Below, one piece after another: positions 1 through 64,000 of a stretch of DNA of 64,000 nt; the stretch's first letter is position 1; every line of letters starts with the position of its first letter. Below the pieces are notes generated by a model. That model was given only the letters and a program-made list of their open reading frames with translations. It made no database searches and was not told the DNA's origin. Both the position numbers and the translations under genes were made by a program. This DNA comes from Nitrospiria bacterium (GTDB taxonomy: Bacteria > Nitrospirota > UBA9217), in the NCBI GenBank assembly GCA_919902495.1, contig CAKKRC010000018.1, positions 126,580-190,579 of the forward strand, given 5' to 3'.

Positions 1-159
1 GCAGAAGTGCCCGAGTGGGGCGGCCTGGAGGACCGGGCCCTTGCCTGGGAGGCCATCACCGCTTCGGCCATGATCACGGCGGGCGCGGACATGCTGATCA
101 TGCGGCACCCCGGCGCCGCGGCAAAGACGAAAGAGCTCATCGCCGAACTGATGGGGTAA
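1..159 (+). CDS. acsD: CO dehydrogenase/acetyl-CoA synthase delta subunit (corrinoid Fe-S protein small subunit), C-terminal part
   Basis: This is the last 52 codons of a gene that begins before the window; the frame is open from base 1 and ends in TAA. The visible tail has the conserved EWG...WE..TA...AGAD...M.HP layout of the small subunit of the corrinoid iron-sulfur protein. That subunit pairs with AcsC to carry the methyl group from methyl-tetrahydrofolate to acetyl-CoA synthase. The immediately following acsC and acsB genes support the assignment. Family membership is read from a short fragment, so the call rests partly on context. Confidence 0.8.
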   Translation, partial: AEVPEWGGLEDRALAWEAITASAMITAGADMLIMRHPGAAAKTKELIAELMG

Positions 160-174
160 AATAACAAATAACGA

Positions 175-264
175 AGTTAAGAAGGTGGGAAGGTGGGAAG
201 GTAGGCAAAGGGCGGCAAACCAACCGTTCTCGTATTTTCCCAACCTCTCAACTTCCCAACCTCC
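175..264. repeat. Iterated-word quasi-palindrome (GGTGGGAAG type)
   Basis: The left arm repeats GAAGGTGG/GAAGGTAG and the right arm carries CCCAACCTC and CTTCCCAACCTCC in complementary sense, so the transcript could fold back on itself. It fills the acsD-acsC spacer and ends just before the acsC ribosome binding site. Confidence 0.6.
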
Positions 265-288
265 GATGTGATTGAAAGGAGTTCAGAA

Positions 289-1629
289 ATGGCACTTTCC
301 GGTGTTGAAATATTCAAGCATCTGCCGAAGACCAATTGCAAGAAATGCGGCCATCCGACCTGTCTTGCCTTTGCCATGAAGCTGGCGGCGAAGCAGGCGA
401 GCCTTGACGCCTGTCCGGACGCGTCGGAGGACGCCAAGAAGATCCTGGGCGAGTCCGCGGCGCCGCCGATCCGCGGCATCACGCTCGGGTTGGGCGACAA
501 GGCCGTGAAGGTTGGAGAAGAGATCTGCCTCTTCCGCCACGATAAAAAGTTCTTCAATCCTAACGTCTTCGCGGTCGCGATCAAGGCCTCCGAGGCGGGC
601 GACGCCGCGGCCAAGAAGATCGACGCCGTGAAGCATTCCGAGATCGACCGCGTGGGACAAAAGCTTCGCGTCGACGCCATTGCCGTGACCGATGAGGGCG
701 GCGATGCCGCGAAGTTCGCCTCCGTGGTGAAGCAGGTCGTGGACGGCGCCCCGGGCGTTCCGATCATTCTGGTCAGCAAGATCCCCGCGACGATCGAGGC
801 CGGAATCGCGCACTGCGCCGACAAGCGGCCGCTCATCTACGCCGCGACCGCCGAAAATGCCGAGGCCATGGCGAAGATCGCCAAGGAAAAGAAAGCCTCC
901 CTGGCCATCGCGGCCGACGGGCTCGATGCGCTTACCGCGCTCTCCGAGAAGGTGAAGGCGCTGGGCGTGGACGATCTGGTCCTCGATTCCGGCGCTCGCA
1001 AGGTCAAGGACATGATCGAGCACTATACCATCATCCGCCGCGCCGCCATCAAGAAGAACTTCAAGCCGCTCGGCTACCCCATCATCGCCTTTGCGGGACG
1101 CGACAATGCTGTCTCCGAGACCATGGCAGCTGCCATCGGGACCATGAAGTACGCGTCCATCATCATTCTGAACAACGTGGAAAAGTGGAAAATGCTGGCG
1201 CTCCTGTCGCTGCGCCAGAACATCTACACCGACCCGCAGGTGCCGATGCAGGTGGCACAGAACGTATACAAGGTCGGCGATGCCAAGGACACCTCGCCGC
1301 TCATGATCACGACCAACTTCTCGCTCTCCTACTTCATCGTACGGGGCGAGGTCGAGAACAGCAAGGTCCCCGCGTGGCTCGCGGTCATGGACAACGAAGG
1401 GCTTTCCGTGCTCACGGCCTGGGCCGCCGGCAAGTTCACGGCCGGCAAGATCGCCGCGTTCATCACCGAAAGCGGCGTGGAAAAGACCATCAAGCACAAG
1501 GAGCTCATCATCCCCGGATATGTCGCCATTCTCTCAGGCGCGCTGGAAGAGAAGCTTCCGGGCTGGAAGATCACCGTGGGGCCGCGCGAGGCGAACGGCC
1601 TGCCGAGCTTCCTGAAGGGCCGGGCGTAA
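289..1629 (+). CDS. acsC: Acetyl-CoA synthase/corrinoid Fe-S protein large (gamma) subunit
   Basis: The 446-residue product is the large subunit of the corrinoid iron-sulfur protein of the Wood-Ljungdahl pathway. It binds a [4Fe-4S] cluster and cobamide and shuttles the methyl group between methyltransferase and acetyl-CoA synthase in the cytoplasm. The N-terminus shows the cluster motif C-x2-C-x4-C-x16-C (CKKCGHPTC followed later by DAC), and the length is typical. A GTG lies in frame upstream at 268, but GAAAGGAG seven bases before the ATG at 289, and the family-typical start MALSGVEIFKHLPKTNC, favour 289. It sits between acsD and acsB. Confidence 0.95.
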   Translation: MALSGVEIFKHLPKTNCKKCGHPTCLAFAMKLAAKQASLDACPDASEDAKKILGESAAPPIRGITLGLGDKAVKVGEEICLFRHDKKFFNPNVFAVAIKASEAGDAAAKKIDAVKHSEIDRVGQKLRVDAIAVTDEGGDAAKFASVVKQVVDGAPGVPIILVSKIPATIEAGIAHCADKRPLIYAATAENAEAMAKIAKEKKASLAIAADGLDALTALSEKVKALGVDDLVLDSGARKVKDMIEHYTIIRRAAIKKNFKPLGYPIIAFAGRDNAVSETMAAAIGTMKYASIIILNNVEKWKMLALLSLRQNIYTDPQVPMQVAQNVYKVGDAKDTSPLMITTNFSLSYFIVRGEVENSKVPAWLAVMDNEGLSVLTAWAAGKFTAGKIAAFITESGVEKTIKHKELIIPGYVAILSGALEEKLPGWKITVGPREANGLPSFLKGRA

Positions 1630-1641
1630 GCATACGAACAT

Positions 1642-1714
1642 CCACCACGGAGACACAGAGACACTAGAGAAGGACAAAAAATTGATCTCTCTGTGACCTC
1701 AGTGCCTCTGTGGT
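1642..1714. repeat. Iterated-word quasi-palindrome (CACGGAGACACAGAG type)
   Basis: The left arm is CCACCACGGAGACACAGAG and the right arm TCTCTGTGACC...CCTCTGTGGT, forming a long imperfect stem in the acsC-acsB spacer. It belongs to the same word family as repeats near 17.2, 48.8 and 58.1 kb. Confidence 0.7.
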
Positions 1715-1743
1715 AAAACAATGCTTTTCAAAGGAGCGGAACA

Positions 1744-3945
1744 ATGTCAAAAGTCATTGCCACTGGTGCCATTCTGGGTTCACATTATTATGTGAAACAG
1801 GCAGAAGCGCTCGTCGAGAAGGCCATTTCCGAAAAGGGCGCGGATTTCAAGTTCGAGTTCCCCGACACGGGATACTTCCTGCCGCAGATGTTTGCCATGA
1901 CGGGTTTCGAGGTCAAGACCGTCGGCGACATGAAGACCGCCCTCGAGAAGCATGTGAGGCCGCTCGTCACCGCCGCTCCGGTGGAAAAGCTTTACGTGCC
2001 CTATCTCGGCGAAGCGCTGGATGCCGGCATGGCGGCCTTGTTTGCCCAGGAAATGATCATGGCCGTCCGGTACATTTACGGCCAGGAGCCGGTGAAGGAT
2101 GACTCCATCGGCCTGACCTACAACGGGTTCATCTCCGACACGATCCTCCGGAACCTGGGCGTGCAGCTGGTGGACGGATCCATGCCGGGATACGTCTGCA
2201 TCATCGGCGCGGCGAATGACGATGACCACGCGTTCGAGATCGCCCGGGACCTCCAGCAGAAGAACATCCTTACCCTCATGTGCGGCAATGTGAACGGCGA
2301 CAGCATGACCAAGCAGCTCCTCCGCAAGGGCGTGCAGCTCGGCTGGGACACCCGCCTTGTTCCCCTTGGCCCCGAGGTCGAGCATGCCATCTACGCCCTG
2401 AACTGGGCGGCGCGGGCCGGCATCACCTTCGGAGGCATGAAAGGCGGCGACTATAAGAAGATCCTCAAGTACTCGAAGGACAAGGTGTTCGCTTTTGCCA
2501 TGGTGCTCGGCCCGCTGAACGACCGGATCTGGACCACGGGCGCCGGCGCCATCAACATGGGCTTCCCCGCCATCGCGAACACGGACATCCCGACCATCCA
2601 TCCCACCGGCGTTACGATCTACGAGGAGGTCGAGAAGGAACTCGATCCCAAGAAGATCGTGGAGCGGTGCATCGAGGTCCGCGGACTGAAGATCACGGTC
2701 TCGAAACCCCCGATCCCGGTCGCCTTCGGCCCGGCCTTCGAGGGAGAGCGCATCCGCAAGGAAGACATGCACATCGAGATGGGCGGTCAGCGCACGCCGG
2801 CCTTCGAGTGGCTTCGCACGGTGGACCTGGACAAGGTGGAGGACGGCAAGGTAACGATCGTCGGCACCGACGCCGAGGCGCGCTACAAGAAGGGCGGTCA
2901 GATGCCCCTCGGCGTCGTCATCGAGGTCGCCGGCCGCAAGATGCAGAAGGACTTCGAGCCGGTGCTGGAACGCAAGATCCACCACTTCGTCAATGAGGCG
3001 CAGGGCATCTGGCATATGGGGCAGCGCGACCAGAACTGGTTCCGCGTCAGCAAGGCGGCCCTGAATGAGGGCTACGAACTGCGCCATTTCGGCGACATCC
3101 TGACCACCCAGCTCAAGCACAAGTTCAACAACATCGTGGACAAGGCCCAGGTGACGCTGTATGTGGACGAAGCCGATGTCAAGAAGATGCATGCCGAGGC
3201 GCTGAAGGCGTATCATGAGCGCGACGTGCGGCTGGCATCCATGACCGACGAGTCCGTGGACACATTCTATTCCTGCATCCTGTGCCAGAGCTTCGCGCCG
3301 AACCATGTGTGCGTCGTGTCGCCGGAGCGGCTGGGCCTCTGCGGCGCGTACAACTGGCTTGACGCCAAGGCCGCATTCGAGATCGATCCCAACGGCGCGA
3401 ACCAGCCCATCCTGAAGGGCGACGTGCTGGACGCGGTCAAGGGCCGCTGGAAAGGCGTGGACGAATATGTGTACACCAACTCGCACCAGTCGCTGGAGTA
3501 TTTCAACGCGTACAGCATCATGGACGCGCCCATGACATCGTGCGGCTGCTTCGAGTGCATCATGGCCATCGTGCCCGAAGCGAACGGTGTGATGATCGTG
3601 AACCGGGGCTTTACCGGCATGACCCCGATCGGCATGAAGTTCTCGACGCTCGCGGGCACGGTCGGCGGCGGCGCCCAGACCCCGGGCTTCATGGGCATCG
3701 GACGGTTCTTCCTGACGAGCAAGAAATTCCTCTTCGCTGAAGGAGGGTTCAAGCGCGTTGTGTGGATGACGAAAAATCTCAAAGAGGCCTTTGCCGAGGA
3801 TTTCAAGAAGCGGGCGATAGAAGAGGGCATTCCCGATCTGATCGACCGGATCGCCGACGAGACCGTCGCCGAGGATTCCGAGAAGCTGGTCGCGTTCCTC
3901 ACGGAGAAACAGCATCCGGCGCTCACCATGGAATCGATGTTCTAA
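1744..3945 (+). CDS. acsB: Acetyl-CoA synthase (CO-methylating), A-cluster subunit
   Basis: The 733-residue protein condenses CO, a methyl group from the corrinoid protein and CoA into acetyl-CoA. A-cluster ligands are visible: Cys511, Cys514, Cys523 and Cys533 for the [4Fe-4S] cube, and the Cys600-Gly-Cys602 motif that holds the distal nickel. Their spacing matches the Moorella enzyme with a constant offset of five residues. The length is that of bacterial AcsB with its N-terminal CODH-interacting domain, although no CODH gene (acsA) lies in the window. The ATG at 1744 is preceded by AAAGGAG. A strong terminator follows at 3996. Confidence 0.97.
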   Translation: MSKVIATGAILGSHYYVKQAEALVEKAISEKGADFKFEFPDTGYFLPQMFAMTGFEVKTVGDMKTALEKHVRPLVTAAPVEKLYVPYLGEALDAGMAALFAQEMIMAVRYIYGQEPVKDDSIGLTYNGFISDTILRNLGVQLVDGSMPGYVCIIGAANDDDHAFEIARDLQQKNILTLMCGNVNGDSMTKQLLRKGVQLGWDTRLVPLGPEVEHAIYALNWAARAGITFGGMKGGDYKKILKYSKDKVFAFAMVLGPLNDRIWTTGAGAINMGFPAIANTDIPTIHPTGVTIYEEVEKELDPKKIVERCIEVRGLKITVSKPPIPVAFGPAFEGERIRKEDMHIEMGGQRTPAFEWLRTVDLDKVEDGKVTIVGTDAEARYKKGGQMPLGVVIEVAGRKMQKDFEPVLERKIHHFVNEAQGIWHMGQRDQNWFRVSKAALNEGYELRHFGDILTTQLKHKFNNIVDKAQVTLYVDEADVKKMHAEALKAYHERDVRLASMTDESVDTFYSCILCQSFAPNHVCVVSPERLGLCGAYNWLDAKAAFEIDPNGANQPILKGDVLDAVKGRWKGVDEYVYTNSHQSLEYFNAYSIMDAPMTSCGCFECIMAIVPEANGVMIVNRGFTGMTPIGMKFSTLAGTVGGGAQTPGFMGIGRFFLTSKKFLFAEGGFKRVVWMTKNLKEAFAEDFKKRAIEEGIPDLIDRIADETVAEDSEKLVAFLTEKQHPALTMESMF

Positions 3946-3995
3946 CGCAGGAGAAGAGGCCCTGACTCTTCACTGAGCCTGCAGGCCGAACCCAC

Positions 3996-4030
3996 GAGCC
4001 GCCGAATTATTTTCCGGCGGCTCTTTTTTT
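3996..4030 (+). terminator. Rho-independent terminator after acsB
   Basis: A 9-bp stem, GAGCCGCCG paired with CGGCGGCTC, is followed by seven T residues. It separates the acs genes from the formate dehydrogenase genes, so the latter probably have their own promoter or depend on readthrough. Confidence 0.9.
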
Positions 4031-4087
4031 CATTGCCTGACGGCTCCCGGAGCAGGTTTTGCCGGGAGCACGAGCGGTTCAACGATC

Positions 4088-4564
4088 ATGGAAAAAGTCC
4101 TCACGAAAATACTGGATCAGCACCGGAAGGAGAAGGGCAGCCTCATTGCCCTGCTTCAGCGCATCCAGGAGACCTTCGGCCACATCTCGGAAGAGAACGT
4201 GGCCTGGTTCTCCCGGATGCTGGACATTCCCGAAAGCAGGTTCTTCGGCGTCATCACGTTCTATCCGAAGTTCCGCACCTCGCCGGTGGGGAAGAACACG
4301 ATCACGGTCTGCTGCGGCGCCGCCTGCCATATCAAGGGCGCGGATAAGCTGCTCGATACGGCCCGCGAGGCGCTCGGGCTTTCGGATGACGAGGACACGA
4401 CCGCAGACCTCAGCTTTACGCTCCAGAAGGCGACCTGCATCGGCGCCTGCAATATTGCGCCGGTGGTGATCCTGAACAAACAAGTGCACGCAGGCATGGA
4501 TCCGGTCAAGGTCACCAAGCTGATCAAAGGCTACGAACGAGAGGAATTTCTCGGCTACCTCTAA
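4088..4564 (+). CDS. NuoE-like [2Fe-2S] subunit of formate dehydrogenase complex
   Basis: This 158-residue thioredoxin-like ferredoxin belongs to the NuoE/HndA family. All four cluster ligands are present, in C-x4-C (VCCGAACH) and C-x3-C (TCIGAC) pairs. Such subunits pass electrons between a NuoF-type flavoprotein and the catalytic subunit. The NuoF-like gene starts four bases downstream and fdhA follows, so this is most likely part of an NAD(H)-linked, possibly ferredoxin-bifurcating, formate dehydrogenase rather than respiratory complex I. It could be named HndA- or FdhC-like; subunit naming in these complexes varies. Confidence 0.9.
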   Translation: MEKVLTKILDQHRKEKGSLIALLQRIQETFGHISEENVAWFSRMLDIPESRFFGVITFYPKFRTSPVGKNTITVCCGAACHIKGADKLLDTAREALGLSDDEDTTADLSFTLQKATCIGACNIAPVVILNKQVHAGMDPVKVTKLIKGYEREEFLGYL

Positions 4565-4568
4565 TGAG

Positions 4569-6347
4569 ATGCCAACCACACGAATGAGCAGCCAGCCCAT
4601 TGAAATAAAGGTCTGTCTTGGCACGTCGGGAAGCGCCGCCGGCGGAGAAGAGGTGCTCAGGATGTTCCAGCATCGCATCTCCGAGCAGGGCATCGAGGCG
4701 CAGATCGGGCGGCGTTGTACGCCCAAGAAGGTCGGGTGCCGGGGCTTCTGCTCCCGGGACGTGCTCGTGGATATCATCCGGGACGGCAACAAGACCACCT
4801 ACCAGTCGGTGACGCCGATCATGGTCGAACGCATCGTACAGGACCACATTGTCGGCGGCACCGCCATCGCCGAGTGGACGGTCACGGACGAATACGCGTC
4901 GTTCCATGAGAAGCAGCACAAGATCGTCCTTGGCCCCTGCGGCGAGATCGATCCGGAGAGCATCGACGAGTACATTGCCATGCAGGGTTACCTCGCCGCC
5001 CGAAAGGCGATGACACGGATGACGCCCGATGATGTCATCGACGAGGTCGTCCGCTCCGGTCTGCGCGGCAGGGGCGGCAGCGGTTTCCTCACCGGCGAGA
5101 AGTGGAAGGTCTGCCGGCGTGAGGAGCAGCACCCGAAATACATCATCTGCAACGTGGGCGAGGTCAACCGCCCGCTGGCGGAGGGTAATCCCCACGCCAT
5201 CATCGAAGGCCTGCTGATCGGCGGGTATGCCATCTGCGCGTCCAAGGGCTATCTGTATATCCGAGAACGATATCATCGTTCCGTCGAACGGCTCAGGATC
5301 GCGATCGAGCAGGCGCGGGAAAAGGGCTTCATCGGCCCCAACGTCTTCGGGACAGGATTCGATTTTGAGATCGAGTTCAGCTTCGGGACCGAGGCGTTCA
5401 TATGCGGAGAAGAGACCGCGCTTATGGAATCCATCGAGGGAAAGCGCGCCATGCCGCGCGTGCGGCCGCCCTTTCCCGCCGTCCAGGGACTGTGGGGAAA
5501 ACCGACGGTCATCAACAATGCCGAGACATTCTCGAACATCCCCATCATCATCGGCAGGGGCGGGGAGTGGTTCTCGTCCATCGGGACGAAGGAGAGCAAA
5601 GGCACCAAGGTGTTCACCCTCTCAGGCAAGGTCAGGAACAACGGCCTGGTGGAGATCCCGATGGGCATGTCCTTTCGCGACATCGTGTACGGCATCGGCG
5701 GAGGGATCGAGGGGGACAAGGCGCTCAAGGCGATCCAGGTGGGCGGCCCCTCGGGCGGGATCATCCCGACGTCCATGCTCGACCTCGGCCTGGATTACGA
5801 GAACCTGGCGAAGGTCGGCAGCATCGTGGGTTCGGGCGGCATGGTCGTCTTCGACGAGGATGATTGCATCGTTTCCGTGACGAAATTCTACATGGAATTC
5901 CTGCAGCGTGAGTCCTGCGGCAAGTGCACTCCCTGCCGGGTGGGCACCAGGCGGATGCTGGAGCTCCTCACGAAGATCACGGAAGGCACCGGCGGGGACG
6001 AGGACCTGAGGACGCTTGAGCGCCTCAGCGGCGTCATGGCGGCTACCTCGCTCTGCGGCCTCGGGAGGAGCGCACCGAACCCCTTCCTCACGAGCTTTAG
6101 TCATTTCAAGGACGAATACCTCGCTCACATCCGTGACCGGAAATGCCCGGCCGGCGTCTGTACGGCACTCATCATCTTCTCCGTGAACGAGGAACAGTGC
6201 AAGGGCTGCGGGCTCTGCAAGCGGGTCTGTCCCGCAAAGGCGATCGCCGGCGAGGTGAAAAAGATCCACCTGATCGACCCTGACCGCTGCATCAAATGCG
6301 GCGCATGCTTCCGGGCGTGCAAGTTCAAGGCGATCAAGAAACAGTGA
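4569..6347 (+). CDS. NuoF-like flavoprotein with C-terminal ferredoxin domain
   Basis: The 592-residue protein has the HndC/HydB layout: an N-terminal thioredoxin-like [2Fe-2S] domain (about 10-110), FMN/NADH-binding NuoF core (GRGGSGFLTGEKW near 165-180, GEETALMESIEGKRAMPR near 280), SLBB domain, the [4Fe-4S] motif SCGKCTPCRVGTRRML, and two C-terminal ferredoxin motifs, CKGCGLCKRVC and CIKCGACFRAC. It would exchange electrons among NADH, ferredoxin and formate dehydrogenase. The N-terminal domain is odd: the usual C-x4-C is C-LGTS-G here, so one cluster ligand seems lost. Starts at 4569 or 4584 are both possible. Confidence 0.92.
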   Translation: MPTTRMSSQPIEIKVCLGTSGSAAGGEEVLRMFQHRISEQGIEAQIGRRCTPKKVGCRGFCSRDVLVDIIRDGNKTTYQSVTPIMVERIVQDHIVGGTAIAEWTVTDEYASFHEKQHKIVLGPCGEIDPESIDEYIAMQGYLAARKAMTRMTPDDVIDEVVRSGLRGRGGSGFLTGEKWKVCRREEQHPKYIICNVGEVNRPLAEGNPHAIIEGLLIGGYAICASKGYLYIRERYHRSVERLRIAIEQAREKGFIGPNVFGTGFDFEIEFSFGTEAFICGEETALMESIEGKRAMPRVRPPFPAVQGLWGKPTVINNAETFSNIPIIIGRGGEWFSSIGTKESKGTKVFTLSGKVRNNGLVEIPMGMSFRDIVYGIGGGIEGDKALKAIQVGGPSGGIIPTSMLDLGLDYENLAKVGSIVGSGGMVVFDEDDCIVSVTKFYMEFLQRESCGKCTPCRVGTRRMLELLTKITEGTGGDEDLRTLERLSGVMAATSLCGLGRSAPNPFLTSFSHFKDEYLAHIRDRKCPAGVCTALIIFSVNEEQCKGCGLCKRVCPAKAIAGEVKKIHLIDPDRCIKCGACFRACKFKAIKKQ

Positions 6348-6355
6348 CGAAAACC

Positions 6356-9043
6356 ATGGAAAAGCTGAAGAACATCATATCTCTTACTATCGATGGACAG
6401 CGGATCACGGTTCAATCGGGAACGACGATCCTCGCCGCCGCCCGGAAGCTCGACATCAGCATCCCCGTGCTGTGCCATCATCCCAAACTTACCGCGACCG
6501 GCGCGTGCCGTGTCTGCATCGTGGAAGTGAACGGCATACCGGTAACGTCGTGCACGACGGCCGCGGAAGAGGGCATGGAGGTCATTACCGCCTCTCCCTA
6601 TATCGAGAACCTCCGCCGGGACATCATCGACCTGATCCTTTCCGACCACCCCTACGACTGTATGGTCTGCGAACGGGCCGGCTCGTGCGAGCTCCAGGAG
6701 CTCGCCTACAAGTACCAGATCCGGACGCCGGTGTTCCGGGGCGAGCGCCGCATCTACCCCAAGCGGGACGGGAACCCGTTCATCGAGCGGGACATGGAGA
6801 AGTGCATCCTGTGCGGCCGCTGCGTGAAGGTCTGCGACGAGGTGCAGGGCGTGGGCGCCATCGACTACGCCTACAAGGGATTCCAGACAAAGATCTGTCC
6901 GCCGTTCGAGCGGGACCTTTCGTGCGAGTTCTGCGGGCAGTGCATCACGGTCTGTCCGACGGGCGCTCTGGTCAGCAAGCCGTCCCTGGGCAAGGGAAGG
7001 CAGCAGGACATTCGGAAAGTAGCGACGATCTGTCCCTACTGCGGCTGCGGCTGCAACCTGACCCTGCACGCGCACAAGAACGAGGTGATCAGGACGTCGT
7101 CACCGAAGGATTCGATAAACGAAGGCTGGCTGTGTGTGAAGGGGAAGTTCGGCCTTTCGTTCATCAACAGTCCCGACCGCCTCAAGACCCCGCTGGTCAG
7201 AAAGAACGGCGTTCTCGTCGAGGCGTCCTGGGAAGAGGCATTTACGTACACGGCTGACCGCTTGAAACAGATCAGGGACACCCGGGGACCTGATGCCATC
7301 GGAGGGCTTTCCTCGGCCCGGTGCACCAACGAGGAGAATTACCTCTTCCAGAAGTTCCTGCGCGCGGCGGTCGGCACCAACAATGTCGATCACTGCGCGC
7401 GCTATTGACACAGCGCAACGGTGGCCGGTCTGGCCACAGTGTTCGGTTCGGGCGCGATGACGAATTCCCTCGCCGAGATCGAGAACAATGACGCGCTCTT
7501 CGTCATCGGCTCCAATACCAAGGAGAACCATCCCATCGTCGCCCTTCGCATGATCAAGGCCGTGCGGAAGGGGGCAAAGCTGATCATCGCGGACCCGAGG
7601 CGGGTGCCGCTTGTCCGGTTCGCCCATCTCTGGCTGCAGCAGCGGCCGGGTACGGACGTGGCGCTCCTGAACGGCATGATGCACGTGATACTGAATGACG
7701 GTCTCACGGACAGCGCGTTCATCGCGGAACGGACCGAGGGCTTCGACGAGAACTTCCGGAAGAACATCGGGGAGTGTACTCCCGAGTCCGCTGAGAAGAT
7801 CACCGGGGTCCCGAAAGAGAAGATCGTCGAGGCGGCGAGGATCTATGCCCGGGCCGAGCGGGCGGGCATCTATTACACCATGGGCATCACCCAGCATTCC
7901 CACGGCACGGACAATGTCCTCTCCATCGCCAACCTGGCCCTCATGACCGGAAATCTGGGGAAGGAATCTTCGGGGGTCAATCCGCTTCGCGGTCAGAACA
8001 ATGTGCAGGGAGCCACGGACATGGGCTGCCTCCCGAACCTGTTTCCCGGCTACCAGCGCGTCACCGTACCGGCAGTGCGCAGGAAGTTCGAGGAGCTGTG
8101 GGGCGTGAAGCTGCCGGAACACGAGGGCTTGATGGCGAACGGGATGCTCGATGCCGCTCTTGAGGGAAAGCTCAAGGCCCTCTACATCATGGGAGAGAAC
8201 CCGGTCCTGAGCGACCCTGATATGTCCCATACGAAAAAGGCGCTGTCCTCGCTGGACTTCCTGGTCGTACAGGACATCTTTATGACCGAGACGGCGGCGC
8301 TTGCTCATGTAGTGCTGCCGGCCACGTCCTTTGCAGAGAAGGTCGGCACGTTCACGAACACCGAGCGGCGCGTCCAGCGCGTGCGGAGGGTGGTGGATGC
8401 CCCCGGGCTTGCCATGAAGGATTCACACATCATCATGGAGCTGAGCGGACGGATGGGGTATTCCATGCCGTATCACCACACGGAGGAGGTCTTCCAGGAG
8501 ATCGGCAAGGCGTGGCCGGCCATGGCGGGCATTTCCTATTCACGGCTCGACGAGGAAGGAGGCCTGCAATGGCCCTGCCCGACGGCGGATCACCCGGGTA
8601 CGCCCTTCCTGTTCAAGAACGGCTTCCCCCGTGGCAAAGCCGCATTTTCCATGGTACAATACACCCCTTCGATCGAACAGCCCGATGCGGAGTATCCGTT
8701 CACGCTCACCACGGGCCGGATGCTCTTCCAGTATCATGGGGGGAGCATGACAAGACGCGTGGCTCCCATCGAGCAGGTGGCCGGTGAGCCTTATATAGAG
8801 ATCAATCCCGAGGATGCCCGGGACCTGGCCGTCACGAACGGGACTGTTGTAACGGTCGCATCGCGCCAGGGTTCGCTCACGGTTAAGGCGCAGGTGTCCG
8901 CCCGGCCGGGACGGGGCGTCGTGTTCATTCCCTTCCATTTCCGCGAAGCGGCGGCCAACGTGCTGACCAGCAGCAAAGGACTTGACCCTATATGTCGTAT
9001 TCCTTCGCTCAAGGTAACCGCCGTGAGGATAGAAAAAACCTGA
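6356..9043 (+). CDS. fdhA: Selenocysteine-containing formate dehydrogenase alpha subunit
   Basis: I read one 895-residue gene through an in-frame TGA at 7406-7408 as selenocysteine 351. The flanking sequence NNVDHCARY-U-HSATVAGL is the active-site signature of molybdopterin formate dehydrogenases, with Sec as the Mo/W ligand. Domains in order are a NuoG-like [2Fe-2S] domain (CHH...CRVC...C), a His/Cys cluster (HPYDCMVCERAGSC), two [4Fe-4S] motifs (CILCGRCVKVC, CEFCGQCITVC), the MGD-domain cluster (CPYCGCGC), then the molybdopterin and dinucleotide-binding domains. A SECIS hairpin lies just after the TGA. The ATG at 6356 follows the NuoF stop; a GTG at 6344 overlapping that stop is the alternative. 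It catalyses CO2/formate interconversion. Confidence 0.95.
7406..7437 (+). promoter_or_regulatory. UGA selenocysteine codon with bacterial SECIS hairpin
   Basis: The TGA at 7406 is followed 12 bases later by a perfect 6-bp stem, GTGGCC (7421-7426) and GGCCAC (7432-7437), closing the loop GGTCT. A GGUCU apical loop at this distance is the known SelB-recognition feature in bacterial fdh mRNAs. ACAC and GTGT further out could extend the stem. Confidence 0.93.
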
Positions 9044-9058
9044 TTGAAGGAGAACGGG

Positions 9059-9517
9059 ATGGTAACAGTATCGGACATTAAGACGCAGAAGCTCCTTAGC
9101 GAACTGGACGATTCTGAGCTATCGGTTGTTGCGAAGAAGATCAGCGTCGAGCCGTATCCAAAAGGAGCGGTGATCTTCCGCGAGGGCGAGCCGACCCGGG
9201 GGATCTGCCTGGTCAATAAGGGGAAGGTGGAGATCTCGAAGACAACGGCGGACGGCTGGAAGCAGACGCTTGCCGTTTTCACAGAACACCAGTTCTTCGG
9301 CGAGATGTCCGTGATCGAGGACCGCAAGCATCACAGCACGAACGCGACGGCCCTCGACGCGACGGAGTTGTACCGCATTACGACGGAGGACTTCAGGCAG
9401 TTCGAGCAAAGCGAGCCCATGATGATGTACAAGATCATGAGGACCATCGCGCGGATGGCGAGCAGGAACGTCCACACGATGAATGAAAAGCTGATGAAGG
9501 CTCTCATCAGCTATTAG
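9059..9517 (+). CDS. Stand-alone cyclic-nucleotide-binding domain protein
   Basis: The 152-residue product is a single cNMP-binding (Crp/PKA regulatory type) beta-barrel domain; FGEMSVIEDRKHHSTNATA is the phosphate-binding-cassette region. There is no helix-turn-helix after the barrel, only about 25 helical residues, so it is not a complete Crp/Fnr transcription factor. AAGGAG six bases before the ATG at 9059 sets the start, 15 bases after the fdhA stop. The tight linkage to fdhA suggests it senses a nucleotide and acts on the formate dehydrogenase or a partner protein; this is inference. The phosphate-cassette arginine usual for cAMP is not obvious. Confidence 0.8.
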   Translation: MVTVSDIKTQKLLSELDDSELSVVAKKISVEPYPKGAVIFREGEPTRGICLVNKGKVEISKTTADGWKQTLAVFTEHQFFGEMSVIEDRKHHSTNATALDATELYRITTEDFRQFEQSEPMMMYKIMRTIARMASRNVHTMNEKLMKALISY

Positions 9518-9544
9518 CGGCTGATGAACAGTACGCAAGCATTT

Positions 9545-9643
9545 GTCTCGCAAAGCCGCAAAGGACGCAAAGAAAATCCGTAATTCCTGGTTTTAAAATC
9601 AAAAGACTAGTCTTTCTTTGCGAGCTTGGCGTCTTTGCGAGAG
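9545..9643. repeat. Iterated-word quasi-palindrome (CGCAAAG type)
   Basis: The left arm TCTCGCAAAGCCGCAAAGGA is matched by the right arm TTTGCGAGCTTGGCGTCTTTG plus CGAGAGA. It forms a long imperfect inverted repeat with an AT-rich centre. A close relative lies at 19934-20033. Confidence 0.75.
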
Positions 9644-9789
9644 ATGCCTTTTGCATCTGCCTTTGGTTCTGGCTTCTCCGGGTTAGGTGACAAATCATGG
9701 TCCGGCCTCAGATCTATCCGCCTCTATCAGGGTTCTGATCGGCCATGATCTGTGTCAAGGGTTATAGTCTTTTTCTTCAGACATTTCAA

Positions 9790-9806
9790 GATTCAATATT
9801 TGAATC
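9790..9806. promoter_or_regulatory. GATTCAA-TAT-TTGAATC dyad upstream of fhs
   Basis: A perfect 7-bp inverted repeat with a 3-base centre lies 26 bases before the fhs start codon. It could be an operator or an mRNA hairpin. Its right half extends to a 13-mer whose reverse complement recurs at the fhs stop codon (11595-11607). Confidence 0.4.
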
Positions 9807-9831
9807 TATTTTCTATCCAAGGAGGCAGAGT

Positions 9832-11595
9832 ATGGCACTTGATCCAACGAAGCACCAGGACTGGGAGATCGCGGAAGATTCGGAAACACGGATGCGGCCC
9901 ATAGCGGAGATCGCGGAGAAGATGGGCCTCACGAAGGAAGAGCTGCTGCCTTATGGCCACTACATCGCCAAGGTGGACTTCAAGAAAGTGCTGAAGCGGC
10001 TGGAAAGCAGGCCCGACGGCAAGTACATCGACGTGACGGCCATCACGCCCACGCCGCTGGGCGAGGGCAAATCGACCTCGACCATCGGGCTTACGCAGGG
10101 GCTGGGCAAGCGCGGCAAGAACGTGATCGCCGCGATCCGCCAGCCTTCGGGCGGTCCGACCATGAACATCAAGGGCTCGGCGGCCGGCGGCGGCCTTTCG
10201 CAGGTCATCCCGCTCACCCCGTTCTCCCTCGGCCTCACCGGCGATATCAACGCCATCATGAACGCCCACAATCTGGCCATGGTGGCGCTCACGTCGCGCA
10301 TGCAGCATGAGTTCAACTACAACGACGAACAGATGGCCAAGCGGAAGCTGAAGCGGCTGAACATCGATCCCCACAACGTCGAGATGAAGTGGATCATGGA
10401 CTTCTGCGCCCAGTCCATGCGCGAGATCATCATCGGCATGGGCGGCAAGTCGAACGGCTTCATGATGAAGTCCGGCTTCGCTATCGCCGTGTCGTCGGAA
10501 GTGATGGCAATCCTGGCCGTCGCGAAGGACCTGAAGGACATGCGCGAGCGCATGGGCCGGATCGTCGTCGCCACGAGCAAGGACGGTGCGCCGGTCACCA
10601 CCGAGGACCTCGGCGTTGCCGGCGCCATGACCGCCTGGATGGTCGAGGCCCTGAACCCGAACCTGCTCCAGACCATCGAAGGCCAGCCGGTGTTCGTCCA
10701 TGCCGGACCCTTCGCGAACATCGCCATCGGCCAGTCGTCCATCATCGCGGACCGCGTGGCGCTCAAGCTCGGCGACTACGTGGTGACCGAGTCCGGGTTC
10801 GCCGCGGACATCGGTTTCGAGAAGTTCTGGAACCTGAAGTGCCGCATGTCGGGCCTGAAGCCCCACGCCGCGGTGATCGTCGCCACCATCCGGGCGCTCA
10901 AGTGCCACGGCGGCGCGCCGATCCCGGTTCCCGGCAAGCCGATGCCTGCGGAGTATAAGGGCGAGAACGTGGGCTGGGTGGAGAAGGGCTGCGACAATCT
11001 TATCCACCACATCAAGGTAGCGAAGAAGTCCGGCATGAACCCGGTGGTCTGCATCAACGCTTTCTACACCGACACGGACAACGAGATCAAGGCAGTGCGC
11101 AGGCTGGCCGAGGCGGCCGGAGCACGCGTTGCGCTGTCCCGTCATTGGGAAAAAGGCGGCGACGGAGCGCTCGAGTTCGCCGACGCGGTCATCGACGCCT
11201 GCAACGAGAAGAACGACTTCAAGTTCCTCTACGAGCTCTCGGCGCCGCTCAAGAAGCGCATCGAGCTGATCGCGACCGAGGTCTACGGCGCGGACGGTGT
11301 GGACTATACGCCCGAGGCGGAGGCCAAGGCCAAGAAGCTGGAGGCCGATCCGGACCTCGCCAAGATGGGCGTATGCATGGTGAAGACCCATCTCTCGCTC
11401 ACGGACAACCCGAACCTCAAGGGCGTGCCCAAGGGCTGGAGGCTCCGCATCCGCGACATCCTGACCTTCAAGGGCGCGGGCTTCGTCGTGCCGGTGGCAG
11501 GCTCCATCACGCTCATGCCCGGAACAGCGTCCGACCCGGCCTATCGCCGCGTGGACGTGGACGTGGAGACGGGCAAGGTCAAGGGCGTGTTCTAA
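9832..11595 (+). CDS. fhs: Formate-tetrahydrofolate ligase
   Basis: The 587-residue enzyme activates formate with ATP to 10-formyl-THF, the first tetrahydrofolate step of the methyl branch of the Wood-Ljungdahl pathway. The nucleotide-binding loop TPLGEGKST (near residue 70) and the conserved [19 protein letters not shown] stretch are clear, and the length is slightly above the usual 555-560. AAGGAGG seven bases upstream of the ATG at 9832 sets the start; longer in-frame upstream codons lie in the AT-rich leader. Position after fdhA couples formate production to its use. A long hairpin terminator follows. Confidence 0.97.
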
Positions 11596-11627
11596 AAATA
11601 GATTCAACATGCAGATCCAATATTCAA

Positions 11628-11666
11628 AAAGGCCTGTGCCGGTGATCCGGTACGGGCCTTTGTTTT
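11628..11666 (+). terminator. Rho-independent terminator after fhs
   Basis: AAAGGCCTGTGCCGG pairs over 15 positions (two G-T) with CCGGTACGGGCCTTT around a TGAT loop, followed by GTTTT. Confidence 0.9.
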
Positions 11667-11726
11667 CAGTCGATATTGTGAAGCAATGGTTTCCATGATA
11701 TAGTTGCGTTTATCGGGAGGCGAGTG

Positions 11727-11981
11727 ATGAGGGCGACGATTGATCGATGTGGAAGGATTGCTGTGCCAAAGAAGATTAGGGAACGACTTGGTATAAAGCC
11801 GGGAGTGGTATTGAAGATACATGAGTACCAGGACCATATAGTTATGAGGCCTGAACAGGACGAGTTGCCGTTAAAGCGGAAGGAAGGGCTGCTCGTTTAT
11901 GTCGGCACCGCGACCGGGGAGATGAGCGCTGCGGTGAAGAAATCCAGGCTGGGTCGATTACGAAATGTTTTCAAAAACTAA
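11727..11981 (+). CDS. AbrB/MazE-type (SpoVT-AbrB fold) antitoxin-like protein, orphan
   Basis: The 84-residue protein begins with a swapped-hairpin AbrB DNA-binding domain (ATIDRCGRIAVPKKIRERLG, then IKPGVVLKIHE). This domain is typical of VapB/MazE antitoxins and small transition-state regulators. GGGAGG six bases before the ATG at 11727 sets the start; a GTG directly upstream (11724) is possible. In toxin-antitoxin pairs a PIN-domain VapC would follow within a few bases. None is present: the next gene, 12044, encodes an unrelated membrane protein. It may be an orphan antitoxin or a free-standing regulator. Confidence 0.8.
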   Translation: MRATIDRCGRIAVPKKIRERLGIKPGVVLKIHEYQDHIVMRPEQDELPLKRKEGLLVYVGTATGEMSAAVKKSRLGRLRNVFKN

Positions 11982-12043
11982 ATGTTTGTGATAGAGTTGT
12001 CCGGGGTGAAGCTTGTCCCAACGTCAGCGGCTCAGGAGGCGGC

Positions 12044-13252
12044 ATGAACATGACCGCGAAGTTCAAAAACGCATTCTCCAGGGTCAGGAGCAACCTGACC
12101 AGTCTCGACAGCCAGCCGCTCAGCAAGGCCGCGCTGGTCATCATCCTGTTCCTCGACATCTTCATCCTCACCGCGATCTTCAACGGCCTCGACGACCATA
12201 CCCGGCAGCTGACCTCTCCCGATGACCGCATTCCCCATACTTGCCGGGAGATCGTGATCAACAGCCGCTGGAACGCCACGAACCGGATAGACAAGCTCTC
12301 GCAGATCGTTGTCTCGCACAGTACGCGGTATTATCCGGTCGAGGAGAAAAAGAAGGACCGGCATCCGGTTTGCGCGCCCTGTCTGGACCTTGTGGACCAG
12401 ATAAAGAATGACAAGGCGCTGACCGCGTCCTTCGAGGATCGGGTAAAATTTGTCCAGGAAGCCCGGGACCTGCAACGGGAGATCGGCAACCTCAAGGGCG
12501 CCTACGACACATCGCTGCTCGAGACCATCGCCAAGCAAAAGCAGGGTCAGGCGCACGTCCAGGCACTGCAGAAGGATATACGGAAGAAAACAGAGACGCT
12601 CAACACCCTGCAGGGGCAGGTCGTCGCCCTGGACCAGAGAATCAATGGAAACGGGAAGATCAAACTGCTCTGGGAGCGGCTCCAGGGCCTTTCGGACAAG
12701 GACCGGGATACGCTGAAAGCCGACCTTCGCACGATGTACTTCTGGCACCCGGTCAAGCGACTGGGTATGCAGATGATCTTCCTGCTCCCGCTCTTCGCGG
12801 TCTTCTACGTCTGGAACAACGCGAGCATCAAGCTGAACCGAGGCATCCAGACGCTCGTCTCCTCTCACCTCCTCGTCGTCTCGTTCATTCCCATCTTCTT
12901 CAAGATCATCGAGACTGTCTATGACATCATCCCGAAGAAACTGCTGAAGAAGCTTATGGACCTGCTGGAATCCCTCAAACTGGTAGCTGTCTGGCACTAC
13001 CTCGTTATTGCCGTTGCCGTGGCAGCCGCGCTCTTTCTTATCTACATTTTCCAGAAGAAACTGTTCTCCCGGGAGAAGCTGATCGAGCGGAGGATCACGA
13101 AGGGACAGTGCCAGGAATGCGGCAAGCAACTTCCTGCCGGCGCGGCAGCCTGCCTGTTCTGCGGATTTGCGCAGCTCAGGTCATGCAACAGCTGCGGCAG
13201 GCCGACGCAGGTGTACGGGAAGTATTGCCGGGAATGTGGGAAAGGGCAGTAG
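12044..13252 (+). CDS. Membrane protein with periplasmic coiled coil and C-terminal double zinc ribbon
   Basis: I do not recognise a named family for this 402-residue protein. It shows a transmembrane segment near 29-47, a soluble helical region with coiled-coil character (about 110-215), three further hydrophobic segments between about 240 and 335, and a C-terminal tail with four CxxC pairs (CQEC, CLFC, CNSC, CREC) arranged as two zinc ribbons. AGGAGG precedes the ATG at 12044. Zinc-ribbon tails on membrane proteins often mediate protein contacts; function here is unknown. Confidence 0.75.
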   Translation: MNMTAKFKNAFSRVRSNLTSLDSQPLSKAALVIILFLDIFILTAIFNGLDDHTRQLTSPDDRIPHTCREIVINSRWNATNRIDKLSQIVVSHSTRYYPVEEKKKDRHPVCAPCLDLVDQIKNDKALTASFEDRVKFVQEARDLQREIGNLKGAYDTSLLETIAKQKQGQAHVQALQKDIRKKTETLNTLQGQVVALDQRINGNGKIKLLWERLQGLSDKDRDTLKADLRTMYFWHPVKRLGMQMIFLLPLFAVFYVWNNASIKLNRGIQTLVSSHLLVVSFIPIFFKIIETVYDIIPKKLLKKLMDLLESLKLVAVWHYLVIAVAVAAALFLIYIFQKKLFSREKLIERRITKGQCQECGKQLPAGAAACLFCGFAQLRSCNSCGRPTQVYGKYCRECGKGQ

Positions 13253-13596
13253 CTTGTGTGAAGTTTTCTTCCTGAAGTCTGCAAATGTAAAAACGTGATT
13301 GGCAGTGCAATCTCCGCCTTGAATCTTTCAACCTTTGCCAATAGACTCAATTGAATAAAGAGAATGAATGCGGGTCAGTGCCACACCAAGGACATGCTTC
13401 ATCCGGTGACCTTTTCAATTGACTATTCCACTTTGGAGCATTAATTTCTTTTCCTGGATATTCCGCAAAATGAATATTAGTCATTTCATCAGATTCTAAT
13501 GATATCAGCTGTCTACATCATATTCCTATGTCAAATTCATTGACCAAGCCTTCAATCTATGCTACCGTTTTCCGTACTGATAAACATTGGTTCATA
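13253..13596. other. AT-rich spacer opening the accessory island
   Basis: This 344-base stretch is clearly richer in A+T than the flanking genes and holds no convincing gene. I looked for an integron attI or attC site here that would open the cassette region and found none I could defend. TTGG-rich words near 13585 only loosely match what the first attC would predict. Confidence 0.5.
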
Positions 13597-14271
13597 ATGA
13601 AATACTCACACTACATAAATATCGCTCTCTTCGGATTCACACTGCTGAGTTCGGCATGCGCAACGCAAGGCGTAAACGCCATGACTCGAGAAGATGAAGG
13701 ATTAAGGCGTGAATTGTCGGTGAAAGGCACCGCAGATCCGGAATATGTTCGAGGGCAGAAAATCAAAGTTACAGGACAATATTATGGAGTCAGGACTCTT
13801 GAAGATGAGAAATACTATGCCGTAAAGCTAAGTGATATGCGAAATAATTGCGGTCGAAATCATGATGTTATTTTATATCTCCCCGCCGTCGCAGGCATTT
13901 TTCCCCTTATCAAAGAAGACCTTGGATTTGAGGGTCCGAAGCTTCAAAATGTAGATGTGATATTAATTGATGATAGAGATACACATGTACCTGCTTGGCC
14001 AGACAAAAAATATGAAGAGCCGTTTATGTGGAATGGATATCCGGATAAGGTACTCATATATTATTCCAACACGGAACCTGGTATGACGGTTCACTATCGA
14101 TTTGGTGCCGCAGATCGTGATATCGATCTCTTGTACATAAAGAATGAACTGGAGTGGCAATGCCGTAGCAAATCATCATACTATGCTACACATGTTCTAT
14201 ATCCATTTGCCGTGGTCTATGATGTCGTTACGTTCCCGCTGCAATGGATTGCGTGGCAAATTTGGCATTAA
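13597..14271 (+). CDS. Putative lipoprotein of unknown function
   Basis: The 224-residue product has a lipoprotein signal peptide: a lysine near the start, a hydrophobic core and the lipobox-like LLSSAC at about residues 18-23. The remainder is predicted soluble and exported. The C-terminus (YPFAVVYDVVTFPLQWIAWQI) resembles the Y-P-x-DV-x-P-x tail of several small bacterial lipoproteins such as YceK-like ones; this is a weak resemblance. An in-frame ATG at 13528 would add 23 residues lacking signal-peptide features. The gene is AT-rich, unlike its neighbours, and lies in the probable horizontally acquired island just before an attC-like site. Confidence 0.65.
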   Translation: MKYSHYINIALFGFTLLSSACATQGVNAMTREDEGLRRELSVKGTADPEYVRGQKIKVTGQYYGVRTLEDEKYYAVKLSDMRNNCGRNHDVILYLPAVAGIFPLIKEDLGFEGPKLQNVDVILIDDRDTHVPAWPDKKYEEPFMWNGYPDKVLIYYSNTEPGMTVHYRFGAADRDIDLLYIKNELEWQCRSKSSYYATHVLYPFAVVYDVVTFPLQWIAWQIWH

Positions 14272-14275
14272 TAGG

Positions 14276-14333
14276 AACCAACCAGCCGGTCCACATCGAC
14301 TCGCCTCGCGGCGAGTGACCGGCGGCGTTATCT
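14276..14333 (+). other. attC-like recombination site 1
   Basis: Arms GCCGGTC (14285-14291) and GACCGGC (14317-14323) enclose a second stem, ACTCGCC/GGCGAGT, with unpaired bases on one side only. Outside them AAC (14280-14282) faces GTT (14327-14329), the invariant triplets of integron attC R boxes. There is no T tract, so it is not a terminator. The 3' end GGCGTTATCTGC resembles many attC ends. Confidence 0.6.
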
Positions 14334-15165
14334 GCAAAAGAACTCTCTGACACTTAGAAGGAGCCCCAATGGCCTATAAATCCAAGATCGACCAAATCAT
14401 TAAAAAGTACAACCTTGATACAGATGTGGAAAAGAAAAGGGCTTATCAAGACTGTATAAAATATGCGGACGATCACTATTCGAGCACTTATGACATCAAT
14501 CCATTTCTCAGGGAAGCAGCAGACTGCCTCGGTCAGCAATACATAATTAAGAATTCAATCTATGGGATGGTCAAGTCAAACGGATCTGAATTGGCTACTC
14601 TGACGTATTCAGAAAGCAATGGGCCAACCTTAACGGTCAACAAAAGTGGCTTAAGATTCCTCTCGAAGCTCTTTCTTGCACTATCTAAATGCAAAATGAA
14701 TGGCGAGCATGTTCATCTTTGGAATAACAAACTACCAATGACTGGAAAAACATTCCCCCTCATCATATATTGCGAAAAGGATGATTGGTTTTCAGCGCAG
14801 CACGATGAAATGAAGCCTAAGAAAGATAAAGGTAAGAAAGATATAACGAAACGAAATATAAAACCGAAATCTATCGTTGGAATTGTTTTTACTAAGCCGA
14901 GCCCTCCTACGCTTAGTTTGACACCCATGCGGTTCTACAAGGTCGTTACCTGCACGAAATATACTGGGCAAAAAGTTTGGCGTTACATGATACGAAAAAG
15001 TGTAGATCGAATGATGGTTTTTACTCTTATAGATGATGCAAAAGAAAAACTCGATATTGCTCTCGACCTTGATGATCAAGATGTGTTGTTATTGATTTAA
15101 AACGATAAAGGTCGATAACAAGTCGTTCGCGTCCCGCGCTCTATAGCGCTGGACTCAACTCGTCG
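14328..15165 (+). mobile_element. Putative integron-type gene cassette
   Basis: The segment runs from the GTT of attC-like site 1 to the GTT of site 2 and carries one gene on the same strand, as integron cassettes do. If circularised, its start TTATCT would follow the G of site 2 to give GTTATCT, which complements the GATAAC of site 2 at six positions. That self-complementarity is expected of a genuine cassette. No integrase gene is in the window, so this would be an integrase-less cassette cluster. Confidence 0.55.
14369..15100 (+). CDS. Cassette-encoded protein of unknown function
   Basis: I recognise no family for this 243-residue product. AAGGAG lies six bases before the ATG, right after attC-like site 1, which is the usual cassette arrangement. 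The protein has no signal peptide or membrane segment. It has a strongly basic stretch near 150-167 (KPKKDKGKKDITKRNIKPK) and an acidic end (DLDDQDVLLLI). The middle contains aromatic-rich strands, which suggests a small alpha/beta cytoplasmic protein. The AT-rich composition marks it as foreign to the surrounding genome. Confidence 0.7.
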   Translation: MAYKSKIDQIIKKYNLDTDVEKKRAYQDCIKYADDHYSSTYDINPFLREAADCLGQQYIIKNSIYGMVKSNGSELATLTYSESNGPTLTVNKSGLRFLSKLFLALSKCKMNGEHVHLWNNKLPMTGKTFPLIIYCEKDDWFSAQHDEMKPKKDKGKKDITKRNIKPKSIVGIVFTKPSPPTLSLTPMRFYKVVTCTKYTGQKVWRYMIRKSVDRMMVFTLIDDAKEKLDIALDLDDQDVLLLI

Positions 15166-15171
15166 TTCAGG
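15113..15171 (+). other. attC-like recombination site 2
   Basis: CGATAAC (R'') starts the 59-base site. A hairpin follows in which GTCC-C-GCGCT pairs with AGCGC-T-GGAC around CTAT, then CTCAACTCGTCG-TT, very close to the CTCAATTCGACGTT left-box/right-box arrangement of many environmental attC sites. The GTT triplet is at 15165-15167. Confidence 0.65.
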
Positions 15172-15259
15172 TGCAATTTACAAACTGTATTTGATGATTG
15201 TTTCGCTTGAACGAAATTGCGGACTAGTAGGTGAAGGTCGCAGTCCAGCATTCATTTAG

Positions 15260-15298
15260 AAGGCCCGTGCCGAACCTCAGGCGCGGGCCTTTGCTCTT
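15260..15298 (+). terminator. Rho-independent terminator
   Basis: AAGGCCCGTGCC pairs over 12 positions with GGCGCGGGCCTT, followed by TGCTCTTGT. It closes the AT-rich island before the next gene. Confidence 0.8.
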
Positions 15299-15335
15299 GT
15301 CTAAGGTCGCGCGATGTTATATAGTAGAGGCTGAT

Positions 15336-15626
15336 ATGAAGGTCTGCCACGCATGCAGGAAGGAATTGTCCCTGGGCGGCAAGGTCGGGCGAAAGGATGA
15401 ATGCCCTCACTGCCATGCCGACCTGGCCTGCTGCCTGAACTGCAAATTCCATGACCGGTCAGCGCCGAAGCAGTGCCGCGAACCGATCGCCGAACTGGTC
15501 CGGGAGAAGGACAAGGCCAACTATTGCGATCACTTCCTGTTCAAGGAAACAGCAGCTACAGACGTGCCAGTGAAGGACGGGGAAACCTCCAGCCGGAAGG
15601 CCCTGGATGACCTTTTTAAGAAGTGA
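15336..15626 (+). CDS. Small cysteine-rich zinc-ribbon protein
   Basis: The 96-residue protein has paired cysteines (CHAC, CPHC, CCLNC) plus later Cys/His positions (KQCREP, YCDHF). This implies one or two zinc sites, and the C-terminus is charged and probably flexible. It resembles small conserved zinc-ribbon proteins of anaerobic bacteria whose role is unknown. The start at 15336 is chosen because the cysteine-rich domain begins there and AGAGG lies a few bases upstream. Seventeen bases separate it from the next gene on the same strand. Confidence 0.75.
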   Translation: MKVCHACRKELSLGGKVGRKDECPHCHADLACCLNCKFHDRSAPKQCREPIAELVREKDKANYCDHFLFKETAATDVPVKDGETSSRKALDDLFKK

Positions 15627-15643
15627 CGTAAACCCGCATTCGC

Positions 15644-16384
15644 ATGTTCAAACTTGACCGCAAATCCATCCTGCAGCTCCTGCTCATTGCAACGTTCCTC
15701 ACGGTGGGGACGTACCTGATGTACTACTTCGGCCTGATAGATCTTTTCCTGGACCGGCAGCGGATGCTGAAGTTCATCCGGGAGCACCGCGCCTACGCGT
15801 CGTTCATTTTCATTGGCCTGCAGGCGCTCCAGGTCGTTGCCGCGCCGGTGCCGGGCGAGGTGACGGGTTTCGTGGGCGGGTATTTCTTCGGGACCTTCTG
15901 GGGGATCGTCTATTCGACCATCGGGCTCACCATCGGCTCATGGGCCGCGTTCATGATCGCCCGGCTGCTCGGAAGGCACATCGTCGAGGTCGTGGTGAAC
16001 GCCGAGGTCATCAAGCGCTATGACTATGTGATGAAGCACAAGGGGCTCTTTCTCGCGTTTGTCATGTTCCTCATCCCGGGGTTCCCCAAGGACATCCTGT
16101 GCTACCTGCTCGGCCTGGGCCATATGGGCCAGCGGGATTTCCTCCTGGTGTCAACCAGCGGACGGGTCCTCGGGACAACGCTCCTGACCGTCGGCGGTAC
16201 GCTGTTCCGCGATGCGCGCTACGGGGCGTTCTTCACTGTCGTGGGGATCGGCATCGGAATGATCCTGCTGGTCATGATCTATCGCGAGAACATCGAGAAT
16301 TGGTTCCGCATGCTCCGTGCGAAGCACCATCGGAAGAGCCGCTCGGAAAAACGGAGGGAAAGGGAGCGGTTTCGAGAGCCGTAG
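15644..16384 (+). CDS. TVP38/TMEM64 (VTT domain) family membrane protein
   Basis: The 246-residue integral membrane protein has about six hydrophobic segments and the VTT/SNARE-associated signature: GEVTGFVGGYFFGTFWG, then GLTIGSWAAFMIARLLGR, and a PGFPKDILCYLLGL re-entrant segment. The family is related to DedA proteins implicated in lipid or undecaprenyl-phosphate scrambling. The C-terminus is a basic cytoplasmic tail rich in Arg and Lys. It converges on the LOG-family gene with only 16 bases between the stops. Confidence 0.88.
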   Translation: MFKLDRKSILQLLLIATFLTVGTYLMYYFGLIDLFLDRQRMLKFIREHRAYASFIFIGLQALQVVAAPVPGEVTGFVGGYFFGTFWGIVYSTIGLTIGSWAAFMIARLLGRHIVEVVVNAEVIKRYDYVMKHKGLFLAFVMFLIPGFPKDILCYLLGLGHMGQRDFLLVSTSGRVLGTTLLTVGGTLFRDARYGAFFTVVGIGIGMILLVMIYRENIENWFRMLRAKHHRKSRSEKRRERERFREP

Positions 16385-16400
16385 CGGACCGTTCCTGCAG

Positions 16401-17084
16401 TTACACGCCCCTTCGATGGCCCGCCCGCTTGTCGCTCGGGAAGGAGGCCGTGCGGTCCTTGTAATGTTTTGCGATGATATCGCACACTTCGTCGGGTTCC
16501 TCGACCACGTGAAAGAGGTCCAGGTCCTCGGCGTCGATGTTGCCCTGCGCAAGCACGGTCGCCCGCATCCAATCGATCATTCCCGCCCAGTACTGCCTGC
16601 CGACGAGGATCACCGGAAAGCGCCTGATCTTCTTGGTCTGGATCAGCGTGAGGGCCTCGAACAGCTCGTCCATGGTGCCGAACCCGCCGGGGAAGATGAC
16701 GTAGCCTACCGCGTATTTCACGAACATCAACTTCCGTACGAAGAAGTAGCGGAACTCCACCCGTATATCCTGAAAAGAATTTGCCGACTGTTCCATGGGA
16801 AGGGCGATGTTCAATCCCACCGAGGTCCCGTTGCCGTTCTGGGCGCCCTTGTTCGCCGCCTCCATGATGCCGGGCCCCCCGCCGGAAATGACGGTGAAGC
16901 CTCCCTTCGCCAGGCTTTCCGCGACCGTCAGGCATTTGTCATAGTAGGGAGAACCGGGCTTGAGCCGCGCGCTGCCGAAGATGGTGACGGCCGGCCCGAC
17001 GCCGCTCAGTGCTTCGAACCCTTCGACCAGTTCCGCCATGATGCGGAACACCCGCCACGTATCGGATTTCGCGAGATCTTCCAT
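16401..17084 (-). CDS. LOG-family (TIGR00730) nucleoside monophosphate phosphoribohydrolase-like protein
   Basis: The 227-residue Rossmann-type protein has the LOG signature GGGPGIMEAANKGA and PGGFGTMDELFE, where the Glu is catalytic in homologues that release the base from nucleoside 5'-monophosphates. Nothing in the sequence fixes the substrate. A start at 17084 (MEDLAKSDTWRVF) is preferred because a G-rich ribosome binding site lies upstream and family members start there; an ATG 36 bases upstream is possible but falls toward repeat sequence. Confidence 0.88.
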   Translation of the reverse strand: MEDLAKSDTWRVFRIMAELVEGFEALSGVGPAVTIFGSARLKPGSPYYDKCLTVAESLAKGGFTVISGGGPGIMEAANKGAQNGNGTSVGLNIALPMEQSANSFQDIRVEFRYFFVRKLMFVKYAVGYVIFPGGFGTMDELFEALTLIQTKKIRRFPVILVGRQYWAGMIDWMRATVLAQGNIDAEDLDLFHVVEEPDEVCDIIAKHYKDRTASFPSDKRAGHRRGV

Positions 17085-17140
17085 AAAACGATTACCCCCC
17101 CGAGACACGCTTAAATTCATGCGACCACAGATGACCAGAC

Positions 17141-17159
17141 GTAGGCGTCTTTAGTCGAC
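17141..17159 (+). repeat. GTAGGCG hairpin element, copy 1
   Basis: The copy reads GTAGGCGTCTTTAGTCGAC and follows CCACAGATGACCAGAC. The centre can form a short stem with one mismatch. Three other copies are at 19493, 52656 and 62834. Confidence 0.55.
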
Positions 17160-17190
17160 ACGGATACTACGAAAAGCAAGTCAGGCACTG

Positions 17191-17274
17191 GCCACCGAGG
17201 TCACCGAGTGCACCGAGAAAAACCAATGATCCTATCTAGTGGCAGTACTCTGTGAACTCTGCGTTCTCGGTGGC
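17191..17274. repeat. Iterated-word quasi-palindrome (CACCGAG type)
   Basis: The left arm is GCCACCGAGGTCACCGAGTG with CACCGAG again. The right arm is CTCTGTGAACTCTGCG-TTCTCGGTGGC. It lies upstream of the LOG gene and downstream of the AI-2E gene. Confidence 0.7.
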
Positions 17275-17329
17275 AAAATGACGTTGACTATAATGCATTT
17301 TTTCAGGTTCCTCCGTGGTTTCGACGGCC

Positions 17330-18403
17330 TTAGCGCTTTTCCATGAACTCCTCACGGTAGATCTGGACGAACGCGGTGAGCAGCGTGACCACCAGGGGGC
17401 CGGCAAGGATGCCCAGGAACCCGTAGACCTTGAGGCCGCCCAGGATCCCGATGAAGAGCAGGAAGGTCGGGATCTTCGCCTTTTTCCCGATGATCAGAGG
17501 CTTCAGAAAATTATCAGGGAGGCTCACGAAGACCGTTCCCCAGACCGCGAGCACTATGCCGCTGAGGCCGGAGCCGGTCGCATACAGGTAGATCGATCCG
17601 GGGATCCACACAAGGGCCGCGCCGCCGATGGGCAGCAGCGCGAGGATGGCGGCGAGAAAGCCCCAGAACACCGGAAAGGGGACCCTGAACAGGGCGAAGC
17701 CCACCCCGGTCATGATCCCCTGGAGGAGGGCGATCAGGAACACTCCGTTGATGACCGCGCTGAACGTGTCCTGAAATTTTCGGGCGATGGCCTTTTGCTG
17801 CTCCGGCGTAAACGGCAGAAGGTTGGTCACTGTCGTGTAGTACGACTCGCCGTCCCGGAAGAAGAAGAACAGCGACAGGATCATGATCAGCAGGTTGACC
17901 ACCAGGAGGAAGGTGTCCCTGAGCACGGCCCCAAGCTGGGAGGCCATCCCCGATGACAGTTCACTGACGCCTTTGATCAGCATCCCTTTTATATCGATCC
18001 CCTGCAGGAGCGGCAGACCGGCGAGGCGGTTGAGGAACGGGATCGCCAGCCGGTCCCAGGCTTCCGCCAGCTTCCCGGACCGGATGAGCTCCGAAGCCCA
18101 CTGGTAGATGTCCACGGCCTGGCCTGCAAGCACGACAAGAAGTGAGACCGCCGGTCCGATGACAATGAGGAGCGTTCCTAACGTCATGATGCCGGCGGCC
18201 AGGCCTTTTCTCCCTTTGACCGCCTGTACCACGCGCCGGTAGAGCGGCGCAAGGGCCATCGCGAGGATCGCCGCCCAGAGGAGAGCGGAGGAAAAGGGCG
18301 CAATGATCGTGGCCATCTGGTAGAGGAGAAAGATAAAGATGACGAAAAAGAACGCGGCGAACAAATGGGGGCGGGTAAAAAGCGATGCCGGCTGCTCGTT
18401 CAC
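17330..18403 (-). CDS. AI-2E family (PerM/TqsA-like) transporter
   Basis: The 357-residue membrane protein has paired N-terminal hydrophobic segments, a central amphipathic region (about 120-190) and a block of C-terminal segments including GVGFALFRVPFPVFWGFLA and LPIGGAALVWIPGS, as in the AI-2E transporter family. Members export autoinducer-2 or act as ion antiporters; the substrate here is unknown. It starts with GTG, and its GTGA overlaps the pdxA stop, so the two are translationally coupled. GGAGGAGG lies upstream of the start. Confidence 0.9.
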   Translation of the reverse strand: MNEQPASLFTRPHLFAAFFFVIFIFLLYQMATIIAPFSSALLWAAILAMALAPLYRRVVQAVKGRKGLAAGIMTLGTLLIVIGPAVSLLVVLAGQAVDIYQWASELIRSGKLAEAWDRLAIPFLNRLAGLPLLQGIDIKGMLIKGVSELSSGMASQLGAVLRDTFLLVVNLLIMILSLFFFFRDGESYYTTVTNLLPFTPEQQKAIARKFQDTFSAVINGVFLIALLQGIMTGVGFALFRVPFPVFWGFLAAILALLPIGGAALVWIPGSIYLYATGSGLSGIVLAVWGTVFVSLPDNFLKPLIIGKKAKIPTFLLFIGILGGLKVYGFLGILAGPLVVTLLTAFVQIYREEFMEKR

Positions 18404-19419
18404 GATGCCACCTCCTCCGTTCGACCCTTATGGGTCGCCATCTGTGCTGCAAGTTTCAGCGCCGCGAGCAGGCTTGCCGGGTCGGCGCAGCCCTTTCCAG
18501 CGATGTCATAGGCGGTGCCATGATCGACCGAGGTGCGGATGATGGGAAGACCGACCGTGACGTTCACCGTCTGGCCGAAGGCGAGCATCTTCAGCGGCGC
18601 CAGGCCCTGGTCATGGTACATGGCGACGACGATATCGAACCTGCCGTTCCGGGCCTTGTGGAAGATCGTGTCCGCGGGCAGCGGATCGCTGGCGTCGATC
18701 CCCTCCCCCCGCGCCATGATGACCGCGGGAAGGATCTCGTTCCTGTCCTCGCCGCCGAAGAGGCCGCCTTCGCCCGCGTGGGGGTTCAGCGCCGCCACGC
18801 CGATGCGGGGCCGGTCGATGCCGAGCGACCGCATGGCTGCGTGAGCGAGACGGATGGTCCGGAGGACGCGCCGCTTTTTGATCAGGCGGGGGACGTCCTT
18901 CAGGGCGTGATGGATGGTCGCCAGGATCAGGTGCATCCCGCCGCCAACGAACATCATGCCGAAGTCCCTGGTACCGGTGAGCGCCGCCAGCAGCTCGGTA
19001 TGGCCGGCGTATCGGTATCCCGCCGCGTTCATCATTTCCTTGTTGATCGGCGCGGTGACGATGGCCGCGACCTCCTGCTTCAGCGCGAGCGCCGTCGCCT
19101 GCTTGATGTAGTCCACCACGGCCCTGCCGGACGCGGCGTTCGGCCGTCCCCAGGCATGCATCGCGATGTCGATGTTCTCGGTGTTCAGCACGTCCATGTG
19201 TCCGCGGCGGGGGTCCGCCGACCGGAGGGAGGGGATGCTTTTGACCGTGAGTTCGAGCCCCAGTTCCTTGACGATCTTCCGCATGACCCGCGTGTTGCCG
19301 ACGACCACGGGCCTGCAGAAGGAACGGATCGCGCCCGCGGCGAAGACCTTGGCGATGATCTCCGGACCGATGCCGGCCGGGTCTCCCATGGTTATGGCGA
19401 TGAAGGGTTTCTTGTTCAT
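18400..19419 (-). CDS. pdxA: 4-hydroxythreonine-4-phosphate dehydrogenase
   Basis: This 339-residue enzyme of the DXP-dependent pyridoxal phosphate pathway oxidises 4-phosphohydroxy-L-threonine. The N-terminus (ITMGDPAGIGPEI), the zinc-binding histidines in GYRYAGHTELLA and MYHDQGLAPLKML, and GLPIIRTSVDHGTAYDIAG are all conserved. Its 3' end overlaps the AI-2E-family gene by four bases. Confidence 0.96.
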   Translation of the reverse strand: MNKKPFIAITMGDPAGIGPEIIAKVFAAGAIRSFCRPVVVGNTRVMRKIVKELGLELTVKSIPSLRSADPRRGHMDVLNTENIDIAMHAWGRPNAASGRAVVDYIKQATALALKQEVAAIVTAPINKEMMNAAGYRYAGHTELLAALTGTRDFGMMFVGGGMHLILATIHHALKDVPRLIKKRRVLRTIRLAHAAMRSLGIDRPRIGVAALNPHAGEGGLFGGEDRNEILPAVIMARGEGIDASDPLPADTIFHKARNGRFDIVVAMYHDQGLAPLKMLAFGQTVNVTVGLPIIRTSVDHGTAYDIAGKGCADPASLLAALKLAAQMATHKGRTEEVAS

Positions 19420-19492
19420 AGGTACGAAAAAAGAACAGTAAAACTATGTAACCACGGGTCCCGAACTTGTCGGGACACACAGATGACCAGAA

Positions 19493-19511
19493 GTAGGCGC
19501 CTCTAGGCGAC
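19493..19511 (+). repeat. GTAGGCG hairpin element, copy 2
   Basis: The copy reads GTAGGCGCCTCTAGGCGAC, with a perfect CGCCT/AGGCG stem around CT. It follows CACAGATGACCAGAA, the same left flank as copy 1. A separate hairpin, GTCCCGA-ACT-TGTCGGGAC, lies just before it at 19458-19476. Confidence 0.6.
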
Positions 19512-19529
19512 ACGGAAGGGTCCAACAGA

Positions 19530-19805
19530 TCACTCATCTTCCCGCGGGATCCGGTGGTCCGACGTTACCCGAAACAGTTCCTCAGGGAGACATTTGACGT
19601 TATTCGATGAGGCCGGAACCTTCAGCACCTCGATCTCGATAATGCGCGTCGAGTAGGAAATACGCAGGGCGTCGCCCGGTCCGACCTCTTTCGCGGGCTT
19701 TGCCTCCTGGCCGTTCACCAGCACCCTGCCGGCACCGCACATCTCCTGCGCCACGGTCCTGCGCTTTACGAGCCTGCTCGTCTTCAGGAAAAGATCAACG
19801 CGCAC
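19530..19805 (-). CDS. S4 RNA-binding domain protein (RqcP/Hsp15-like)
   Basis: The 91-residue protein is little more than an S4 RNA-binding domain: MRVDLFLKTSRLVKRRTVA, then GRVLVNGQEAKPAKEVGPGD. This matches RqcP and Hsp15, which bind 50S ribosomes carrying obstructed peptidyl-tRNA. The start is a GTG at 19805, fixed by family alignment. A near-consensus promoter places the transcript start on this GTG, so the message looks leaderless. No Shine-Dalgarno sequence is visible. Confidence 0.9.
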   Translation of the reverse strand: MRVDLFLKTSRLVKRRTVAQEMCGAGRVLVNGQEAKPAKEVGPGDALRISYSTRIIEIEVLKVPASSNNVKCLPEELFRVTSDHRIPREDE

Positions 19806-19811
19806 GAAAGG

Positions 19812-19840
19812 ATTGTAGCGTAAATAGAGGTGTTTGACAA
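19812..19840 (-). promoter_or_regulatory. Sigma70-type promoter of the S4-domain gene
   Basis: Reading the minus strand, TTGTCA (-35), a 17-base spacer and TACAAT (-10) are present. The base seven downstream of the -10 is the G of the GTG start codon at 19805. Confidence 0.7.
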
Positions 19841-19933
19841 TGACAAACAGGTTGTCGAGCGCGGGAGGAGCCGGAGGACTTACCTTGGGAACACCAGATC
19901 ATAATTATGAATATAAAACAAAGCTAAAGGGCA

Positions 19934-20033
19934 TCTCTCGCAAAGCCGCTAAGCCGCAAAGAAAGGCCATATCTTTTAGTTTTAAAACCAGGATTTAAAG
20001 ATATCCTTTGCGTCCTTTGCGGCTTTGCGAGAG
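19934..20033. repeat. Iterated-word quasi-palindrome (CGCAAAG type)
   Basis: The left arm is TCTCGCAAAGCCGCTAAGCC and the right arm CCTTTGCGTCCTTTGCGGC followed by TTTGCGAGAGA, with an AT-rich centre. It pairs with the family member at 9545-9643. Confidence 0.75.
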
Positions 20034-20114
20034 ACAGCCGTTCGTCGTAGCTTATCTTTATTGCAAAAGGAACAATATTCCTTTAATTTTGAGCGGAATT
20101 CTATTCCGACGTTG

Positions 20115-20915
20115 CTATCTGCTTGTTCGCGGCTGCATATGCCACGCGCCGACGACCAGTTCTTTCGACGCGGACCGGGCATTATTCGTAGCCGGAGCGA
20201 TGTTCCATGTCCATGACGCGTCCGGCGCAGGCAGAACAAGATCATAGACCGTAGAAGCCCTGCTGATTATCGCGCCGTCGGTGTCGAGCTTAACAACCTC
20301 ATGATCAGCGATCAGGCAGACGTCGCAGGACAGGGAGCGCAAGGAAGAGTAATAAAATTCCTCGATCTGCCTGCACCAGTCTTCGACCTGGTCATGAGGG
20401 AGGGCCGGACGCTGCGATGACACATAGGTCCGCGGCATGACCCAGAGCTGGGAGAGGATGTTCAGGGAAACGACCAGATCGGCATCATTGTCGATCTCCA
20501 CAGGCACGGCCCGGGGAAGCTCAGGGATGCCTTGCTGTCTGTTCGTATAAAGACGTTCGGCGATATTCGTAACATCACGCTCAATGAACGATACCTTGCC
20601 ATATCCCCTGATCTGCTTGCGGACCTCGGGAAGGCAGACGGTATCCATCAGGACGACCTCCCGAAACATTCCTGTGAGCTCGGCAAGAGGCACATCCAGC
20701 AGGAGTCCGGACCCGAGGACAACGACCTTGTCCCGGTGAAGGACCTTCTCTGCGACTGCCAGGACGAAGCGGCGGGTGTTGTTGAGATGAGGCTGCCACG
20801 CGGTCCTGTTGCGGCGGTATCTGCTCCGCATGGCGATCGCCTCGTCGAGATAGCCCAGGCGGCGGACGTAGGGCGAGCAGGAGGTTGTGAGATGCGTGAA
20901 CAGGTCAAGGAGCAT
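20115..20915 (-). CDS. Conserved protein with a class I methyltransferase-like fold
   Basis: The 266-residue product is unnamed. VVVLGSGLLLDVPLAEL (near 64-80) followed by REVVLMD fits the nucleotide-binding loop and acidic residue of a class I SAM-dependent methyltransferase, and VSLNILSQLW resembles the strand-4 region. Substrate and reaction cannot be told. It is the last gene of a minus-strand run, 21 bases after the CsgG-like gene, and no strong ribosome binding site is visible before the ATG at 20915. Confidence 0.65.
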   Translation of the reverse strand: MLLDLFTHLTTSCSPYVRRLGYLDEAIAMRSRYRRNRTAWQPHLNNTRRFVLAVAEKVLHRDKVVVLGSGLLLDVPLAELTGMFREVVLMDTVCLPEVRKQIRGYGKVSFIERDVTNIAERLYTNRQQGIPELPRAVPVEIDNDADLVVSLNILSQLWVMPRTYVSSQRPALPHDQVEDWCRQIEEFYYSSLRSLSCDVCLIADHEVVKLDTDGAIISRASTVYDLVLPAPDASWTWNIAPATNNARSASKELVVGAWHMQPRTSR

Positions 20916-20936
20916 GGCAGGCAGAACCGTTGGTGC

Positions 20937-21701
20937 TTAGGGGAGCCGCAGTTCGGCGGCGGCCTCTTTTGTCAGCTGGCGAGCCACATGATCGAGCCGT
21001 TCGAGCGAACCCGAACCGTGAAGCGCGGCTTTAATATCGCTGTAGCCGGACGCGGCGGATTTTTTCGTATCGATGAGATACTCCCGATCAAGGTAATTTT
21101 CGGAGTTGCCCGACTTCTGGCAGGAGAACAGCACCGTCCCGGTGGCAACGTCGATCATCTTGAACTCGACGGCCACAAAAGCGACCGGGAAGTTGAACCA
21201 GGCCTTGCCTTGGGTCTGCCAGCGGAGCACGGTCAGGTATTTGATGACCTTGCCGTCGATGATGGTGTCAGCGCCGCTCAGCTGGCCGAATTTTTTCATG
21301 GTCTCACTGTCGACCGCGCCGCTATGCTGGAGCTTCATCTCATCAAGGAGCTTCTGGATCTTTGCCCGTTCGACGATCGAATATCGTCCCGTGCTCATGA
21401 GAGCGTTCTCCAGGATCGAGGCGAAGTGTTCGCCGTCCTCTTTGACCGGGTAGCTGAAGTTGTTCACGGTCTTCTTTCCGTCGGGAGTGGTCTTCTTCGA
21501 TCTGGCGGACTTGTCGCTATTGCTGAAGGGAAGGACGACAACTCGCCGGGGATGGAACTGCCCGTCCTGCTTGTGTCCCGCGCATGCCTGTTCATCCCGG
21601 GGAAGCGGCTTCAGCGTGAGTTCCAGCGATGAGGCTGTCCCGGCGGCGCACACCAGAATGCCTAAGACGGATGCCATTATAGTCAGCACAGACCTGTCCA
21701 T
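20937..21701 (-). CDS. CsgG-like exported protein
   Basis: The 254-residue product starts with a signal peptide (hydrophobic 6-24, ending near AGTASS). Its body resembles the CsgG/curli-assembly or FlgO-like alpha/beta domain: RRVVVLPFSN, then ILENALMSTGRYSIVERAKI, LLDEMKLQHSG and GADTIIDGKVIKYL. Such proteins sit in the periplasm or outer membrane. There is no lipobox cysteine and no curli genes nearby, so a curli role is unlikely. GGAGG precedes the ATG, 19 bases after gltX. Confidence 0.75.
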   Translation of the reverse strand: MDRSVLTIMASVLGILVCAAGTASSLELTLKPLPRDEQACAGHKQDGQFHPRRVVVLPFSNSDKSARSKKTTPDGKKTVNNFSYPVKEDGEHFASILENALMSTGRYSIVERAKIQKLLDEMKLQHSGAVDSETMKKFGQLSGADTIIDGKVIKYLTVLRWQTQGKAWFNFPVAFVAVEFKMIDVATGTVLFSCQKSGNSENYLDREYLIDTKKSAASGYSDIKAALHGSGSLERLDHVARQLTKEAAAELRLP

Positions 21702-21720
21702 GGGAGACCTCCACCCTGAA

Positions 21721-23154
21721 TTAGGATTTGACCGCAGCCTCTATTCGTTTGATGACCTTGTCCCTGCCCATCACTTCGATGACGTCAAAGATGCCGGGGC
21801 TGACGGTCCCGCCGGTGAGCGCTACGCGCACGGGTTGGGCGAGCTTGCCGAGCTTGATGCCCTTTGTCGTCACGAGATCGTTGAAGACCTTCTCGATGGC
21901 GTCATGCGAGAAAGGCTCAAGCGCCTTGAGCGCTCCTGCCAGCTCGGTCAGGAGCGGCGCAACGTCCGGCGTAAGATGTTTTGCTTTCGCCTTCTCGTCC
22001 ATGGCGATCTCGTCCTTGATGAAGGGAATGGCCCCGGTCTTCATCTCGACGAGCGTGTGGCTTCGCTCCGCAAGGATCTTGACGAGCTTCTTAAGCCACG
22101 TTGCGTCGGGCTCGCTGCCCGCTTGCACGATTCCGTCCTTCTTCAGAAGGTCGAGCAGCAGACCCGCAAGCCTGCCGTGGTCGGCCCGCTGAATGTAGTG
22201 GTGGTTCAGCCAGACCAGCTTTTCCGCATTGAAGACCGAGGGCGCCTTGCCGACGCTTTCCAGGGAGAAGGACTCGATCAATTCTTTGGGAGAGAAAATC
22301 TCCTGGTCGCCATGGGACCAGCCGAGCCGGGAGAGGTAATTGACGAGCGCCTCAGGGAGATAGCCGAGGTCGATGTACTCCGTGACCGCTGTCGCGCCGT
22401 GACGTTTGGACAACTTTGCCTTGTCCGAGCCCAGGATCATGGGCAGGTGCGCGAACTGGGGCGGCTCGAAGCCGAACGCGCGGTAGATCTGGATCTGGCG
22501 CGGCGTGTTGTTCAGGTGGTCGTCGCCGCGGATCACATGGGAGATCTTCATGGTCACGTCGTCCACGACCACGGCGAAGTTGTACGTCGGGAACCCGTCG
22601 GAGCGCATGATGATGAGGTCGTCGAGCTGCTTGTTCTCGAAGGTGACCGCGCCCCGGACGAGGTCGCGCACCACGGTCTCGCCTTCATCGGTCGAGTGGA
22701 ACCGGAGTACCGGTGTCCTTCCGGCGACGGGCTCTTTAATGCCGTAGCACTTCCGGTCATATTTGGGCGCCTTCCCGTCCGCCATGGCTTTCTTGCGTCG
22801 CATGTCGAGTTCTTCCGGCGAGCAATAGCAGAGATAGGCTTTGCCTTCTTTCTGCAGACGGTCAGCGTACTCGCGGTAGATCGCCATGCGCTCGGTCTGG
22901 CGGTACCCTTTGACCGATCCATCCGGCAGGACGGACGGACCCTCGTCCCAGTCCATGCCGAGCCACTTCATGCCGTCGATGATGACCTTGATGGAATCGT
23001 CCGTGGACCGCGCCTGGTCCGTGTCCTCGATGCGGAGGATGAACGTTCCCTTGTGATGGCGGGCAAAGAGCCAGTTGAAGAGGGCGGTGCGGACCCCGCC
23101 GATATGCAGAGCGCCGGTGGGGCTGGGCGCGAACCTTACGCGAACGGTATTCAT
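21721..23154 (-). CDS. gltX: Glutamyl-tRNA synthetase
   Basis: The 477-residue class I synthetase has the HIGH-type motif in RFAPSPTGALHIGGVRTALFN and the KMSKS-type motif KLSKRHGA. It charges tRNA-Glu (possibly also tRNA-Gln; the anticodon-binding region does not settle this by eye). Length is typical of bacterial GltX. AAGGAGC lies about 12 bases before the ATG. The CsgG-like and methyltransferase-like genes follow on the same strand with short gaps and may be cotranscribed. Confidence 0.97.
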   Translation of the reverse strand: MNTVRVRFAPSPTGALHIGGVRTALFNWLFARHHKGTFILRIEDTDQARSTDDSIKVIIDGMKWLGMDWDEGPSVLPDGSVKGYRQTERMAIYREYADRLQKEGKAYLCYCSPEELDMRRKKAMADGKAPKYDRKCYGIKEPVAGRTPVLRFHSTDEGETVVRDLVRGAVTFENKQLDDLIIMRSDGFPTYNFAVVVDDVTMKISHVIRGDDHLNNTPRQIQIYRAFGFEPPQFAHLPMILGSDKAKLSKRHGATAVTEYIDLGYLPEALVNYLSRLGWSHGDQEIFSPKELIESFSLESVGKAPSVFNAEKLVWLNHHYIQRADHGRLAGLLLDLLKKDGIVQAGSEPDATWLKKLVKILAERSHTLVEMKTGAIPFIKDEIAMDEKAKAKHLTPDVAPLLTELAGALKALEPFSHDAIEKVFNDLVTTKGIKLGKLAQPVRVALTGGTVSPGIFDVIEVMGRDKVIKRIEAAVKS

Positions 23155-23301
23155 GGGCGGATTGTGCTCCTTAGGGGTGGTGATGTTGTCAGGGCGCTAT
23201 TATACCGCAAAGGGGGAGGGGGAAAAAGGGAAAAAACGGGAGACCAAGGGAGAGAAGCATGGGGGCGAACGCGAAGGGCTCGATCAGCCAACTGATGGAG
23301 A

Positions 23302-24057
23302 TTAAACCTTTCGAGAAAAGGGCAGGCCCGCTATTGCATTCTTAGCCGACCTCAAGTCCAAAAATGCGAGTATATTCCTTATCGGAAATACATTCTTCTC
23401 TGTCATGATAAAAGCACCCTTCCATGTAAGCATGAATCGTGTTTTGTTTTCTGTTAGATATAAATAGCCTAATTTTTCCTGAAGTCTTGTTTCGTTATTA
23501 AAAGCGTCACAGAGCATTTCCAACTCTCTGCCTCGAACATAACCCATTGGGTTTATCGCCCTCTTATCGCGACTGGTTACCCAGTTATTTATCTCGTAAA
23601 GATGTTTGATCGAGTCGGTGTCCGGATATCTATAGCTACTCCTATCCGGATGTATATAGCTTCCCATCATCGGCGAATTGTTTACATTGATCACGCGGCC
23701 ATTGGAATACTTGTTGGTAAACTCGTAATATCGAACGGTCCGTCCAGACTTAGGTCGAAGGACAGCTGCCATGGAGGATGTCTTATTCTGTTTGTCCATG
23801 AATAATGCAAAATAGGAAGACAACATGTTCGGCACGTAGTCACATAACTCCATATACCCGACAAAGTCGAATCCTATGGATTCAAATTCGATCATAGCAT
23901 TGTCAAGAAAGGCTTTTACATCATGGTCGAGAGCTTCAGGAGAAACCGACTTGATGGTGACTTTCGCAGAAACCCAATGACTGAATTTTATTACAAATGG
24001 GCCGAGAATCATGGGGGCCAACACAAATACAATAATTAATGTTAGAAACAAATCCAT
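23302..24057 (-). CDS. Membrane-anchored protein of unknown function
   Basis: This 251-residue protein is not recognised. It has one N-terminal hydrophobic segment (about 3-24, LFLTLIIVFVLAPMILGPFV), probably an anchor, and a soluble remainder containing several aromatic-rich segments. Codon usage is AT-rich compared with gltX and atpE on either side, suggesting later acquisition. GAGGTGA lies upstream of the ATG at 24057. Confidence 0.65.
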   Translation of the reverse strand: MDLFLTLIIVFVLAPMILGPFVIKFSHWVSAKVTIKSVSPEALDHDVKAFLDNAMIEFESIGFDFVGYMELCDYVPNMLSSYFALFMDKQNKTSSMAAVLRPKSGRTVRYYEFTNKYSNGRVINVNNSPMMGSYIHPDRSSYRYPDTDSIKHLYEINNWVTSRDKRAINPMGYVRGRELEMLCDAFNNETRLQEKLGYLYLTENKTRFMLTWKGAFIMTEKNVFPIRNILAFLDLRSAKNAIAGLPFSRKV

Positions 24058-24155
24058 GTTTCACCTCGTTAAATAACCTGTTATTGGATAAACGGGACTA
24101 TAGCACGGGAACAATGATTTATCAATGCGGTGGCTATAACACAGGCTTTGGACGA

Positions 24156-24184
24156 CGAGATTGCTTCGCTTTGCTCGCAATGAC
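24156..24184. repeat. Short palindromic repeat (CGAGATTGCTTCG type)
   Basis: CGAGATTGCTTCGCTTTGCT-CGCAATGAC matches the widespread class of intergenic palindromes built on GCAATCTCG/CGAGATTGC words. A single copy is seen in this window, upstream of the AT-rich membrane-anchored gene. Confidence 0.6.
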
Positions 24185-24224
24185 CGAATTAGTTCTTTTC
24201 TGCCCTGAGTGTGTTCGTCGAGAC

Positions 24225-24258
24225 AAAAAAAGCGGGGATGGTTTTCACCATCCCCGCT
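24225..24258 (-). terminator. Rho-independent terminator after atpE
   Basis: On the minus strand an 11-bp perfect stem (AGCGGGGATGG/CCATCCCCGCT) with a six-base loop is followed by six T residues, ending the atpB-atpE transcript. Confidence 0.92.
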
Positions 24259-24283
24259 TCGGGTACTGCTCTGCTGATACTGC

Positions 24284-24595
24284 CTATGCCTTGATGAAGA
24301 TGATGACCAGCGTGTAGATGGCCAGCGATTCGATCAGTGCCAGACCGATGATCATGGTGGTCATGATCTTGCCGGAGGCTTCGGGATTGCGCGCGATGCC
24401 TTCGACGGCCTTGCTAATGCTGAGGCCCATGCCGAGGCTGCCGCCGAACGCCGCGATGGCGATGGCGAAGAGCGCGGCAGTTGCCGCGGTCAGGCCGCCG
24501 GCTGCTGCTGCAGGGGCTGCTGCCTCCGCTGCGAACGCCACACCCGCTACCAACATCAGGCTGAGGGTCAAAACAAGGACTGCGAACTTTTTCAT
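24284..24595 (-). CDS. atpE: ATP synthase F0 subunit c with N-terminal signal-peptide-like extension
   Basis: The 103-residue proteolipid has two membrane helices joined by the RNPEASGK loop. The ion-binding Glu89 sits in [15 protein letters not shown]. The first 23 residues look like a cleavable signal peptide (ends VAFAAEA) followed by an Ala/Pro-rich linker, so the mature subunit is probably shorter. The position of the Na+-ligating Gln of sodium c-rings is Met56 here (GMG), which favours H+ coupling. It lies 129 bases downstream of atpB; the F1 genes are not in the window. Confidence 0.95.
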
Positions 24596-24724
24596 CTGTT
24601 TGTCTCCTTTCTTCTAAATGTGAACTTCTATCCGGAATCGTGCCGGGTTGCTACCTCCCGGGGAATCCCGCACTGCGGGAGCTGCGTTCACCGGGGTGAA
24701 TGAGCTGATAAGCTGACAGCTTAT

Positions 24725-25402
24725 TTAATGATGTTCGCTGCCGTGCGCTTCTTCGATCGCGCCGGCGAGGTACAGCATGGTCAGAAGCGTGAACACGCCC
24801 GCTTGGACGAAGGCCACGAACACGCCCAGGCCCAGGACGAGGAACACGGGCACGAAGGGCGACAGCGAAAGGAGCGCCACGAGCAGCTTGTGCTTGGCCA
24901 GCATGTTGCCGAAAAGACGGAAGGCCAGCGAGACCGGCCGCGCGAGGTGGCTTATCAGCTCCAGGGGGATCATGAGCGGCGCCAGGAGCGGCATGGGGCC
25001 GACGAAATGCTTGAAGTACGAGAAGCCGTGCTTCGAGATGCCGATGATATGGGTCGCGGAAAAAACGATTATGGCCAGGGCCGCCGTGGTGTTGATGTTG
25101 CCGGTCGGCGATTCCAGGCCCGGGACCAGGCCCTGCAGGTTCGAGACCAGGATGAAGAGGAACAGGCTGCCGATGAGGAAGAAGTAGTGCTTGCCCTCGG
25201 GCCCCATGATCTCTTCAATATAGTCGTCGAGACCGCCGAAGATCACTTCGAACACGTTCTGGATGCCCGTGGGGGCGGTCTTCTTGAGGCTGGCACGGGC
25301 GATCAGGGCAAGGCCGATGAGGATGACCATGACCAGCCAGGTGTAGGGGACGATCTCCGGAACACCATGTATTTCCGGTAAAAGCAGCGGACCTTCTTTC
25401 AT
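24725..25402 (-). CDS. atpB: ATP synthase F0 subunit a
   Basis: The 225-residue integral membrane subunit forms the ion half-channels against the c-ring. The conserved helix LISHLARPVSLAFRLFGNM carries the essential arginine in FRLFGN, and PLLAPLMIPLE precedes it. GAGGAGC lies upstream of the ATG at 25402. Together with atpE it forms a two-gene F0 operon apart from the F1 genes, an arrangement known in several delta-proteobacterial and related lineages. Confidence 0.96.
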   Translation of the reverse strand: MKEGPLLLPEIHGVPEIVPYTWLVMVILIGLALIARASLKKTAPTGIQNVFEVIFGGLDDYIEEIMGPEGKHYFFLIGSLFLFILVSNLQGLVPGLESPTGNINTTAALAIIVFSATHIIGISKHGFSYFKHFVGPMPLLAPLMIPLELISHLARPVSLAFRLFGNMLAKHKLLVALLSLSPFVPVFLVLGLGVFVAFVQAGVFTLLTMLYLAGAIEEAHGSEHH

Positions 25403-25589
25403 AACCTGTCGCTCCTCACGATTTCAGAATATGCTCGAAAAATCTACCGGAATCACGGTTTTTTGTCAAGCGAAAACCCGGAAGGTTTCCATAAGTTTTC
25501 CTAATAATTCCATAGCCAAAGCCCGGATTGGCGGCCGATGAGGATCGTCAATAAGGGCAAAAATTCAACAAATATTATTACCGTGATGC

Positions 25590-25595
25590 TATAAT
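25590..25595 (+). promoter_or_regulatory. Putative -10 box of the sugar-isomerase-like gene
   Basis: TATAAT at this position would start transcription near 25602, giving a leader of about 63 bases before the ATG at 25665. No good -35 is seen. The leader contains GGGAGGGGCC-TTTCGGCC, which could form a small hairpin. Confidence 0.4.
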
Positions 25596-25664
25596 ATGTC
25601 CTCACGGGAGGGGCCTTTCGGCCTTATCCTGCCGACCCGAGACGGGACCCCAAAACACAAAACC

Positions 25665-26408
25665 ATGTATTTTTGCATCCGACGAGAGATAGATTATTCG
25701 AACAGCGATGACAGGCTCAGGAAGCTGCGGGGCGTGCCCATCGAGTTTGCCTTCCCCCAGGACCTTGCGGAGTTCCTGAAGGACAAGGACCGCCTTGCAG
25801 CGGTGGAGCGTCAGGTCAAGGACTATGAGGTCCCTATTTATTCGGTCCATGCTCCTGACGGGCACCTGGCCGACGGCAATTTCATCGACTGGGCGGGAAA
25901 GGCAGTACAGTTCGCCGAGGCCGTGGGATCAGGGATCATGGTCCTCCACCCGGAGACGGCCATTCCGGATTCGGGCGACCTGGATCATCTCTCCATCATA
26001 GAGAACATCCGGCACCTGCAGGAGCGCACCCAGGTGGTCATCGCCATGGAGACCTTCTGGGACAAGACGCGGATCCTCACGCCCGATCAGATCATGAACG
26101 CAAGCATGCCCATGGTGCTGGATACCTCGCGCCTCCCGAAGTCCGAGATCACCTGGGTCATCGAGACCTATCACACCCATATCGTGAACCTGCATCTTTC
26201 GGCGGTGACCCGCGATCACGGCGTCAAGGGGATCGCCAAGCAGTACCAGCCGGTGGAGCGTGATAACTTCTGCCTCGATCTTCTGGACAGGCTTCAGGAA
26301 TTGGAGTGGAACGGCGTGGTGACCCTGGAGTACATGCCGTGGCTGCACGCGAAGGTGCTTGATGACCGGAAACTCCTCGACCGGATCTACGGTATCGGGC
26401 GGGCATAA
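25665..26408 (+). CDS. Sugar phosphate isomerase/epimerase-like TIM-barrel protein
   Basis: The 247-residue protein fits the xylose-isomerase-like/AP endonuclease 2 superfamily: alternating strands and helices with metal-ligand-type residues in YSVHAPDG, MVLHPETA, IAMETFW, MVLDTSR, NLHLSAV and TLEYMPW. The reaction cannot be assigned. An ATG at 25596 lies directly beside a TATAAT box and has no ribosome binding site, so I chose 25665. A bidirectional terminator separates it from the ferritin-like gene. Confidence 0.75.
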   Translation: MYFCIRREIDYSNSDDRLRKLRGVPIEFAFPQDLAEFLKDKDRLAAVERQVKDYEVPIYSVHAPDGHLADGNFIDWAGKAVQFAEAVGSGIMVLHPETAIPDSGDLDHLSIIENIRHLQERTQVVIAMETFWDKTRILTPDQIMNASMPMVLDTSRLPKSEITWVIETYHTHIVNLHLSAVTRDHGVKGIAKQYQPVERDNFCLDLLDRLQELEWNGVVTLEYMPWLHAKVLDDRKLLDRIYGIGRA

Positions 26409-26433
26409 GGAAAGAACAGGATGAGGAAAAAAG

Positions 26434-26463
26434 AAAAGCCGAAGCGGGATGCTTCGGCTTTTG
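26434..26463. terminator. Bidirectional rho-independent terminator
   Basis: AAAAGCCGAAGC and GCTTCGGCTTTT flank a five-base loop, giving a T tract on both strands between two convergent genes. Confidence 0.9.
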
Positions 26464-26483
26464 TCGTTATTCGGCGAAAACGG

Positions 26484-26909
26484 CTATTTTCCCAGCAGGG
26501 TGGTGAAGGTGTCGTGGTGGCCTTCTTCGTCGGCGAGGATCTGCTCGAAGAGAAGGCGGGTCGTGCTGTCCCCCTCTGAGGCGGCCTGCTTGATAATGGC
26601 CTTGTAGAGGTCAATGGCCTCTTCTTCCGCTGTTGCGTCCGCCTCGAGCATTTCCTTGAGACTTCCGCCCACCTTGATGGGGTCGGGTTTGGTGGTGGGG
26701 ATGACGTCGAAATAGAATAACCGTTCGGCGATCTTCTCGGCGTGCTTCATCTCCGATATTGCAACGTCTTCGAACACATCGGCGATCTCGGCCGACTCAA
26801 GGCCTTTTGCCATGATATGCTGCCACATGTACTGTACGCTCACCTGGATCTCGCGGGCAATGGCCTGCTGCAGCATGTCTGTCAGCGCCGCGCTTGCTTT
26901 CTGAACCAT
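26484..26909 (-). CDS. Ferritin-like (bacterioferritin-type) di-iron protein
   Basis: The 141-residue four-helix-bundle protein has paired metal-ligand motifs: E in AREIQVSVQY, E..H in SEMKHAEKIAERL, E in TAEEEAIDLY and E..H in ILADEEGHHDTF. It would store iron or act as a peroxide-consuming ferritin/bacterioferritin. No haem-binding Met is evident. AGAGGAGA lies just upstream of the ATG at 26909; an upstream in-frame ATG at 26999 would add 30 residues with no family match. Confidence 0.88.
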   Translation of the reverse strand: MVQKASAALTDMLQQAIAREIQVSVQYMWQHIMAKGLESAEIADVFEDVAISEMKHAEKIAERLFYFDVIPTTKPDPIKVGGSLKEMLEADATAEEEAIDLYKAIIKQAASEGDSTTRLLFEQILADEEGHHDTFTTLLGK

Positions 26910-27211
26910 GGATATGTCTCCTCTCTCCGCATGATGGATGCTTTTGAACAATTCTATCTTAGCAAAAAACGGGTAAAAGGGGAAGAGCAACCGTATCATT
27001 TTGTAACACTCCCATTTCCTGAACAGGCCAAAAAACAGACACTATAAGCTCTAAAGCTATAATTTTACATTGACACGATACAGCGCCCTGCTCTATTATA
27101 ACGTACTATTTTCAGGAGGCATCGTAGAGCGCTTCTTGGGATGTTCGTTGCCTCTCTATGCGGAAAAGGACCACCACCTTATTCAGTTCATCTTTCAGTT
27201 CATCGATCATC
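26910..27211. other. Divergent intergenic region
   Basis: This 302-base spacer holds the start signals of the ferritin-like gene and a plus-strand promoter at 27070-27099. AGGAGG at 27114-27119 is not followed by a start codon in the downstream lipoprotein frame; the nearest ATG (27141) opens only a short, unsupported frame. Confidence 0.5.
27070..27099 (+). promoter_or_regulatory. Sigma70-type promoter upstream of the PCuAC lipoprotein
   Basis: TTGACA, an 18-base spacer and TATTAT are present, predicting a transcript start near 27106. Confidence 0.65.
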
Positions 27212-27637
27212 ATGCGGGTCACGTTGGTGTTGGTGACCTTTTTTGTTTCAGGGGCCGGCTGCACGTCTCCACCTCCGCAGATCACGATTGAAGGCCAGTA
27301 TGCGAACCTCTCGCCAATTTTTATCGGCGCGGGGTCGGTCTTTTTCAAGATTAAGAACACGGGTGGACGGGACGTGCTTGTGGGTGCAACGGTATCGGTT
27401 CCCAACGCGGTCATCGAACTCCATGATGTGAAAAAAAGCCGGATGGTGCGGGTGGACAAGATCGTTGTCCCTTCCCGGGAAACGACAGACCTGGGGCCCG
27501 GCGGCCATCATATCATGATCTTTAACATGCCTCGGACCGTGCAGGAGGGGTCGGAACTCATCCTGACGCTCAGGTTCGAACGGTCCGGTGAAAAACAGGT
27601 GACGGTCCGGTTCGAGAAGGAGCAGGAAGCACGATAA
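27212..27637 (+). CDS. PCu(A)C-type copper chaperone lipoprotein
   Basis: The 141-residue product has a lipoprotein signal (VTFFVSGAGC) and a PCu(A)C/DUF461 domain: VSVPNAVIELHDV, then M, and GPGGHHIMIFNM, the H/M Cu(I) ligand pattern of periplasmic chaperones that feed copper to CuA sites. I start at 27212 because it gives a compact lipobox signal; an ATG at 27158 would lengthen the signal to 34 residues. It precedes a periplasmic cytochrome, but no cytochrome oxidase or nitrous oxide reductase gene is in the window. Confidence 0.82.
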   Translation: MRVTLVLVTFFVSGAGCTSPPPQITIEGQYANLSPIFIGAGSVFFKIKNTGGRDVLVGATVSVPNAVIELHDVKKSRMVRVDKIVVPSRETTDLGPGGHHIMIFNMPRTVQEGSELILTLRFERSGEKQVTVRFEKEQEAR

Positions 27638-27817
27638 CGCGACCGTCAATAAATACGCGGTTCATTTGTTTTGTATGGTATTGTACTGCTGGTACAGTGG
27701 AAAAAGGGAGGTGAAAGCGTTCCCGCAAAAGACTGTTTAACAAGCTTGAGAAGTTCGGAGTTGGTTGTATCAACATCAGATACGCACTTTATCATACACG
27801 GAAAGGGGAGATTCACA

Positions 27818-29041
27818 ATGAAAAAGCTTGCAGGCTTTATCGCAGTTGTAGTTGTTGTGCTGTTCGGTTATCTGGCCTTCACCACGATGTCGTCGACAGA
27901 TGCCGTTGCAGCCGCCGCAAAGAAGAAGGCAGAGGCCACGAAGGCTGCGCCGGCAGCAGCGCCCGCGGCTCCCGCGGCGCCCGTAGCGAAGACCTATTCG
28001 GCCACGATCTATGTGGCGGGCATGGGCGGGCATTATGCACAGGCCGACGTCGTCGTCGACCCGAGCAATGCCAACGAGCCGGTGAAGATCTCGAAGCTGG
28101 ACCGCCTGTCCATCAATCCTGCCGGCGTCGACGGCAAGCAGTATGCCACCCATGACGCCCGCATCGATGCCAACGACCGGAACATCATGTTCTGGTCCAC
28201 CTATGTACCCGACGCGAACAAGAAGATGCATGTCGGCAAGTCCGACCTCAAGACCGGCAAGGTCCTTGTGGACGTGGCCATGACCCCGGACCCGAAGGCC
28301 CCGGCCGAAAAGGCGCCGACCTACTGCGCCTCCGGCCAGAGCAAGAACTTCTTCATGCCCGTGTTCATGGGAACGGAAGGCTATGTGGACGTGCTCGACA
28401 AGAAGGACCTGTCGCTGAAGCACCGCCTCTGGATGAGCTCCCTCGGCTACGTCAAGGGCTCCTACAAGTTCACGCACGGCACCAATTCGCCCGACATGAA
28501 GACCTTCGTTCTGGCAGTGAACCAGGCCAAGGAAGGGAAGGGCACCGGCGACATCGACTTCATCCTCGTGGATCTCGCCGAGATGGAGAAGGGCAATCTC
28601 AAGCAGCTTGCCAAGAACACGCTGAAGGGCGAGCCTGACAAGACCATCACCTTCCGGCAGTATTTCAGCAACGACGGCAAGTTCATCATGCAGTCGGCCG
28701 GCGACCGCCTCTGGGTGCTCGACGCCACGACCTTGAAGATGGTTGACGAGAAGATGATGCCCCCGGGAAACCAGCTCCACGACGCCCAGAACACCCCGGA
28801 CGACAAGGTCGCGCTCCTGACCGTGCGCACGGTCACGGCCGGCTGCGATGTGGAAGGAAAGCCGCTTGTGAAGGAAGGCAAGGGCGTGGACATCACCGAC
28901 GGTACGGTCATGTTCTATGACTTCAGCGCCAAGAAGCTGAGCGACAAGCAGGTGTCGGTCTGCCTCGGCTGCCACAAGGGCATGGGCCTCGGCGACAAGA
29001 ACGCCGTCCTCTGCGGCATCGATTCGAACTACAAGAAGTAA
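27818..29041 (+). CDS. Periplasmic beta-propeller protein with one C-terminal c-type heme motif
   Basis: The 407-residue product has an N-terminal membrane anchor or signal (about 5-25), an Ala/Pro/Lys-rich linker (35-63), then propeller-like blades with the recurring H...(S/N)PD.K pattern (THGTNSPDMKTFVLA, YFSNDGKFIMQSA, LHDAQNTPDDKVALL). A single heme motif, Cys382-LG-Cys385-His386, follows near the end. Such a protein would move electrons or sense redox state outside the cytoplasm. I recognise no named family. AAAGGGGAG precedes the ATG at 27818. A strong terminator follows. Confidence 0.75.
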   Translation: MKKLAGFIAVVVVVLFGYLAFTTMSSTDAVAAAAKKKAEATKAAPAAAPAAPAAPVAKTYSATIYVAGMGGHYAQADVVVDPSNANEPVKISKLDRLSINPAGVDGKQYATHDARIDANDRNIMFWSTYVPDANKKMHVGKSDLKTGKVLVDVAMTPDPKAPAEKAPTYCASGQSKNFFMPVFMGTEGYVDVLDKKDLSLKHRLWMSSLGYVKGSYKFTHGTNSPDMKTFVLAVNQAKEGKGTGDIDFILVDLAEMEKGNLKQLAKNTLKGEPDKTITFRQYFSNDGKFIMQSAGDRLWVLDATTLKMVDEKMMPPGNQLHDAQNTPDDKVALLTVRTVTAGCDVEGKPLVKEGKGVDITDGTVMFYDFSAKKLSDKQVSVCLGCHKGMGLGDKNAVLCGIDSNYKK

Positions 29042-29070
29042 TATTTTCAAAGCAGTATGAACGTCTGACC

Positions 29071-29108
29071 ACCTCTCCCCGCGGTATGATCGCGGGGAGA
29101 GGTTTTTG
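29071..29108 (+). terminator. Rho-independent terminator after the cytochrome gene
   Basis: ACCTCTCCCCGCG and CGCGGGGAGAGGT form a perfect 13-bp stem around a seven-base loop, followed by TTTTG. Confidence 0.93.
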
Positions 29109-29118
29109 TTTATAGCTC

Positions 29119-29148
29119 TTGCATATAACTTCATCAATCTTGTATAAT
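29119..29148 (+). promoter_or_regulatory. Sigma70-type promoter of the ABC exporter genes
   Basis: TTGCAT, an 18-base spacer and TATAAT are present. Transcription near 29155 leaves a 64-base leader and rules out an earlier in-frame start at 29153. Confidence 0.7.
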
Positions 29149-29218
29149 ACGGATGTCTCAGCGAAAGGCACCAGATCACTTATTACATAGAGAAAGATCT
29201 ACGAGAACCGCTCAATTC

Positions 29219-30406
29219 ATGCCGACCCTCTTTTCCTTTGCCTTCAAGAACATAAAACGGAAACCCCTGCGCACCGGAATCCTGATGTTCGCCATCGCGC
29301 TCCTGGTGTCCGCCCTCGTCTTCTCCCTCTCCTTCGTGCAGCGCGTGAACGGCAGCATCAACAAGGCCTCGGAGCGTCTCGGCGCCGACCTGCTCATCGT
29401 TCCGACCAATGCGCGCGGCGCGGCCGAAGAGGTCCTGCTTGAGAACAAGATCAAGTCGTTCTACATGGACGCCAGGCTCATCGACCGGATCAAGGTCGTC
29501 GAGGGGATCGACAAGGTCACGGAGCAGATCTATCTTGTCACCATGTCCACCATGTGCTGCTCTGTGCCCGAGGCCATGGTGATCGCCTTTAACCAGGACA
29601 CGGACTTCATCATCACGCCGTGGCTCAGGGAAAAGCTCAAGCACAGGCTGGAGAAAGGCGAGGCGGTCGCCGGCACGGAATCCTCTTTTAATATCCGGCT
29701 GGGCCTCGTGGAAGTGGACAGCATGCTCTTCGGTAATGTGTTCCGCATCGTGGGGACCATGGACCCGACCGGCACCGGACTGGACAACGCCGTGTTCATC
29801 ACGCTGGAGAACATGGAGAGGATCGTGAAAAGCGGCAAGGCAAAGGTGAAGCCCGGGGAGATCTCGGTGATCTTCGCGAAGGTCAAGCCCGGCATCGATC
29901 CCTCGGCGGTGGCCATGCGGATCGAGAACTCGATCATCGATGTCGATGTGATGGCGCGGAAGGACATCGGCAAGAACATCCTTTCGACGCTGGGTGACAT
30001 GAGCAGGATCTTCATGATGACCATCGTTCTGGCGTCGGTTATGGCCTTCTTCCTCGTCTGGGCGATCTTCACGGCCATTGCCAACGAGCGCTCCAAGGAA
30101 GTGGGCATCATGCGGGCACTGGGGGCCAAGGAACAGCACATCCTCAGGATATTCCTTATCGAGGTGCTCGTCATCGGGTGCGCAGGGAGCATCCTCGGCA
30201 TCGTGGCAGGCACCGCGCTGTCCACGCTGGTCGCGACGACCTTTTCCATCGTCAAGCAGCTTTCCACGGACCTCTCGTTCCTGGAGCGGTCCGCGATCGC
30301 GGTGGTGAGCTTTCTGGGCGGGACCGCCATCTGCGTCTTCGGCGCACTGGGGCCGATACAGCGGCTCAAGAAGATGGAGCCTCTAATGGTCATCAAGGTG
30401 GAGTAA
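29219..30406 (+). CDS. MacB/FtsX-like ABC transporter permease
   Basis: The 395-residue permease has a first transmembrane helix near 20-40, a large periplasmic MacB-type domain (about 45-255) and three C-terminal helices (near 275, 325 and 360), the FtsX topology. Two adjacent Cys (TMCCSVPEA) lie in the periplasmic part. Such permeases drive mechanotransmission or lipoprotein/peptide export with a LolD-like ATPase, encoded two bases downstream. The substrate is unknown. No accessory membrane-fusion protein is adjacent. Confidence 0.9.
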   Translation: MPTLFSFAFKNIKRKPLRTGILMFAIALLVSALVFSLSFVQRVNGSINKASERLGADLLIVPTNARGAAEEVLLENKIKSFYMDARLIDRIKVVEGIDKVTEQIYLVTMSTMCCSVPEAMVIAFNQDTDFIITPWLREKLKHRLEKGEAVAGTESSFNIRLGLVEVDSMLFGNVFRIVGTMDPTGTGLDNAVFITLENMERIVKSGKAKVKPGEISVIFAKVKPGIDPSAVAMRIENSIIDVDVMARKDIGKNILSTLGDMSRIFMMTIVLASVMAFFLVWAIFTAIANERSKEVGIMRALGAKEQHILRIFLIEVLVIGCAGSILGIVAGTALSTLVATTFSIVKQLSTDLSFLERSAIAVVSFLGGTAICVFGALGPIQRLKKMEPLMVIKVE

Positions 30407-30408
30407 GC

Positions 30409-31089
30409 ATGAGCCAGGTCGTGATCGATGTCGTATCGAAGGACTACCGGGTGGCGAACGAGACCATCGCAGCGGTCCGCAACGCTTCCCTCATCGTCGA
30501 GCGGAGTAAGTTCGTCTCCATTGTGGGCCATTCGGGCTCAGGCAAGACGACGCTCCTCTCGCTCATCGGCGGAATGGTCTCTCCGACATCGGGCCGGGTG
30601 CTGTTCAACGGCGAGGACATCTACACCTGGACCAGCGACCGGCTTTCGGAGTACCGGTGCGAGAAGATCGGGTTTATGTTCCAGTCCGCGAGCCTGCTTC
30701 CGATCCTGACGGCAAAAGAGAACCTCATGCTCCCCGTCGCGTTCCGATCACAGCGGACACCCGACGGCGGACACGAGCAGAAGGCGGAAGATCTCCTCCA
30801 TTCGGTCGGGCTCAGCGACAAGATCAATGCCTATCCCGCCCAGCTTTCAGGCGGCCAGCAGCGCCGCGTGGCCATCGCCCGGGCCTTCATGAACGACCCC
30901 GAGCTCATCCTCGCCGACGAGCCCACCGGCGACCTCGACGAAGAGACGGAGAACGAGATGATGCAGTTCTTTCTCCGGATGAACAAAGAGCACGGCACCA
31001 CCGTCATCATGGTCACGCACAACTCGGACCTTGCGCGACAGACCCAGCAGCATTTCCGGATGGACCGCGGCGTGATCTCTCACGTTTGA
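30409..31089 (+). CDS. LolD/MacB-type ABC transporter ATP-binding protein
   Basis: The 226-residue ATPase has the Walker A GHSGSGKTT, Q-loop MFQSASLLP, signature LSGGQQRRVA, Walker B LILADEPT and H-loop VTH. It pairs with the permease immediately upstream (two bases between stop and start). Confidence 0.95.
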   Translation: MSQVVIDVVSKDYRVANETIAAVRNASLIVERSKFVSIVGHSGSGKTTLLSLIGGMVSPTSGRVLFNGEDIYTWTSDRLSEYRCEKIGFMFQSASLLPILTAKENLMLPVAFRSQRTPDGGHEQKAEDLLHSVGLSDKINAYPAQLSGGQQRRVAIARAFMNDPELILADEPTGDLDEETENEMMQFFLRMNKEHGTTVIMVTHNSDLARQTQQHFRMDRGVISHV

Positions 31090-31514
31090 TGCCGCATCCA
31101 AGTCGCCGCCCGATTCTTCCGGCGAACGGCCCAGACCCCCTTTCCCCGTTACTTACACAAAGATTCAGGCATGCCGATAACCAATTTCCCGCCCATATTT
31201 ATTTGTGAAGAAGTATTGACTTATTCCTGTCCGGTAGGGTAATGTACCGCAAAGCAAGTCCTTCCTTAATCGTTTATTGCCGTTGCGTCCTCACAGGAAC
31301 AGTGCTCGCGGTGGACCCGTGCGAGAAACGCCTGGCCTACCGAAAACACTGATGATGATATGCCTGACCTCGATGGGAAGAGGGGGTGATGCTCAACGTT
31401 CGCGGGGGAAATCGACCCGGGCGGACAGGGCGGGTACGACGGTGAAACGGTATATCGGCAGTTTCTGCGGAGAGACTGCGGAAACGATGTTATCTTAACG
31501 AAAAGGGAGGACGT
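31090..31514. other. Intergenic region without a recognised gene
   Basis: In this 425-base stretch I see no supported gene. TTGACT at 31216-31221 with a 17-base spacer to GTAATG is a weak promoter candidate. A GGGAGG ribosome binding site for the next gene lies at the end. Long open frames on the minus strand are antisense shadows. Confidence 0.5.
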
Positions 31515-32564
31515 ATGAAAATGAGCATGAAGTACGAGGTTGACGTTGAGCAGGAAGCGCTTTGGTCTGTCGGAGAAGAGCAGGAAAAATACACGCTTAT
31601 CCTCGGGCAGGCCATCGAGCGTTACGTTGAGGAGCTGAGAACCATAGAACGGCGCATCGCAAGCGGTGAGATCGAGGAGGATGCCGTTCTCAGGGAGATC
31701 GTGGCCCTGAACGATGCCATTCTCAAGATCTGTGCGCAGTTCGAGCAGGAAGTAAAAGATGAAACAGTAATAAAGGCCACCCGTTCCTATTTCCGCAAAC
31801 GGACCCACACCATCCTTTCCAAGAGTTACGCCATCAACCGGATCCGGACCTGGCCTCAGGGCTACCAGGGCGACCATCTTACCCTGGAGGCCGCATACAG
31901 GAACACCCCGATGTCCGACGGTATCGGATACTATCTGGATAAATATATCCTCGACTGGCAGCTGGCGCACGCCCTCCGCGGGAGGCTTGAGCGGTTGACT
32001 GCGCTTCTCCACGATGAGCTCTCCACCCGACAAAACCCGAAGGTACTGGATATTGCCTGCGGTTCCTGTCGAGAGGTTTCGATGCTGGTCCCGGAGATCA
32101 AACAATCGAAAGCGCAGTTCACCTGCGTCGACCTTGACGGCGACGCCCTGGATTTCGCGTTGAACCGTCTTGCGCCCGCGGACCTTGCGCCTGAGCAGGT
32201 CAAGTTGATCAAGTACAACGCCCTCCGGATGTTCGATATCGACATTGCCAAGGCAGAATTCGGGCATCAGGACATCATCTACAGTGTGGGTTATTTCGAC
32301 TATCTCCCCGATGATTTTCTGGTGAAAATGCTGAGCTCTTTGTACGCGCTGCTGAACCCGGGCGGGAAGCTCATTGCCGCGTTCAAAGATGCGGACCAGT
32401 ACCGGTCCCAGGAGTACCACTGGATCGCCGATTGGGACGGGTTTCGGCAGCGGACCGTGAAGGACTTCGAGCGGATCCTCGGCGAAGCGGGCATCCCCGC
32501 GCAGGCCATGACCATGACGCGCGACAGGTCCGGCATAATCGTTTTCTATTCTGCGACGAAGTGA
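31515..32564 (+). CDS. SAM-dependent methyltransferase with helical N-terminal region
   Basis: The 349-residue protein has a charged helical N-terminus (about 1-100), then a class I methyltransferase core with motif I VLDIACGSCREV (near 175-186), an acidic motif CVDLDGDALDFA and a motif IV-like IIYSVGYFDYL. The fold is clear; the acceptor is not. GGGAGGACGT precedes the ATG. It stands upstream of the ketoreductase/ketosynthase genes on the same strand but is separated from them by about 120 bases, so membership in that pathway is only a possibility. Confidence 0.82.
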   Translation: MKMSMKYEVDVEQEALWSVGEEQEKYTLILGQAIERYVEELRTIERRIASGEIEEDAVLREIVALNDAILKICAQFEQEVKDETVIKATRSYFRKRTHTILSKSYAINRIRTWPQGYQGDHLTLEAAYRNTPMSDGIGYYLDKYILDWQLAHALRGRLERLTALLHDELSTRQNPKVLDIACGSCREVSMLVPEIKQSKAQFTCVDLDGDALDFALNRLAPADLAPEQVKLIKYNALRMFDIDIAKAEFGHQDIIYSVGYFDYLPDDFLVKMLSSLYALLNPGGKLIAAFKDADQYRSQEYHWIADWDGFRQRTVKDFERILGEAGIPAQAMTMTRDRSGIIVFYSATK

Positions 32565-32683
32565 TGCTCCATTCGGATAGCATTTAGCGAACGGAACTGA
32601 TGTCTCTGTAAACGCAGGGGTTCAGGTTTTGTCGTTCAAGCACTTTGTTGACGCGGATCATCCGCCGTCGCCGGGGGGGCGTA

Positions 32684-33436
32684 TTGGAAGAATATCAACT
32701 TCGCGACAAGGTTGCTATCGTCACGGGCGGCTCACGGGGCATAGGACGCGCTGTCGTCCTTGCCTTGGCAAGGCAGGGCGCTTACTGCGCCTTCACCTAT
32801 TCGTCGCACCGGGAAGCCGCTGAGACCCTGGCGGCCGAGGTCCGGGAGGTGGGCCGCCGGGCGCTCCCGATACGGCTCGATGTCCGGGATTTTGACGGCG
32901 CGAAGGCGATGATCGAGCAGGTCAAAAGCGAGTTTGGCAGGCTCGATATCCTTGTCAATAACGCAGGGATCACGCGCGACAGGTCGCTGATGGGTATGAG
33001 CAGGGAGGACTGGGGCGACGTCATCGACACCGATCTCACGGGCGTCTTCAATACGACCCGCGCCTGCATCATCACCTTTCTCAAGCAGAAAAGCGGGCAG
33101 ATCGTGAATGTTTCTTCGGTCAGCGGCATCAGGCCCATGGCGGGCCAGGTGAACTATGCAGCAGCCAAGGCCGGGGTCATCGGCTTCACAAAATCGCTGG
33201 CAAAAGAGGTGGCACCGTACAACATCCGGGTGAATGCGGTCGCTCCCGGCTTCATCGAAACGGATATGACGTCGCAGCTGGGGGAAAAATTCCGTGAAAA
33301 GGCGGTCGAGCAGATCCCGCTGGGGCGGTTCGGCACGGCTGAGGAGGTTGCGCAGTCGGTGCTTTTTTTGCTGAGCGACACATCACATTATATTACCGGA
33401 CAGGTCCTCCAAGTCGACGGCGGTCTGGGGATGTAG
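32684..33436 (+). CDS. Short-chain dehydrogenase, 3-oxoacyl-[ACP] reductase type
   Basis: The 250-residue SDR has the NADP(H) motif TGGSRGIGR, NNAG, and the catalytic Ser-Tyr-Lys set in VSSVSGIRPM and NYAAAKAG, with FabG-like end YITGQVLQVDGGLGM. It reduces beta-ketoacyl-ACP. The start is uncertain: I chose TTG at 32684 (MEEYQLRDKVAIV) because a G-rich ribosome binding site lies five bases upstream and this gives FabG length; a TTG at 32645 would add 13 residues. It is the first of six closely spaced genes with ACP, two ketosynthase homologues and a dehydratase. Confidence 0.88.
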   Translation: MEEYQLRDKVAIVTGGSRGIGRAVVLALARQGAYCAFTYSSHREAAETLAAEVREVGRRALPIRLDVRDFDGAKAMIEQVKSEFGRLDILVNNAGITRDRSLMGMSREDWGDVIDTDLTGVFNTTRACIITFLKQKSGQIVNVSSVSGIRPMAGQVNYAAAKAGVIGFTKSLAKEVAPYNIRVNAVAPGFIETDMTSQLGEKFREKAVEQIPLGRFGTAEEVAQSVLFLLSDTSHYITGQVLQVDGGLGM

Positions 33437-33443
33437 AGGGGCC

Positions 33444-34679
33444 ATGAAAGGCAGAGCGGTCATAACGGGGATCGGCGTCCTCTCGTCCATCGGGAAGGGG
33501 AGGGACGCATACTGGAAGGCGCTGCAAAGGGGTGCGACCGGCGTCCGTCCGATCACGCTCTTTGATGCGGCTCCGTTCCGTGTAAAGTCCGCCGGCGAGA
33601 TAGCCGATTTCGAAGCGCTTGCATATCTGGGAAAAAAGGGCCTCCGGGACCTTGACCGAAGTACGCGGCTCGTCTGTTCCGCGGCCAAGCTCGCGCTTGA
33701 CGACAGCGGGTTGGCCATTTCAGACGAGATGTCACGGTCCGTCGGAGTTGCCATCGGCACGACCTTCGGAAGTCTCCACAGCATCGCGCAGTTCGACCGG
33801 TCCGGTCTGACCGAAGGTCCGCGGTTCGTCAATCCGTCGCACTTCCCGAACACGGTCATCAACTCACCGGCAAGCCAGGTCTCCATCCGGTTCACCATCA
33901 AGGGCTTTAACACAACGCTGTCCACGGGTTTTTGCGCAGGCCTCGATGCCCTGTCCTATGCGGCGGATTTCATCCGGCTCGGAAGGGCCGATGCGGTCCT
34001 CGCGGGCGGCGTCGAAGAACTGTGCGAAGAGACCTATCGCTTGTTCCACGATCTCGGCTATCTTTCCGGCATGAGCGGAGCCGAGCCGGTCAGTCGTCCC
34101 TTTGATGCCGGTCGGGACGGGTTCGTCCTGTCCGAGGGATCGGCGGTGCTTGTTGCGGAGAATGAGGAGTATGCCCGGAGCCGGGGCGCGGACATCCTGG
34201 CCGTGATCCTGGGCTGCGGCAATGCATTTGATCCGGAAGCGGACAGTACGTTTGAACGGGCGGGACGGGGGCTGAAAACGGCCATCGCGCAGGCGCTCGA
34301 GGAGGCGTGTGTCCGGCCAAAAGACGTCGGGTATGTCTGCTCCTGCGCCAATGGAATGCCGGGACTGGACCGGATGGAGGCACGGATCCTCCATGAGGTG
34401 TTTGGTGAAGATGCGCGGCACGTGCCCGTGAGTTCGATCAAATCAATGATAGGGGAAACATACTCCGCTTCAGGCGCTCTCGCGGTGGCAGCGGCGGTTG
34501 GGGGCCTCCGGCAGGGATTCATCCCTCCTACGGTGAACCACCGGCAGACCGACACCCTCTGCGCCCTCGACATCGTGCCGAATGCAGCGCGTGCGCAAGC
34601 GGTGAAAACGGTGCTTGTTACCGCAGCAGACCCGTACGGACAAAATTCAGCCCTCGTGGTGGGCGGGTACAACAGGTGA
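33444..34679 (+). CDS. Degenerate ketosynthase (KS-beta/chain-length-factor-like)
   Basis: The 411-residue protein is a full-length KAS II-type thiolase-fold protein, but aligning it with the intact ketosynthase two genes downstream shows that all three catalytic residues are gone. The nucleophilic Cys is Phe163 (STGFCAG against STACAAG, with a Cys shifted by one), the first His is Cys301 (CSCANG against SAHGTG) and the second is Glu338 (MIGETY against MLGHTM). This is the pattern of the non-catalytic KS-beta subunit of type II polyketide and aryl-polyene synthases, which heterodimerises with an active KS. That role is inference. Confidence 0.85.
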   Translation: MKGRAVITGIGVLSSIGKGRDAYWKALQRGATGVRPITLFDAAPFRVKSAGEIADFEALAYLGKKGLRDLDRSTRLVCSAAKLALDDSGLAISDEMSRSVGVAIGTTFGSLHSIAQFDRSGLTEGPRFVNPSHFPNTVINSPASQVSIRFTIKGFNTTLSTGFCAGLDALSYAADFIRLGRADAVLAGGVEELCEETYRLFHDLGYLSGMSGAEPVSRPFDAGRDGFVLSEGSAVLVAENEEYARSRGADILAVILGCGNAFDPEADSTFERAGRGLKTAIAQALEEACVRPKDVGYVCSCANGMPGLDRMEARILHEVFGEDARHVPVSSIKSMIGETYSASGALAVAAAVGGLRQGFIPPTVNHRQTDTLCALDIVPNAARAQAVKTVLVTAADPYGQNSALVVGGYNR

Positions 34680-34682
34680 CGC

Positions 34683-35123
34683 ATGCAGCTCGACTTTGAA
34701 GAGATAAAGAAGCTCATTCCCCAGCGGTTTCCTTTCATTATGCTCGACCGGATCATCGAGTTGGAGCCGGGCAAGCGCGCGGTGGCGATCAAGAACGTCT
34801 CGGGGAACGACATTTTCTTTCTCGGTCACTTCCCGGAAAAGGCCGTCATGCCCGGCGCGACCATCATCGAGGCCATGGCACAGGCGGCCATTGTCCTCTT
34901 TGCCTCCGCTAAACAGGAAGGCGCGGGAAAGACCATGCCGCAGTATCTCTTCGGGTCGGTCAAGGCCCGCTTTCTCCATCCCGTTACCCCGGGAGATCAG
35001 ATCAGGATAACCGTGGAAAGCGTCAAGTCCCTGCCGACCGGAGCCTACGTGTCGGGCGAGGCCGCTGTCGGCGGGACGAAGGTCGCGGAGGCGGAACTGG
35101 TGTTCAGTGTGAAGCATGAATGA
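34683..35123 (+). CDS. FabZ-like hot-dog beta-hydroxyacyl-ACP dehydratase
   Basis: The 146-residue protein has the FabZ catalytic arrangement: His49 in FFLGHFPEK and Glu63 in MPGATIIEAMAQAA. It would dehydrate beta-hydroxyacyl-ACP to the trans-2-enoyl product. The N-terminus (IKKLIPQRFPFIMLDRI) is typical. It starts three bases after the degenerate ketosynthase stop and overlaps the next ketosynthase by eight bases, indicating translational coupling. Confidence 0.92.
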   Translation: MQLDFEEIKKLIPQRFPFIMLDRIIELEPGKRAVAIKNVSGNDIFFLGHFPEKAVMPGATIIEAMAQAAIVLFASAKQEGAGKTMPQYLFGSVKARFLHPVTPGDQIRITVESVKSLPTGAYVSGEAAVGGTKVAEAELVFSVKHE

Positions 35124-36345
35124 TCGCGTCGTCATAACGGGACTGGGGGTCGTCTCATCCATCGGCATCGGATGGGAGGAGTTCTGGAAGAATCTCCTGG
35201 CAGGAAGATCGGGGATCAGCCCGGTATCGTCCTTTGATACGACAAACCATTTCACGCACAACGGCGGCGAAGTGCGAAATTTCAGGGCGGAGGATTTCAT
35301 CCCGGCGGAGCGGCTGCCGTTCATGAACCGCGCGACCCAAATGGCCGTGGCCTCGGCAAAACTTGCGTGGGAAGATGCCGGCCTCACGGCCGGGGACGCA
35401 GCCGACCATACGGTCGGCGTTTCGCATGGCACGACACTGGGCGCCGCCCAGGCGATCGAAGAAGTTGACTCGCTGCTTATCCAGAAGCAGGAACTGAGAA
35501 AAGGACTGCTCTACCAGATGCCGCCGCACACAGCGCCATCCGCCGTCGCCAGGGAGTTCAACTGCCATGGTCCGAATTTCATGTTTTCCACCGCATGCGC
35601 CGCGGGTAACTATGCCATCGCGTATGCCTATGACCTCATCAGAATGAAGCGGGCGGATATCGTGCTTGCGGGGGCATCTGACGCGGTTTCCCGGATCGAG
35701 TATACCGGTTTCAATCAATTCAAAGCAGTTGCGCCGGAAAAATGTCAGCCTTTCGATAAAAACAGAAAAGGAATGATCCCGGGGGAAGGCGCAGGGATGC
35801 TCATTATTGAGTCGTTGGGGTCTGCCGTCAGGAGAAAGGCCGCTATCTATGCCGAGATAGGCGGCTATGGCCTCAGCTGTGATGCCCACCATATGACGAC
35901 AGCCACGGTTGAGGGTATAGCCGCGTGTATGAACAAGGCGCTGCTCGAAGCCGGGATCGGGAAGGAAGAGGTATCGTACATCAGCGCACACGGTACCGGT
36001 ACTGTTGCGAACGATAAGATAGAGTGCGCTTCGATCAAAGAGGTCTTTGGTCCGCTGTACAAAGGGATTCCGGTAAGCTCTATAAAATCCATGCTGGGAC
36101 ACACCATGGGGGCGGCATCGGCACTTGAGGCCATTGCCTGTGCCCTGATCGTCCGGCATGACACGATTCCTCCCACGATCAACTATGAGTCACCGGACCC
36201 GGAATGCGATATTGACTGCGTGCCGAACGTGGCCCGAAAGCAGACGGTCGACGTAGCTCTCAATAATTCGTATGCTTTCGGAGGCAACAACGCCTCGCTG
36301 GTCATAAAAAATTTCGCAGGAAAAAAGGAGAGAGGACTTGATTGA
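35116..36345 (+). CDS. Beta-ketoacyl-[ACP] synthase, FabF-like, catalytically intact
   Basis: The 409-residue condensing enzyme keeps the full Cys-His-His triad: Cys161 (FSTACAAG), His292 (ISAHGTGT) and His329 (SMLGHTMGA). It catalyses decarboxylative Claisen condensation of malonyl-ACP with an acyl chain. Start and stop overlap the neighbouring dehydratase and ACP genes by eight bases each. Its partner is probably the degenerate ketosynthase at 33444, making an alpha/beta pair. Confidence 0.93.
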   Translation: MNDRVVITGLGVVSSIGIGWEEFWKNLLAGRSGISPVSSFDTTNHFTHNGGEVRNFRAEDFIPAERLPFMNRATQMAVASAKLAWEDAGLTAGDAADHTVGVSHGTTLGAAQAIEEVDSLLIQKQELRKGLLYQMPPHTAPSAVAREFNCHGPNFMFSTACAAGNYAIAYAYDLIRMKRADIVLAGASDAVSRIEYTGFNQFKAVAPEKCQPFDKNRKGMIPGEGAGMLIIESLGSAVRRKAAIYAEIGGYGLSCDAHHMTTATVEGIAACMNKALLEAGIGKEEVSYISAHGTGTVANDKIECASIKEVFGPLYKGIPVSSIKSMLGHTMGAASALEAIACALIVRHDTIPPTINYESPDPECDIDCVPNVARKQTVDVALNNSYAFGGNNASLVIKNFAGKKERGLD

Positions 36346-36589
36346 AAACATCGAGAAGGACATCATTGCGATCATTTCGGAAGTCTCAGGCTACGAGCCT
36401 GAGGAGATAACTCCGGAGACTGACTTTTTCAAAGACCTGGAGGTCGATTCGATCAAGGCCATAGAGATCACCGTCGCGATCGAGAAAAAGTTCAAAATAT
36501 CGGTTCGGGACGAGGATGTACCGAAAATTGCAACAGTGAAACAGGCTGTTGATCTAATCAGCAATTTACTAGAGAACAAAAAGATCTGA
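36338..36589 (+). CDS. Acyl carrier protein
   Basis: The 83-residue helical protein has the phosphopantetheine site Ser38 in DLEVDSIKAIEI and an acidic profile. It differs from housekeeping AcpP, whose motif is usually GADSLDTVEL, so it is likely pathway-specific. Translation starts at TTG, overlapping the ketosynthase stop, with AGGAGAGGA just upstream. The gene is noticeably more AT-rich than the ketosynthases. Confidence 0.92.
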   Translation: MIENIEKDIIAIISEVSGYEPEEITPETDFFKDLEVDSIKAIEITVAIEKKFKISVRDEDVPKIATVKQAVDLISNLLENKKI

Positions 36590-36590
36590 A

Positions 36591-38024
36591 ATGGAAAAGC
36601 CCGATAAAGATGCGTACGATGCTATTATCATAGGCGCGGGCATGAGCGGATTGGTGTGCGGGTGTTATCTTGCGAAGGCCGGGTTAAAGGTTCTTATGGC
36701 CGAACAACACCATAAGCCGGGAGGATACTGTACATCCTTCCGAAGAGGACGCTTTACGTTTGACGCCGCGGCCCATTCATTTGGAGGGTATGCGCATGGA
36801 AATCTCGGAAAGATTTTTAAAGACCTTGGGATAGATAATAAAATAAATATCAAGCAGCATGATCCTTCAAATGTCATCACGTCGCCGGACCATACGGTTT
36901 CTTTTTGGGCTGACATAGATAAAACGATAGATGTTTTTCAGTCCGTCTTTCCGAAGGATGCCGATAATATAAAAAGATTCTTTAATTTTCTAACAGAGCC
37001 CGATTCTATGTCCTTTGCCCGTATAAGGAGCTGGACGTTCAAGGATTTGCTGGATAAGTATTTTACCAATGACCGGATACAGGCAATGCTCTCTTTTCCT
37101 CTCTATGGTAATGGTGCATTGCCACCGTCACGTATGTCCGCCTTCATTGGAGCAAGGATCTTCAAAGAATTTCTTCTTGATGGAGGGTACCATCCGGCAG
37201 GCGGGATGCAGGTCTTATCTGATGCCCTGGCAGCGATATTCAAAGAGGCTGGCGGCGATCTGCGGTTGTCCACAGCGGTTAAAAAGATCACGACAAAAAA
37301 TAGCGAGGTTTCAGGAGTCGTGTTGGAAAAAGGCGGGTTTGTACCATCGCTCTATGTGATATCTAACTCTGATGCACGCCGGACTTTTTTAACGTTGTTA
37401 GGAAAAAACAACGTTGAGCAGGATCTTAAAGACAGAATGGCCCGCATGGTTCCTTCCTTGTCGACATTCATTGTATACTTAGGCGTGGACCAAGCTGCAA
37501 CAACGTTGCCTGTTTCAGGTGTAAATTATTGGTATCTATCTCAGTACGATCTGTCGACCGCCTATCTTTCGGCAAAGAAGGGTGATTTTCGAGATATGGG
37601 AAGATACCTGGTACATGTATCACCTGATCGATCAACGGTCATTGCCTTTATGAATGCCCCTTATGGAAGCAAGAGATATTGGGAAACAAACAGAATAGTG
37701 CTTTCTGATAGATTAATCAAGGCTGTTGAAGCGAATACCATTCCCGGGTTGTCAAAATATATTGTTTACAAGGAAACCGCAACGCCGCGCACGTTGCAGC
37801 GGTACACGTTAAATCATGCGGGGTCAGCTTATGGATGGGAAAGCACTCCATTCCAATTGGCGGACCCAGACTTTCGGAAACCTTCTTTTATACGAGGTCT
37901 TTACTTAACTGGACATTGGACAACTCATGGCCTCGGTATTCCTGGTGTTGCCTACGTAGGTTATGATACCGCCAGGATGGTGCTGAGAAAAAAAACACAT
38001 AATTGCCAAAAAATGTTAAATTAA
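36591..38024 (+). CDS. CrtI/phytoene-desaturase-like FAD-dependent oxidoreductase
   Basis: The 477-residue flavoprotein has an N-terminal dinucleotide-binding motif (IIIGAGMSGLVCGCYLAKAG, then a Glu at the end of strand 2 and HKPGGYCTSFRRGRFTFD) and a C-terminal FAD-contact region (GLYLTGHWTTHGLGIPGVAYVG), as in carotenoid desaturases and retinol saturase-like enzymes. It could desaturate, saturate or isomerise a polyene chain. The gene begins two bases after the ACP stop and is AT-rich relative to the first genes of the cluster. Confidence 0.87.
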   Translation: MEKPDKDAYDAIIIGAGMSGLVCGCYLAKAGLKVLMAEQHHKPGGYCTSFRRGRFTFDAAAHSFGGYAHGNLGKIFKDLGIDNKINIKQHDPSNVITSPDHTVSFWADIDKTIDVFQSVFPKDADNIKRFFNFLTEPDSMSFARIRSWTFKDLLDKYFTNDRIQAMLSFPLYGNGALPPSRMSAFIGARIFKEFLLDGGYHPAGGMQVLSDALAAIFKEAGGDLRLSTAVKKITTKNSEVSGVVLEKGGFVPSLYVISNSDARRTFLTLLGKNNVEQDLKDRMARMVPSLSTFIVYLGVDQAATTLPVSGVNYWYLSQYDLSTAYLSAKKGDFRDMGRYLVHVSPDRSTVIAFMNAPYGSKRYWETNRIVLSDRLIKAVEANTIPGLSKYIVYKETATPRTLQRYTLNHAGSAYGWESTPFQLADPDFRKPSFIRGLYLTGHWTTHGLGIPGVAYVGYDTARMVLRKKTHNCQKMLN

Positions 38025-38028
38025 TACC

Positions 38029-40185
38029 ATGGTAAAACGAGAAGAATTCATTCAGCGGGAGCTTGTTGCCTTGCTCCGCACCTACCTGCCAATTCTCCTT
38101 TTTGCCGGCGCTGTGGTAGACATGTCTCTGATCATCCTGGATTATTTTGTTGTGCCGGAAAAGGTAGGATTATTTGCAGTCTATAGATCTGCGGCCGCAA
38201 TCATTACGCTTTTTCTCGCTACTTTTGCCAAATTCAAGAAAAACATTTCATATCGCTTATCCCTTTTTGTTCTGCTTTTGGCAACGGTGGTCACCGCTAC
38301 AATGATAGAACTGATGATTTTGCAATTCGGTGGCCATCAATCACTATATTATGCAGGTTTCATGATTTTGATGATCTTTGTTTTTGGTTTTTTGCCAGTT
38401 TCAATCAAGATAACGCTTCTGATCAATTGTACTATTTATCTCATCTATATTCTGCCAATACTCATTTTCGACAACATAACTGAAAGCAGAATTTTTATTA
38501 GCAATAACATTTTTCTCATGGCTGCAGCATTCGGCAGTCTTGCATGGCGATATATAAACCAAAATCTCATTATCAATAAATTATCCCTCCAATTTGCCCT
38601 CGAAGAGCAGAAGAAGCACCTTGAGATCTATTCCCTCCAGCTGCAATCCATGGTCGACGACAGGACCAAGGAGCTGAGCAAATCCAACAAGTGGCACCAG
38701 GCGCTGTTCGAGAACGCGACCGACGGCATCGTGGTCCTCGACCGGAACGGGATCATCGTGAACGCGAACGAACGGGCGTGCGAGATGCACGGTTTCAGCA
38801 AGGAAGCGCTGGTCGGTTCACACAGCAGCCTGCTGGAAGTGGACGAGAACCGGAGCGCCGCGGCAGAGCGCCTGCAAAAGCTGCTTCAGGGCGAGTCCCT
38901 CGTATATGAAGCGGTCCATTTTAAAAAGAACGGCAGCCGTATTTCCCTCGAGGTGAGCTCCCGGGCGATCCCCATTCATGACGAAGTGTTCATCCAGTCC
39001 TTCCAGCGGGATATCACCGAGAAAAAGAAGATCCAGGAACATCTCTTCCAATCGCAGAAAATGGATTCCATCGGCATGCTGGCCGGGGGGATCGCTCACG
39101 ACTTCAACAATGTTCTGACGGCCATCCTGGGATACACGGACCTGATACGCCGGGACGTGGGGGCGAACGAAAAGGTGCTCGGCAGGCTAAGCGTCATCGA
39201 GAATGCCGCGCGGAAGGCCGGCCGCATGGTCGCCCAGCTCCTGGGCTTCTCCCGGAAGAGCGAGATCGAGCTGGTACCCTTCAATATCAACGATGTTGTG
39301 AACGACACGATCAAGCTGCTCGAGCGGGTGATCGACAAACGGATCGTTGTCCGGCTGCAACTCGCGGAACACCTTCCGATGGTCAATGGCGACATGAATA
39401 AGATCGAACAGGTGATGATGAACTTCATTGTCAATGCCCGGGATGCCATGCCCTACGGCGGCATCATCACCGTTACCTCGACCGCCATCGATGCCCATCC
39501 CGGAGTGGCCGGCGTACCGCCATACATTCCCGCGGGCAGGTACGTGGTGCTTTCGGTCGCCGATACCGGCGTCGGGATCCCCGAGGAGATCCAGCGAAAG
39601 ATCTTCGAGCCCTTCTATACGACCAAAGAGCGGGGCAAGGGAACAGGCCTGGGCCTCGCTATGGTCTACGGCGTTGTCACCGAGCACAAGGGCTTCGTCA
39701 CCGTCCAGAGCAAGGTCAACCAAGGCTCGACCTTCACCGTCTACCTTCCGGTGTCCGCCACGGCGACGGCGGTCAAGAAACATGCTGTCCTGTCGGTTCA
39801 CGGAAGCGAGACGATCCTGCTGGTGGATGACGATGAGAGCGTTCTGAACTACCTCAAGGCGGAGCTGGAAAAGAACGGCTACAAGGTCATTGCGACGACC
39901 AATCCCATGAGCGCGATCGACGCCTACAGCAAGATGTACAGGGAGATAGCGCTTGTCATTACCGATGTTGTCATGCCGCTGATCGACGGGAGAGAGCTGA
40001 TGAAACGCATTGCCGAGATACATCCGAAGGCCCGTTTCCTGACCATCTCGGCATACAGCCGGCACAGCGAACAGGGCGACGATATAACGCCGGACATCTT
40101 CCTGCAGAAGCCTTTCGACGCGCATGACGTGCTCTCCGCGGTCAGGCGGATCCTCGATGGCGAAAAGAAGTTGCAGGCTAAATAA
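38029..40185 (+). CDS. Hybrid sensor histidine kinase (membrane sensor, PAS, HisKA, HATPase, receiver)
   Basis: The 718-residue protein has about six transmembrane segments (roughly 15-185), a short coiled coil, a PAS domain (about 225-340; FENATDGIVVLDRNG), a HisKA box with His357 (GGIAHDFNNVLTAILGY), an ATPase domain (VADTGVGIPEE, GTGLGLAMVYG) and a C-terminal receiver with phosphoacceptor Asp646 (ITDVVMP). The transmembrane part is AT-rich, while everything after about 38590 is GC-rich, so the gene looks like a fusion of two sources. It starts four bases after the CrtI-like gene and may regulate the cluster. Confidence 0.9.
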   Translation: MVKREEFIQRELVALLRTYLPILLFAGAVVDMSLIILDYFVVPEKVGLFAVYRSAAAIITLFLATFAKFKKNISYRLSLFVLLLATVVTATMIELMILQFGGHQSLYYAGFMILMIFVFGFLPVSIKITLLINCTIYLIYILPILIFDNITESRIFISNNIFLMAAAFGSLAWRYINQNLIINKLSLQFALEEQKKHLEIYSLQLQSMVDDRTKELSKSNKWHQALFENATDGIVVLDRNGIIVNANERACEMHGFSKEALVGSHSSLLEVDENRSAAAERLQKLLQGESLVYEAVHFKKNGSRISLEVSSRAIPIHDEVFIQSFQRDITEKKKIQEHLFQSQKMDSIGMLAGGIAHDFNNVLTAILGYTDLIRRDVGANEKVLGRLSVIENAARKAGRMVAQLLGFSRKSEIELVPFNINDVVNDTIKLLERVIDKRIVVRLQLAEHLPMVNGDMNKIEQVMMNFIVNARDAMPYGGIITVTSTAIDAHPGVAGVPPYIPAGRYVVLSVADTGVGIPEEIQRKIFEPFYTTKERGKGTGLGLAMVYGVVTEHKGFVTVQSKVNQGSTFTVYLPVSATATAVKKHAVLSVHGSETILLVDDDESVLNYLKAELEKNGYKVIATTNPMSAIDAYSKMYREIALVITDVVMPLIDGRELMKRIAEIHPKARFLTISAYSRHSEQGDDITPDIFLQKPFDAHDVLSAVRRILDGEKKLQAK

Positions 40186-40362
40186 CGCAGCACGTCACGC
40201 TTTTAGCTCCTTCCCTCCTCACTATCGATCGAGCACCATGCGGAATCTCTATCACGGCCAACCGGCCTGCGGTAAACCGCGCTTGCATGTTGCTGTTGTG
40301 CACGGAGACGGATTGCTCTCATGCCCCAGAGTGGGAAATCGCTGGCAGGTGACGGCGCCTGA

Positions 40363-40764
40363 TCAGGATTTTTCCGGAGGCCGGGCTGTTCTGATACCCC
40401 AATGCGTGCCAAACTCCAGTTCCGCTCTCTCCGGGTCTTCCGAATTGTTCAGGATCAGCTGCCGGAGGTGCTCATAGCTGTCGACATCGACCTCCGTGAA
40501 ATGCACGGCCAGTGTGCCGGGCTTCGACCGGACGATGGAGCCGCGGGCCTCGATGATCACGGGCTCCGGCGCTTCGGCAAGGACGATCTCGACCTCGCAG
40601 AACGCTCCTTCAGGAGGGACGGTCTCCGTCGTTGCGACGCGGAGACCGTTCATGCTGACATCAAGTGTATTGCTGGACCAGATCGTGCGGTCGCTGGTCC
40701 GGACCGTCGTGCTGATACTGAACGGCACCCGCACGAATTCCCGTTTTTCGTTCTCCGGTTTCAT
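40363..40764 (-). CDS. PilZ-domain protein (probable c-di-GMP receptor)
   Basis: The 133-residue protein consists of one PilZ domain: an N-terminal charged arginine motif (KREFVRVPFSI) and the downstream DVSMNGLRV, matching the D/NxSxxG c-di-GMP-binding element. PilZ proteins convey c-di-GMP signals to motility, secretion or polysaccharide systems. An upstream in-frame ATG at 40845 would add a Ser/Pro-rich stretch of 27 residues that overlaps intergenic sequence; I prefer 40764. Confidence 0.85.
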   Translation of the reverse strand: MKPENEKREFVRVPFSISTTVRTSDRTIWSSNTLDVSMNGLRVATTETVPPEGAFCEVEIVLAEAPEPVIIEARGSIVRSKPGTLAVHFTEVDVDSYEHLRQLILNNSEDPERAELEFGTHWGIRTARPPEKS

Positions 40765-41122
40765 CTGAAAATGCCTTTCTCCAAAACTCCTCACCCTCGA
40801 TGGGGGAGGAATCGAAGGTGGGGGTGATGATCGGGACGCAGACAAACGCCGTTTTTCATCTTCCCTTGTGAACGTCAGCTCATGTGCGATTCATCATAGC
40901 GATCTGTCCGAGAAGTATGCTTCCTGCGTCTTGAGTATAGCATACCACGCGCCTCCGTCAATGCCGCCCGGGTGACGCGCTACACACGATCCCGGCCCTG
41001 TAAATCCATGTAATTCCATGTTTTGTTTGACTTCCCTCAGTGATTCTGGTAAAAATGTATATCGTTGACCCTTGACCGCGCGATCATGCGATCATACTAA
41101 AATGCAGGGAGGACATCAAGTA
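40765..41122. other. Divergent intergenic region with a plus-strand promoter
   Basis: This 358-base spacer carries no gene. TTGACT (41027-41032), a 17-base spacer and TAAAAA (41050-41055) form a plausible promoter for the cyclophilin gene. CGATCATG-CGATCAT repeats at about 41080-41096 follow. Minus-strand signals for the PilZ gene are not clear. Confidence 0.5.
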
Positions 41123-41743
41123 ATGAAGCTAGGAAAAATGTTTTTTGGAGCGATCATAGGAATTTGCCTGAGCGTTGCTGCCTATGCCCAGTACGGCATG
41201 CCGCCGCTCAAGAACATCACGATAACGAAAGAGGAGAGCAAAAAAATGACGGAGACGAAAGCGGTCATCGAAACGAAGTTCGGAAATATCACCTTGAAGT
41301 TCTACCCCGATGTGGCTTCTGGGCATGTGAAGAACTTCCTTGACCTCGCGAAGAACGGGACCTACGACAACACGGTATTCCACCGGGTCATTCCCGGCTT
41401 CATGATCCAGGGCGGAGACCCGACCTCCAAGGATGCTGCCAAGCGTCGCGCGTACGGCACCGGCGGGCCGGGCTACACCATCAAGGCTGAGTTCAACAAA
41501 AATCCCCACAAGCGGGGGACGCTGTCCATGGCCCGTTCGCAAAGCCCGGACAGCGCGGGCTCCCAGTTCTTTATCTGCGTGAAGGACTCATCGTTCCTCG
41601 ACGGGCAGTACACGGTCTTCGGCGAAGTGGAGAGCGGCATTGAGGTCGTGGACAAGATCGTTGCTCAGCCCCGGGACCCCAACGATAATCCCAATGAGCG
41701 GATCGAGATGAAGGTGAAGATCGTAGAACCGAAGGGAAAATAA
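41123..41743 (+). CDS. Cyclophilin-type peptidyl-prolyl isomerase, exported
   Basis: The 206-residue protein has a signal peptide (hydrophobic 7-21, AYAQ cleavage region) followed by a compact cyclophilin domain: FHRVIPGFMIQGGDPT with catalytic Arg, SQFFICV and FGEV. It would assist folding in the periplasm. GGAGG lies 10 bases before the ATG at 41123. A second start at 41246 (MTETKAVIETKFGN), preceded by GAGGAGAG, would give a cytoplasmic form lacking the signal. Confidence 0.93.
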   Translation: MKLGKMFFGAIIGICLSVAAYAQYGMPPLKNITITKEESKKMTETKAVIETKFGNITLKFYPDVASGHVKNFLDLAKNGTYDNTVFHRVIPGFMIQGGDPTSKDAAKRRAYGTGGPGYTIKAEFNKNPHKRGTLSMARSQSPDSAGSQFFICVKDSSFLDGQYTVFGEVESGIEVVDKIVAQPRDPNDNPNERIEMKVKIVEPKGK

Positions 41744-41768
41744 CAGTGCGGAATGCGGAGTGCGGAGT
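41744..41768. repeat. Iterated TGCGGAGT words upstream of argG
   Basis: GTGCGGAATGCGGAGTGCGGAGT is a run of near-identical eight-base words directly after the cyclophilin stop. The same words occur at 51301-51332. Confidence 0.65.
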
Positions 41769-41773
41769 AACCA

Positions 41774-42979
41774 GTGAAACAGAACATTAAAAAGGTCGTC
41801 GTCGCCTATTCAGGCGGCCTGGACACCTCGGTCATCATCACCTGGCTCAGGGAGACCTATGGCTGCGAGGTCATCGCCTTCACGGCGGACATCGGCCAGG
41901 GGGAAGAACTGGAGCCGCTCCGGGACAAGGCCATCAGGACGGGCGCGAGCAAGATCTATATCGACGACCTGCGCGAGGAATTTGTCCGTGATTTCGTGTT
42001 CCCCCTGCTCCGGGCGAATGCCGTCTATGAAGGCAGGTATCTCCTCGGCACCTCCATCGCGCGGCCGCTCATCGCCAAGCGACAGATCGAGATCGCCGGG
42101 ATGGAGAGCGCCGACGCGGTCTGCCACGGGGCCACGGGCAAGGGCAATGACCAGGTCCGGTTCGAACTCACCTATTTCGCGCTCAAGCCGGACGTGAAGA
42201 TCGTCGCGCCCTGGCGTGAGTGGACCATGAAGGGCCGTGAAGAGCTCATCGACTACGCAGCCAAGCACAAGATCCCGGTGACGGCGACGAAGTCCAAGCC
42301 GTTCTCGACGGACCGGAACCTGCTCCATATCAGCTACGAGGGCGGCGTGCTCGAGGACCCGTGGCAGGAGTCCACGGCCGACATGTACACCATGGCCGTG
42401 CCCGTCGAGCAGGCGCCGGACCGGGCCGAATACGTCGAGGTGGAATATGCAGCCGGGGACCCCGTTGCCATCAATGGACGAAAATTTGCTCCGGCAGCGC
42501 TGCTTGCCGAGGCGAACCGCATTGCCGGCGCCCACGGCGTCGGCCGCATCGATCTCGTGGAGAACCGCTATGTGGGCATGAAGTCCCGCGGGGTCTATGA
42601 GACGCCGGGAGGAACGCTGCTCCACGCCGCCCACCGGGCCGTGGAATCCATCACCATGGACCGCGAGGTCCTGCACCTCCGGGAGAGCCTGATCCCGAAG
42701 TACGCGGAACTTGTGTACTACGGGTACTGGTTCGCGCCGGAGCGGCTGATGCTGCAGGCGGCCATCGACGACGCGCAGAAGAACGTGACCGGTACCGCAC
42801 GGATCAGGCTGTATAAGGGGAATTGCGATACGGTCGGACGGAGATCGCCGGTCTCCCTCTACCGGCCCGACCTCGCGACCTTCGAGTCCGAAACGGTCTA
42901 TGACCAGAAGGATGCCGAAGGGTTCATCCGGTTGAACGCGCTGAGGCTGCGAGTGGGAAAACAGATAAGCTCCAAATAA
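41774..42979 (+). CDS. argG: Argininosuccinate synthase
   Basis: The 401-residue enzyme joins citrulline and aspartate with ATP. The pyrophosphatase loop [11 protein letters not shown] is at the N-terminus, and [17 protein letters not shown] and [16 protein letters not shown] are conserved. It starts with GTG immediately after an iterated-word repeat and without a strong ribosome binding site. Its stop codon lies inside the next repeat. argH follows. Confidence 0.97.
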
Positions 42980-43080
42980 CAAATTCCAAATAGCAAATAA
43001 ATCCCAATCACCGAAACTCCAAACTATTGGATACTGGAATTTGGAGCTTATTTGGAATTTGATGCTTGAGATTTGGATTT
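42968..43080. repeat. AT-rich iterated-word quasi-palindrome (CCAAATAAC type)
   Basis: AGCTCCAAATAACAAATTCC is nearly the reverse complement of GGAATTTGGAGC-TTATTTGG downstream. It fills the argG-argH spacer and includes the last codons and stop of argG. Confidence 0.7.
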
Positions 43081-43092
43081 TTGTTCATCGAT

Positions 43093-44523
43093 ATGGCAAA
43101 GAAAACCAATACAATAAAGAAATCCAAGGCGCCCAAAAAGTCCACGAAGACCGTAAAGCCCTGGGGCGGCCGGTTCACCGAGGCGACGAACGCGCTGGTG
43201 GAGGAGTACACCGCGTCGATCCAGTATGACTGGCGCCTGTTCCCCTACGACATCGCCGGCAGCGTCGCCCATGCAGCCATGCTGGGCAAGACCGGCATCA
43301 TTGCGCAGAAAGAGGCCCGCCGCATCATTGCCGGGCTCAAAAGCGTCCTGCAGGAGATTGCCGACGGCAAGCTCGAGTTCAGCCTTGAGCTGGAAGACAT
43401 CCACATGAACATCGAGAGCAGGTTGATCCGGAAGATCGGCCCCGTCGGCGGCAAGCTGCATACCGCGCGGAGCAGGAACGACCAGGTGGCCCTTGACCTC
43501 CGGATGTACCTGCGCGATGAGATCCTCGAGGTTCTGCGGCTTCTCCGGGAACTGCAGAGGACGATCATCGAACTGGCCGAACGCAACCAGGACACGGTCA
43601 TGCCGGGATACACGCACATGCAGCGCGCGCAGCCGGTGCTGTTCGGTCATCATCTGCTCGCCTATTATGAGATGTTCGAGAGGGACCGGGAACGCTTGAA
43701 AGACTGCTACCGGCGGGTGAACATCATGCCCCTCGGCTCAGGCGCGCTCGCCGGAACGGTCCTGCCGATCGACCGGAAGATGGTCGCGAACCTCCTCGGG
43801 TTCAGCGGGGTGTCCGAGAACAGCATGGACGCCGTGTCGGACCGGGATTTCGCCATCGAGTTCGTGTCCGCTTGCAGTCAGATCATGGTGCATATATCCC
43901 GGCTGGCCGAGGAACTTGTCCTGTGGTCGACAGCCGAATTCGGCTTCATCACCATCACCGACGCCTTCACGACCGGCTCATCCATCATGCCGCAGAAGAA
44001 GAACCCCGATGTTGCCGAACTGTCCCGCGGCAAGGCCGGCAGGGTCTTCGGGAACCTCACGGCGCTCCTTGTCCTCATGAAGGGCCTGCCGCTTTCCTAT
44101 AACCGGGACATGCAGGAGGATAAGGAGCCGGTATTCGACACAGCCGACACGGTGACGCAGACCCTCGCGGTCGTTACCGGGATGATGTCCGGGATCGAAG
44201 TGCACCGGGACGCCATGCGGCATGCGTCGGAGGACGGCTTCATCACCGCCACGGACCTTGCCGATTACCTGGTTCGGAAGGGGATGCCGTTCCGGCAGGC
44301 CCACGAAGTAGTGGGGAAGGCGGTGCTCCGTGCGCTGTCGCTGAAATGCGGATTAAAGGACCTCTCGCTCGTGGAATACAAGAAGTTCTCTTCTCTTATC
44401 AAGAACGACGTGTATCAGGCCTTGTCCGTTGCCGCCTCGGTGGGGCGCCGGACGTCGCACGGCGGTACCGCGCCGGCGAACCTCAAGAGGCGGCTTGCAG
44501 CGCTCAAGAAGCTTGTAAAATGA
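43093..44523 (+). CDS. argH: Argininosuccinate lyase
   Basis: The 476-residue fumarase/aspartase-superfamily enzyme releases arginine and fumarate. HTARSRNDQVALDLRMYL, the catalytic region MPGYTHMQRAQPV and the signature GSSIMPQKKNPD are present. A lysine-rich N-terminal extension of about 24 residues precedes the usual start (KPWGGRF). The start at 43093 is preferred; an upstream GTG-type start lies within the AT-rich repeat. The stop overlaps the next start (ATGA). Confidence 0.97.
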   Translation: MAKKTNTIKKSKAPKKSTKTVKPWGGRFTEATNALVEEYTASIQYDWRLFPYDIAGSVAHAAMLGKTGIIAQKEARRIIAGLKSVLQEIADGKLEFSLELEDIHMNIESRLIRKIGPVGGKLHTARSRNDQVALDLRMYLRDEILEVLRLLRELQRTIIELAERNQDTVMPGYTHMQRAQPVLFGHHLLAYYEMFERDRERLKDCYRRVNIMPLGSGALAGTVLPIDRKMVANLLGFSGVSENSMDAVSDRDFAIEFVSACSQIMVHISRLAEELVLWSTAEFGFITITDAFTTGSSIMPQKKNPDVAELSRGKAGRVFGNLTALLVLMKGLPLSYNRDMQEDKEPVFDTADTVTQTLAVVTGMMSGIEVHRDAMRHASEDGFITATDLADYLVRKGMPFRQAHEVVGKAVLRALSLKCGLKDLSLVEYKKFSSLIKNDVYQALSVAASVGRRTSHGGTAPANLKRRLAALKKLVK

Positions 44524-45590
44524 GAACGAGTCTTGGGAGGCTGGTGACAGCTGGGGCACTTGTTCTCGTCGTTGCCGCGGCGGGCGCCTGCGGACGGAAG
44601 ACCGATCCTCTCACGCCCGACAGCCCGCGCCCCGAGGCGGTGAGCAACATCACGATAGCCGTCCGGGATGTCGTAGCATATTTTTCCTGGCCGATCCCCG
44701 TGAAAAACGTCGAGGGAAAGCCCCTGGGCCCTGCAGATATCAAGGGGTTCCGGATATACCGCGCAGAACAGAGCCGCGAACGCAAGCGGCCGATCTACCG
44801 GCAAGTAGCCGAGATCAGTCTGTCTAATCCCGCTCCTGCCCAGGTGCAGAATGGCATCGTATCGTGGAACGACACCGGCCTGCAGTACGGCAAGGTGTAT
44901 GTCTATCGAGTCAGGGCCTACAGCAGCAGAGGGGGGGCGAGCGGGTATTCTGATGAGGTTCGCGCCGCGCCGCTTCTCTCGTTGGCCGCCCCGAAGAACC
45001 CCAAAGCCGCGGGTGGTGACGGTTCGGTCATGCTTGCCTGGGAGCCGGTGACCACGCGGTCGGACGGAAGCGTGCACCAGGGGTTCGCAGGATATCTGGT
45101 CTACCGGGGGATGGAGCCCGGCAAGCACGACGATACGCCGCTGAACAAAGAGCCGGTCGCTATCAGCGCTTATGAGGACACCACGGTGATAAACGGGAAA
45201 CCGTTCTATTACCGTGTACGCACCGTGGACAGCCCGGTGAGGCCATGGCAGGAAAGCCCCGACTCAGCAGAGGTACAGGCCATCCCGCGGGACATGACCC
45301 CGCCGGCGCCGCCGACCGGCATCACCGTGGTGCCGGGCATCGGGAGGGTGTTCCTGACCTGGAATGAGAACCAGGAGAAGGACCTCGCCGGCTACCACGT
45401 GTACCGGTCCCTGAAGTCCGGCGGCGAGCAGGAGCGCCTCACGGAGAAGCCCTTGAACCGCACGACCTTTTCGGACGAAACGGTGAAACAGGGCGCGACG
45501 TACTACTACTCGATCACCGCGGTGGACAAGAGCGGGAACGAAAGCGCCGGATCAAAAGAGAAGAAGACCTATACGGAGAAGATCAGGTAA
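44520..45590 (+). CDS. Lipoprotein with fibronectin type III repeats
   Basis: The 356-residue exported protein has a signal peptide ending in a lipobox-like AAAGAC and then three fibronectin type III-like modules (about 40-150, 155-255 and 258-350). The second module contains GSVMLAWEPV and FAGYLVYRG; the third VFLTWNENQEKDLAGYHVYR. It probably sits on the outer membrane or periplasmic face and binds protein or polysaccharide; no enzyme domain is seen. It overlaps argH by four bases and precedes lysA by four, an odd place for a surface protein. Confidence 0.85.
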   Translation: MRTSLGRLVTAGALVLVVAAAGACGRKTDPLTPDSPRPEAVSNITIAVRDVVAYFSWPIPVKNVEGKPLGPADIKGFRIYRAEQSRERKRPIYRQVAEISLSNPAPAQVQNGIVSWNDTGLQYGKVYVYRVRAYSSRGGASGYSDEVRAAPLLSLAAPKNPKAAGGDGSVMLAWEPVTTRSDGSVHQGFAGYLVYRGMEPGKHDDTPLNKEPVAISAYEDTTVINGKPFYYRVRTVDSPVRPWQESPDSAEVQAIPRDMTPPAPPTGITVVPGIGRVFLTWNENQEKDLAGYHVYRSLKSGGEQERLTEKPLNRTTFSDETVKQGATYYYSITAVDKSGNESAGSKEKKTYTEKIR

Positions 45591-45594
45591 CGCT

Positions 45595-46857
45595 ATGCAC
45601 GATTTCCAGTATAAGAACGGCGAGCTCCATTGTGAAGGCGTTCCGATCAGGACGATCGCCCAGCGCGTGGGGACGCCCTTCTATTGTTACAGCAGCAGCA
45701 CGCTGGCGAACCATGTCCGTGCTTTCGACCAGGCATTCGCCGGGGTGCCGCACCTCATCTGCTTCGCCGTGAAGTCGAACCCCGGGGCGGCGGTCCTCCG
45801 GATCATCGGGCGGGAGGGCGCCGGCGCTGATATCGTCTCCGGCGGCGAGCTGTTCCGGGCGCTCCGCGCCGGCATCGATCCCAAGAAGATCGTGTACGCC
45901 GGCGTCGGCAAGCGGCGGGACGAGATCGAGTATGCCCTGAAGATGGACATCCTCATGTTCAACGTGGAGTCCGGCGAAGAGCTGCAGGCCATTGACCGCG
46001 CGGCCAAGGACATGCATACCAAGGCGCGGATCGCTTTGCGCGTGAATCCGGACATCGATCCCCGGACCCATGCCTATATCTCCACGGGCCTCAAGGAGAA
46101 CAAGTTCGGCATTCCCATCGAGCAGGCGCTCGAGTACTACCAGATGGCGCGGTCCCTCACGAACGTCGAGGTCGTCGGCATCCATCAGCATATCGGGTCG
46201 CAGATCACCGAGATCCAGCCTTTCGTAGACGCCCTGACCAAGATCACGGGATTCGTGAAGGAGCTTCGGGCGGCGGGCATCGCTATCCGGTATCTCAACA
46301 TGGGGGGCGGTCTCGGCATCACCTACAAGGACGAGACCCCGCCCTTGCCGAAGGACGTGGCGCAGGCTGTCCGGCCGCTCCTCGACAATTGCGGCTGCAC
46401 CCTCGTCATGGAGCCCGGCAGGGCCATCGTGGGCAACGCCGGCATTCTGGTCACGAGCGTGCTGTATCATAAAGAGGCCGGCAAAAAAAAGTTCGTGATC
46501 GTGGACGCGGGTATGAACGACCTGATCCGGCCGAGCTTGTACGAGGCCTATCACGATATCCGGCCCGTCATTCAGCAGGAAAAGCCGGAGAACATCGTGG
46601 TGGACGTGGTGGGTCCGATCTGCGAATCGGGAGATTTCCTCGCCAAGGACCGCGAGATGCCCGCGGTGAAGCAGGGAGAGCTGCTCGCGGTCATGGGCGC
46701 AGGGGCCTACGGGTTCTCCATGTCGTCCAGTTACAACTCGCGGCCCCGGGTGCCTGAGATCCTGGTGCGCGGCAATGACTACTCTGTCGTGCGCGAACGC
46801 GAGACCTACAACGATCTGGTGAAGGGCGAGAAGGTCCCCCGGTGGCTGGAAGGATGA
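45595..46857 (+). CDS. lysA: Diaminopimelate decarboxylase
   Basis: The 420-residue PLP enzyme converts meso-diaminopimelate to lysine. The PLP lysine is in CFAVKSNPGAAVL. HQHIGSQI, MGGGLGITY, MEPGRAIVGNAG and the substrate Cys in GPICESGDFLAKDR are all present. It heads the lysine genes lysA-dapF-dapA-dapB with dapL further on. Confidence 0.97.
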   Translation: MHDFQYKNGELHCEGVPIRTIAQRVGTPFYCYSSSTLANHVRAFDQAFAGVPHLICFAVKSNPGAAVLRIIGREGAGADIVSGGELFRALRAGIDPKKIVYAGVGKRRDEIEYALKMDILMFNVESGEELQAIDRAAKDMHTKARIALRVNPDIDPRTHAYISTGLKENKFGIPIEQALEYYQMARSLTNVEVVGIHQHIGSQITEIQPFVDALTKITGFVKELRAAGIAIRYLNMGGGLGITYKDETPPLPKDVAQAVRPLLDNCGCTLVMEPGRAIVGNAGILVTSVLYHKEAGKKKFVIVDAGMNDLIRPSLYEAYHDIRPVIQQEKPENIVVDVVGPICESGDFLAKDREMPAVKQGELLAVMGAGAYGFSMSSSYNSRPRVPEILVRGNDYSVVRERETYNDLVKGEKVPRWLEG

Positions 46858-46860
46858 TCC

Positions 46861-46890
46861 GATTGCGGATTGCAGATTGCGGATTTCGGA
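46861..46890. repeat. Iterated GATTGCGGAT words between lysA and dapF
   Basis: GATTGCGGATTGCAGATTGC then GGATTTCGG is a run of near-identical nine-base words filling the short spacer. Confidence 0.6.
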
Positions 46891-46900
46891 ATAAAAAATC

Positions 46901-47713
46901 ATGAAGAAGATACCTTTTCATAAGATCCACGGGAACGGGAACGATTTTATCCTGGTCGACGACCGGCGGGGCATCCTGAAGGGCATGGGCCTGCGCGGTC
47001 TTGCGAAGCAGGTCTGCCACCGGAACCGTTCCGTGGGCGCCGACGGTCTCATCGTCATCGTTCCGTCGAAGAAGGCCGATTTCAAGTGGCGGTTCTTTAA
47101 CTCCGACGGGAGCGAGCCGGCGATGTGCGGCAACGGATCGCGCTGCGCCGCGCGCTTCGCCGTGCTCAAGAAGATCGCGCCGAAGAAGATGACCTTTGAG
47201 ACCCTCGCGGGCATCATCCATGCCGAGGTGAAAAAGGAAACGGTACGGGTGCAGCTCACCGGCGCTTCCGGGCTCCGGATGAACGTCGCGGTGCCGCTTG
47301 CCGGACATACGCGGACAGGATACTTCATCAATACCGGCGTGCCGCACCTGGTGTACCTGTCGGAGAACCTGAGCGGGGAGGACGTGCAGGCCGTGGGCAG
47401 CGCCAGCCGCTGGCACGAGGTGTTCAAGCCGGCAGGCACGAACGTGAACTTCGTCCAGATCGACGGGCCGCGCAAGCTCCATATCAGGACCTACGAGCGC
47501 GGCGTCGAAGGCGAGACCCTCGCGTGCGGCACGGGGGCGGTCGCGGCGGCGCTCATCGCCGCGGCCCTGCGGAAGGCCTCGTCGCCGGTGATCGTCACCA
47601 CGCGGGGCGGGGACAAGCTCATTGTGTCCTTTGTTCAGGACGGGGAAGAGTTCACCGATCTGCACCTTGAAGGAAGGGCAGAGGTCGTGTGCGAGGGGAC
47701 GCTGTATATTTAA
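46901..47713 (+). CDS. dapF: Diaminopimelate epimerase
   Basis: The 270-residue enzyme interconverts LL- and meso-diaminopimelate. Both catalytic cysteines are in place (AMCGNGSRC and LACGTGAVA), and the N-terminus FHKIHGNGNDFILVDD is typical. No strong ribosome binding site is seen, because the upstream spacer is repeat sequence. Confidence 0.97.
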   Translation: MKKIPFHKIHGNGNDFILVDDRRGILKGMGLRGLAKQVCHRNRSVGADGLIVIVPSKKADFKWRFFNSDGSEPAMCGNGSRCAARFAVLKKIAPKKMTFETLAGIIHAEVKKETVRVQLTGASGLRMNVAVPLAGHTRTGYFINTGVPHLVYLSENLSGEDVQAVGSASRWHEVFKPAGTNVNFVQIDGPRKLHIRTYERGVEGETLACGTGAVAAALIAAALRKASSPVIVTTRGGDKLIVSFVQDGEEFTDLHLEGRAEVVCEGTLYI

Positions 47714-47875
47714 CGCGAGCGACGTCTGACGGTTATGGTGACGAGGCCCGCTTCGTCAGGCGGCTACGTCGTTCGTTTGTGACGATACACGTTACCGTTT
47801 TCTGAAACGGGATTCGTTGCCGGTTCACGGCTGACGTTAAACGGCGGGTTCACTATTTTCTTCACGGAGGTTCCC

Positions 47876-48748
47876 ATGTTCAAGGGTTCGATGGTTGCGG
47901 TCGTAACGCCGTTCAAGAACGGCAAGGTGGATGAAAAGGCGCTGGGCGATCTCATTGAGTTCCAGATCAAGAACGGCACGGACGTGATTGTTCCCTGCGG
48001 GACGACAGGCGAGTCAGCCACGCTCTCTCACGAGGAGCATCACCGCGTGGTGGAGTTCACGGTCAAGACGGTGAACAAGCGCGTTCCGGTGGTGGCCGGC
48101 GCGGGCTCCAACTCGACCTCCGAGACCATCGACCTCGCGAACTACGCGAAGAAGGCCGGCGCTGACGGCGTCCTGCTCATCACGCCCTACTATAACAAGC
48201 CGACCCAGGAAGGCCTGTACCAGCACTTCAAGAAGGTGACGGATTCCGTTGACATCCCGGTCATCCTGTACAACGTGCCGGGCCGGACGAGCGTGAATAT
48301 GCTGCCGTCGACCGTGGCGCGTCTCCGGACGATCAAGAACATCGTCGGCATCAAGGAGGCAACGGGCGACCTGAAGCAGATCAGCGAGCTGATCCGGCTC
48401 TGCGGCCGCGACTTCGACGTGATCTCGGGCGATGACTTCACTACGCTCCCGATGCTGGCCATCGGCGGCGTCGGCGCCATCTCGGTGACCGCGAACATCG
48501 TTCCGGGCGATGCAGCCGCCATGTTCGACGCCTTCTTCGCCGGAAAGATGGAGGAGGCGCTCAAGTTCCACTACAAGATGGAGCCGCTCCACAGCCTCAT
48601 GTTCATCGAGACGAACCCGATCCCGGTCAAGACCTCGCTCGCGATGATGGGCAAGATCAACGAGGAGTTCCGGCTGCCGCTCTGCCCCATGGCCGACGCG
48701 AACAAGGACAAGCTCAAGAAGGCGCTGAAGGACTACGGATTGATTTAA
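47876..48748 (+). CDS. dapA: 4-hydroxy-tetrahydrodipicolinate synthase
   Basis: The 290-residue TIM-barrel aldolase condenses pyruvate with aspartate semialdehyde. The Schiff-base lysine is in GIKEATGDL, with CGTTGESATL and ILYNVPGRTSVNM conserved. GGAGG lies just before the ATG at 47876. It follows dapF after a 162-base spacer containing inverted GACG/CGTC words. Confidence 0.97.
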   Translation: MFKGSMVAVVTPFKNGKVDEKALGDLIEFQIKNGTDVIVPCGTTGESATLSHEEHHRVVEFTVKTVNKRVPVVAGAGSNSTSETIDLANYAKKAGADGVLLITPYYNKPTQEGLYQHFKKVTDSVDIPVILYNVPGRTSVNMLPSTVARLRTIKNIVGIKEATGDLKQISELIRLCGRDFDVISGDDFTTLPMLAIGGVGAISVTANIVPGDAAAMFDAFFAGKMEEALKFHYKMEPLHSLMFIETNPIPVKTSLAMMGKINEEFRLPLCPMADANKDKLKKALKDYGLI

Positions 48749-48761
48749 CGTCAAGTACTTT

Positions 48762-48848
48762 TCGCCACAGAGGGCGCAGAGGTCACAGAGGAGGGCAGAG
48801 CAGAGCGTCAAAAAAGCTTTTCTCGGTGTTCTCGGTGAACTCGGTGGC
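48762..48848. repeat. Iterated-word quasi-palindrome (CACAGAG/CTCGGTG type)
   Basis: The left arm is GCCACAGAGGGCGCAGAGGT plus CACAGAGG and the right arm CTCGGTGTTCTCGGTGAACT plus CGGTGGC. It lies between dapA and dapB and ends just before the dapB ribosome binding site. Confidence 0.75.
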
Positions 48849-48864
48849 AGATTTGAGGTGGACC

Positions 48865-49674
48865 ATGATCAAAGCGGTCGTTACCGGCGCAGCCGGCAGG
48901 ATGGGTTCCCGTATCATCAACGTGCTCTCGACATCTGAGGGCATCCGCCTGTCCGGCGCGATCGAACGGAAGGGGCATGCTCTTGTGGGCCAGGATGCCA
49001 GCGGGCCGGCGGGGATCCCGTCGGGCGGCGTCCTGAACATGATCACCGATGATCTTGCAGCCGCCCTCAAGGCAGGCGACGTTCTGATCGACTTCACGCT
49101 GCCCGAGGCGAGCCTTGAACACCTCAAGACCTGCGCGGAGCAGGGCAAGGGCATCGTCATCGGGTCCACGGGGTTCACCAAGGAGCAGCTGGCCGAAGTG
49201 AACAAGTACGTGCAGAAGGTGCCCTGCGTGCTGTCCCCGAACATGAGCGTGGGTGTGAACGTCTGCTTCAAGGTGCTCGCCGACCTCGCCAAGATCCTGG
49301 GTCCCGAGTTCGACGCCGAGATCGTGGAGTGGCATCATCGATTGAAGAAGGACGCGCCCTCGGGCACGGCCGTGCGCATGGGAGAGGTCGTGGCGAAAGC
49401 GCTCGGCCGCGATTACCACAAGGCGGCCAAGTACCACCGTGAGGGCATCACGGGGGTGCGGACAGACGAAGAGATCGGCATGCAGACGGTCCGGGGCGGA
49501 GACATCGTCGGAGAGCACACGGTCTTCTTCATCGGAATGGGCGAGCGGATCGAGCTCACGCATCGCGCCCACACGCGCGACATGTTTGCCCGCGGGGCAG
49601 TTCGCGCTGCGAAGTGGGTCGTGGGCAAGAAACCGGGCCTCTATGATATGCAGGACGTGCTGGGGTTGAAGTAA
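48865..49674 (+). CDS. dapB: 4-hydroxy-tetrahydrodipicolinate reductase
   Basis: The 269-residue enzyme reduces the DapA product. The nucleotide loop VTGAAGRMGS, catalytic region WHHRLKKDAPSGTA and IDFTLPEA are conserved. GAGGTGG precedes the ATG at 48865, directly after the repeat; codons upstream are repeat-derived. Confidence 0.97.
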   Translation: MIKAVVTGAAGRMGSRIINVLSTSEGIRLSGAIERKGHALVGQDASGPAGIPSGGVLNMITDDLAAALKAGDVLIDFTLPEASLEHLKTCAEQGKGIVIGSTGFTKEQLAEVNKYVQKVPCVLSPNMSVGVNVCFKVLADLAKILGPEFDAEIVEWHHRLKKDAPSGTAVRMGEVVAKALGRDYHKAAKYHREGITGVRTDEEIGMQTVRGGDIVGEHTVFFIGMGERIELTHRAHTRDMFARGAVRAAKWVVGKKPGLYDMQDVLGLK

Positions 49675-49687
49675 TCCGCACATCGAG

Positions 49688-49752
49688 AGACAGGGGTCGG
49701 GAGCAGGGTCCGTACGCATGAACGGTCGCTGTCTCCCGGTACCTGTCTTTTT
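49688..49752 (+). terminator. Long hairpin terminator after dapB
   Basis: AGACAGGGGTCGGGAGCAG can pair with CTGTCTCCCGGTACCTGTCT around a central loop of about 25 bases, followed by TTTT. Its words resemble the GGAGACAGGAG repeats at 60681. Confidence 0.65.
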
Positions 49753-49785
49753 ATTCTCAGAAATCCCGTCGTGAAGGAGTTTCCC

Positions 49786-50541
49786 ATGAAAAAGACCGTT
49801 CTCGCAACAGCCGGCCTTGTGCTCCTGCTGTCGTCGTTCGCAGGCGCGTTCCCGCCGCCCCAGGGCGGCAGCGGCGACTGCGCAAGCTGCCACAAGCTGG
49901 ACAAGAAAGAAGCGGACATTCTGGTCAAGAAGCTGAACCCTTCCCTGACCGCGCTGGAGGTAAGGCAGCCGGCGGTCAAAGGGCTCTGGCAGATCGAGGT
50001 CGACGCAGGAGAAGGAAAACGGGGCGCTCTCTTGCTGGACTATGCCAAGAAGCATTTGATCGTCCTGAGCCAGCTCATACCGATCGACGCGATCGGCAAG
50101 CCCCGAAAGACCGACTTTTCAAAGTTGCCGCTCAAGGACGCCGTGGTCATGGGGTCGAAGGGCGCCAAAAAGAAGGTCGTGGTGTTCACGGACCCGGACT
50201 GTCCGTACTGCAGGAAGCTTCACGAAGAGATGAAGCAGGTGATCGAAAAACGGAAGGACATCGCCTTCTACCTGGTCCTGTACCCGCTTCCGATGCACAA
50301 AGACGCCTATAAGAAATCGCAGGCGGTCCTGTGCGAGAAGTCAGCTGCCCTGCTGGACGACGCGTTCAGCGGAAAGGCCGTGCCCGAGCCGGCCTGCGGC
50401 AATGAGCAGGTCGAAAAGAACCTCGCGCTTGCCAAGAACCTGGACATCAACGGCACTCCGACGCTTATCCGCGAGGATGGGATGATGCTGAGCGCATATC
50501 TGCCCGCTGACAAGCTTATCGAGTGGATCGACGGAAAATAA
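49786..50541 (+). CDS. DsbC-like thioredoxin-fold protein with an N-terminal c-type heme motif
   Basis: The 251-residue exported protein has a signal peptide (to about residue 20), a heme-binding-type motif Cys32-AS-Cys35-His36, a DsbC N-terminal-like region (about 40-105) and a thioredoxin-fold domain with active site Cys139-PY-Cys142 and the cis-proline segment NGTPTLI. Periplasmic disulfide isomerase or cytochrome-maturation thiol chemistry is likely. A heme motif joined to a DsbC module is unusual. AAGGAG lies upstream of the ATG at 49786. Confidence 0.87.
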   Translation: MKKTVLATAGLVLLLSSFAGAFPPPQGGSGDCASCHKLDKKEADILVKKLNPSLTALEVRQPAVKGLWQIEVDAGEGKRGALLLDYAKKHLIVLSQLIPIDAIGKPRKTDFSKLPLKDAVVMGSKGAKKKVVVFTDPDCPYCRKLHEEMKQVIEKRKDIAFYLVLYPLPMHKDAYKKSQAVLCEKSAALLDDAFSGKAVPEPACGNEQVEKNLALAKNLDINGTPTLIREDGMMLSAYLPADKLIEWIDGK

Positions 50542-50553
50542 GCGGAGCGTGTG

Positions 50554-51333
50554 ATGCGGCTTGTTCGGTTCCTGGCGCAGGACAGATCGGCATACGGCAT
50601 CCTGGACAACGATGATATCGTTGAGCTGGACGGAGCAGGGTACGCGTCGCTGTCTTCCCGGCGCGCGGTCCACCGTGCTGCGGAGGTCAGGCTCCTCGCG
50701 CCCTGCGTGCCGTCGAAGATCGTTGCCGTGGGATTGAACTACCGGGACCATGCCAGGGAACTGGGCATGGCCGTGCCGGAAAACCCGGTGCTCTTCCTGA
50801 AGCCGCCGACGGCCGTCATTGGCCCCGGTGACGATATTTTCTATCCCGCAATGAGCCGCCAGGTGGACTACGAGGGAGAGCTCGGCATCGTCATCCGGGA
50901 CCGCGTCAGCAGGATCGCGGTCGAAGACGCGCGGAAACATATTCTCGGGTACACCTGCGCCAATGATGTGACCGCCCGGGACCTCCAGAAGCAGGACGGG
51001 CAGTGGACGCGGGCTAAGGGATTCGACACCTTTTGCCCCGTGGGCCCATGGATCGAGACGGACCTTGACCCGGACGACCTCGCGATCGAGACCTACCTGA
51101 ACGGGGAGCGCAGGCAGTCGTCGCGCACCTCGCAGTTCGTCTTCGGCGTCGACCGCCTCGTGAGCTTCATTTCGCAGGTCATGACGCTCGAACCCGGGGA
51201 CCTGATCATCACGGGCACACCGGCCGGCATCGGACCGATGAAGTCCGGCGACGAGGTGGAGGTCAGGATCGAGGGGGTCGGGAGTTTGAAGAACAGGGTC
51301 AGTGCGGAGTTCGGAGTACGGAGTGCGGAGTAA
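50554..51333 (+). CDS. Fumarylacetoacetate hydrolase family protein
   Basis: The 259-residue protein has the FAH fold signature: VGLNYRDHARELG, metal-binding VDYEGELGIVI, NDVTARDLQ, KGFDTFCPVGPWI and ITGTPAGIGPM. Family members are hydrolases, decarboxylases or tautomerases of small keto acids; the substrate is unknown. A GTG start lies directly upstream at 50551. The last ten or so residues (SAEFGVRSAE) and the stop codon are encoded by an iterated-word repeat, so the native end may have been replaced. Confidence 0.92.
   Translation: MRLVRFLAQDRSAYGILDNDDIVELDGAGYASLSSRRAVHRAAEVRLLAPCVPSKIVAVGLNYRDHARELGMAVPENPVLFLKPPTAVIGPGDDIFYPAMSRQVDYEGELGIVIRDRVSRIAVEDARKHILGYTCANDVTARDLQKQDGQWTRAKGFDTFCPVGPWIETDLDPDDLAIETYLNGERRQSSRTSQFVFGVDRLVSFISQVMTLEPGDLIITGTPAGIGPMKSGDEVEVRIEGVGSLKNRVSAEFGVRSAE
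51301..51332. repeat. Iterated TGCGGAGT words inside the 3' end of the FAH-family gene
   Basis: AGTGCGGAGTTCGGAGTACG followed by GAGTGCGGAG are the same words as at 41744-41768. They run into the coding sequence and supply its TAA. Confidence 0.65.
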
Positions 51334-51383
51334 CGGCATAGGCTTTTATCCGTGGCTGAAAAGTATTGTTAAGGAGGACGTTC

Positions 51384-52628
51384 GTGAGCCAGTCAACTGA
51401 ATCCTACATCCAGTCCCTTTTTGCCGACCGCATCGGCGGCAGTATGTTCGGCAAGGACACGAAGATCTACAAGTTCGAGAAGATCAAGCGGGCCAAGCGG
51501 GCAGCTCTTGCCGCAAATCCGGGAGCAGAGCTCATTGACTTCGGCGTGGGTGAGCCGGACGAGATGGCATTCCCCGGCGTCGTGAAAAAACTGCAGAAGG
51601 AAGCGGAACGGCCGGCGAACCGCGGGTATGCCGATAACGGCATCGCGGAGTTCAAGGAAGCCGCGGCGCGCTATCTGGCGAAGGTGTATAAGGTCAGAGG
51701 CCTCGATCCCGATACCGAGGTGCTGCACGGCATCGGAAGCAAGCCCGTGCTCGCCATGATCCCGGCGGTCTTCATCAATCCCGGGGATGTAACGCTGATG
51801 ACCGCCCCCGGATACCCGGTCATGGCGACGCATACCCGGTGGTACGGCGGCGAGGTCCATATCCTGCCGCTGGTCCAGGCGAACGGGTTCCTTCCCGACC
51901 TTGACGCCATTCCCGCAGATATCAGGCGCCGGGCGAAGCTCCTGTACCTGAATTATCCGAACAACCCGACCGGCGCGGGCGCCACCAAAGCCTTTTTCGA
52001 GAAGGTAGTGACGTTCGCCAAAGAGAACAACGTGATCGTGGTCCACGACGCCGCCTATGCCGCACTGATGTATAGAACGAAGCCGCTGTCCTTCCTGTCC
52101 GTCGCCGGAGCGAAGGATGTGGGCGTGGAGATCCACTCGCTCTCCAAGGCGTACAACATGACGGGCTGGCGGCTTGCCTTTGTGGCCGGCAACGCACGTA
52201 TCATTGCCGGCTACGGGAATGTGAAGGACAATTATGATTCCGGCCAGTTCAAGGCGATCCAGCAGGCAGGCGTCTACGCGCTCGACCATCCCGGGATCAC
52301 CGACAAGATCAAGGCAAAATACGAACGCAGGCTCACCTCGCTCGTGGCGACGCTCAGAGAGATGGGATTCGATGCCCGGATGCCGGCGGGTACCTTCTAT
52401 CTCTACGTGAAAATGCCGAAGGGCGTGAAGAACGGCCGGCGCTTCGCGAATGCCGACGAATTCTCAGAGTTCCTCGTCACCGAGAAGCTGATCAGCACCG
52501 TACCCTGGGACGACGCAGGTTCCTACATCCGTTTCTCCGCCACCTTCGAGTCCAAAGGTCTTGCAGATGAGAAGCGCGTGCTGAAGGAGTTCAAAAAACG
52601 AATGAGCGGGCTGCAGTTCGAGTTTTAG
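51384..52628 (+). CDS. dapL: LL-diaminopimelate aminotransferase
   Basis: The 414-residue class I aminotransferase converts tetrahydrodipicolinate directly to LL-diaminopimelate, bypassing succinylated or acetylated intermediates. The PLP lysine is in SLSKAYNMTGWR, and LNYPNNPTGA, FGVGEPDE and RGYADNGIAEFKEAAARY fit DapL. It starts with GTG at 51384, six bases after AAGGAGG. With dapA, dapB, dapF and lysA nearby it completes the lysine and meso-DAP route. Confidence 0.93.
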   Translation: MSQSTESYIQSLFADRIGGSMFGKDTKIYKFEKIKRAKRAALAANPGAELIDFGVGEPDEMAFPGVVKKLQKEAERPANRGYADNGIAEFKEAAARYLAKVYKVRGLDPDTEVLHGIGSKPVLAMIPAVFINPGDVTLMTAPGYPVMATHTRWYGGEVHILPLVQANGFLPDLDAIPADIRRRAKLLYLNYPNNPTGAGATKAFFEKVVTFAKENNVIVVHDAAYAALMYRTKPLSFLSVAGAKDVGVEIHSLSKAYNMTGWRLAFVAGNARIIAGYGNVKDNYDSGQFKAIQQAGVYALDHPGITDKIKAKYERRLTSLVATLREMGFDARMPAGTFYLYVKMPKGVKNGRRFANADEFSEFLVTEKLISTVPWDDAGSYIRFSATFESKGLADEKRVLKEFKKRMSGLQFEF

Positions 52629-52655
52629 GTTTAACACTGTTTACTGCAGATAGAA

Positions 52656-52673
52656 GTAGGCGCTTCTCAGCGA
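52656..52673 (+). repeat. GTAGGCG hairpin element, copy 3
   Basis: GTAGGCGCTTCTCAGCGA has a CGCT/AGCG stem. It follows TGCAGATAGAA, which again resembles the CACAGATGA left flank of copies 1 and 2. Confidence 0.55.
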
Positions 52674-52732
52674 GGACGTCGAGGAAAGCAAAGGGGGGAG
52701 AGGGAAGGGAACTGAAGAGGCACCTGGTGGTC

Positions 52733-52770
52733 TTTCACCGTGTCCCCGTGTCACCGCGTCTCCCTGTCGG
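52733..52770. repeat. Half of an iterated-word repeat (CCGTGTCACCG type)
   Basis: TTTCACCGTGTCCCCGTGTC followed by ACCGCGTCTCCC is an iterated-word arm of the CACCGAG/CACGGAG family. The opposite arm is not obvious. Confidence 0.45.
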
Positions 52771-52777
52771 ACGTATC

Positions 52778-53278
52778 ATGCCAGTCATTGCATATATCGG
52801 AATAGGGTCCAACATCGGCGATGCAACGGCCAACTGCCGGAAGGCGATCGAACTTCTTTCAGAGGCCGGCAGGGTCGTGAGTGTCTCCTCATTTTATCAC
52901 ACCGAATCAGTGGGGCGTCATGAGCAGGACGATTTCATCAATGCCGTGGCCGCCGTGGAGACGGACCGGGCCCCCGGAGACCTCCTGAAAGCGTGCCAGT
53001 CGATCGAGGACCGTCTCGGCCGGAAACGCGGGGTCCATTGGGGGCCGCGAACCGCTGACCTCGATATCCTGTTGTACGGTGACCTGGTATGCGGTCTGCC
53101 GGAGCTCACGATCCCTCATCCGCACATGGCCTTGCGGAAGTTCGTGCTCGCGCCGCTTGCCGAGATCGCTCCCGATGCGATGCATCCGCGGCTGTGCAGG
53201 ACGGCCTCGCAGCTGTACCGGGAACTGAAAGACCCCCATACGGTGATAAAATGCCGGCAGGAAACAAAGAAGACATGA
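52778..53278 (+). CDS. folK: 2-amino-4-hydroxy-6-hydroxymethyldihydropteridine pyrophosphokinase
   Basis: The 166-residue enzyme makes the pyrophosphorylated pterin used in folate synthesis. IGIGSNIGD at the N-terminus, GPRTADLDILLYGD and IPHPHMALRKFVLAPL are diagnostic. The start at 52778 (MPVIAYIG) is fixed by homology; codons upstream are repeat sequence. Folate supply fits the tetrahydrofolate-based C1 metabolism seen at the left of the window. The stop overlaps the start of the nucleoside kinase gene. Confidence 0.95.
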   Translation: MPVIAYIGIGSNIGDATANCRKAIELLSEAGRVVSVSSFYHTESVGRHEQDDFINAVAAVETDRAPGDLLKACQSIEDRLGRKRGVHWGPRTADLDILLYGDLVCGLPELTIPHPHMALRKFVLAPLAEIAPDAMHPRLCRTASQLYRELKDPHTVIKCRQETKKT

Positions 53279-53937
53279 ACCAGAACGCAGCAAGCCGTCA
53301 TGCCCGGTACATCGTGATCGACGGGCCCATCGGTGTGGGAAAGACCAGCCTTGCGACGCTCCTCGCGCCTGAGCTGAACGGCCGCATCATATTCGAGCGC
53401 GCCGAGGAGAACCCTTTCCTCACGGATTTCTACCAGGACCCCGCCCGGTTCAGGTTCCAGACGCAGATATTCTTCCTTATGAGCCGGTTCGCCCAGCAGG
53501 AGGAGTTCTCCCAGCACGACCTGTTCAATCAGGTCACCATCAGCGACTATCTTTTTGCCAAGGACCGCATCTTTGCCTATCTGAACCTGAGCGATCACGA
53601 ACTGTCCCTGTACGAACAGATCTACAAGATGCTCGAGACCAAGATCGTCAGGCCCGATCTCGTCATCTTTCTGCAGGCCGACACGGAGACCATACTCCGC
53701 CGCATCAAGCAGCGCGGCAGGCCGTTCGAGAAGGACGTAAGCCGCGACTACATCGAGGCCGTGAACGACGCCTACAACCATTATTTTTTCCGCTATACCG
53801 AGACCCCCCTTCTCGTCATCAACACCTCCGAGATCGATTTTGTCCACAATCCCCAGGACATGGATGATCTTATCCGCCAGATCCTCAGTATGCGCCAGGG
53901 CACGCTGTACTACGTTCCAAAATCCCGGGGCAAATAG
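53275..53937 (+). CDS. Deoxynucleoside kinase (dGK/dAK family)
   Basis: The 220-residue P-loop kinase has GPIGVGKTS, the ERAEENPFL substrate region and the lid-type RIKQRGRPFEKDVS. It would phosphorylate purine deoxynucleosides for salvage. The ATG at 53275 overlaps the folK stop (ATGA); an ATG at 53251 is also in frame. The pairing of folK with this kinase occurs in several bacteria. Confidence 0.88.
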   Translation: MNQNAASRHARYIVIDGPIGVGKTSLATLLAPELNGRIIFERAEENPFLTDFYQDPARFRFQTQIFFLMSRFAQQEEFSQHDLFNQVTISDYLFAKDRIFAYLNLSDHELSLYEQIYKMLETKIVRPDLVIFLQADTETILRRIKQRGRPFEKDVSRDYIEAVNDAYNHYFFRYTETPLLVINTSEIDFVHNPQDMDDLIRQILSMRQGTLYYVPKSRGK

Positions 53938-54035
53938 GAACAGCTCTTACGAGAGTTACGTAATTCCAACATCCTTTCACGCAGGAACTTCCGCAGCCTG
54001 CAAGTTAATAAACATTAAAAAACAATAGATTGTGG

Positions 54036-54077
54036 CCACCCCGGAAAGAATTCATTGGAAGAGGGGTGATTTTTTCT
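54036..54077 (+). terminator. Probable terminator before hrcA
   Basis: CCACCCC and GGGGTG enclose about 20 bases and are followed by six T residues, ending the folK transcript. Confidence 0.6.
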
Positions 54078-54124
54078 ATTCTCGAATCTGACAACAAGAC
54101 ACTCAAGGGAGGATTACTAAGTTC

Positions 54125-54153
54125 TTGACACAAAAATGACTACATGTTAAAGT
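54125..54153 (+). promoter_or_regulatory. Sigma70-type promoter of the hrcA operon
   Basis: TTGACA (54125-54130), a 17-base spacer and TAAAGT (54148-54153) are followed immediately by the CIRCE operator. Confidence 0.88.
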
Positions 54154-54154
54154 G

Positions 54155-54181
54155 TTAGCACTCTTGGGCGATGAGTGCTAA
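54155..54181. promoter_or_regulatory. CIRCE operator (HrcA binding site)
   Basis: TTAGCACTC-N9-GAGTGCTAA matches the CIRCE consensus at all 18 arm positions. It overlaps the expected transcription start, so HrcA should repress its own operon. Confidence 0.98.
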
Positions 54182-54223
54182 GATGGTTTGGACCGCTCAT
54201 TGCCCAATTGCCTATGGTACTGT

Positions 54224-55267
54224 ATGGATTTGAACGAACGAACAAAAAAGGTCCTGCAGGCGGTCATTGACAGCTATATCCAGACCGGCTCCCCGATCGG
54301 GTCCACGGTCCTGGCGAAGAGCTATGATTTCAGTCTGAGCTCGGCGACCCTGCGAAATATCATGGCCGAACTGGAGGAAATGGGGTTTCTGATGCATCCC
54401 CACACTTCGGCAGGCAGGGTTCCCACGGAAAAGGGCTACCGGTACTACATCGATTCGCTGATCAGCTTTGACCGGGATACGCAGGGAATTACGGACCAGC
54501 TGGACCAGGCGTCCTCGCTCCAGGGCGGCGACCTGCACCATATCATGGAGGAGGCGAGCCAATTCCTGGCAAAGCTGTCCCGCCATACCGGTGTTGTGGT
54601 GGCGCCCGCGGAACCCGAGGGTACGTTCAAACACATCGAATTCGTCCGGCTTCGCGGCAACCAGGTGCTGATCATTTTCGTGACGAACACCGGGACGGTG
54701 CTGAACAAGCTTGTCGAGCTCGATGAGCAGTTCACGCAGCATGAGCTGGTCTCCTTCAGCAGTTATCTTGATGAGGAACTCGAGCACCAGACCTTGACCG
54801 AGGTCCATCAGCGGCTGTTGGAGAAGCTCCGGGAAGAAAAGGCAAGTTTCATGCGGCTCCTGGAGCAGACGTACCGGGCGAGCCAGGAGGTACAGGAGCG
54901 GGATTCCGACAAGCTCTTTATCGGAGGCGCCTCGCAGATGTTCGAGACGCCGGAGTTCGCGGATGTGGACAAGATGCGGTCCCTGTTCCGCGCCTTCGAT
55001 GACAAGTACAAGCTCCTCAAGCTTCTTGATAAGACCTCGAAGGCCGAGGGTATCAAGGTCTTCATCGGATCGGAGAACCCGTTCTTCGAAATACAGGGGT
55101 GCAGCCTCGTGGTCGGCAATTACCAGGCAGGGAATGTGGTGGGGACCCTGGGGGTCATCGGTCCGGTCCGTATGCAGTACAAGCAGGTGATCCAGGTCGT
55201 GGACTATACATCCAGGCTGCTTTCGCGCATCCTTGGTGAACGGATGCAGAGAGGCATAGAACGATGA
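54224..55267 (+). CDS. hrcA: Heat-inducible transcription repressor HrcA
   Basis: The 347-residue repressor has an N-terminal winged helix (MDLNERTKKVLQAVIDSYIQ, SSATLRNIMAELEEMGFL, HTSAGRVPTEKGYRYYID) and the HrcA GAF-like dimerisation domain. The start at 54224 is chosen because family members begin M-x-L-N-x-R; a TTG at 54188 would be only a few bases after the operator. It is the first gene of hrcA-grpE-dnaK-dnaJ and overlaps grpE by four bases. Confidence 0.97.
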   Translation: MDLNERTKKVLQAVIDSYIQTGSPIGSTVLAKSYDFSLSSATLRNIMAELEEMGFLMHPHTSAGRVPTEKGYRYYIDSLISFDRDTQGITDQLDQASSLQGGDLHHIMEEASQFLAKLSRHTGVVVAPAEPEGTFKHIEFVRLRGNQVLIIFVTNTGTVLNKLVELDEQFTQHELVSFSSYLDEELEHQTLTEVHQRLLEKLREEKASFMRLLEQTYRASQEVQERDSDKLFIGGASQMFETPEFADVDKMRSLFRAFDDKYKLLKLLDKTSKAEGIKVFIGSENPFFEIQGCSLVVGNYQAGNVVGTLGVIGPVRMQYKQVIQVVDYTSRLLSRILGERMQRGIER

Positions 55268-55959
55268 CCAAGAAGAACAAGGGTAAAGAGATGGATCCTG
55301 AGCTTGACCCCGAGGTGGATCCCGCGGTGGACCCCGAGGTGAGCCCGGACCAGGACGTGTCAGAAGAAGCCCTCAAGGAGATGGCCCAGGCTGCCGAACT
55401 GGAAGCGGCGGCCGGCAGTCTTGCGCAGGAATTCGAAAAGCTTGCCGCCGAGCTCGAGCAAAAGACCAGGGAAGCCGAAGAGGCCGGCGACAAGTACCGC
55501 AGGACCTACGCTGATTTCGAGAACTACCGGAAGCGCATGCAGCGGGACCAGGTGGAGTTCAGAAAGTACGCCAACGAGCAGATGGCGTTGGAACTTCTTA
55601 CGGTCCTCGATCACCTCGGTCTTGCCCTGAAGCACGCGAACGAAGGCGGAAACAGCGGTGATGTTCTGCAGCAGGGCGTGGAGATGGTGTACAAGCAGTT
55701 CCGCGATGTTCTGGAGAAGTTCGGGATCACGCCCTTCAAGGCAGAGGGCGAAACATTCGACCCCGCGCTGCATGAAGCCATGATGCAGGTCGAGACCGGC
55801 GACGTACCGGAGAACACGGTCGTTCAGGTGTTCCAGGACGGATACCAGTATCATGAAAAGATCCTTCGCCACGCGAAGGTGGGCGTTTCGAAGAAACCGT
55901 CGACATCCGGGGGCGATGCTGCGGCGGCCCGGGAAGAAGACGGCAAGGAAGGCCAATAG
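55264..55959 (+). CDS. grpE: Nucleotide exchange factor GrpE
   Basis: The 231-residue protein has a long acidic N-terminus with a DPEVDPAVDPEV repeat, a long coiled coil (about 35-100) and the GrpE beta domain (FGITPFKAEGETFDPALHEAM, then VVQVFQDGYQYHEKILRHAKVGV). It releases ADP from DnaK. The acidic tandem repeat is longer than usual. Confidence 0.96.
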   Translation: MTKKNKGKEMDPELDPEVDPAVDPEVSPDQDVSEEALKEMAQAAELEAAAGSLAQEFEKLAAELEQKTREAEEAGDKYRRTYADFENYRKRMQRDQVEFRKYANEQMALELLTVLDHLGLALKHANEGGNSGDVLQQGVEMVYKQFRDVLEKFGITPFKAEGETFDPALHEAMMQVETGDVPENTVVQVFQDGYQYHEKILRHAKVGVSKKPSTSGGDAAAAREEDGKEGQ

Positions 55960-56067
55960 ATCAGCAAGGCGGCAAGCGATCGAGCAGGAGAATTTGGAAC
56001 ACTGTCGTCCATTCAACAGCTCGCTTGTTTCCCGCATAATTATCAAGAAAGTTCCAAGGAGGATAGT

Positions 56068-57990
56068 ATGGGTAAAGTCATTGGTATCGATCTGGGCACC
56101 ACGAACTCCTGTGTTGCCGTGCTGGAGGGCGGCGAGCCGACCGTCATCGCGAACTCGGAAGGGAGCAGGACCACACCATCGGTCGTGGCCATTACGGACA
56201 GCGGCGAGCGGCTGGTGGGCCAGATCGCGAAGCGGCAGGCCATCACCAATCCCGATAACACCATTTTTTCCATCAAGCGGCTCATCGGGCGCAAGTACGA
56301 TACGGCTGAGGTGCAGGAGGCCATGAAGCACCTGCCCTACAAGATCGTGAAGGCCGCGAACGGCGACGCCCATGTGGAGATCCGGGGCAAGGTCTACAGT
56401 CCGGCGGAGATCTCGGCCATGATCCTGCAGAAGATGCGGCAGACGGCTGAAGACTATCTGGGCGAGAAGATCACCGATGCCGTCGTAACGGTGCCCGCCT
56501 ACTTCAACGACAGCCAGCGGCAGGCAACGAAGGACGCCGGAAGGATCGCCGGGCTGAACGTGCTGCGCATCATCAACGAGCCCACGGCGGCGTCGCTCGC
56601 CTACGGGCTGGACAAGCGGAAGGACGAGACCATCGCGGTCTATGACCTGGGAGGCGGCACCTTCGACATCTCCATCCTGGAACTGGGCGAAGGCGTGTTC
56701 GAGGTGAAGTCGACGAACGGCGACACGTTCCTGGGCGGCGATGATTTCGACGAACGGGTCATCAACTGGCTCGCGGACTCCTTTCTGAAGGATTCGGGCA
56801 TCGATCTCCGCAAGGACAAGATGGCTCTGCAGAGGCTCAAAGAGGCCGCGGAGAAGGCCAAGATCGAGCTGTCCACGGTGGCGGAGACAGAGATCAACCT
56901 GCCGTTCATCACCGCCGACGCCACGGGGCCGAAGCACCTGCTGTACAAGCTGCCCCGCTCCAAGTTCGAACAGCTCGTCGACGACCTGGTCTCGAAAAGC
57001 ATCGAACCGGTGAAGAAAGCGCTGGGCGACGCCGGAAAGAGCACCGAGCAGATCAATGAAGCGGTCATGGTGGGTGGTATGACGCGCATGCCCCGGGTGA
57101 TCGCAGCGGTGAAGGAGTTCTTCAAGAAGGAGCCGCATCGCGGCGTGAATCCCGATGAGGTCGTTGCCGTCGGCGCGGCCATCCAGGGCGCCGTCCTCAC
57201 CGGCCAGGTGAAGGACGTCCTGCTCCTGGACGTGACCCCGCTGTCCCTGGGCATCGAGACCCTGGGCGGCGTGGCCACCCGTCTCATCGAGCGGAACACC
57301 ACCATCCCGACCAAAAAGAGCCAGATATTCTCCACGGCGTCGGACAACCAGACCGCGGTGTCGATCCACGTAGTGCAGGGCGAGCGCGAGATGTCCGGGG
57401 ACAACAAGACCCTGGGCCGGTTCGAGCTCGTGGGCATCCCGCCGGCGCCCCGCGGTCTGCCGCAGGTCGAGGTGACCTTCGACATCGACGCCAACGGCAT
57501 CGTCCACGTCACGGCCAAGGACCTGGGCACGGGCCGCGAACAGTCCATCAAGATAACCGCGTCATCCGGCATGAGCAAAGATGAGATCGACAAGGCGCTT
57601 AAGGAATCGGAAATGCATGCCGCCGACGATAAGAAAAAGAAGGAGTTGGCCGAGGCCAGGAACGAAGCGGACACCCTGGTCTATTCCGTCGAGAAGGCGA
57701 TCACCGATTACGGCACAAAGCTTTCGGAAGCCGAGAAGGCCGACATTCAGAAGACCATCGAGGCCGTGAAGGAAGTGAAGGAACGCAATGACGTCGACGC
57801 CATCAAGAAGGCCGTTGCCGACCTCTCGAAGGCCTCCCATAAGATCGCCGAGGAGGTCTATACGAAGATGAACCAGGAGCAATCGGCCGGCGGCGGCGCA
57901 CGGCCCGGCGCCTCATCGGCAGGCGGAGGCAAGCCCGAGGAAAAGGTCGTCGACGCCGAGTTCGAGGAAGTGGACAAGGACAAGAAGTAG
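56068..57990 (+). CDS. dnaK: Chaperone DnaK (Hsp70)
   Basis: The 640-residue Hsp70 has the ATPase signatures [27 protein letters not shown] and the substrate-domain linker region [18 protein letters not shown]. The C-terminus ends [10 protein letters not shown] after a Gly/Ala-rich tail. AAGGAGG lies before the ATG. A terminator hairpin at 58009 separates it from dnaJ. Confidence 0.98.
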
Positions 57991-58008
57991 AGCAGCGCGG
58001 AACGCATC

Positions 58009-58050
58009 AGAGGATAGCGGACGAACCAAGGTCTGCTATCCTCTTTTATT
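58009..58050 (+). terminator. Hairpin terminator between dnaK and dnaJ
   Basis: AGAGGATAGCGGAC pairs over 14 positions with GTCTGCTATCCTCT, followed by TTTTATT. It may reduce dnaJ expression relative to dnaK. Confidence 0.85.
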
Positions 58051-58061
58051 GAAAGGACGTT

Positions 58062-58210
58062 TTGCCACCGAGGTCACCGAGTTCACAGAGAAGCTCAGAC
58101 GAGGCAAGGGAGCAGAGAATAGCTGCTGATGAAAGAGACGGATCTATTCGGTCATCCTTCCATTCAGCCGGCTCTGCTGTTCCTCGGTGAACTCTGTGTC
58201 CTCTGTGGCT
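58062..58210. repeat. Iterated-word quasi-palindrome (CACCGAG/CACAGAG type)
   Basis: The left arm is GCCACCGAGGTCACCGAGTT with CACAGAG and the right arm CCTCGGTGAACTCTGTG-TCCTCTGTGGC. It is the longest member in the window and fills the dnaK-dnaJ spacer. Confidence 0.75.
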
Positions 58211-58232
58211 GAACTGGTTTAACAAGGTTTTT

Positions 58233-59348
58233 ATGGCAAAGGACTTCTACGAACTGCTGGGTGTGCACCGGAATGCCACCGAGCCGGAGCTCAAGAAAGC
58301 ATACCGCAAGCTTGCACACCAGTACCATCCCGACAAGAATCCGGACGACAAGGCCTCCGAGGAAAAATTCAAGGAGATCAGCCATGCCTACGAGGTCCTT
58401 TCGGACGCTGAGAAGCGCGCGTATTATGACCAGTACGGCGTTGCTCCCGGCACGCAGGGCGCGGGGCCGGGCGGCTTCGGTGCCGGAGCGGGCATGGGCG
58501 ATATCTTCGGCGACATTTTCGGCGAATTTTTCGGAGGCGGACGCGGACGCACGCGCGCCCTGGCCGGCGAGGACCTCCGCTATAATCTCACTATAAGCTT
58601 CTCCGACGCGGCCTTCGGAACGTCGACCAAGATACGGGTGCCCCGCTGGGAGCGGTGCGAAACCTGCGACGGGAGCGGCGCAAAATCGAAGGACGGCATC
58701 GTTACCTGCACGAACTGCCGGGGAGCGGGCCAGATCCGCATACAGCAGGGATTCTTCACCATGACGCGTACCTGTTCCCGCTGCGGCGGAGAGGGGAAGA
58801 TGATCAAGGACCCCTGCCCGGCATGCAAGGGCAGGAAGCGCGTGGAGCGGGAGCGAACGCTGTCCGTCAAGATACCAGCGGGCGTGGAGACCGGGAATAC
58901 CATCCGGCTCTCCGGAGAGGGCGAGCTCGGCGAACATGGCGGTCCTCCCGGCGACCTGTACATCTACTTGAGCGTGGAGGAGCACCAGCTCTTCAAGCGG
59001 GAGGGACAGGACGTCATTCTTGAGGTCCCGGTCAGCTTTTCCCAGGCGGCCCTGGGAACGGAGATCGAGGTCCCCACGCTTTCCGGGCATGAGAAGCTCA
59101 AGGTCCCGGCAGGCACCCAGCCCGGCCATGTTTTCCGGATTCGCGGCAAGGGTTTCCCGCACCTCCGGGGCTCCGGCGCCGGCGATCAGGTCTGCAGGAT
59201 CATGGTGGAAGTACCGACCAAACTCTCGTCAAAGCAGAAGGAACTGCTGAAGGAGTTCGAGGGGCTGTCCAAAGAGGACGGCACTCCTATCACGCAGGGA
59301 TTTTTCGACAAGGTCAAGGAGATCTTCGGGGAGAAGGAAAAGAAGTAA
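58233..59348 (+). CDS. dnaJ: Chaperone DnaJ
   Basis: The 371-residue co-chaperone has a J domain with HPD (QYHPDKNPD), a Gly/Phe-rich linker, four CxxCxGxG-type zinc-finger repeats ([32 protein letters not shown]) and the C-terminal substrate domains. The fourth repeat ends GRK rather than GxG. It stimulates DnaK ATP hydrolysis. Confidence 0.97.
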
Positions 59349-59349
59349 A

Positions 59350-59378
59350 TTGACAATTCCCCCCTGTTTTGTTAAATT
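59350..59378 (+). promoter_or_regulatory. Sigma70-type promoter of the PFK gene
   Basis: TTGACA, a 17-base spacer and TAAATT directly follow the dnaJ stop. The expected start near 59385 coincides with a small hairpin, GTTACC-TCG-GGTAAC (59385-59399), at the very 5' end of the message. Confidence 0.8.
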
Positions 59379-59444
59379 TGCCGCGTTACCTCGGGTAACA
59401 TTTTAGTTCGTTCTCACGTAAGAGGTTTCATCGGGGAGGCAGGC

Positions 59445-60680
59445 ATGGCAGGGAAGCTTGCAATTGTGGTCGGCGGCGGACCAGCGCCCGGGATCAACGG
59501 GGTGATCAGCGCGGTCACGTTCGAAGCCTTCAAGCAGGGGCTCGAGGTGATCGGCATCTATGACGGCTTCAAGTGGCTGTCCAAGGGCGACACGTCGCAG
59601 ATCAGGAAGCTCCATCCTGATGAGATATCGCGCATCCATATGCGCGGCGGCTCCATCATCCGCACTTCGCGAGAGAACCCCACGAAGGATCCGGCCAAGA
59701 TGGCCAATGTCATCAAGGCGCTGACCGAACTGGGCGTCAAGTACCTGGTCACGGTCGGCGGCGATGACACGGCCTTCACGGCGACGCAGGTGGAGAAGGC
59801 GGCGGGCGGGAAGATCGCGGTCTGCCACGTGCCCAAGACCATCGACAACGATCTGCCCCTGCCTCACGGCGTGCCGACCTTCGGGTTCGAGACCGCCCGT
59901 CAGCTCGGCGCGCAGCTTGTCGAGAACCTCATGGAGGACGCCCAGACCGCGTTCCGGTGGTATATCGTCGTTGCCATGGGCCGGTCGGCCGGCCACCTCG
60001 CGCTCGGCATGGGCATGGGCGCCGGCGCGACGCTGACGCTCATCCCCGAGGAACTGGGAAACAAGATATCGTGGAAGAAGGTCGTGGCCATCCTGACCGG
60101 GGCCATGATCAAGCGGCTCGTGCTGGGAAGGAACCACGGCGTGGCGGTCATCGCCGAGGGCGTGGCGATCCGCTTCGATCCCGAGGAGATGACGATCCTG
60201 AAGGACGTGCCGCGGGATGAGCACGGTAACATCCGGATGGCCGAGATCCCGCTGGCGGACATGCTGAAACAGCATGTGCTCGCGGAGCTTGCCTCGCTGG
60301 GGCTCAAGATGACGATCCTCGGCAAGGACATCGGCTACGAGCTCCGGTGCAATCCCCCGATCTCCTTTGACCGGGAATACACGCGCTATCTGGGCTTCAG
60401 TGCCGTCAAGTTCCTGGTGGGCGGCGGCTCCGGCGCCATGATCATGCTGAAGGACGGCAAGAGCATCCCGATCAAGTTCGCCGACCTCATCGACCCCAAG
60501 ACGAACAAGACAAGGATCCGCACCGTGGATATCGACTCGGACGACTACCACATGGCGCGCCGATACATGATACGTCTGGAAAAAGAAGATCTTCAGGGTG
60601 AGATGCTTCAGAAGCTCGCCGCGGCGGTGAAGATGAGCCCCGAGGACTTCAAGAAGCGATTCGCGATCGCGGTGGAGTAG
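59445..60680 (+). CDS. 6-phosphofructokinase, probably pyrophosphate-dependent
   Basis: The 411-residue PFK-A family protein starts with the phosphate loop GGGPAPGINGVI. Asp108 in VGGDDTAFTA and Lys131 in PKTIDNDLP are the residues that distinguish PPi-dependent from ATP-dependent enzymes (Gly at both positions in ATP-PFKs). PPi use would make the fructose-6-phosphate step reversible and save ATP, which suits an energy-limited anaerobe. AGGCAGG precedes the ATG at 59445. Confidence 0.93.
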   Translation: MAGKLAIVVGGGPAPGINGVISAVTFEAFKQGLEVIGIYDGFKWLSKGDTSQIRKLHPDEISRIHMRGGSIIRTSRENPTKDPAKMANVIKALTELGVKYLVTVGGDDTAFTATQVEKAAGGKIAVCHVPKTIDNDLPLPHGVPTFGFETARQLGAQLVENLMEDAQTAFRWYIVVAMGRSAGHLALGMGMGAGATLTLIPEELGNKISWKKVVAILTGAMIKRLVLGRNHGVAVIAEGVAIRFDPEEMTILKDVPRDEHGNIRMAEIPLADMLKQHVLAELASLGLKMTILGKDIGYELRCNPPISFDREYTRYLGFSAVKFLVGGGSGAMIMLKDGKSIPIKFADLIDPKTNKTRIRTVDIDSDDYHMARRYMIRLEKEDLQGEMLQKLAAAVKMSPEDFKKRFAIAVE

Positions 60681-60712
60681 GGAGCAGGAGCCAGGAGACA
60701 GGAGTCAGGAGA
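60681..60712. repeat. Iterated CAGGAG words after the PFK gene
   Basis: GGAGCAGGAGCCAGGAGACA then GGAGTCAGGAG is a run of seven-base words directly after the stop codon. Confidence 0.6.
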
Positions 60713-60737
60713 AAAGCGGGAAACATCCGTGTAGGAT

Positions 60738-60772
60738 AAAAAAGGGACGGCCGAAAGGCCGTCCCTTTTTTT
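60738..60772. terminator. Bidirectional rho-independent terminator
   Basis: AAGGGACGGCC and GGCCGTCCCTT form a perfect stem closed by a GAAA tetraloop, flanked by A and T tracts, between convergent genes. Confidence 0.95.
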
Positions 60773-60773
60773 G

Positions 60774-61070
60774 TCAGAGCGGTATGCGCCGTTCGCGGGC
60801 CGTGTGCCGGAGGATGATGATGGCGTTATGCAGGCGCTGGAGCTTCATGTTCTTCTGGCGCATCGCGAGGATGTCGGTGAGCGGTGCCGCGATGTTCCTG
60901 GCTGCGCCCATGGCCTTGTTCAGATGCTCATACAGCTCTTTGATCATGTCTTTGTCGAACTTTTTCAACACCAGGGGGTTGATCACCATGTAGCCATCGC
61001 CCACGTCCGTGGCAACGGCCTTCATGCTCTTCCCACCGGTTCCTCCTCCTCCTCCTCCTCCTGACGCCAT
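60774..61070 (-). CDS. Small conserved protein of unknown function with poly-Gly N-terminus
   Basis: The 98-residue product begins with a run of seven glycines encoded by a GGA-rich triplet repeat, followed by a helical domain (YMVINPLVLKKFDKDMIKEL, then LTDILAMRQKNMKLQRLHNAI). There is no signal or membrane segment. It ends just before the HAMP-protein gene on the same strand (15-base gap), suggesting cotranscription. I do not recognise a family. Confidence 0.65.
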   Translation of the reverse strand: MASGGGGGGGTGGKSMKAVATDVGDGYMVINPLVLKKFDKDMIKELYEHLNKAMGAARNIAAPLTDILAMRQKNMKLQRLHNAIIILRHTARERRIPL

Positions 61071-61085
61071 GGTTTCCCCTTTTCG

Positions 61086-61637
61086 TTACGTTCCCAGTGA
61101 CAGGAGCGCCTTGTCCAGCGCAGCCTGTTTCTTCTGGATGGCTTCCGCCTGTTTGGTCAGGTCCCCGGCAGATGCACCCTTCCGGATGTTCTCCAGGAGC
61201 GCGGCCAGATCGCCGGACAGCTCCCGGGCCGATTCCTGCACCAGGCGATGGGATTGCCTGGTCTGATCGCAGAGGTGGCCGATGGTGTGGACCAGGTCCT
61301 TGAGCATGGGATCATCGGCATCCCGCAGCCTGAGCGTTACCGAGCAATCTCCCGCGGCGACCTGCTCGAGGGTCTTCCGGATGCGGACCATGGGCCCCAC
61401 GAACCGGTGGGAGTAGAGCGTTCCGGCGATGCCGATGAAGGCCAGGAGCGTTACCAGCGCAATGGGCAGAAAGACGGGGAGCGCGACAATGGCGGCGAGC
61501 TTCTGGAAGATCCTGAGCAGGAACGTGTAGGATACGAGGATGAAGATAAGAAAGAGAATGAACCGCGACTGCGGCCCCGTCGCGCTGAGGATGCCTTTGC
61601 CCCGTGTGAACTGCTCTCGTTTGGTCGTTTGCGTCAT
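61086..61637 (-). CDS. Two-helix membrane protein with HAMP domain and coiled coil, no output domain
   Basis: The 183-residue protein has two hydrophobic segments (about 25-43 and 50-75), a HAMP-like linker (SHRFVGPMVRIRKTLEQVAAGD) and a long helical tail with heptad character. It lacks kinase, cyclase or chemotaxis signalling modules, so it would be a truncated sensor or an adaptor. An ATG two codons upstream (61643) sits directly against the GGGGG ribosome binding site; 61637 gives normal spacing. Confidence 0.75.
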   Translation of the reverse strand: MTQTTKREQFTRGKGILSATGPQSRFILFLIFILVSYTFLLRIFQKLAAIVALPVFLPIALVTLLAFIGIAGTLYSHRFVGPMVRIRKTLEQVAAGDCSVTLRLRDADDPMLKDLVHTIGHLCDQTRQSHRLVQESARELSGDLAALLENIRKGASAGDLTKQAEAIQKKQAALDKALLSLGT

Positions 61638-61783
61638 AGTCATCCCCCGCGGGGGGCTGGAGCGTTCTGCCTGTGCGCGTTCGAGCAGATGTCCAGCGTA
61701 AAAAAAGTATACTCACAAACAGCAGGCAGGTCAAGGCGATAATTTAACCTTGCAGTTCACCGGGCCCTATGGTACATTTTTTT

Positions 61784-62773
61784 ATGCCGCTCATCGATCC
61801 ACGCAACCGGCGCATCGACTACCTCCGGGTTTCCGTTACCGACCGCTGCAACCTTTCCTGCTCGTACTGCAAGCCGCGGGGGCGCATGACGGTCCTGCCC
61901 CACCAGGACATTCTCCGGTATGAGGAGATCCATCGCCTTGTTGCCGTGGCCGCATCCCTCGGGATCTCCCATGTGAGGATCACCGGCGGAGAACCGCTGG
62001 TGCGTCGGGGGATCCTGCCCTTCATCGCGTCGCTCCGGGACATCACCTGCATCGAGGATATCAGCGTCACCACCAACGGCGTCCTGCTCGAAGAGATGGC
62101 GTCGGGGCTCCGGGACGCGGGGATAGCACGGCTCAATATCAGCCTCGATTCACTTGATCCGAAACGGTTCGCCGGGATCACCGGCAGCGACGTCTGGCAC
62201 AAGGTCTGGCGGGGCATCGAAGCTGCAGAGCGGTGCGGGTTCCATCCCATCAAGATCAACATGGTGCCGGTCAAGGGTGTGAATGACGATGAGGTCGTTG
62301 CGTTCGCCCGCCTGACCGTTGACCGGAAGATCCATGTCCGGTTCATCGAGTTCATGCCCATCGGCGCCAATGACCGCTGGCATACCGACGCCTGCGTGCC
62401 GGCCGGCGAGATCCGGGAGACCATCGAGAAGGTCTTCGGTCCCCTCGAGCCGGCGGATCGCGGCAAGGGCGCCGGACCGTCGCAGAACTACCGGATCCCC
62501 GGTGGACAGGGAGTCATCGGCCTCATCTCTCCCATCACCAAGCACTTCTGCGAGTCCTGCCGCAGGCTCCGGCTGACGGCCGACGGAAAGATCAGGCCCT
62601 GCCTGCTGTCGGACACCGAGATCGACATCAAGTCGCCCCTGCGGGGAGGCTGCAGCGATGCCGAACTGGAACGCCTTCTCCGGGCGGCCCTCGAGATCAA
62701 ACCCGAACGCCACTATGTCACGGAGTCCCCGGGCAGGTGCACCGAGAGGACCATGTCCAGGATCGGGGGATGA
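61784..62773 (+). CDS. moaA: GTP 3',8-cyclase (molybdenum cofactor biosynthesis)
   Basis: The 329-residue radical SAM enzyme starts the molybdopterin pathway. The N-terminal cluster motif is CNLSCSYC, GGEPLVR follows, and the C-terminal cluster cysteines are in CESCRRLRLT and RPCLLSD. The C-terminal Gly-Gly needed for activity is present (MSRIGG). An in-frame ATG at 61769 is the alternative start; no clear ribosome binding site decides. Molybdopterin supply fits the formate dehydrogenase in this window. Confidence 0.96.
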   Translation: MPLIDPRNRRIDYLRVSVTDRCNLSCSYCKPRGRMTVLPHQDILRYEEIHRLVAVAASLGISHVRITGGEPLVRRGILPFIASLRDITCIEDISVTTNGVLLEEMASGLRDAGIARLNISLDSLDPKRFAGITGSDVWHKVWRGIEAAERCGFHPIKINMVPVKGVNDDEVVAFARLTVDRKIHVRFIEFMPIGANDRWHTDACVPAGEIRETIEKVFGPLEPADRGKGAGPSQNYRIPGGQGVIGLISPITKHFCESCRRLRLTADGKIRPCLLSDTEIDIKSPLRGGCSDAELERLLRAALEIKPERHYVTESPGRCTERTMSRIGG

Positions 62774-62818
62774 CGGCAGTGCGTAATGCGAAATTCTATT
62801 CAACATGACGAGAATATT

Positions 62819-62947
62819 TTGCCACAACCAAGAGTAGGCGCTTCTAAGCGAGGCACCAAGACACCAAGTAGATCAATAACATTCCCGGTTAATCAGTAAG
62901 AAAATGCCACGTCAGGATTTCTTTGAGCCTTCGTGACTTCGTGGCAT
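62819..62947. repeat. Iterated-word quasi-palindrome (GGCACCAAGACACC type) containing a hairpin element
   Basis: The left arm TTGCCAC...GGCACCAAGACACCAAG is matched by CTTTGAGCCTTCGTGACTTC plus GTGGCA. The left arm is interrupted by hairpin-element copy 4 (62834-62852). Confidence 0.65.
62834..62852 (+). repeat. GTAGGCG hairpin element, copy 4
   Basis: GTAGGCGCTTCTAAGCGAG has a perfect CGCTT/AAGCG stem around CT. Compared with copy 2 (CGCCT/AGGCG) both sides of one base pair have changed. Confidence 0.6.
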
Positions 62948-62984
62948 AGTTGGTTCCGGCTGCTCCGGGTTCGGGGACATCTCG

Positions 62985-63497
62985 ATGAAGAAACTCACCC
63001 ATTTCGACAACAATGGCGCTGCCCGCATGGTTGACGTCTCAGGAAAGGACGAGACCGCGCGTGAGGCGATCGCCGGCGGCCGGGTAACGATGACGCCGGC
63101 AACGCTCAAGCTCATCGCGGACCGCAAGGTCGCCAAGGGCGACGTCCTCGGCGTGGCCCGGGTCGCTGGGATCATGGCCGCGAAGAGAACGCCGGAACTC
63201 ATCCCCCTGTCCCATCCCCTGAACCTTTCCTCCGTTGAGATAGCCTTTGAGCCGGACCGGAAGGCCTCGTGCGTGAACATTCTTGCCACGGTCAGGACGA
63301 CGGGAAGGACCGGTGTCGAGATGGAGGCCCTTGTGGCCGCGGCGACGGCGGGTCTTACGATATACGACATGTGCAAATCGGCGGACCGGGCCATGACCGT
63401 CACCGACATCCGATTGCTCAAGAAGAGCGGCGGAAAGAGCGGGACCTATGTGCGGGGCGCAGTCAAGGGCGCGGCGTCAAAAGGCAGGAAGAAGTGA
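62985..63497 (+). CDS. moaC: Cyclic pyranopterin monophosphate synthase
   Basis: The 170-residue enzyme converts the MoaA product to c[22 protein letters not shown], the active-site [10 protein letters not shown] and [11 protein letters not shown] with its Asp and Lys are conserved. The Lys/Gly-rich tail ([10 protein letters not shown]) is longer than usual. It lies 211 bases after moaA across a repeat. Confidence 0.96.
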
Positions 63498-63516
63498 CCG
63501 GCCTGATCGGAGGACC

Positions 63517-64000
63517 ATGAGCTGGAAGCAGGATGACAAGCAAACCTCGTCGGAAGAACTGGTGAACGTCATCACCCACGCGATCGGCGCGGCCCTGGGC
63601 ATTGCCGGCCTCAGCGCCCTCGTGATGGGGGCTGCGCGCCACGGAGATCCCTGGAGGATCGTCAGCTTCAGCATTTACGGCGCAACGCTCATCGTACTCT
63701 ATCTTGCGTCGGTCTTCTATCACGGCGCCCGCTCGCCCCGGGCCAAACGCCTCCTGCAGTTCTTCGACCACGCGGCGATCTATCTGCTGATCGCCGGGAC
63801 CTATACGCCGTTCACCCTTGTCAGCATGCGGGGCGCCTGGGGGTGGACGATGTTCGGCCTCATCTGGGGGCTCGCGATCGCGGGGATCTTCCTCAAGATA
63901 TTCTTTTTCGGCCGTCTGGGGATCGTCTCCACCATTCTCTATCTGCTTATGGGCTGGATCGTCGTGATCGCGATCAAGCCGGTCCTGGACGCCGTGAGCC
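63517..64000 (+). CDS. Hemolysin III/TrhA (PAQR-like) family membrane protein, N-terminal part
   Basis: The first 161 residues are present and the frame runs off the window. Several transmembrane helices are visible, with the family's histidine sites in NVITHAIGAALG, ASVFYHGAR and FFDHAAIYLLIAGTYTPF. GGAGGA precedes the ATG, 19 bases after moaC. Members have roles in membrane energetics or lipid homeostasis; despite the name, hemolysis is not established for most of them. Confidence 0.9.
   Translation, partial: MSWKQDDKQTSSEELVNVITHAIGAALGIAGLSALVMGAARHGDPWRIVSFSIYGATLIVLYLASVFYHGARSPRAKRLLQFFDHAAIYLLIAGTYTPFTLVSMRGAWGWTMFGLIWGLAIAGIFLKIFFFGRLGIVSTILYLLMGWIVVIAIKPVLDAVS

Follow-up and report, generated by a model that had tools for sequence, protein, structure and literature searches.

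An operon related to anammox ladderane-candidate genes in a Nitrospirota bacterium, with a CrtI-like enzyme and a kinase sensor domain that co-vary

Gene content of the operon

What does a compact type II ketosynthase (KS) cluster build when one of its two ketosynthases appears to have lost its active site, and why does a histidine kinase adjoin it? The 64,000-nucleotide stretch of DNA analysed here, which we call the window, comes from a subsurface Nitrospirota bacterium and carries such a cluster as an operon of eight genes on the + strand (31515–40185). A SAM-dependent methyltransferase (MT; 31515–32564; Pfam Methyltransf_12/25) is followed by a FabG-type ketoreductase with a TTG start (32684–33436; TIGR01830 above cut-off), the chain-length factor (CLF)-like ketosynthase homologue KSβ (33444–34679), a FabZ-type dehydratase (34683–35123; PF07977/FabZ, top PDB match 7qv0_A), the ketosynthase KSα (35116–36345; top PDB match 9s5h_B, E 8.5e-142) and a dedicated acyl carrier protein (ACP), also with a TTG start (36338–36589; PF00550; top PDB match 7qv0_D, with 9s5i_E also matched). 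The FabG Tyr-Lys, the FabZ His/Glu and the ACP serine (in DSIK) are all kept. The last two genes encode a CrtI-like FAD oxidoreductase (36591–38024), which falls in the TIGR02734 superfamily below cut-off, and a hybrid histidine kinase (HK; 38029–40185), recognised by Pfam and its hydrophobic segments, in which an N-terminal membrane sensor domain (about residues 8–185) precedes PAS, kinase and receiver domains.

An earlier note on this DNA had described the six genes from FabG to CrtI as a tightly coupled set, and their coordinates, Pfam/NCBIfam identities and spacings (7, 3, -8, -8 and 1 bp) bear this out. The operon does not end there, however: the note overlooked the MT and the HK, which starts 4 bp past CrtI, and with them the CrtI-sensor block described below. 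The MT lies upstream of FabG/KSβ in other Nitrospirota too, in some cases across gaps of just a few bp, and in most Nitrospirota clusters CrtI is directly followed by the HK, whose orthologues match MASE8. What lies between ACP and HK differs from cluster to cluster: CrtI, a radical SAM gene, both, or no annotated CrtI. Together with its homologues from Nitrospirota, Omnitrophota and anammox bacteria, the CrtI-like protein makes up a sequence group of its own.

The ketosynthase pair and its relatives

In the alignment, F163, C301 and E338 of KSβ occupy the positions of the catalytic Cys-His-His triad and K333 is retained, and KSα keeps C161, H292, H329 and K324, just as the earlier note had read both triads. 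The same loss extends across the family: in all 74 KSβ sequences that could be read at these sites, the Cys and first His are gone and the second His is replaced by Glu or Asp. Judged from these residues, KSβ is probably catalytically dead. An adjacent active KS and a homologue without the catalytic Cys fit the KS-alpha/CLF logic that the note had invoked, and the grouping of KSβ with active FabF enzymes that it had named as evidence against that logic did not occur: the KSβ sequences form a single clade (support 1.0) that joins the chain-length factors (0.90) rather than FabF, the CLFs in this tree being two from Streptomyces, with Iga12, ApeC and the E. coli APE proteins absent from it. Of the 25 Nitrospirota genomes with KSβ, 21 also have KSα, which all 221 other genomes lack, and no genome carries KSα only (Fisher p = 1e-26, uncorrected for relatedness of the genomes). 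This co-occurrence, together with pairwise dN/dS values against a congener of 0.11–0.18 for KSβ, FabZ, KSα and ACP, indicates that the cluster is more than a chance assembly. Omnitrophota also carry the KS-pair module.

The closest relatives of the operon are in anammox bacteria, where the kuste3603-3608 genes of Kuenenia form a ladderane-candidate cluster (PMC2649909, PMC4790861). The ACP, FabZ, FabF, degenerate FabF and CrtI-like proteins of that cluster are all homologous to window genes, window KSα and KSβ averaging 53% and 44% identity to anammox, and sequence comparison identifies the operon as a diverged homologue of this module, with KSα and the degenerate KSβ in the same, co-inherited pair family. 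The two KS proteins of the kuste3603-3608 type have been deposited together as PDB 9s5h/9s5i; we found no publication on these entries, so the pair is known from sequence and deposition, and 9s5h is not among the fold matches listed for our KSβ AlphaFold model. The relatives also differ. Gene order is not the same, FabG, MT and kinase are additions of the window operon, no kinase follows CrtI in the anammox clusters, and the active-site Phe-Cys of window KSβ is Val-Thr in anammox. All of ACP, FabZ, KSα, KSβ and CrtI-like genes occur together here as in anammox, but the B12-type radical SAM gene of the anammox cluster is absent at the operon, as the earlier note had rightly observed; the note missed the homology to kuste3603-3608. 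Radical SAM homologues elsewhere in the genome reach at most 37% identity, and the best of them, a reciprocal best match, lies on another contig in an unrelated-looking neighbourhood and is at most a possible partner.

Two further systems resemble the operon in part. KSα groups with the ishigamide ketosynthase Iga11 (support 0.998), and the highly reducing type II Iga11-Iga12 system likewise uses separate KR, DH, KS-CLF and ACP proteins, but the charged Asp113 of Iga11 is Leu in window KSα, and the host, the CrtI and the kinase also set the two apart. Aryl polyene clusters share a KS with a degenerate partner, a KR, a DH and an ACP; the window operon, in contrast, contains no ammonia lyase, ApeI/ApeP-type dehydratase or glycosyltransferase, a misfit already pointed out in the earlier note, and we reject this identity because the host holds a separate aryl-polyene cluster on another contig (C12).

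A hyperdivergent block shared by CrtI and the kinase sensor

Comparison with a congener (G001) delimits a hyperdivergent block on the + strand (36774–38587) that runs from about codon 61 of CrtI, past its FAD motif, to about codon 186 of the kinase, taking in the sensor domain. Values of dS are 0.2–0.6 outside the block and run from 1.3 to saturation inside it. Three congeneric pairs, this one included and drawn like all genomes compared from drafts and MAGs, show the same pattern of divergent CrtI and sensor against conserved KS genes and kinase catalytic part. In G009/G012 the C-terminal part of the HK has a dS of 0.08 while CrtI and sensor, on one contig, are saturated; G166/G180 shows the amino-acid contrast only, silent sites being saturated in the flanking genes as well. 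In a third congener (G002) the contig with KSβ is truncated, and CrtI could not be located. Across 16 clusters, the sensor co-varies with CrtI (partial r 0.45, p 0.001), whereas the control correlations are near zero or negative (sensor with its own kinase, 0.04; sensor with KSα, -0.17; kinase with CrtI, 0.05), and matched CrtI-sensor alleles cross-cut genus lines. These data show that, at the level of sequence, CrtI and sensor diverge and co-vary jointly, and the block has apparently been swapped between relatives as one unit.

This behaviour has counterparts in communication systems. Synthase and sensor have been found elsewhere to track signal type while downstream regulators track phylotype (PMC8578825), and in the hypervariable region of staphylococcal agr a signal-maturing enzyme and the sensor part of a kinase co-vary between conserved flanks (PMC12312760), as CrtI and sensor do here; the agr signal is a peptide and its proteins are unrelated, whereas the window product is predicted to be an acyl compound. 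The Ralstonia Phc system (PhcB/PhcS) may offer a second likeness, in that a related MT and a related kinase membrane domain adjoin each other in a phc-like Paraburkholderia locus, a comparison drawn with this one locus rather than with authentic PhcB/PhcS. The window MT matches the MT of this locus (L162) with an hhalign E of 9e-16. Unlike in Phc, the MT and kinase of the window flank an entire KS-CLF operon, and the kinase adds PAS and receiver domains. The sensor domain alone, used as the query of an unbiased search, gave no plasmid match, and MASE8 gave no clear match to the host genome. AmxMT1 (8hd2) was considered as a relative of the MT and discarded, as it was matched neither by sequence profile nor among the fold matches listed.

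A candidate acyl product and its proposed reception

The joint exchange of CrtI with the sensor half of the adjacent kinase suggests that the cell senses the product of the operon. We propose, with a probability of roughly 0.6, that the operon builds an acyl chain and that the CrtI-tailored KS-CLF product is then sensed by the cognate kinase. A KSα/KSβ heterodimer would elongate the chain on the dedicated ACP, with FabG reducing and FabZ dehydrating in each round, and double bonds would be retained because the operon has no enoyl reductase; the CrtI-like flavoprotein would then determine the pattern of unsaturation or redox state in the end product, which the MT may finish or release. If the membrane sensor domain recognises this finished molecule, as the CrtI-sensor block leads us to infer, different CrtI alleles would need different sensors. 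We infer the identities of product and ligand from the genes. A polyene-type product, as the earlier note predicted, is plausible, and the note's interpretation as a whole is partly supported.

The main alternative is that the operon makes an unusual or polyunsaturated membrane acyl chain and that the kinase reads the membrane's state from within it, its sensor co-adapting with CrtI in a system that has no intercellular signal. Such chains have already been proposed for anammox bacteria and Desulfotalea, the module is homologous to ladderane-candidate genes, the sensor is a membrane domain, and D. psychrophila, which has syntenic clusters, produces C31:8 and C31:9 hydrocarbons (PMC2649909). 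We nevertheless regard lipid homeostasis as rather unlikely and a diffusible signal as more likely, since enzyme-sensor alleles matched across genus lines are better known from communication systems and a PhcB-like MT would have no obvious role in it. Tentatively, and with somewhat less than even odds, the operon could represent an undescribed class of chemical communication system in bacteria, in which its KS-CLF genes make an unsaturated acyl signal, a hypervariable CrtI-like enzyme sets the chemotype and the membrane sensor domain of the kinase acts as matched receptor, with enzyme and sensor passing among Nitrospirota as one cassette.

It is also conceivable, but improbable, that product and kinase have nothing to do with each other and that the mosaics arise by hitchhiking or artefact, through recombination at anchors such as the conserved FAD motif and the sensor-PAS linker, fast CrtI and sensor evolution, or chimeric contigs. 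CrtI and sensor adjoin, so linkage alone would move both together, the breakpoints may merely mark where conserved sequence resumes, and the draft or MAG status of every genome leaves room for misassembly. Fast protein change alone would not, however, raise dS itself within the block, the block ends near the same domain boundary in three pairs with reading frames kept, and the sensor tracks CrtI rather than its own adjoining kinase domain. Least credible by far is a first KS that works as an active FabF-like enzyme through a shifted Cys164: its AlphaFold model has a complete KS fold (pLDDT 91) and Cys164 is present in every surveyed Nitrospirota KSβ, but most homologues from Omnitrophota and anammox bacteria have Thr, Ser or Ala at this position, both catalytic His residues are gone wherever readable, the KSβ clade sits with the CLFs, and canonical FabF-like genes are present elsewhere in the host genome.

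The ladderane biosynthesis pathway is itself unproven, and functional study of its candidate KS pair has stalled because anammox bacteria grow slowly and are unavailable in pure culture. The window operon is a compact version of the ladderane-candidate module, free of the radical SAM gene, and its kinase may report on what it makes. A kinase that does read the product would hint at the underlying chemistry and could serve directly as a biosensor; if the product is released from the cell, the operon would point to lipid-type communication in uncultured Nitrospirota, with enzyme and receptor alleles matched.

Ketosynthase pair and its relatives

All six tightly coupled genes listed in an earlier note are found in the window as claimed. 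The host genome is a 3.67 Mb draft (97% complete), and the genes form part of an operon (31515-40185) that encodes a methyltransferase (MT), FabG, a degenerate ketosynthase (KSβ, 33444-34679), FabZ, a second ketosynthase (KSα, 35116-36345), ACP, a CrtI-like flavoprotein and a hybrid histidine kinase (HK), in which an N-terminal membrane sensor domain precedes PAS, kinase and receiver domains. Alignment bears out the proposed loss of catalytic residues in the first ketosynthase, with F163, C301 and E338 occupying the Cys/His/His columns of KSβ, which retains the Lys despite these losses; KSα keeps the complete catalytic set, also as proposed. The cluster genes are under purifying selection, with dN/dS of 0.11-0.24 relative to the congener G001 (MAG Nitrospirae DeMMO3_8).

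A scan of named genomes places KSβ relatives in Nitrospirota, Omnitrophota, anammox Planctomycetes and one Acidobacteria contig. The catalytic Cys and first His are missing, Glu or Asp takes the place of the second His, and the Lys is conserved in 74 of 74 KSβ rows readable at all three sites, a count that omits three rows truncated or gapped there. In the tree, KSβ forms a single clade (support 1.0) that groups with chain-length factors (CLFs; 0.90), and KSα clusters with the ishigamide ketosynthase Iga11 (0.998 for the wider group). The closest solved structures come from one deposition, 9s5h chain C for KSβ and chain B for KSα, both of which match Ca. Brocadia pituitae proteins at 94% identity, and an ACP accompanies this type of pair in 9s5i. 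Chain C carries the residue pattern published for the degenerate Kuenenia ketosynthase Kuste3606 (Val163, Asn298, Tyr300, Gly302, Lys328, Glu333; PMC2649909), and the 9s5h/9s5i genes correspond to kuste3603-3608, reported to rank second by expression among candidate clusters (PMC4790861).

Within the phylum, KSβ is present in 25 of 246 genomes and KSα in 21, all of them KSβ-positive; 18 of these 21 pairs lie on the same contig, at most 2.6 kb apart. The pair itself is not new, since KS-CLF pairs of Nitrospirae, Omnitrophica and Planctomycetes have been catalogued (PMC10132072) and ladderane-type clusters have been reported across many phyla, Omnitrophota included (PMC9902471). Other Nitrospirota carry a separate adjacent ketosynthase pair (L047:291-2734, L048:369-2857, L049:4579-7222), the second member of which lacks the catalytic Cys, is placed near CLFs and belongs to a different family from the window KSβ. 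The host also encodes a distinct aryl-polyene-type cluster on contig C12 (L046, G000:C12:19001-39000), with an aromatic lyase, ApeI- and ApeP-like dehydratase domains, a glycosyltransferase and its own ketosynthases.

Operon layout across lineages

The Nitrospirota gene order is MT-(FabG)-KSβ-(FabZ)-KSα-ACP-CrtI-HK, with FabG or FabZ absent in some clusters, and nearly all clusters on sufficiently long contigs begin with MT and have HK directly after CrtI. The ACP-HK interval is variable, with CrtI its usual occupant: one cluster has a radical SAM gene in the usual CrtI position (L056:5282-6607), another has both a B12-type radical SAM gene and CrtI (L090/L040, genome G011), and a third has no annotated CrtI (L062). 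Anammox clusters differ, running ACP-FabZ-KSα-KSβ-CrtI followed by a B12-type radical SAM gene. In Omnitrophota clusters, KSα and CrtI can be separated by a thioester-reductase-like gene (NAD_binding_4; L080:14807-15901), which suggests reductive release there.

CrtI and the kinase sensor domain vary together

We find that the window and G001 clusters are ~88% identical in DNA outside one ~1.8 kb block, which runs from CrtI codon ~61 to HK codon ~186; inside it, identity is as low as 0.47-0.69, and dS, 0.2-0.6 elsewhere, reaches 1.3 or saturation. Both measures recover at the PAS/kinase part of HK. In the genomes G009 and G012, the C-terminal part of HK is conserved (dS 0.08, 95% amino acid identity), while on the same contig CrtI is 44% and the sensor 37-40% identical, with dS saturated; a longer exchange is possible in this pair, as KSβ (dS 0.71) and ACP (0.51) are also elevated. 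A further pair, G166 and G180, shows higher identity in KSβ (0.83) and the kinase (0.92) than in CrtI (0.43) and the sensor (0.47), and contributes an amino acid contrast only, because silent sites are near saturation in the flanking genes as well.

Across 16 clusters from draft or MAG assemblies, sensor identity tracks CrtI identity once KSβ is controlled for (partial r 0.45, permutation p 0.001), a co-variation to be read with the physical linkage of the two in mind. No such co-variation is seen for the sensor against the kinase domain of its own protein (0.04) or KSα (-0.17), nor for the kinase domain against CrtI (0.05). This test, initially of 15 clusters, was rerun with two more, one removed (sensor unreadable) and eight control comparisons added. 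The nearest genome by CrtI is also the nearest by sensor in 10 of 16 cases, often crossing genus lines; by both measures G001 is nearest to G012, though its congener is the host G000, and G156 to G008, though its congener is G107.

Operon ends and predicted signalling

Just upstream of MT, and also in the congener fragment L043, are a MacB/FtsX-type ABC permease and ATPase (29153-31089), which are possible export genes. Before them lies a gene (27671-29041) whose product is predicted to be secreted, carries a CxxCH motif at its C-terminal end and had no match in a Pfam search. MT orthologues in other Nitrospirota bear an N-terminal PilZ (c-di-GMP-type) fusion (L054:7845-9194, L057:1093-2364 and orthologues); the window MT has no PilZ domain.

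MT matches the methyltransferase of a Paraburkholderia locus in which the next genes encode a histidine kinase and two response regulators, an arrangement resembling phcBSRQ (PMC8578825), and the membrane domains of the Paraburkholderia and window kinases match at 31% over 172 aa (hhalign E 2e-11). A pattern of the same kind as that of CrtI and the sensor here is described for Ralstonia, where PhcB and PhcS group according to signal type, and PhcR and PhcQ according to phylotype (PMC8578825). We regard these likenesses as leads, the comparison being with a phc-like Paraburkholderia locus rather than authentic PhcB/PhcS, and roles in communication and in membrane homeostasis cannot be separated from sequence alone. 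We propose that KSα/KSβ would elongate a chain on the ACP that FabG and FabZ would leave unsaturated, that CrtI would set the chemotype of the product and MT possibly finish or release it, and that the kinase sensor would read this product.
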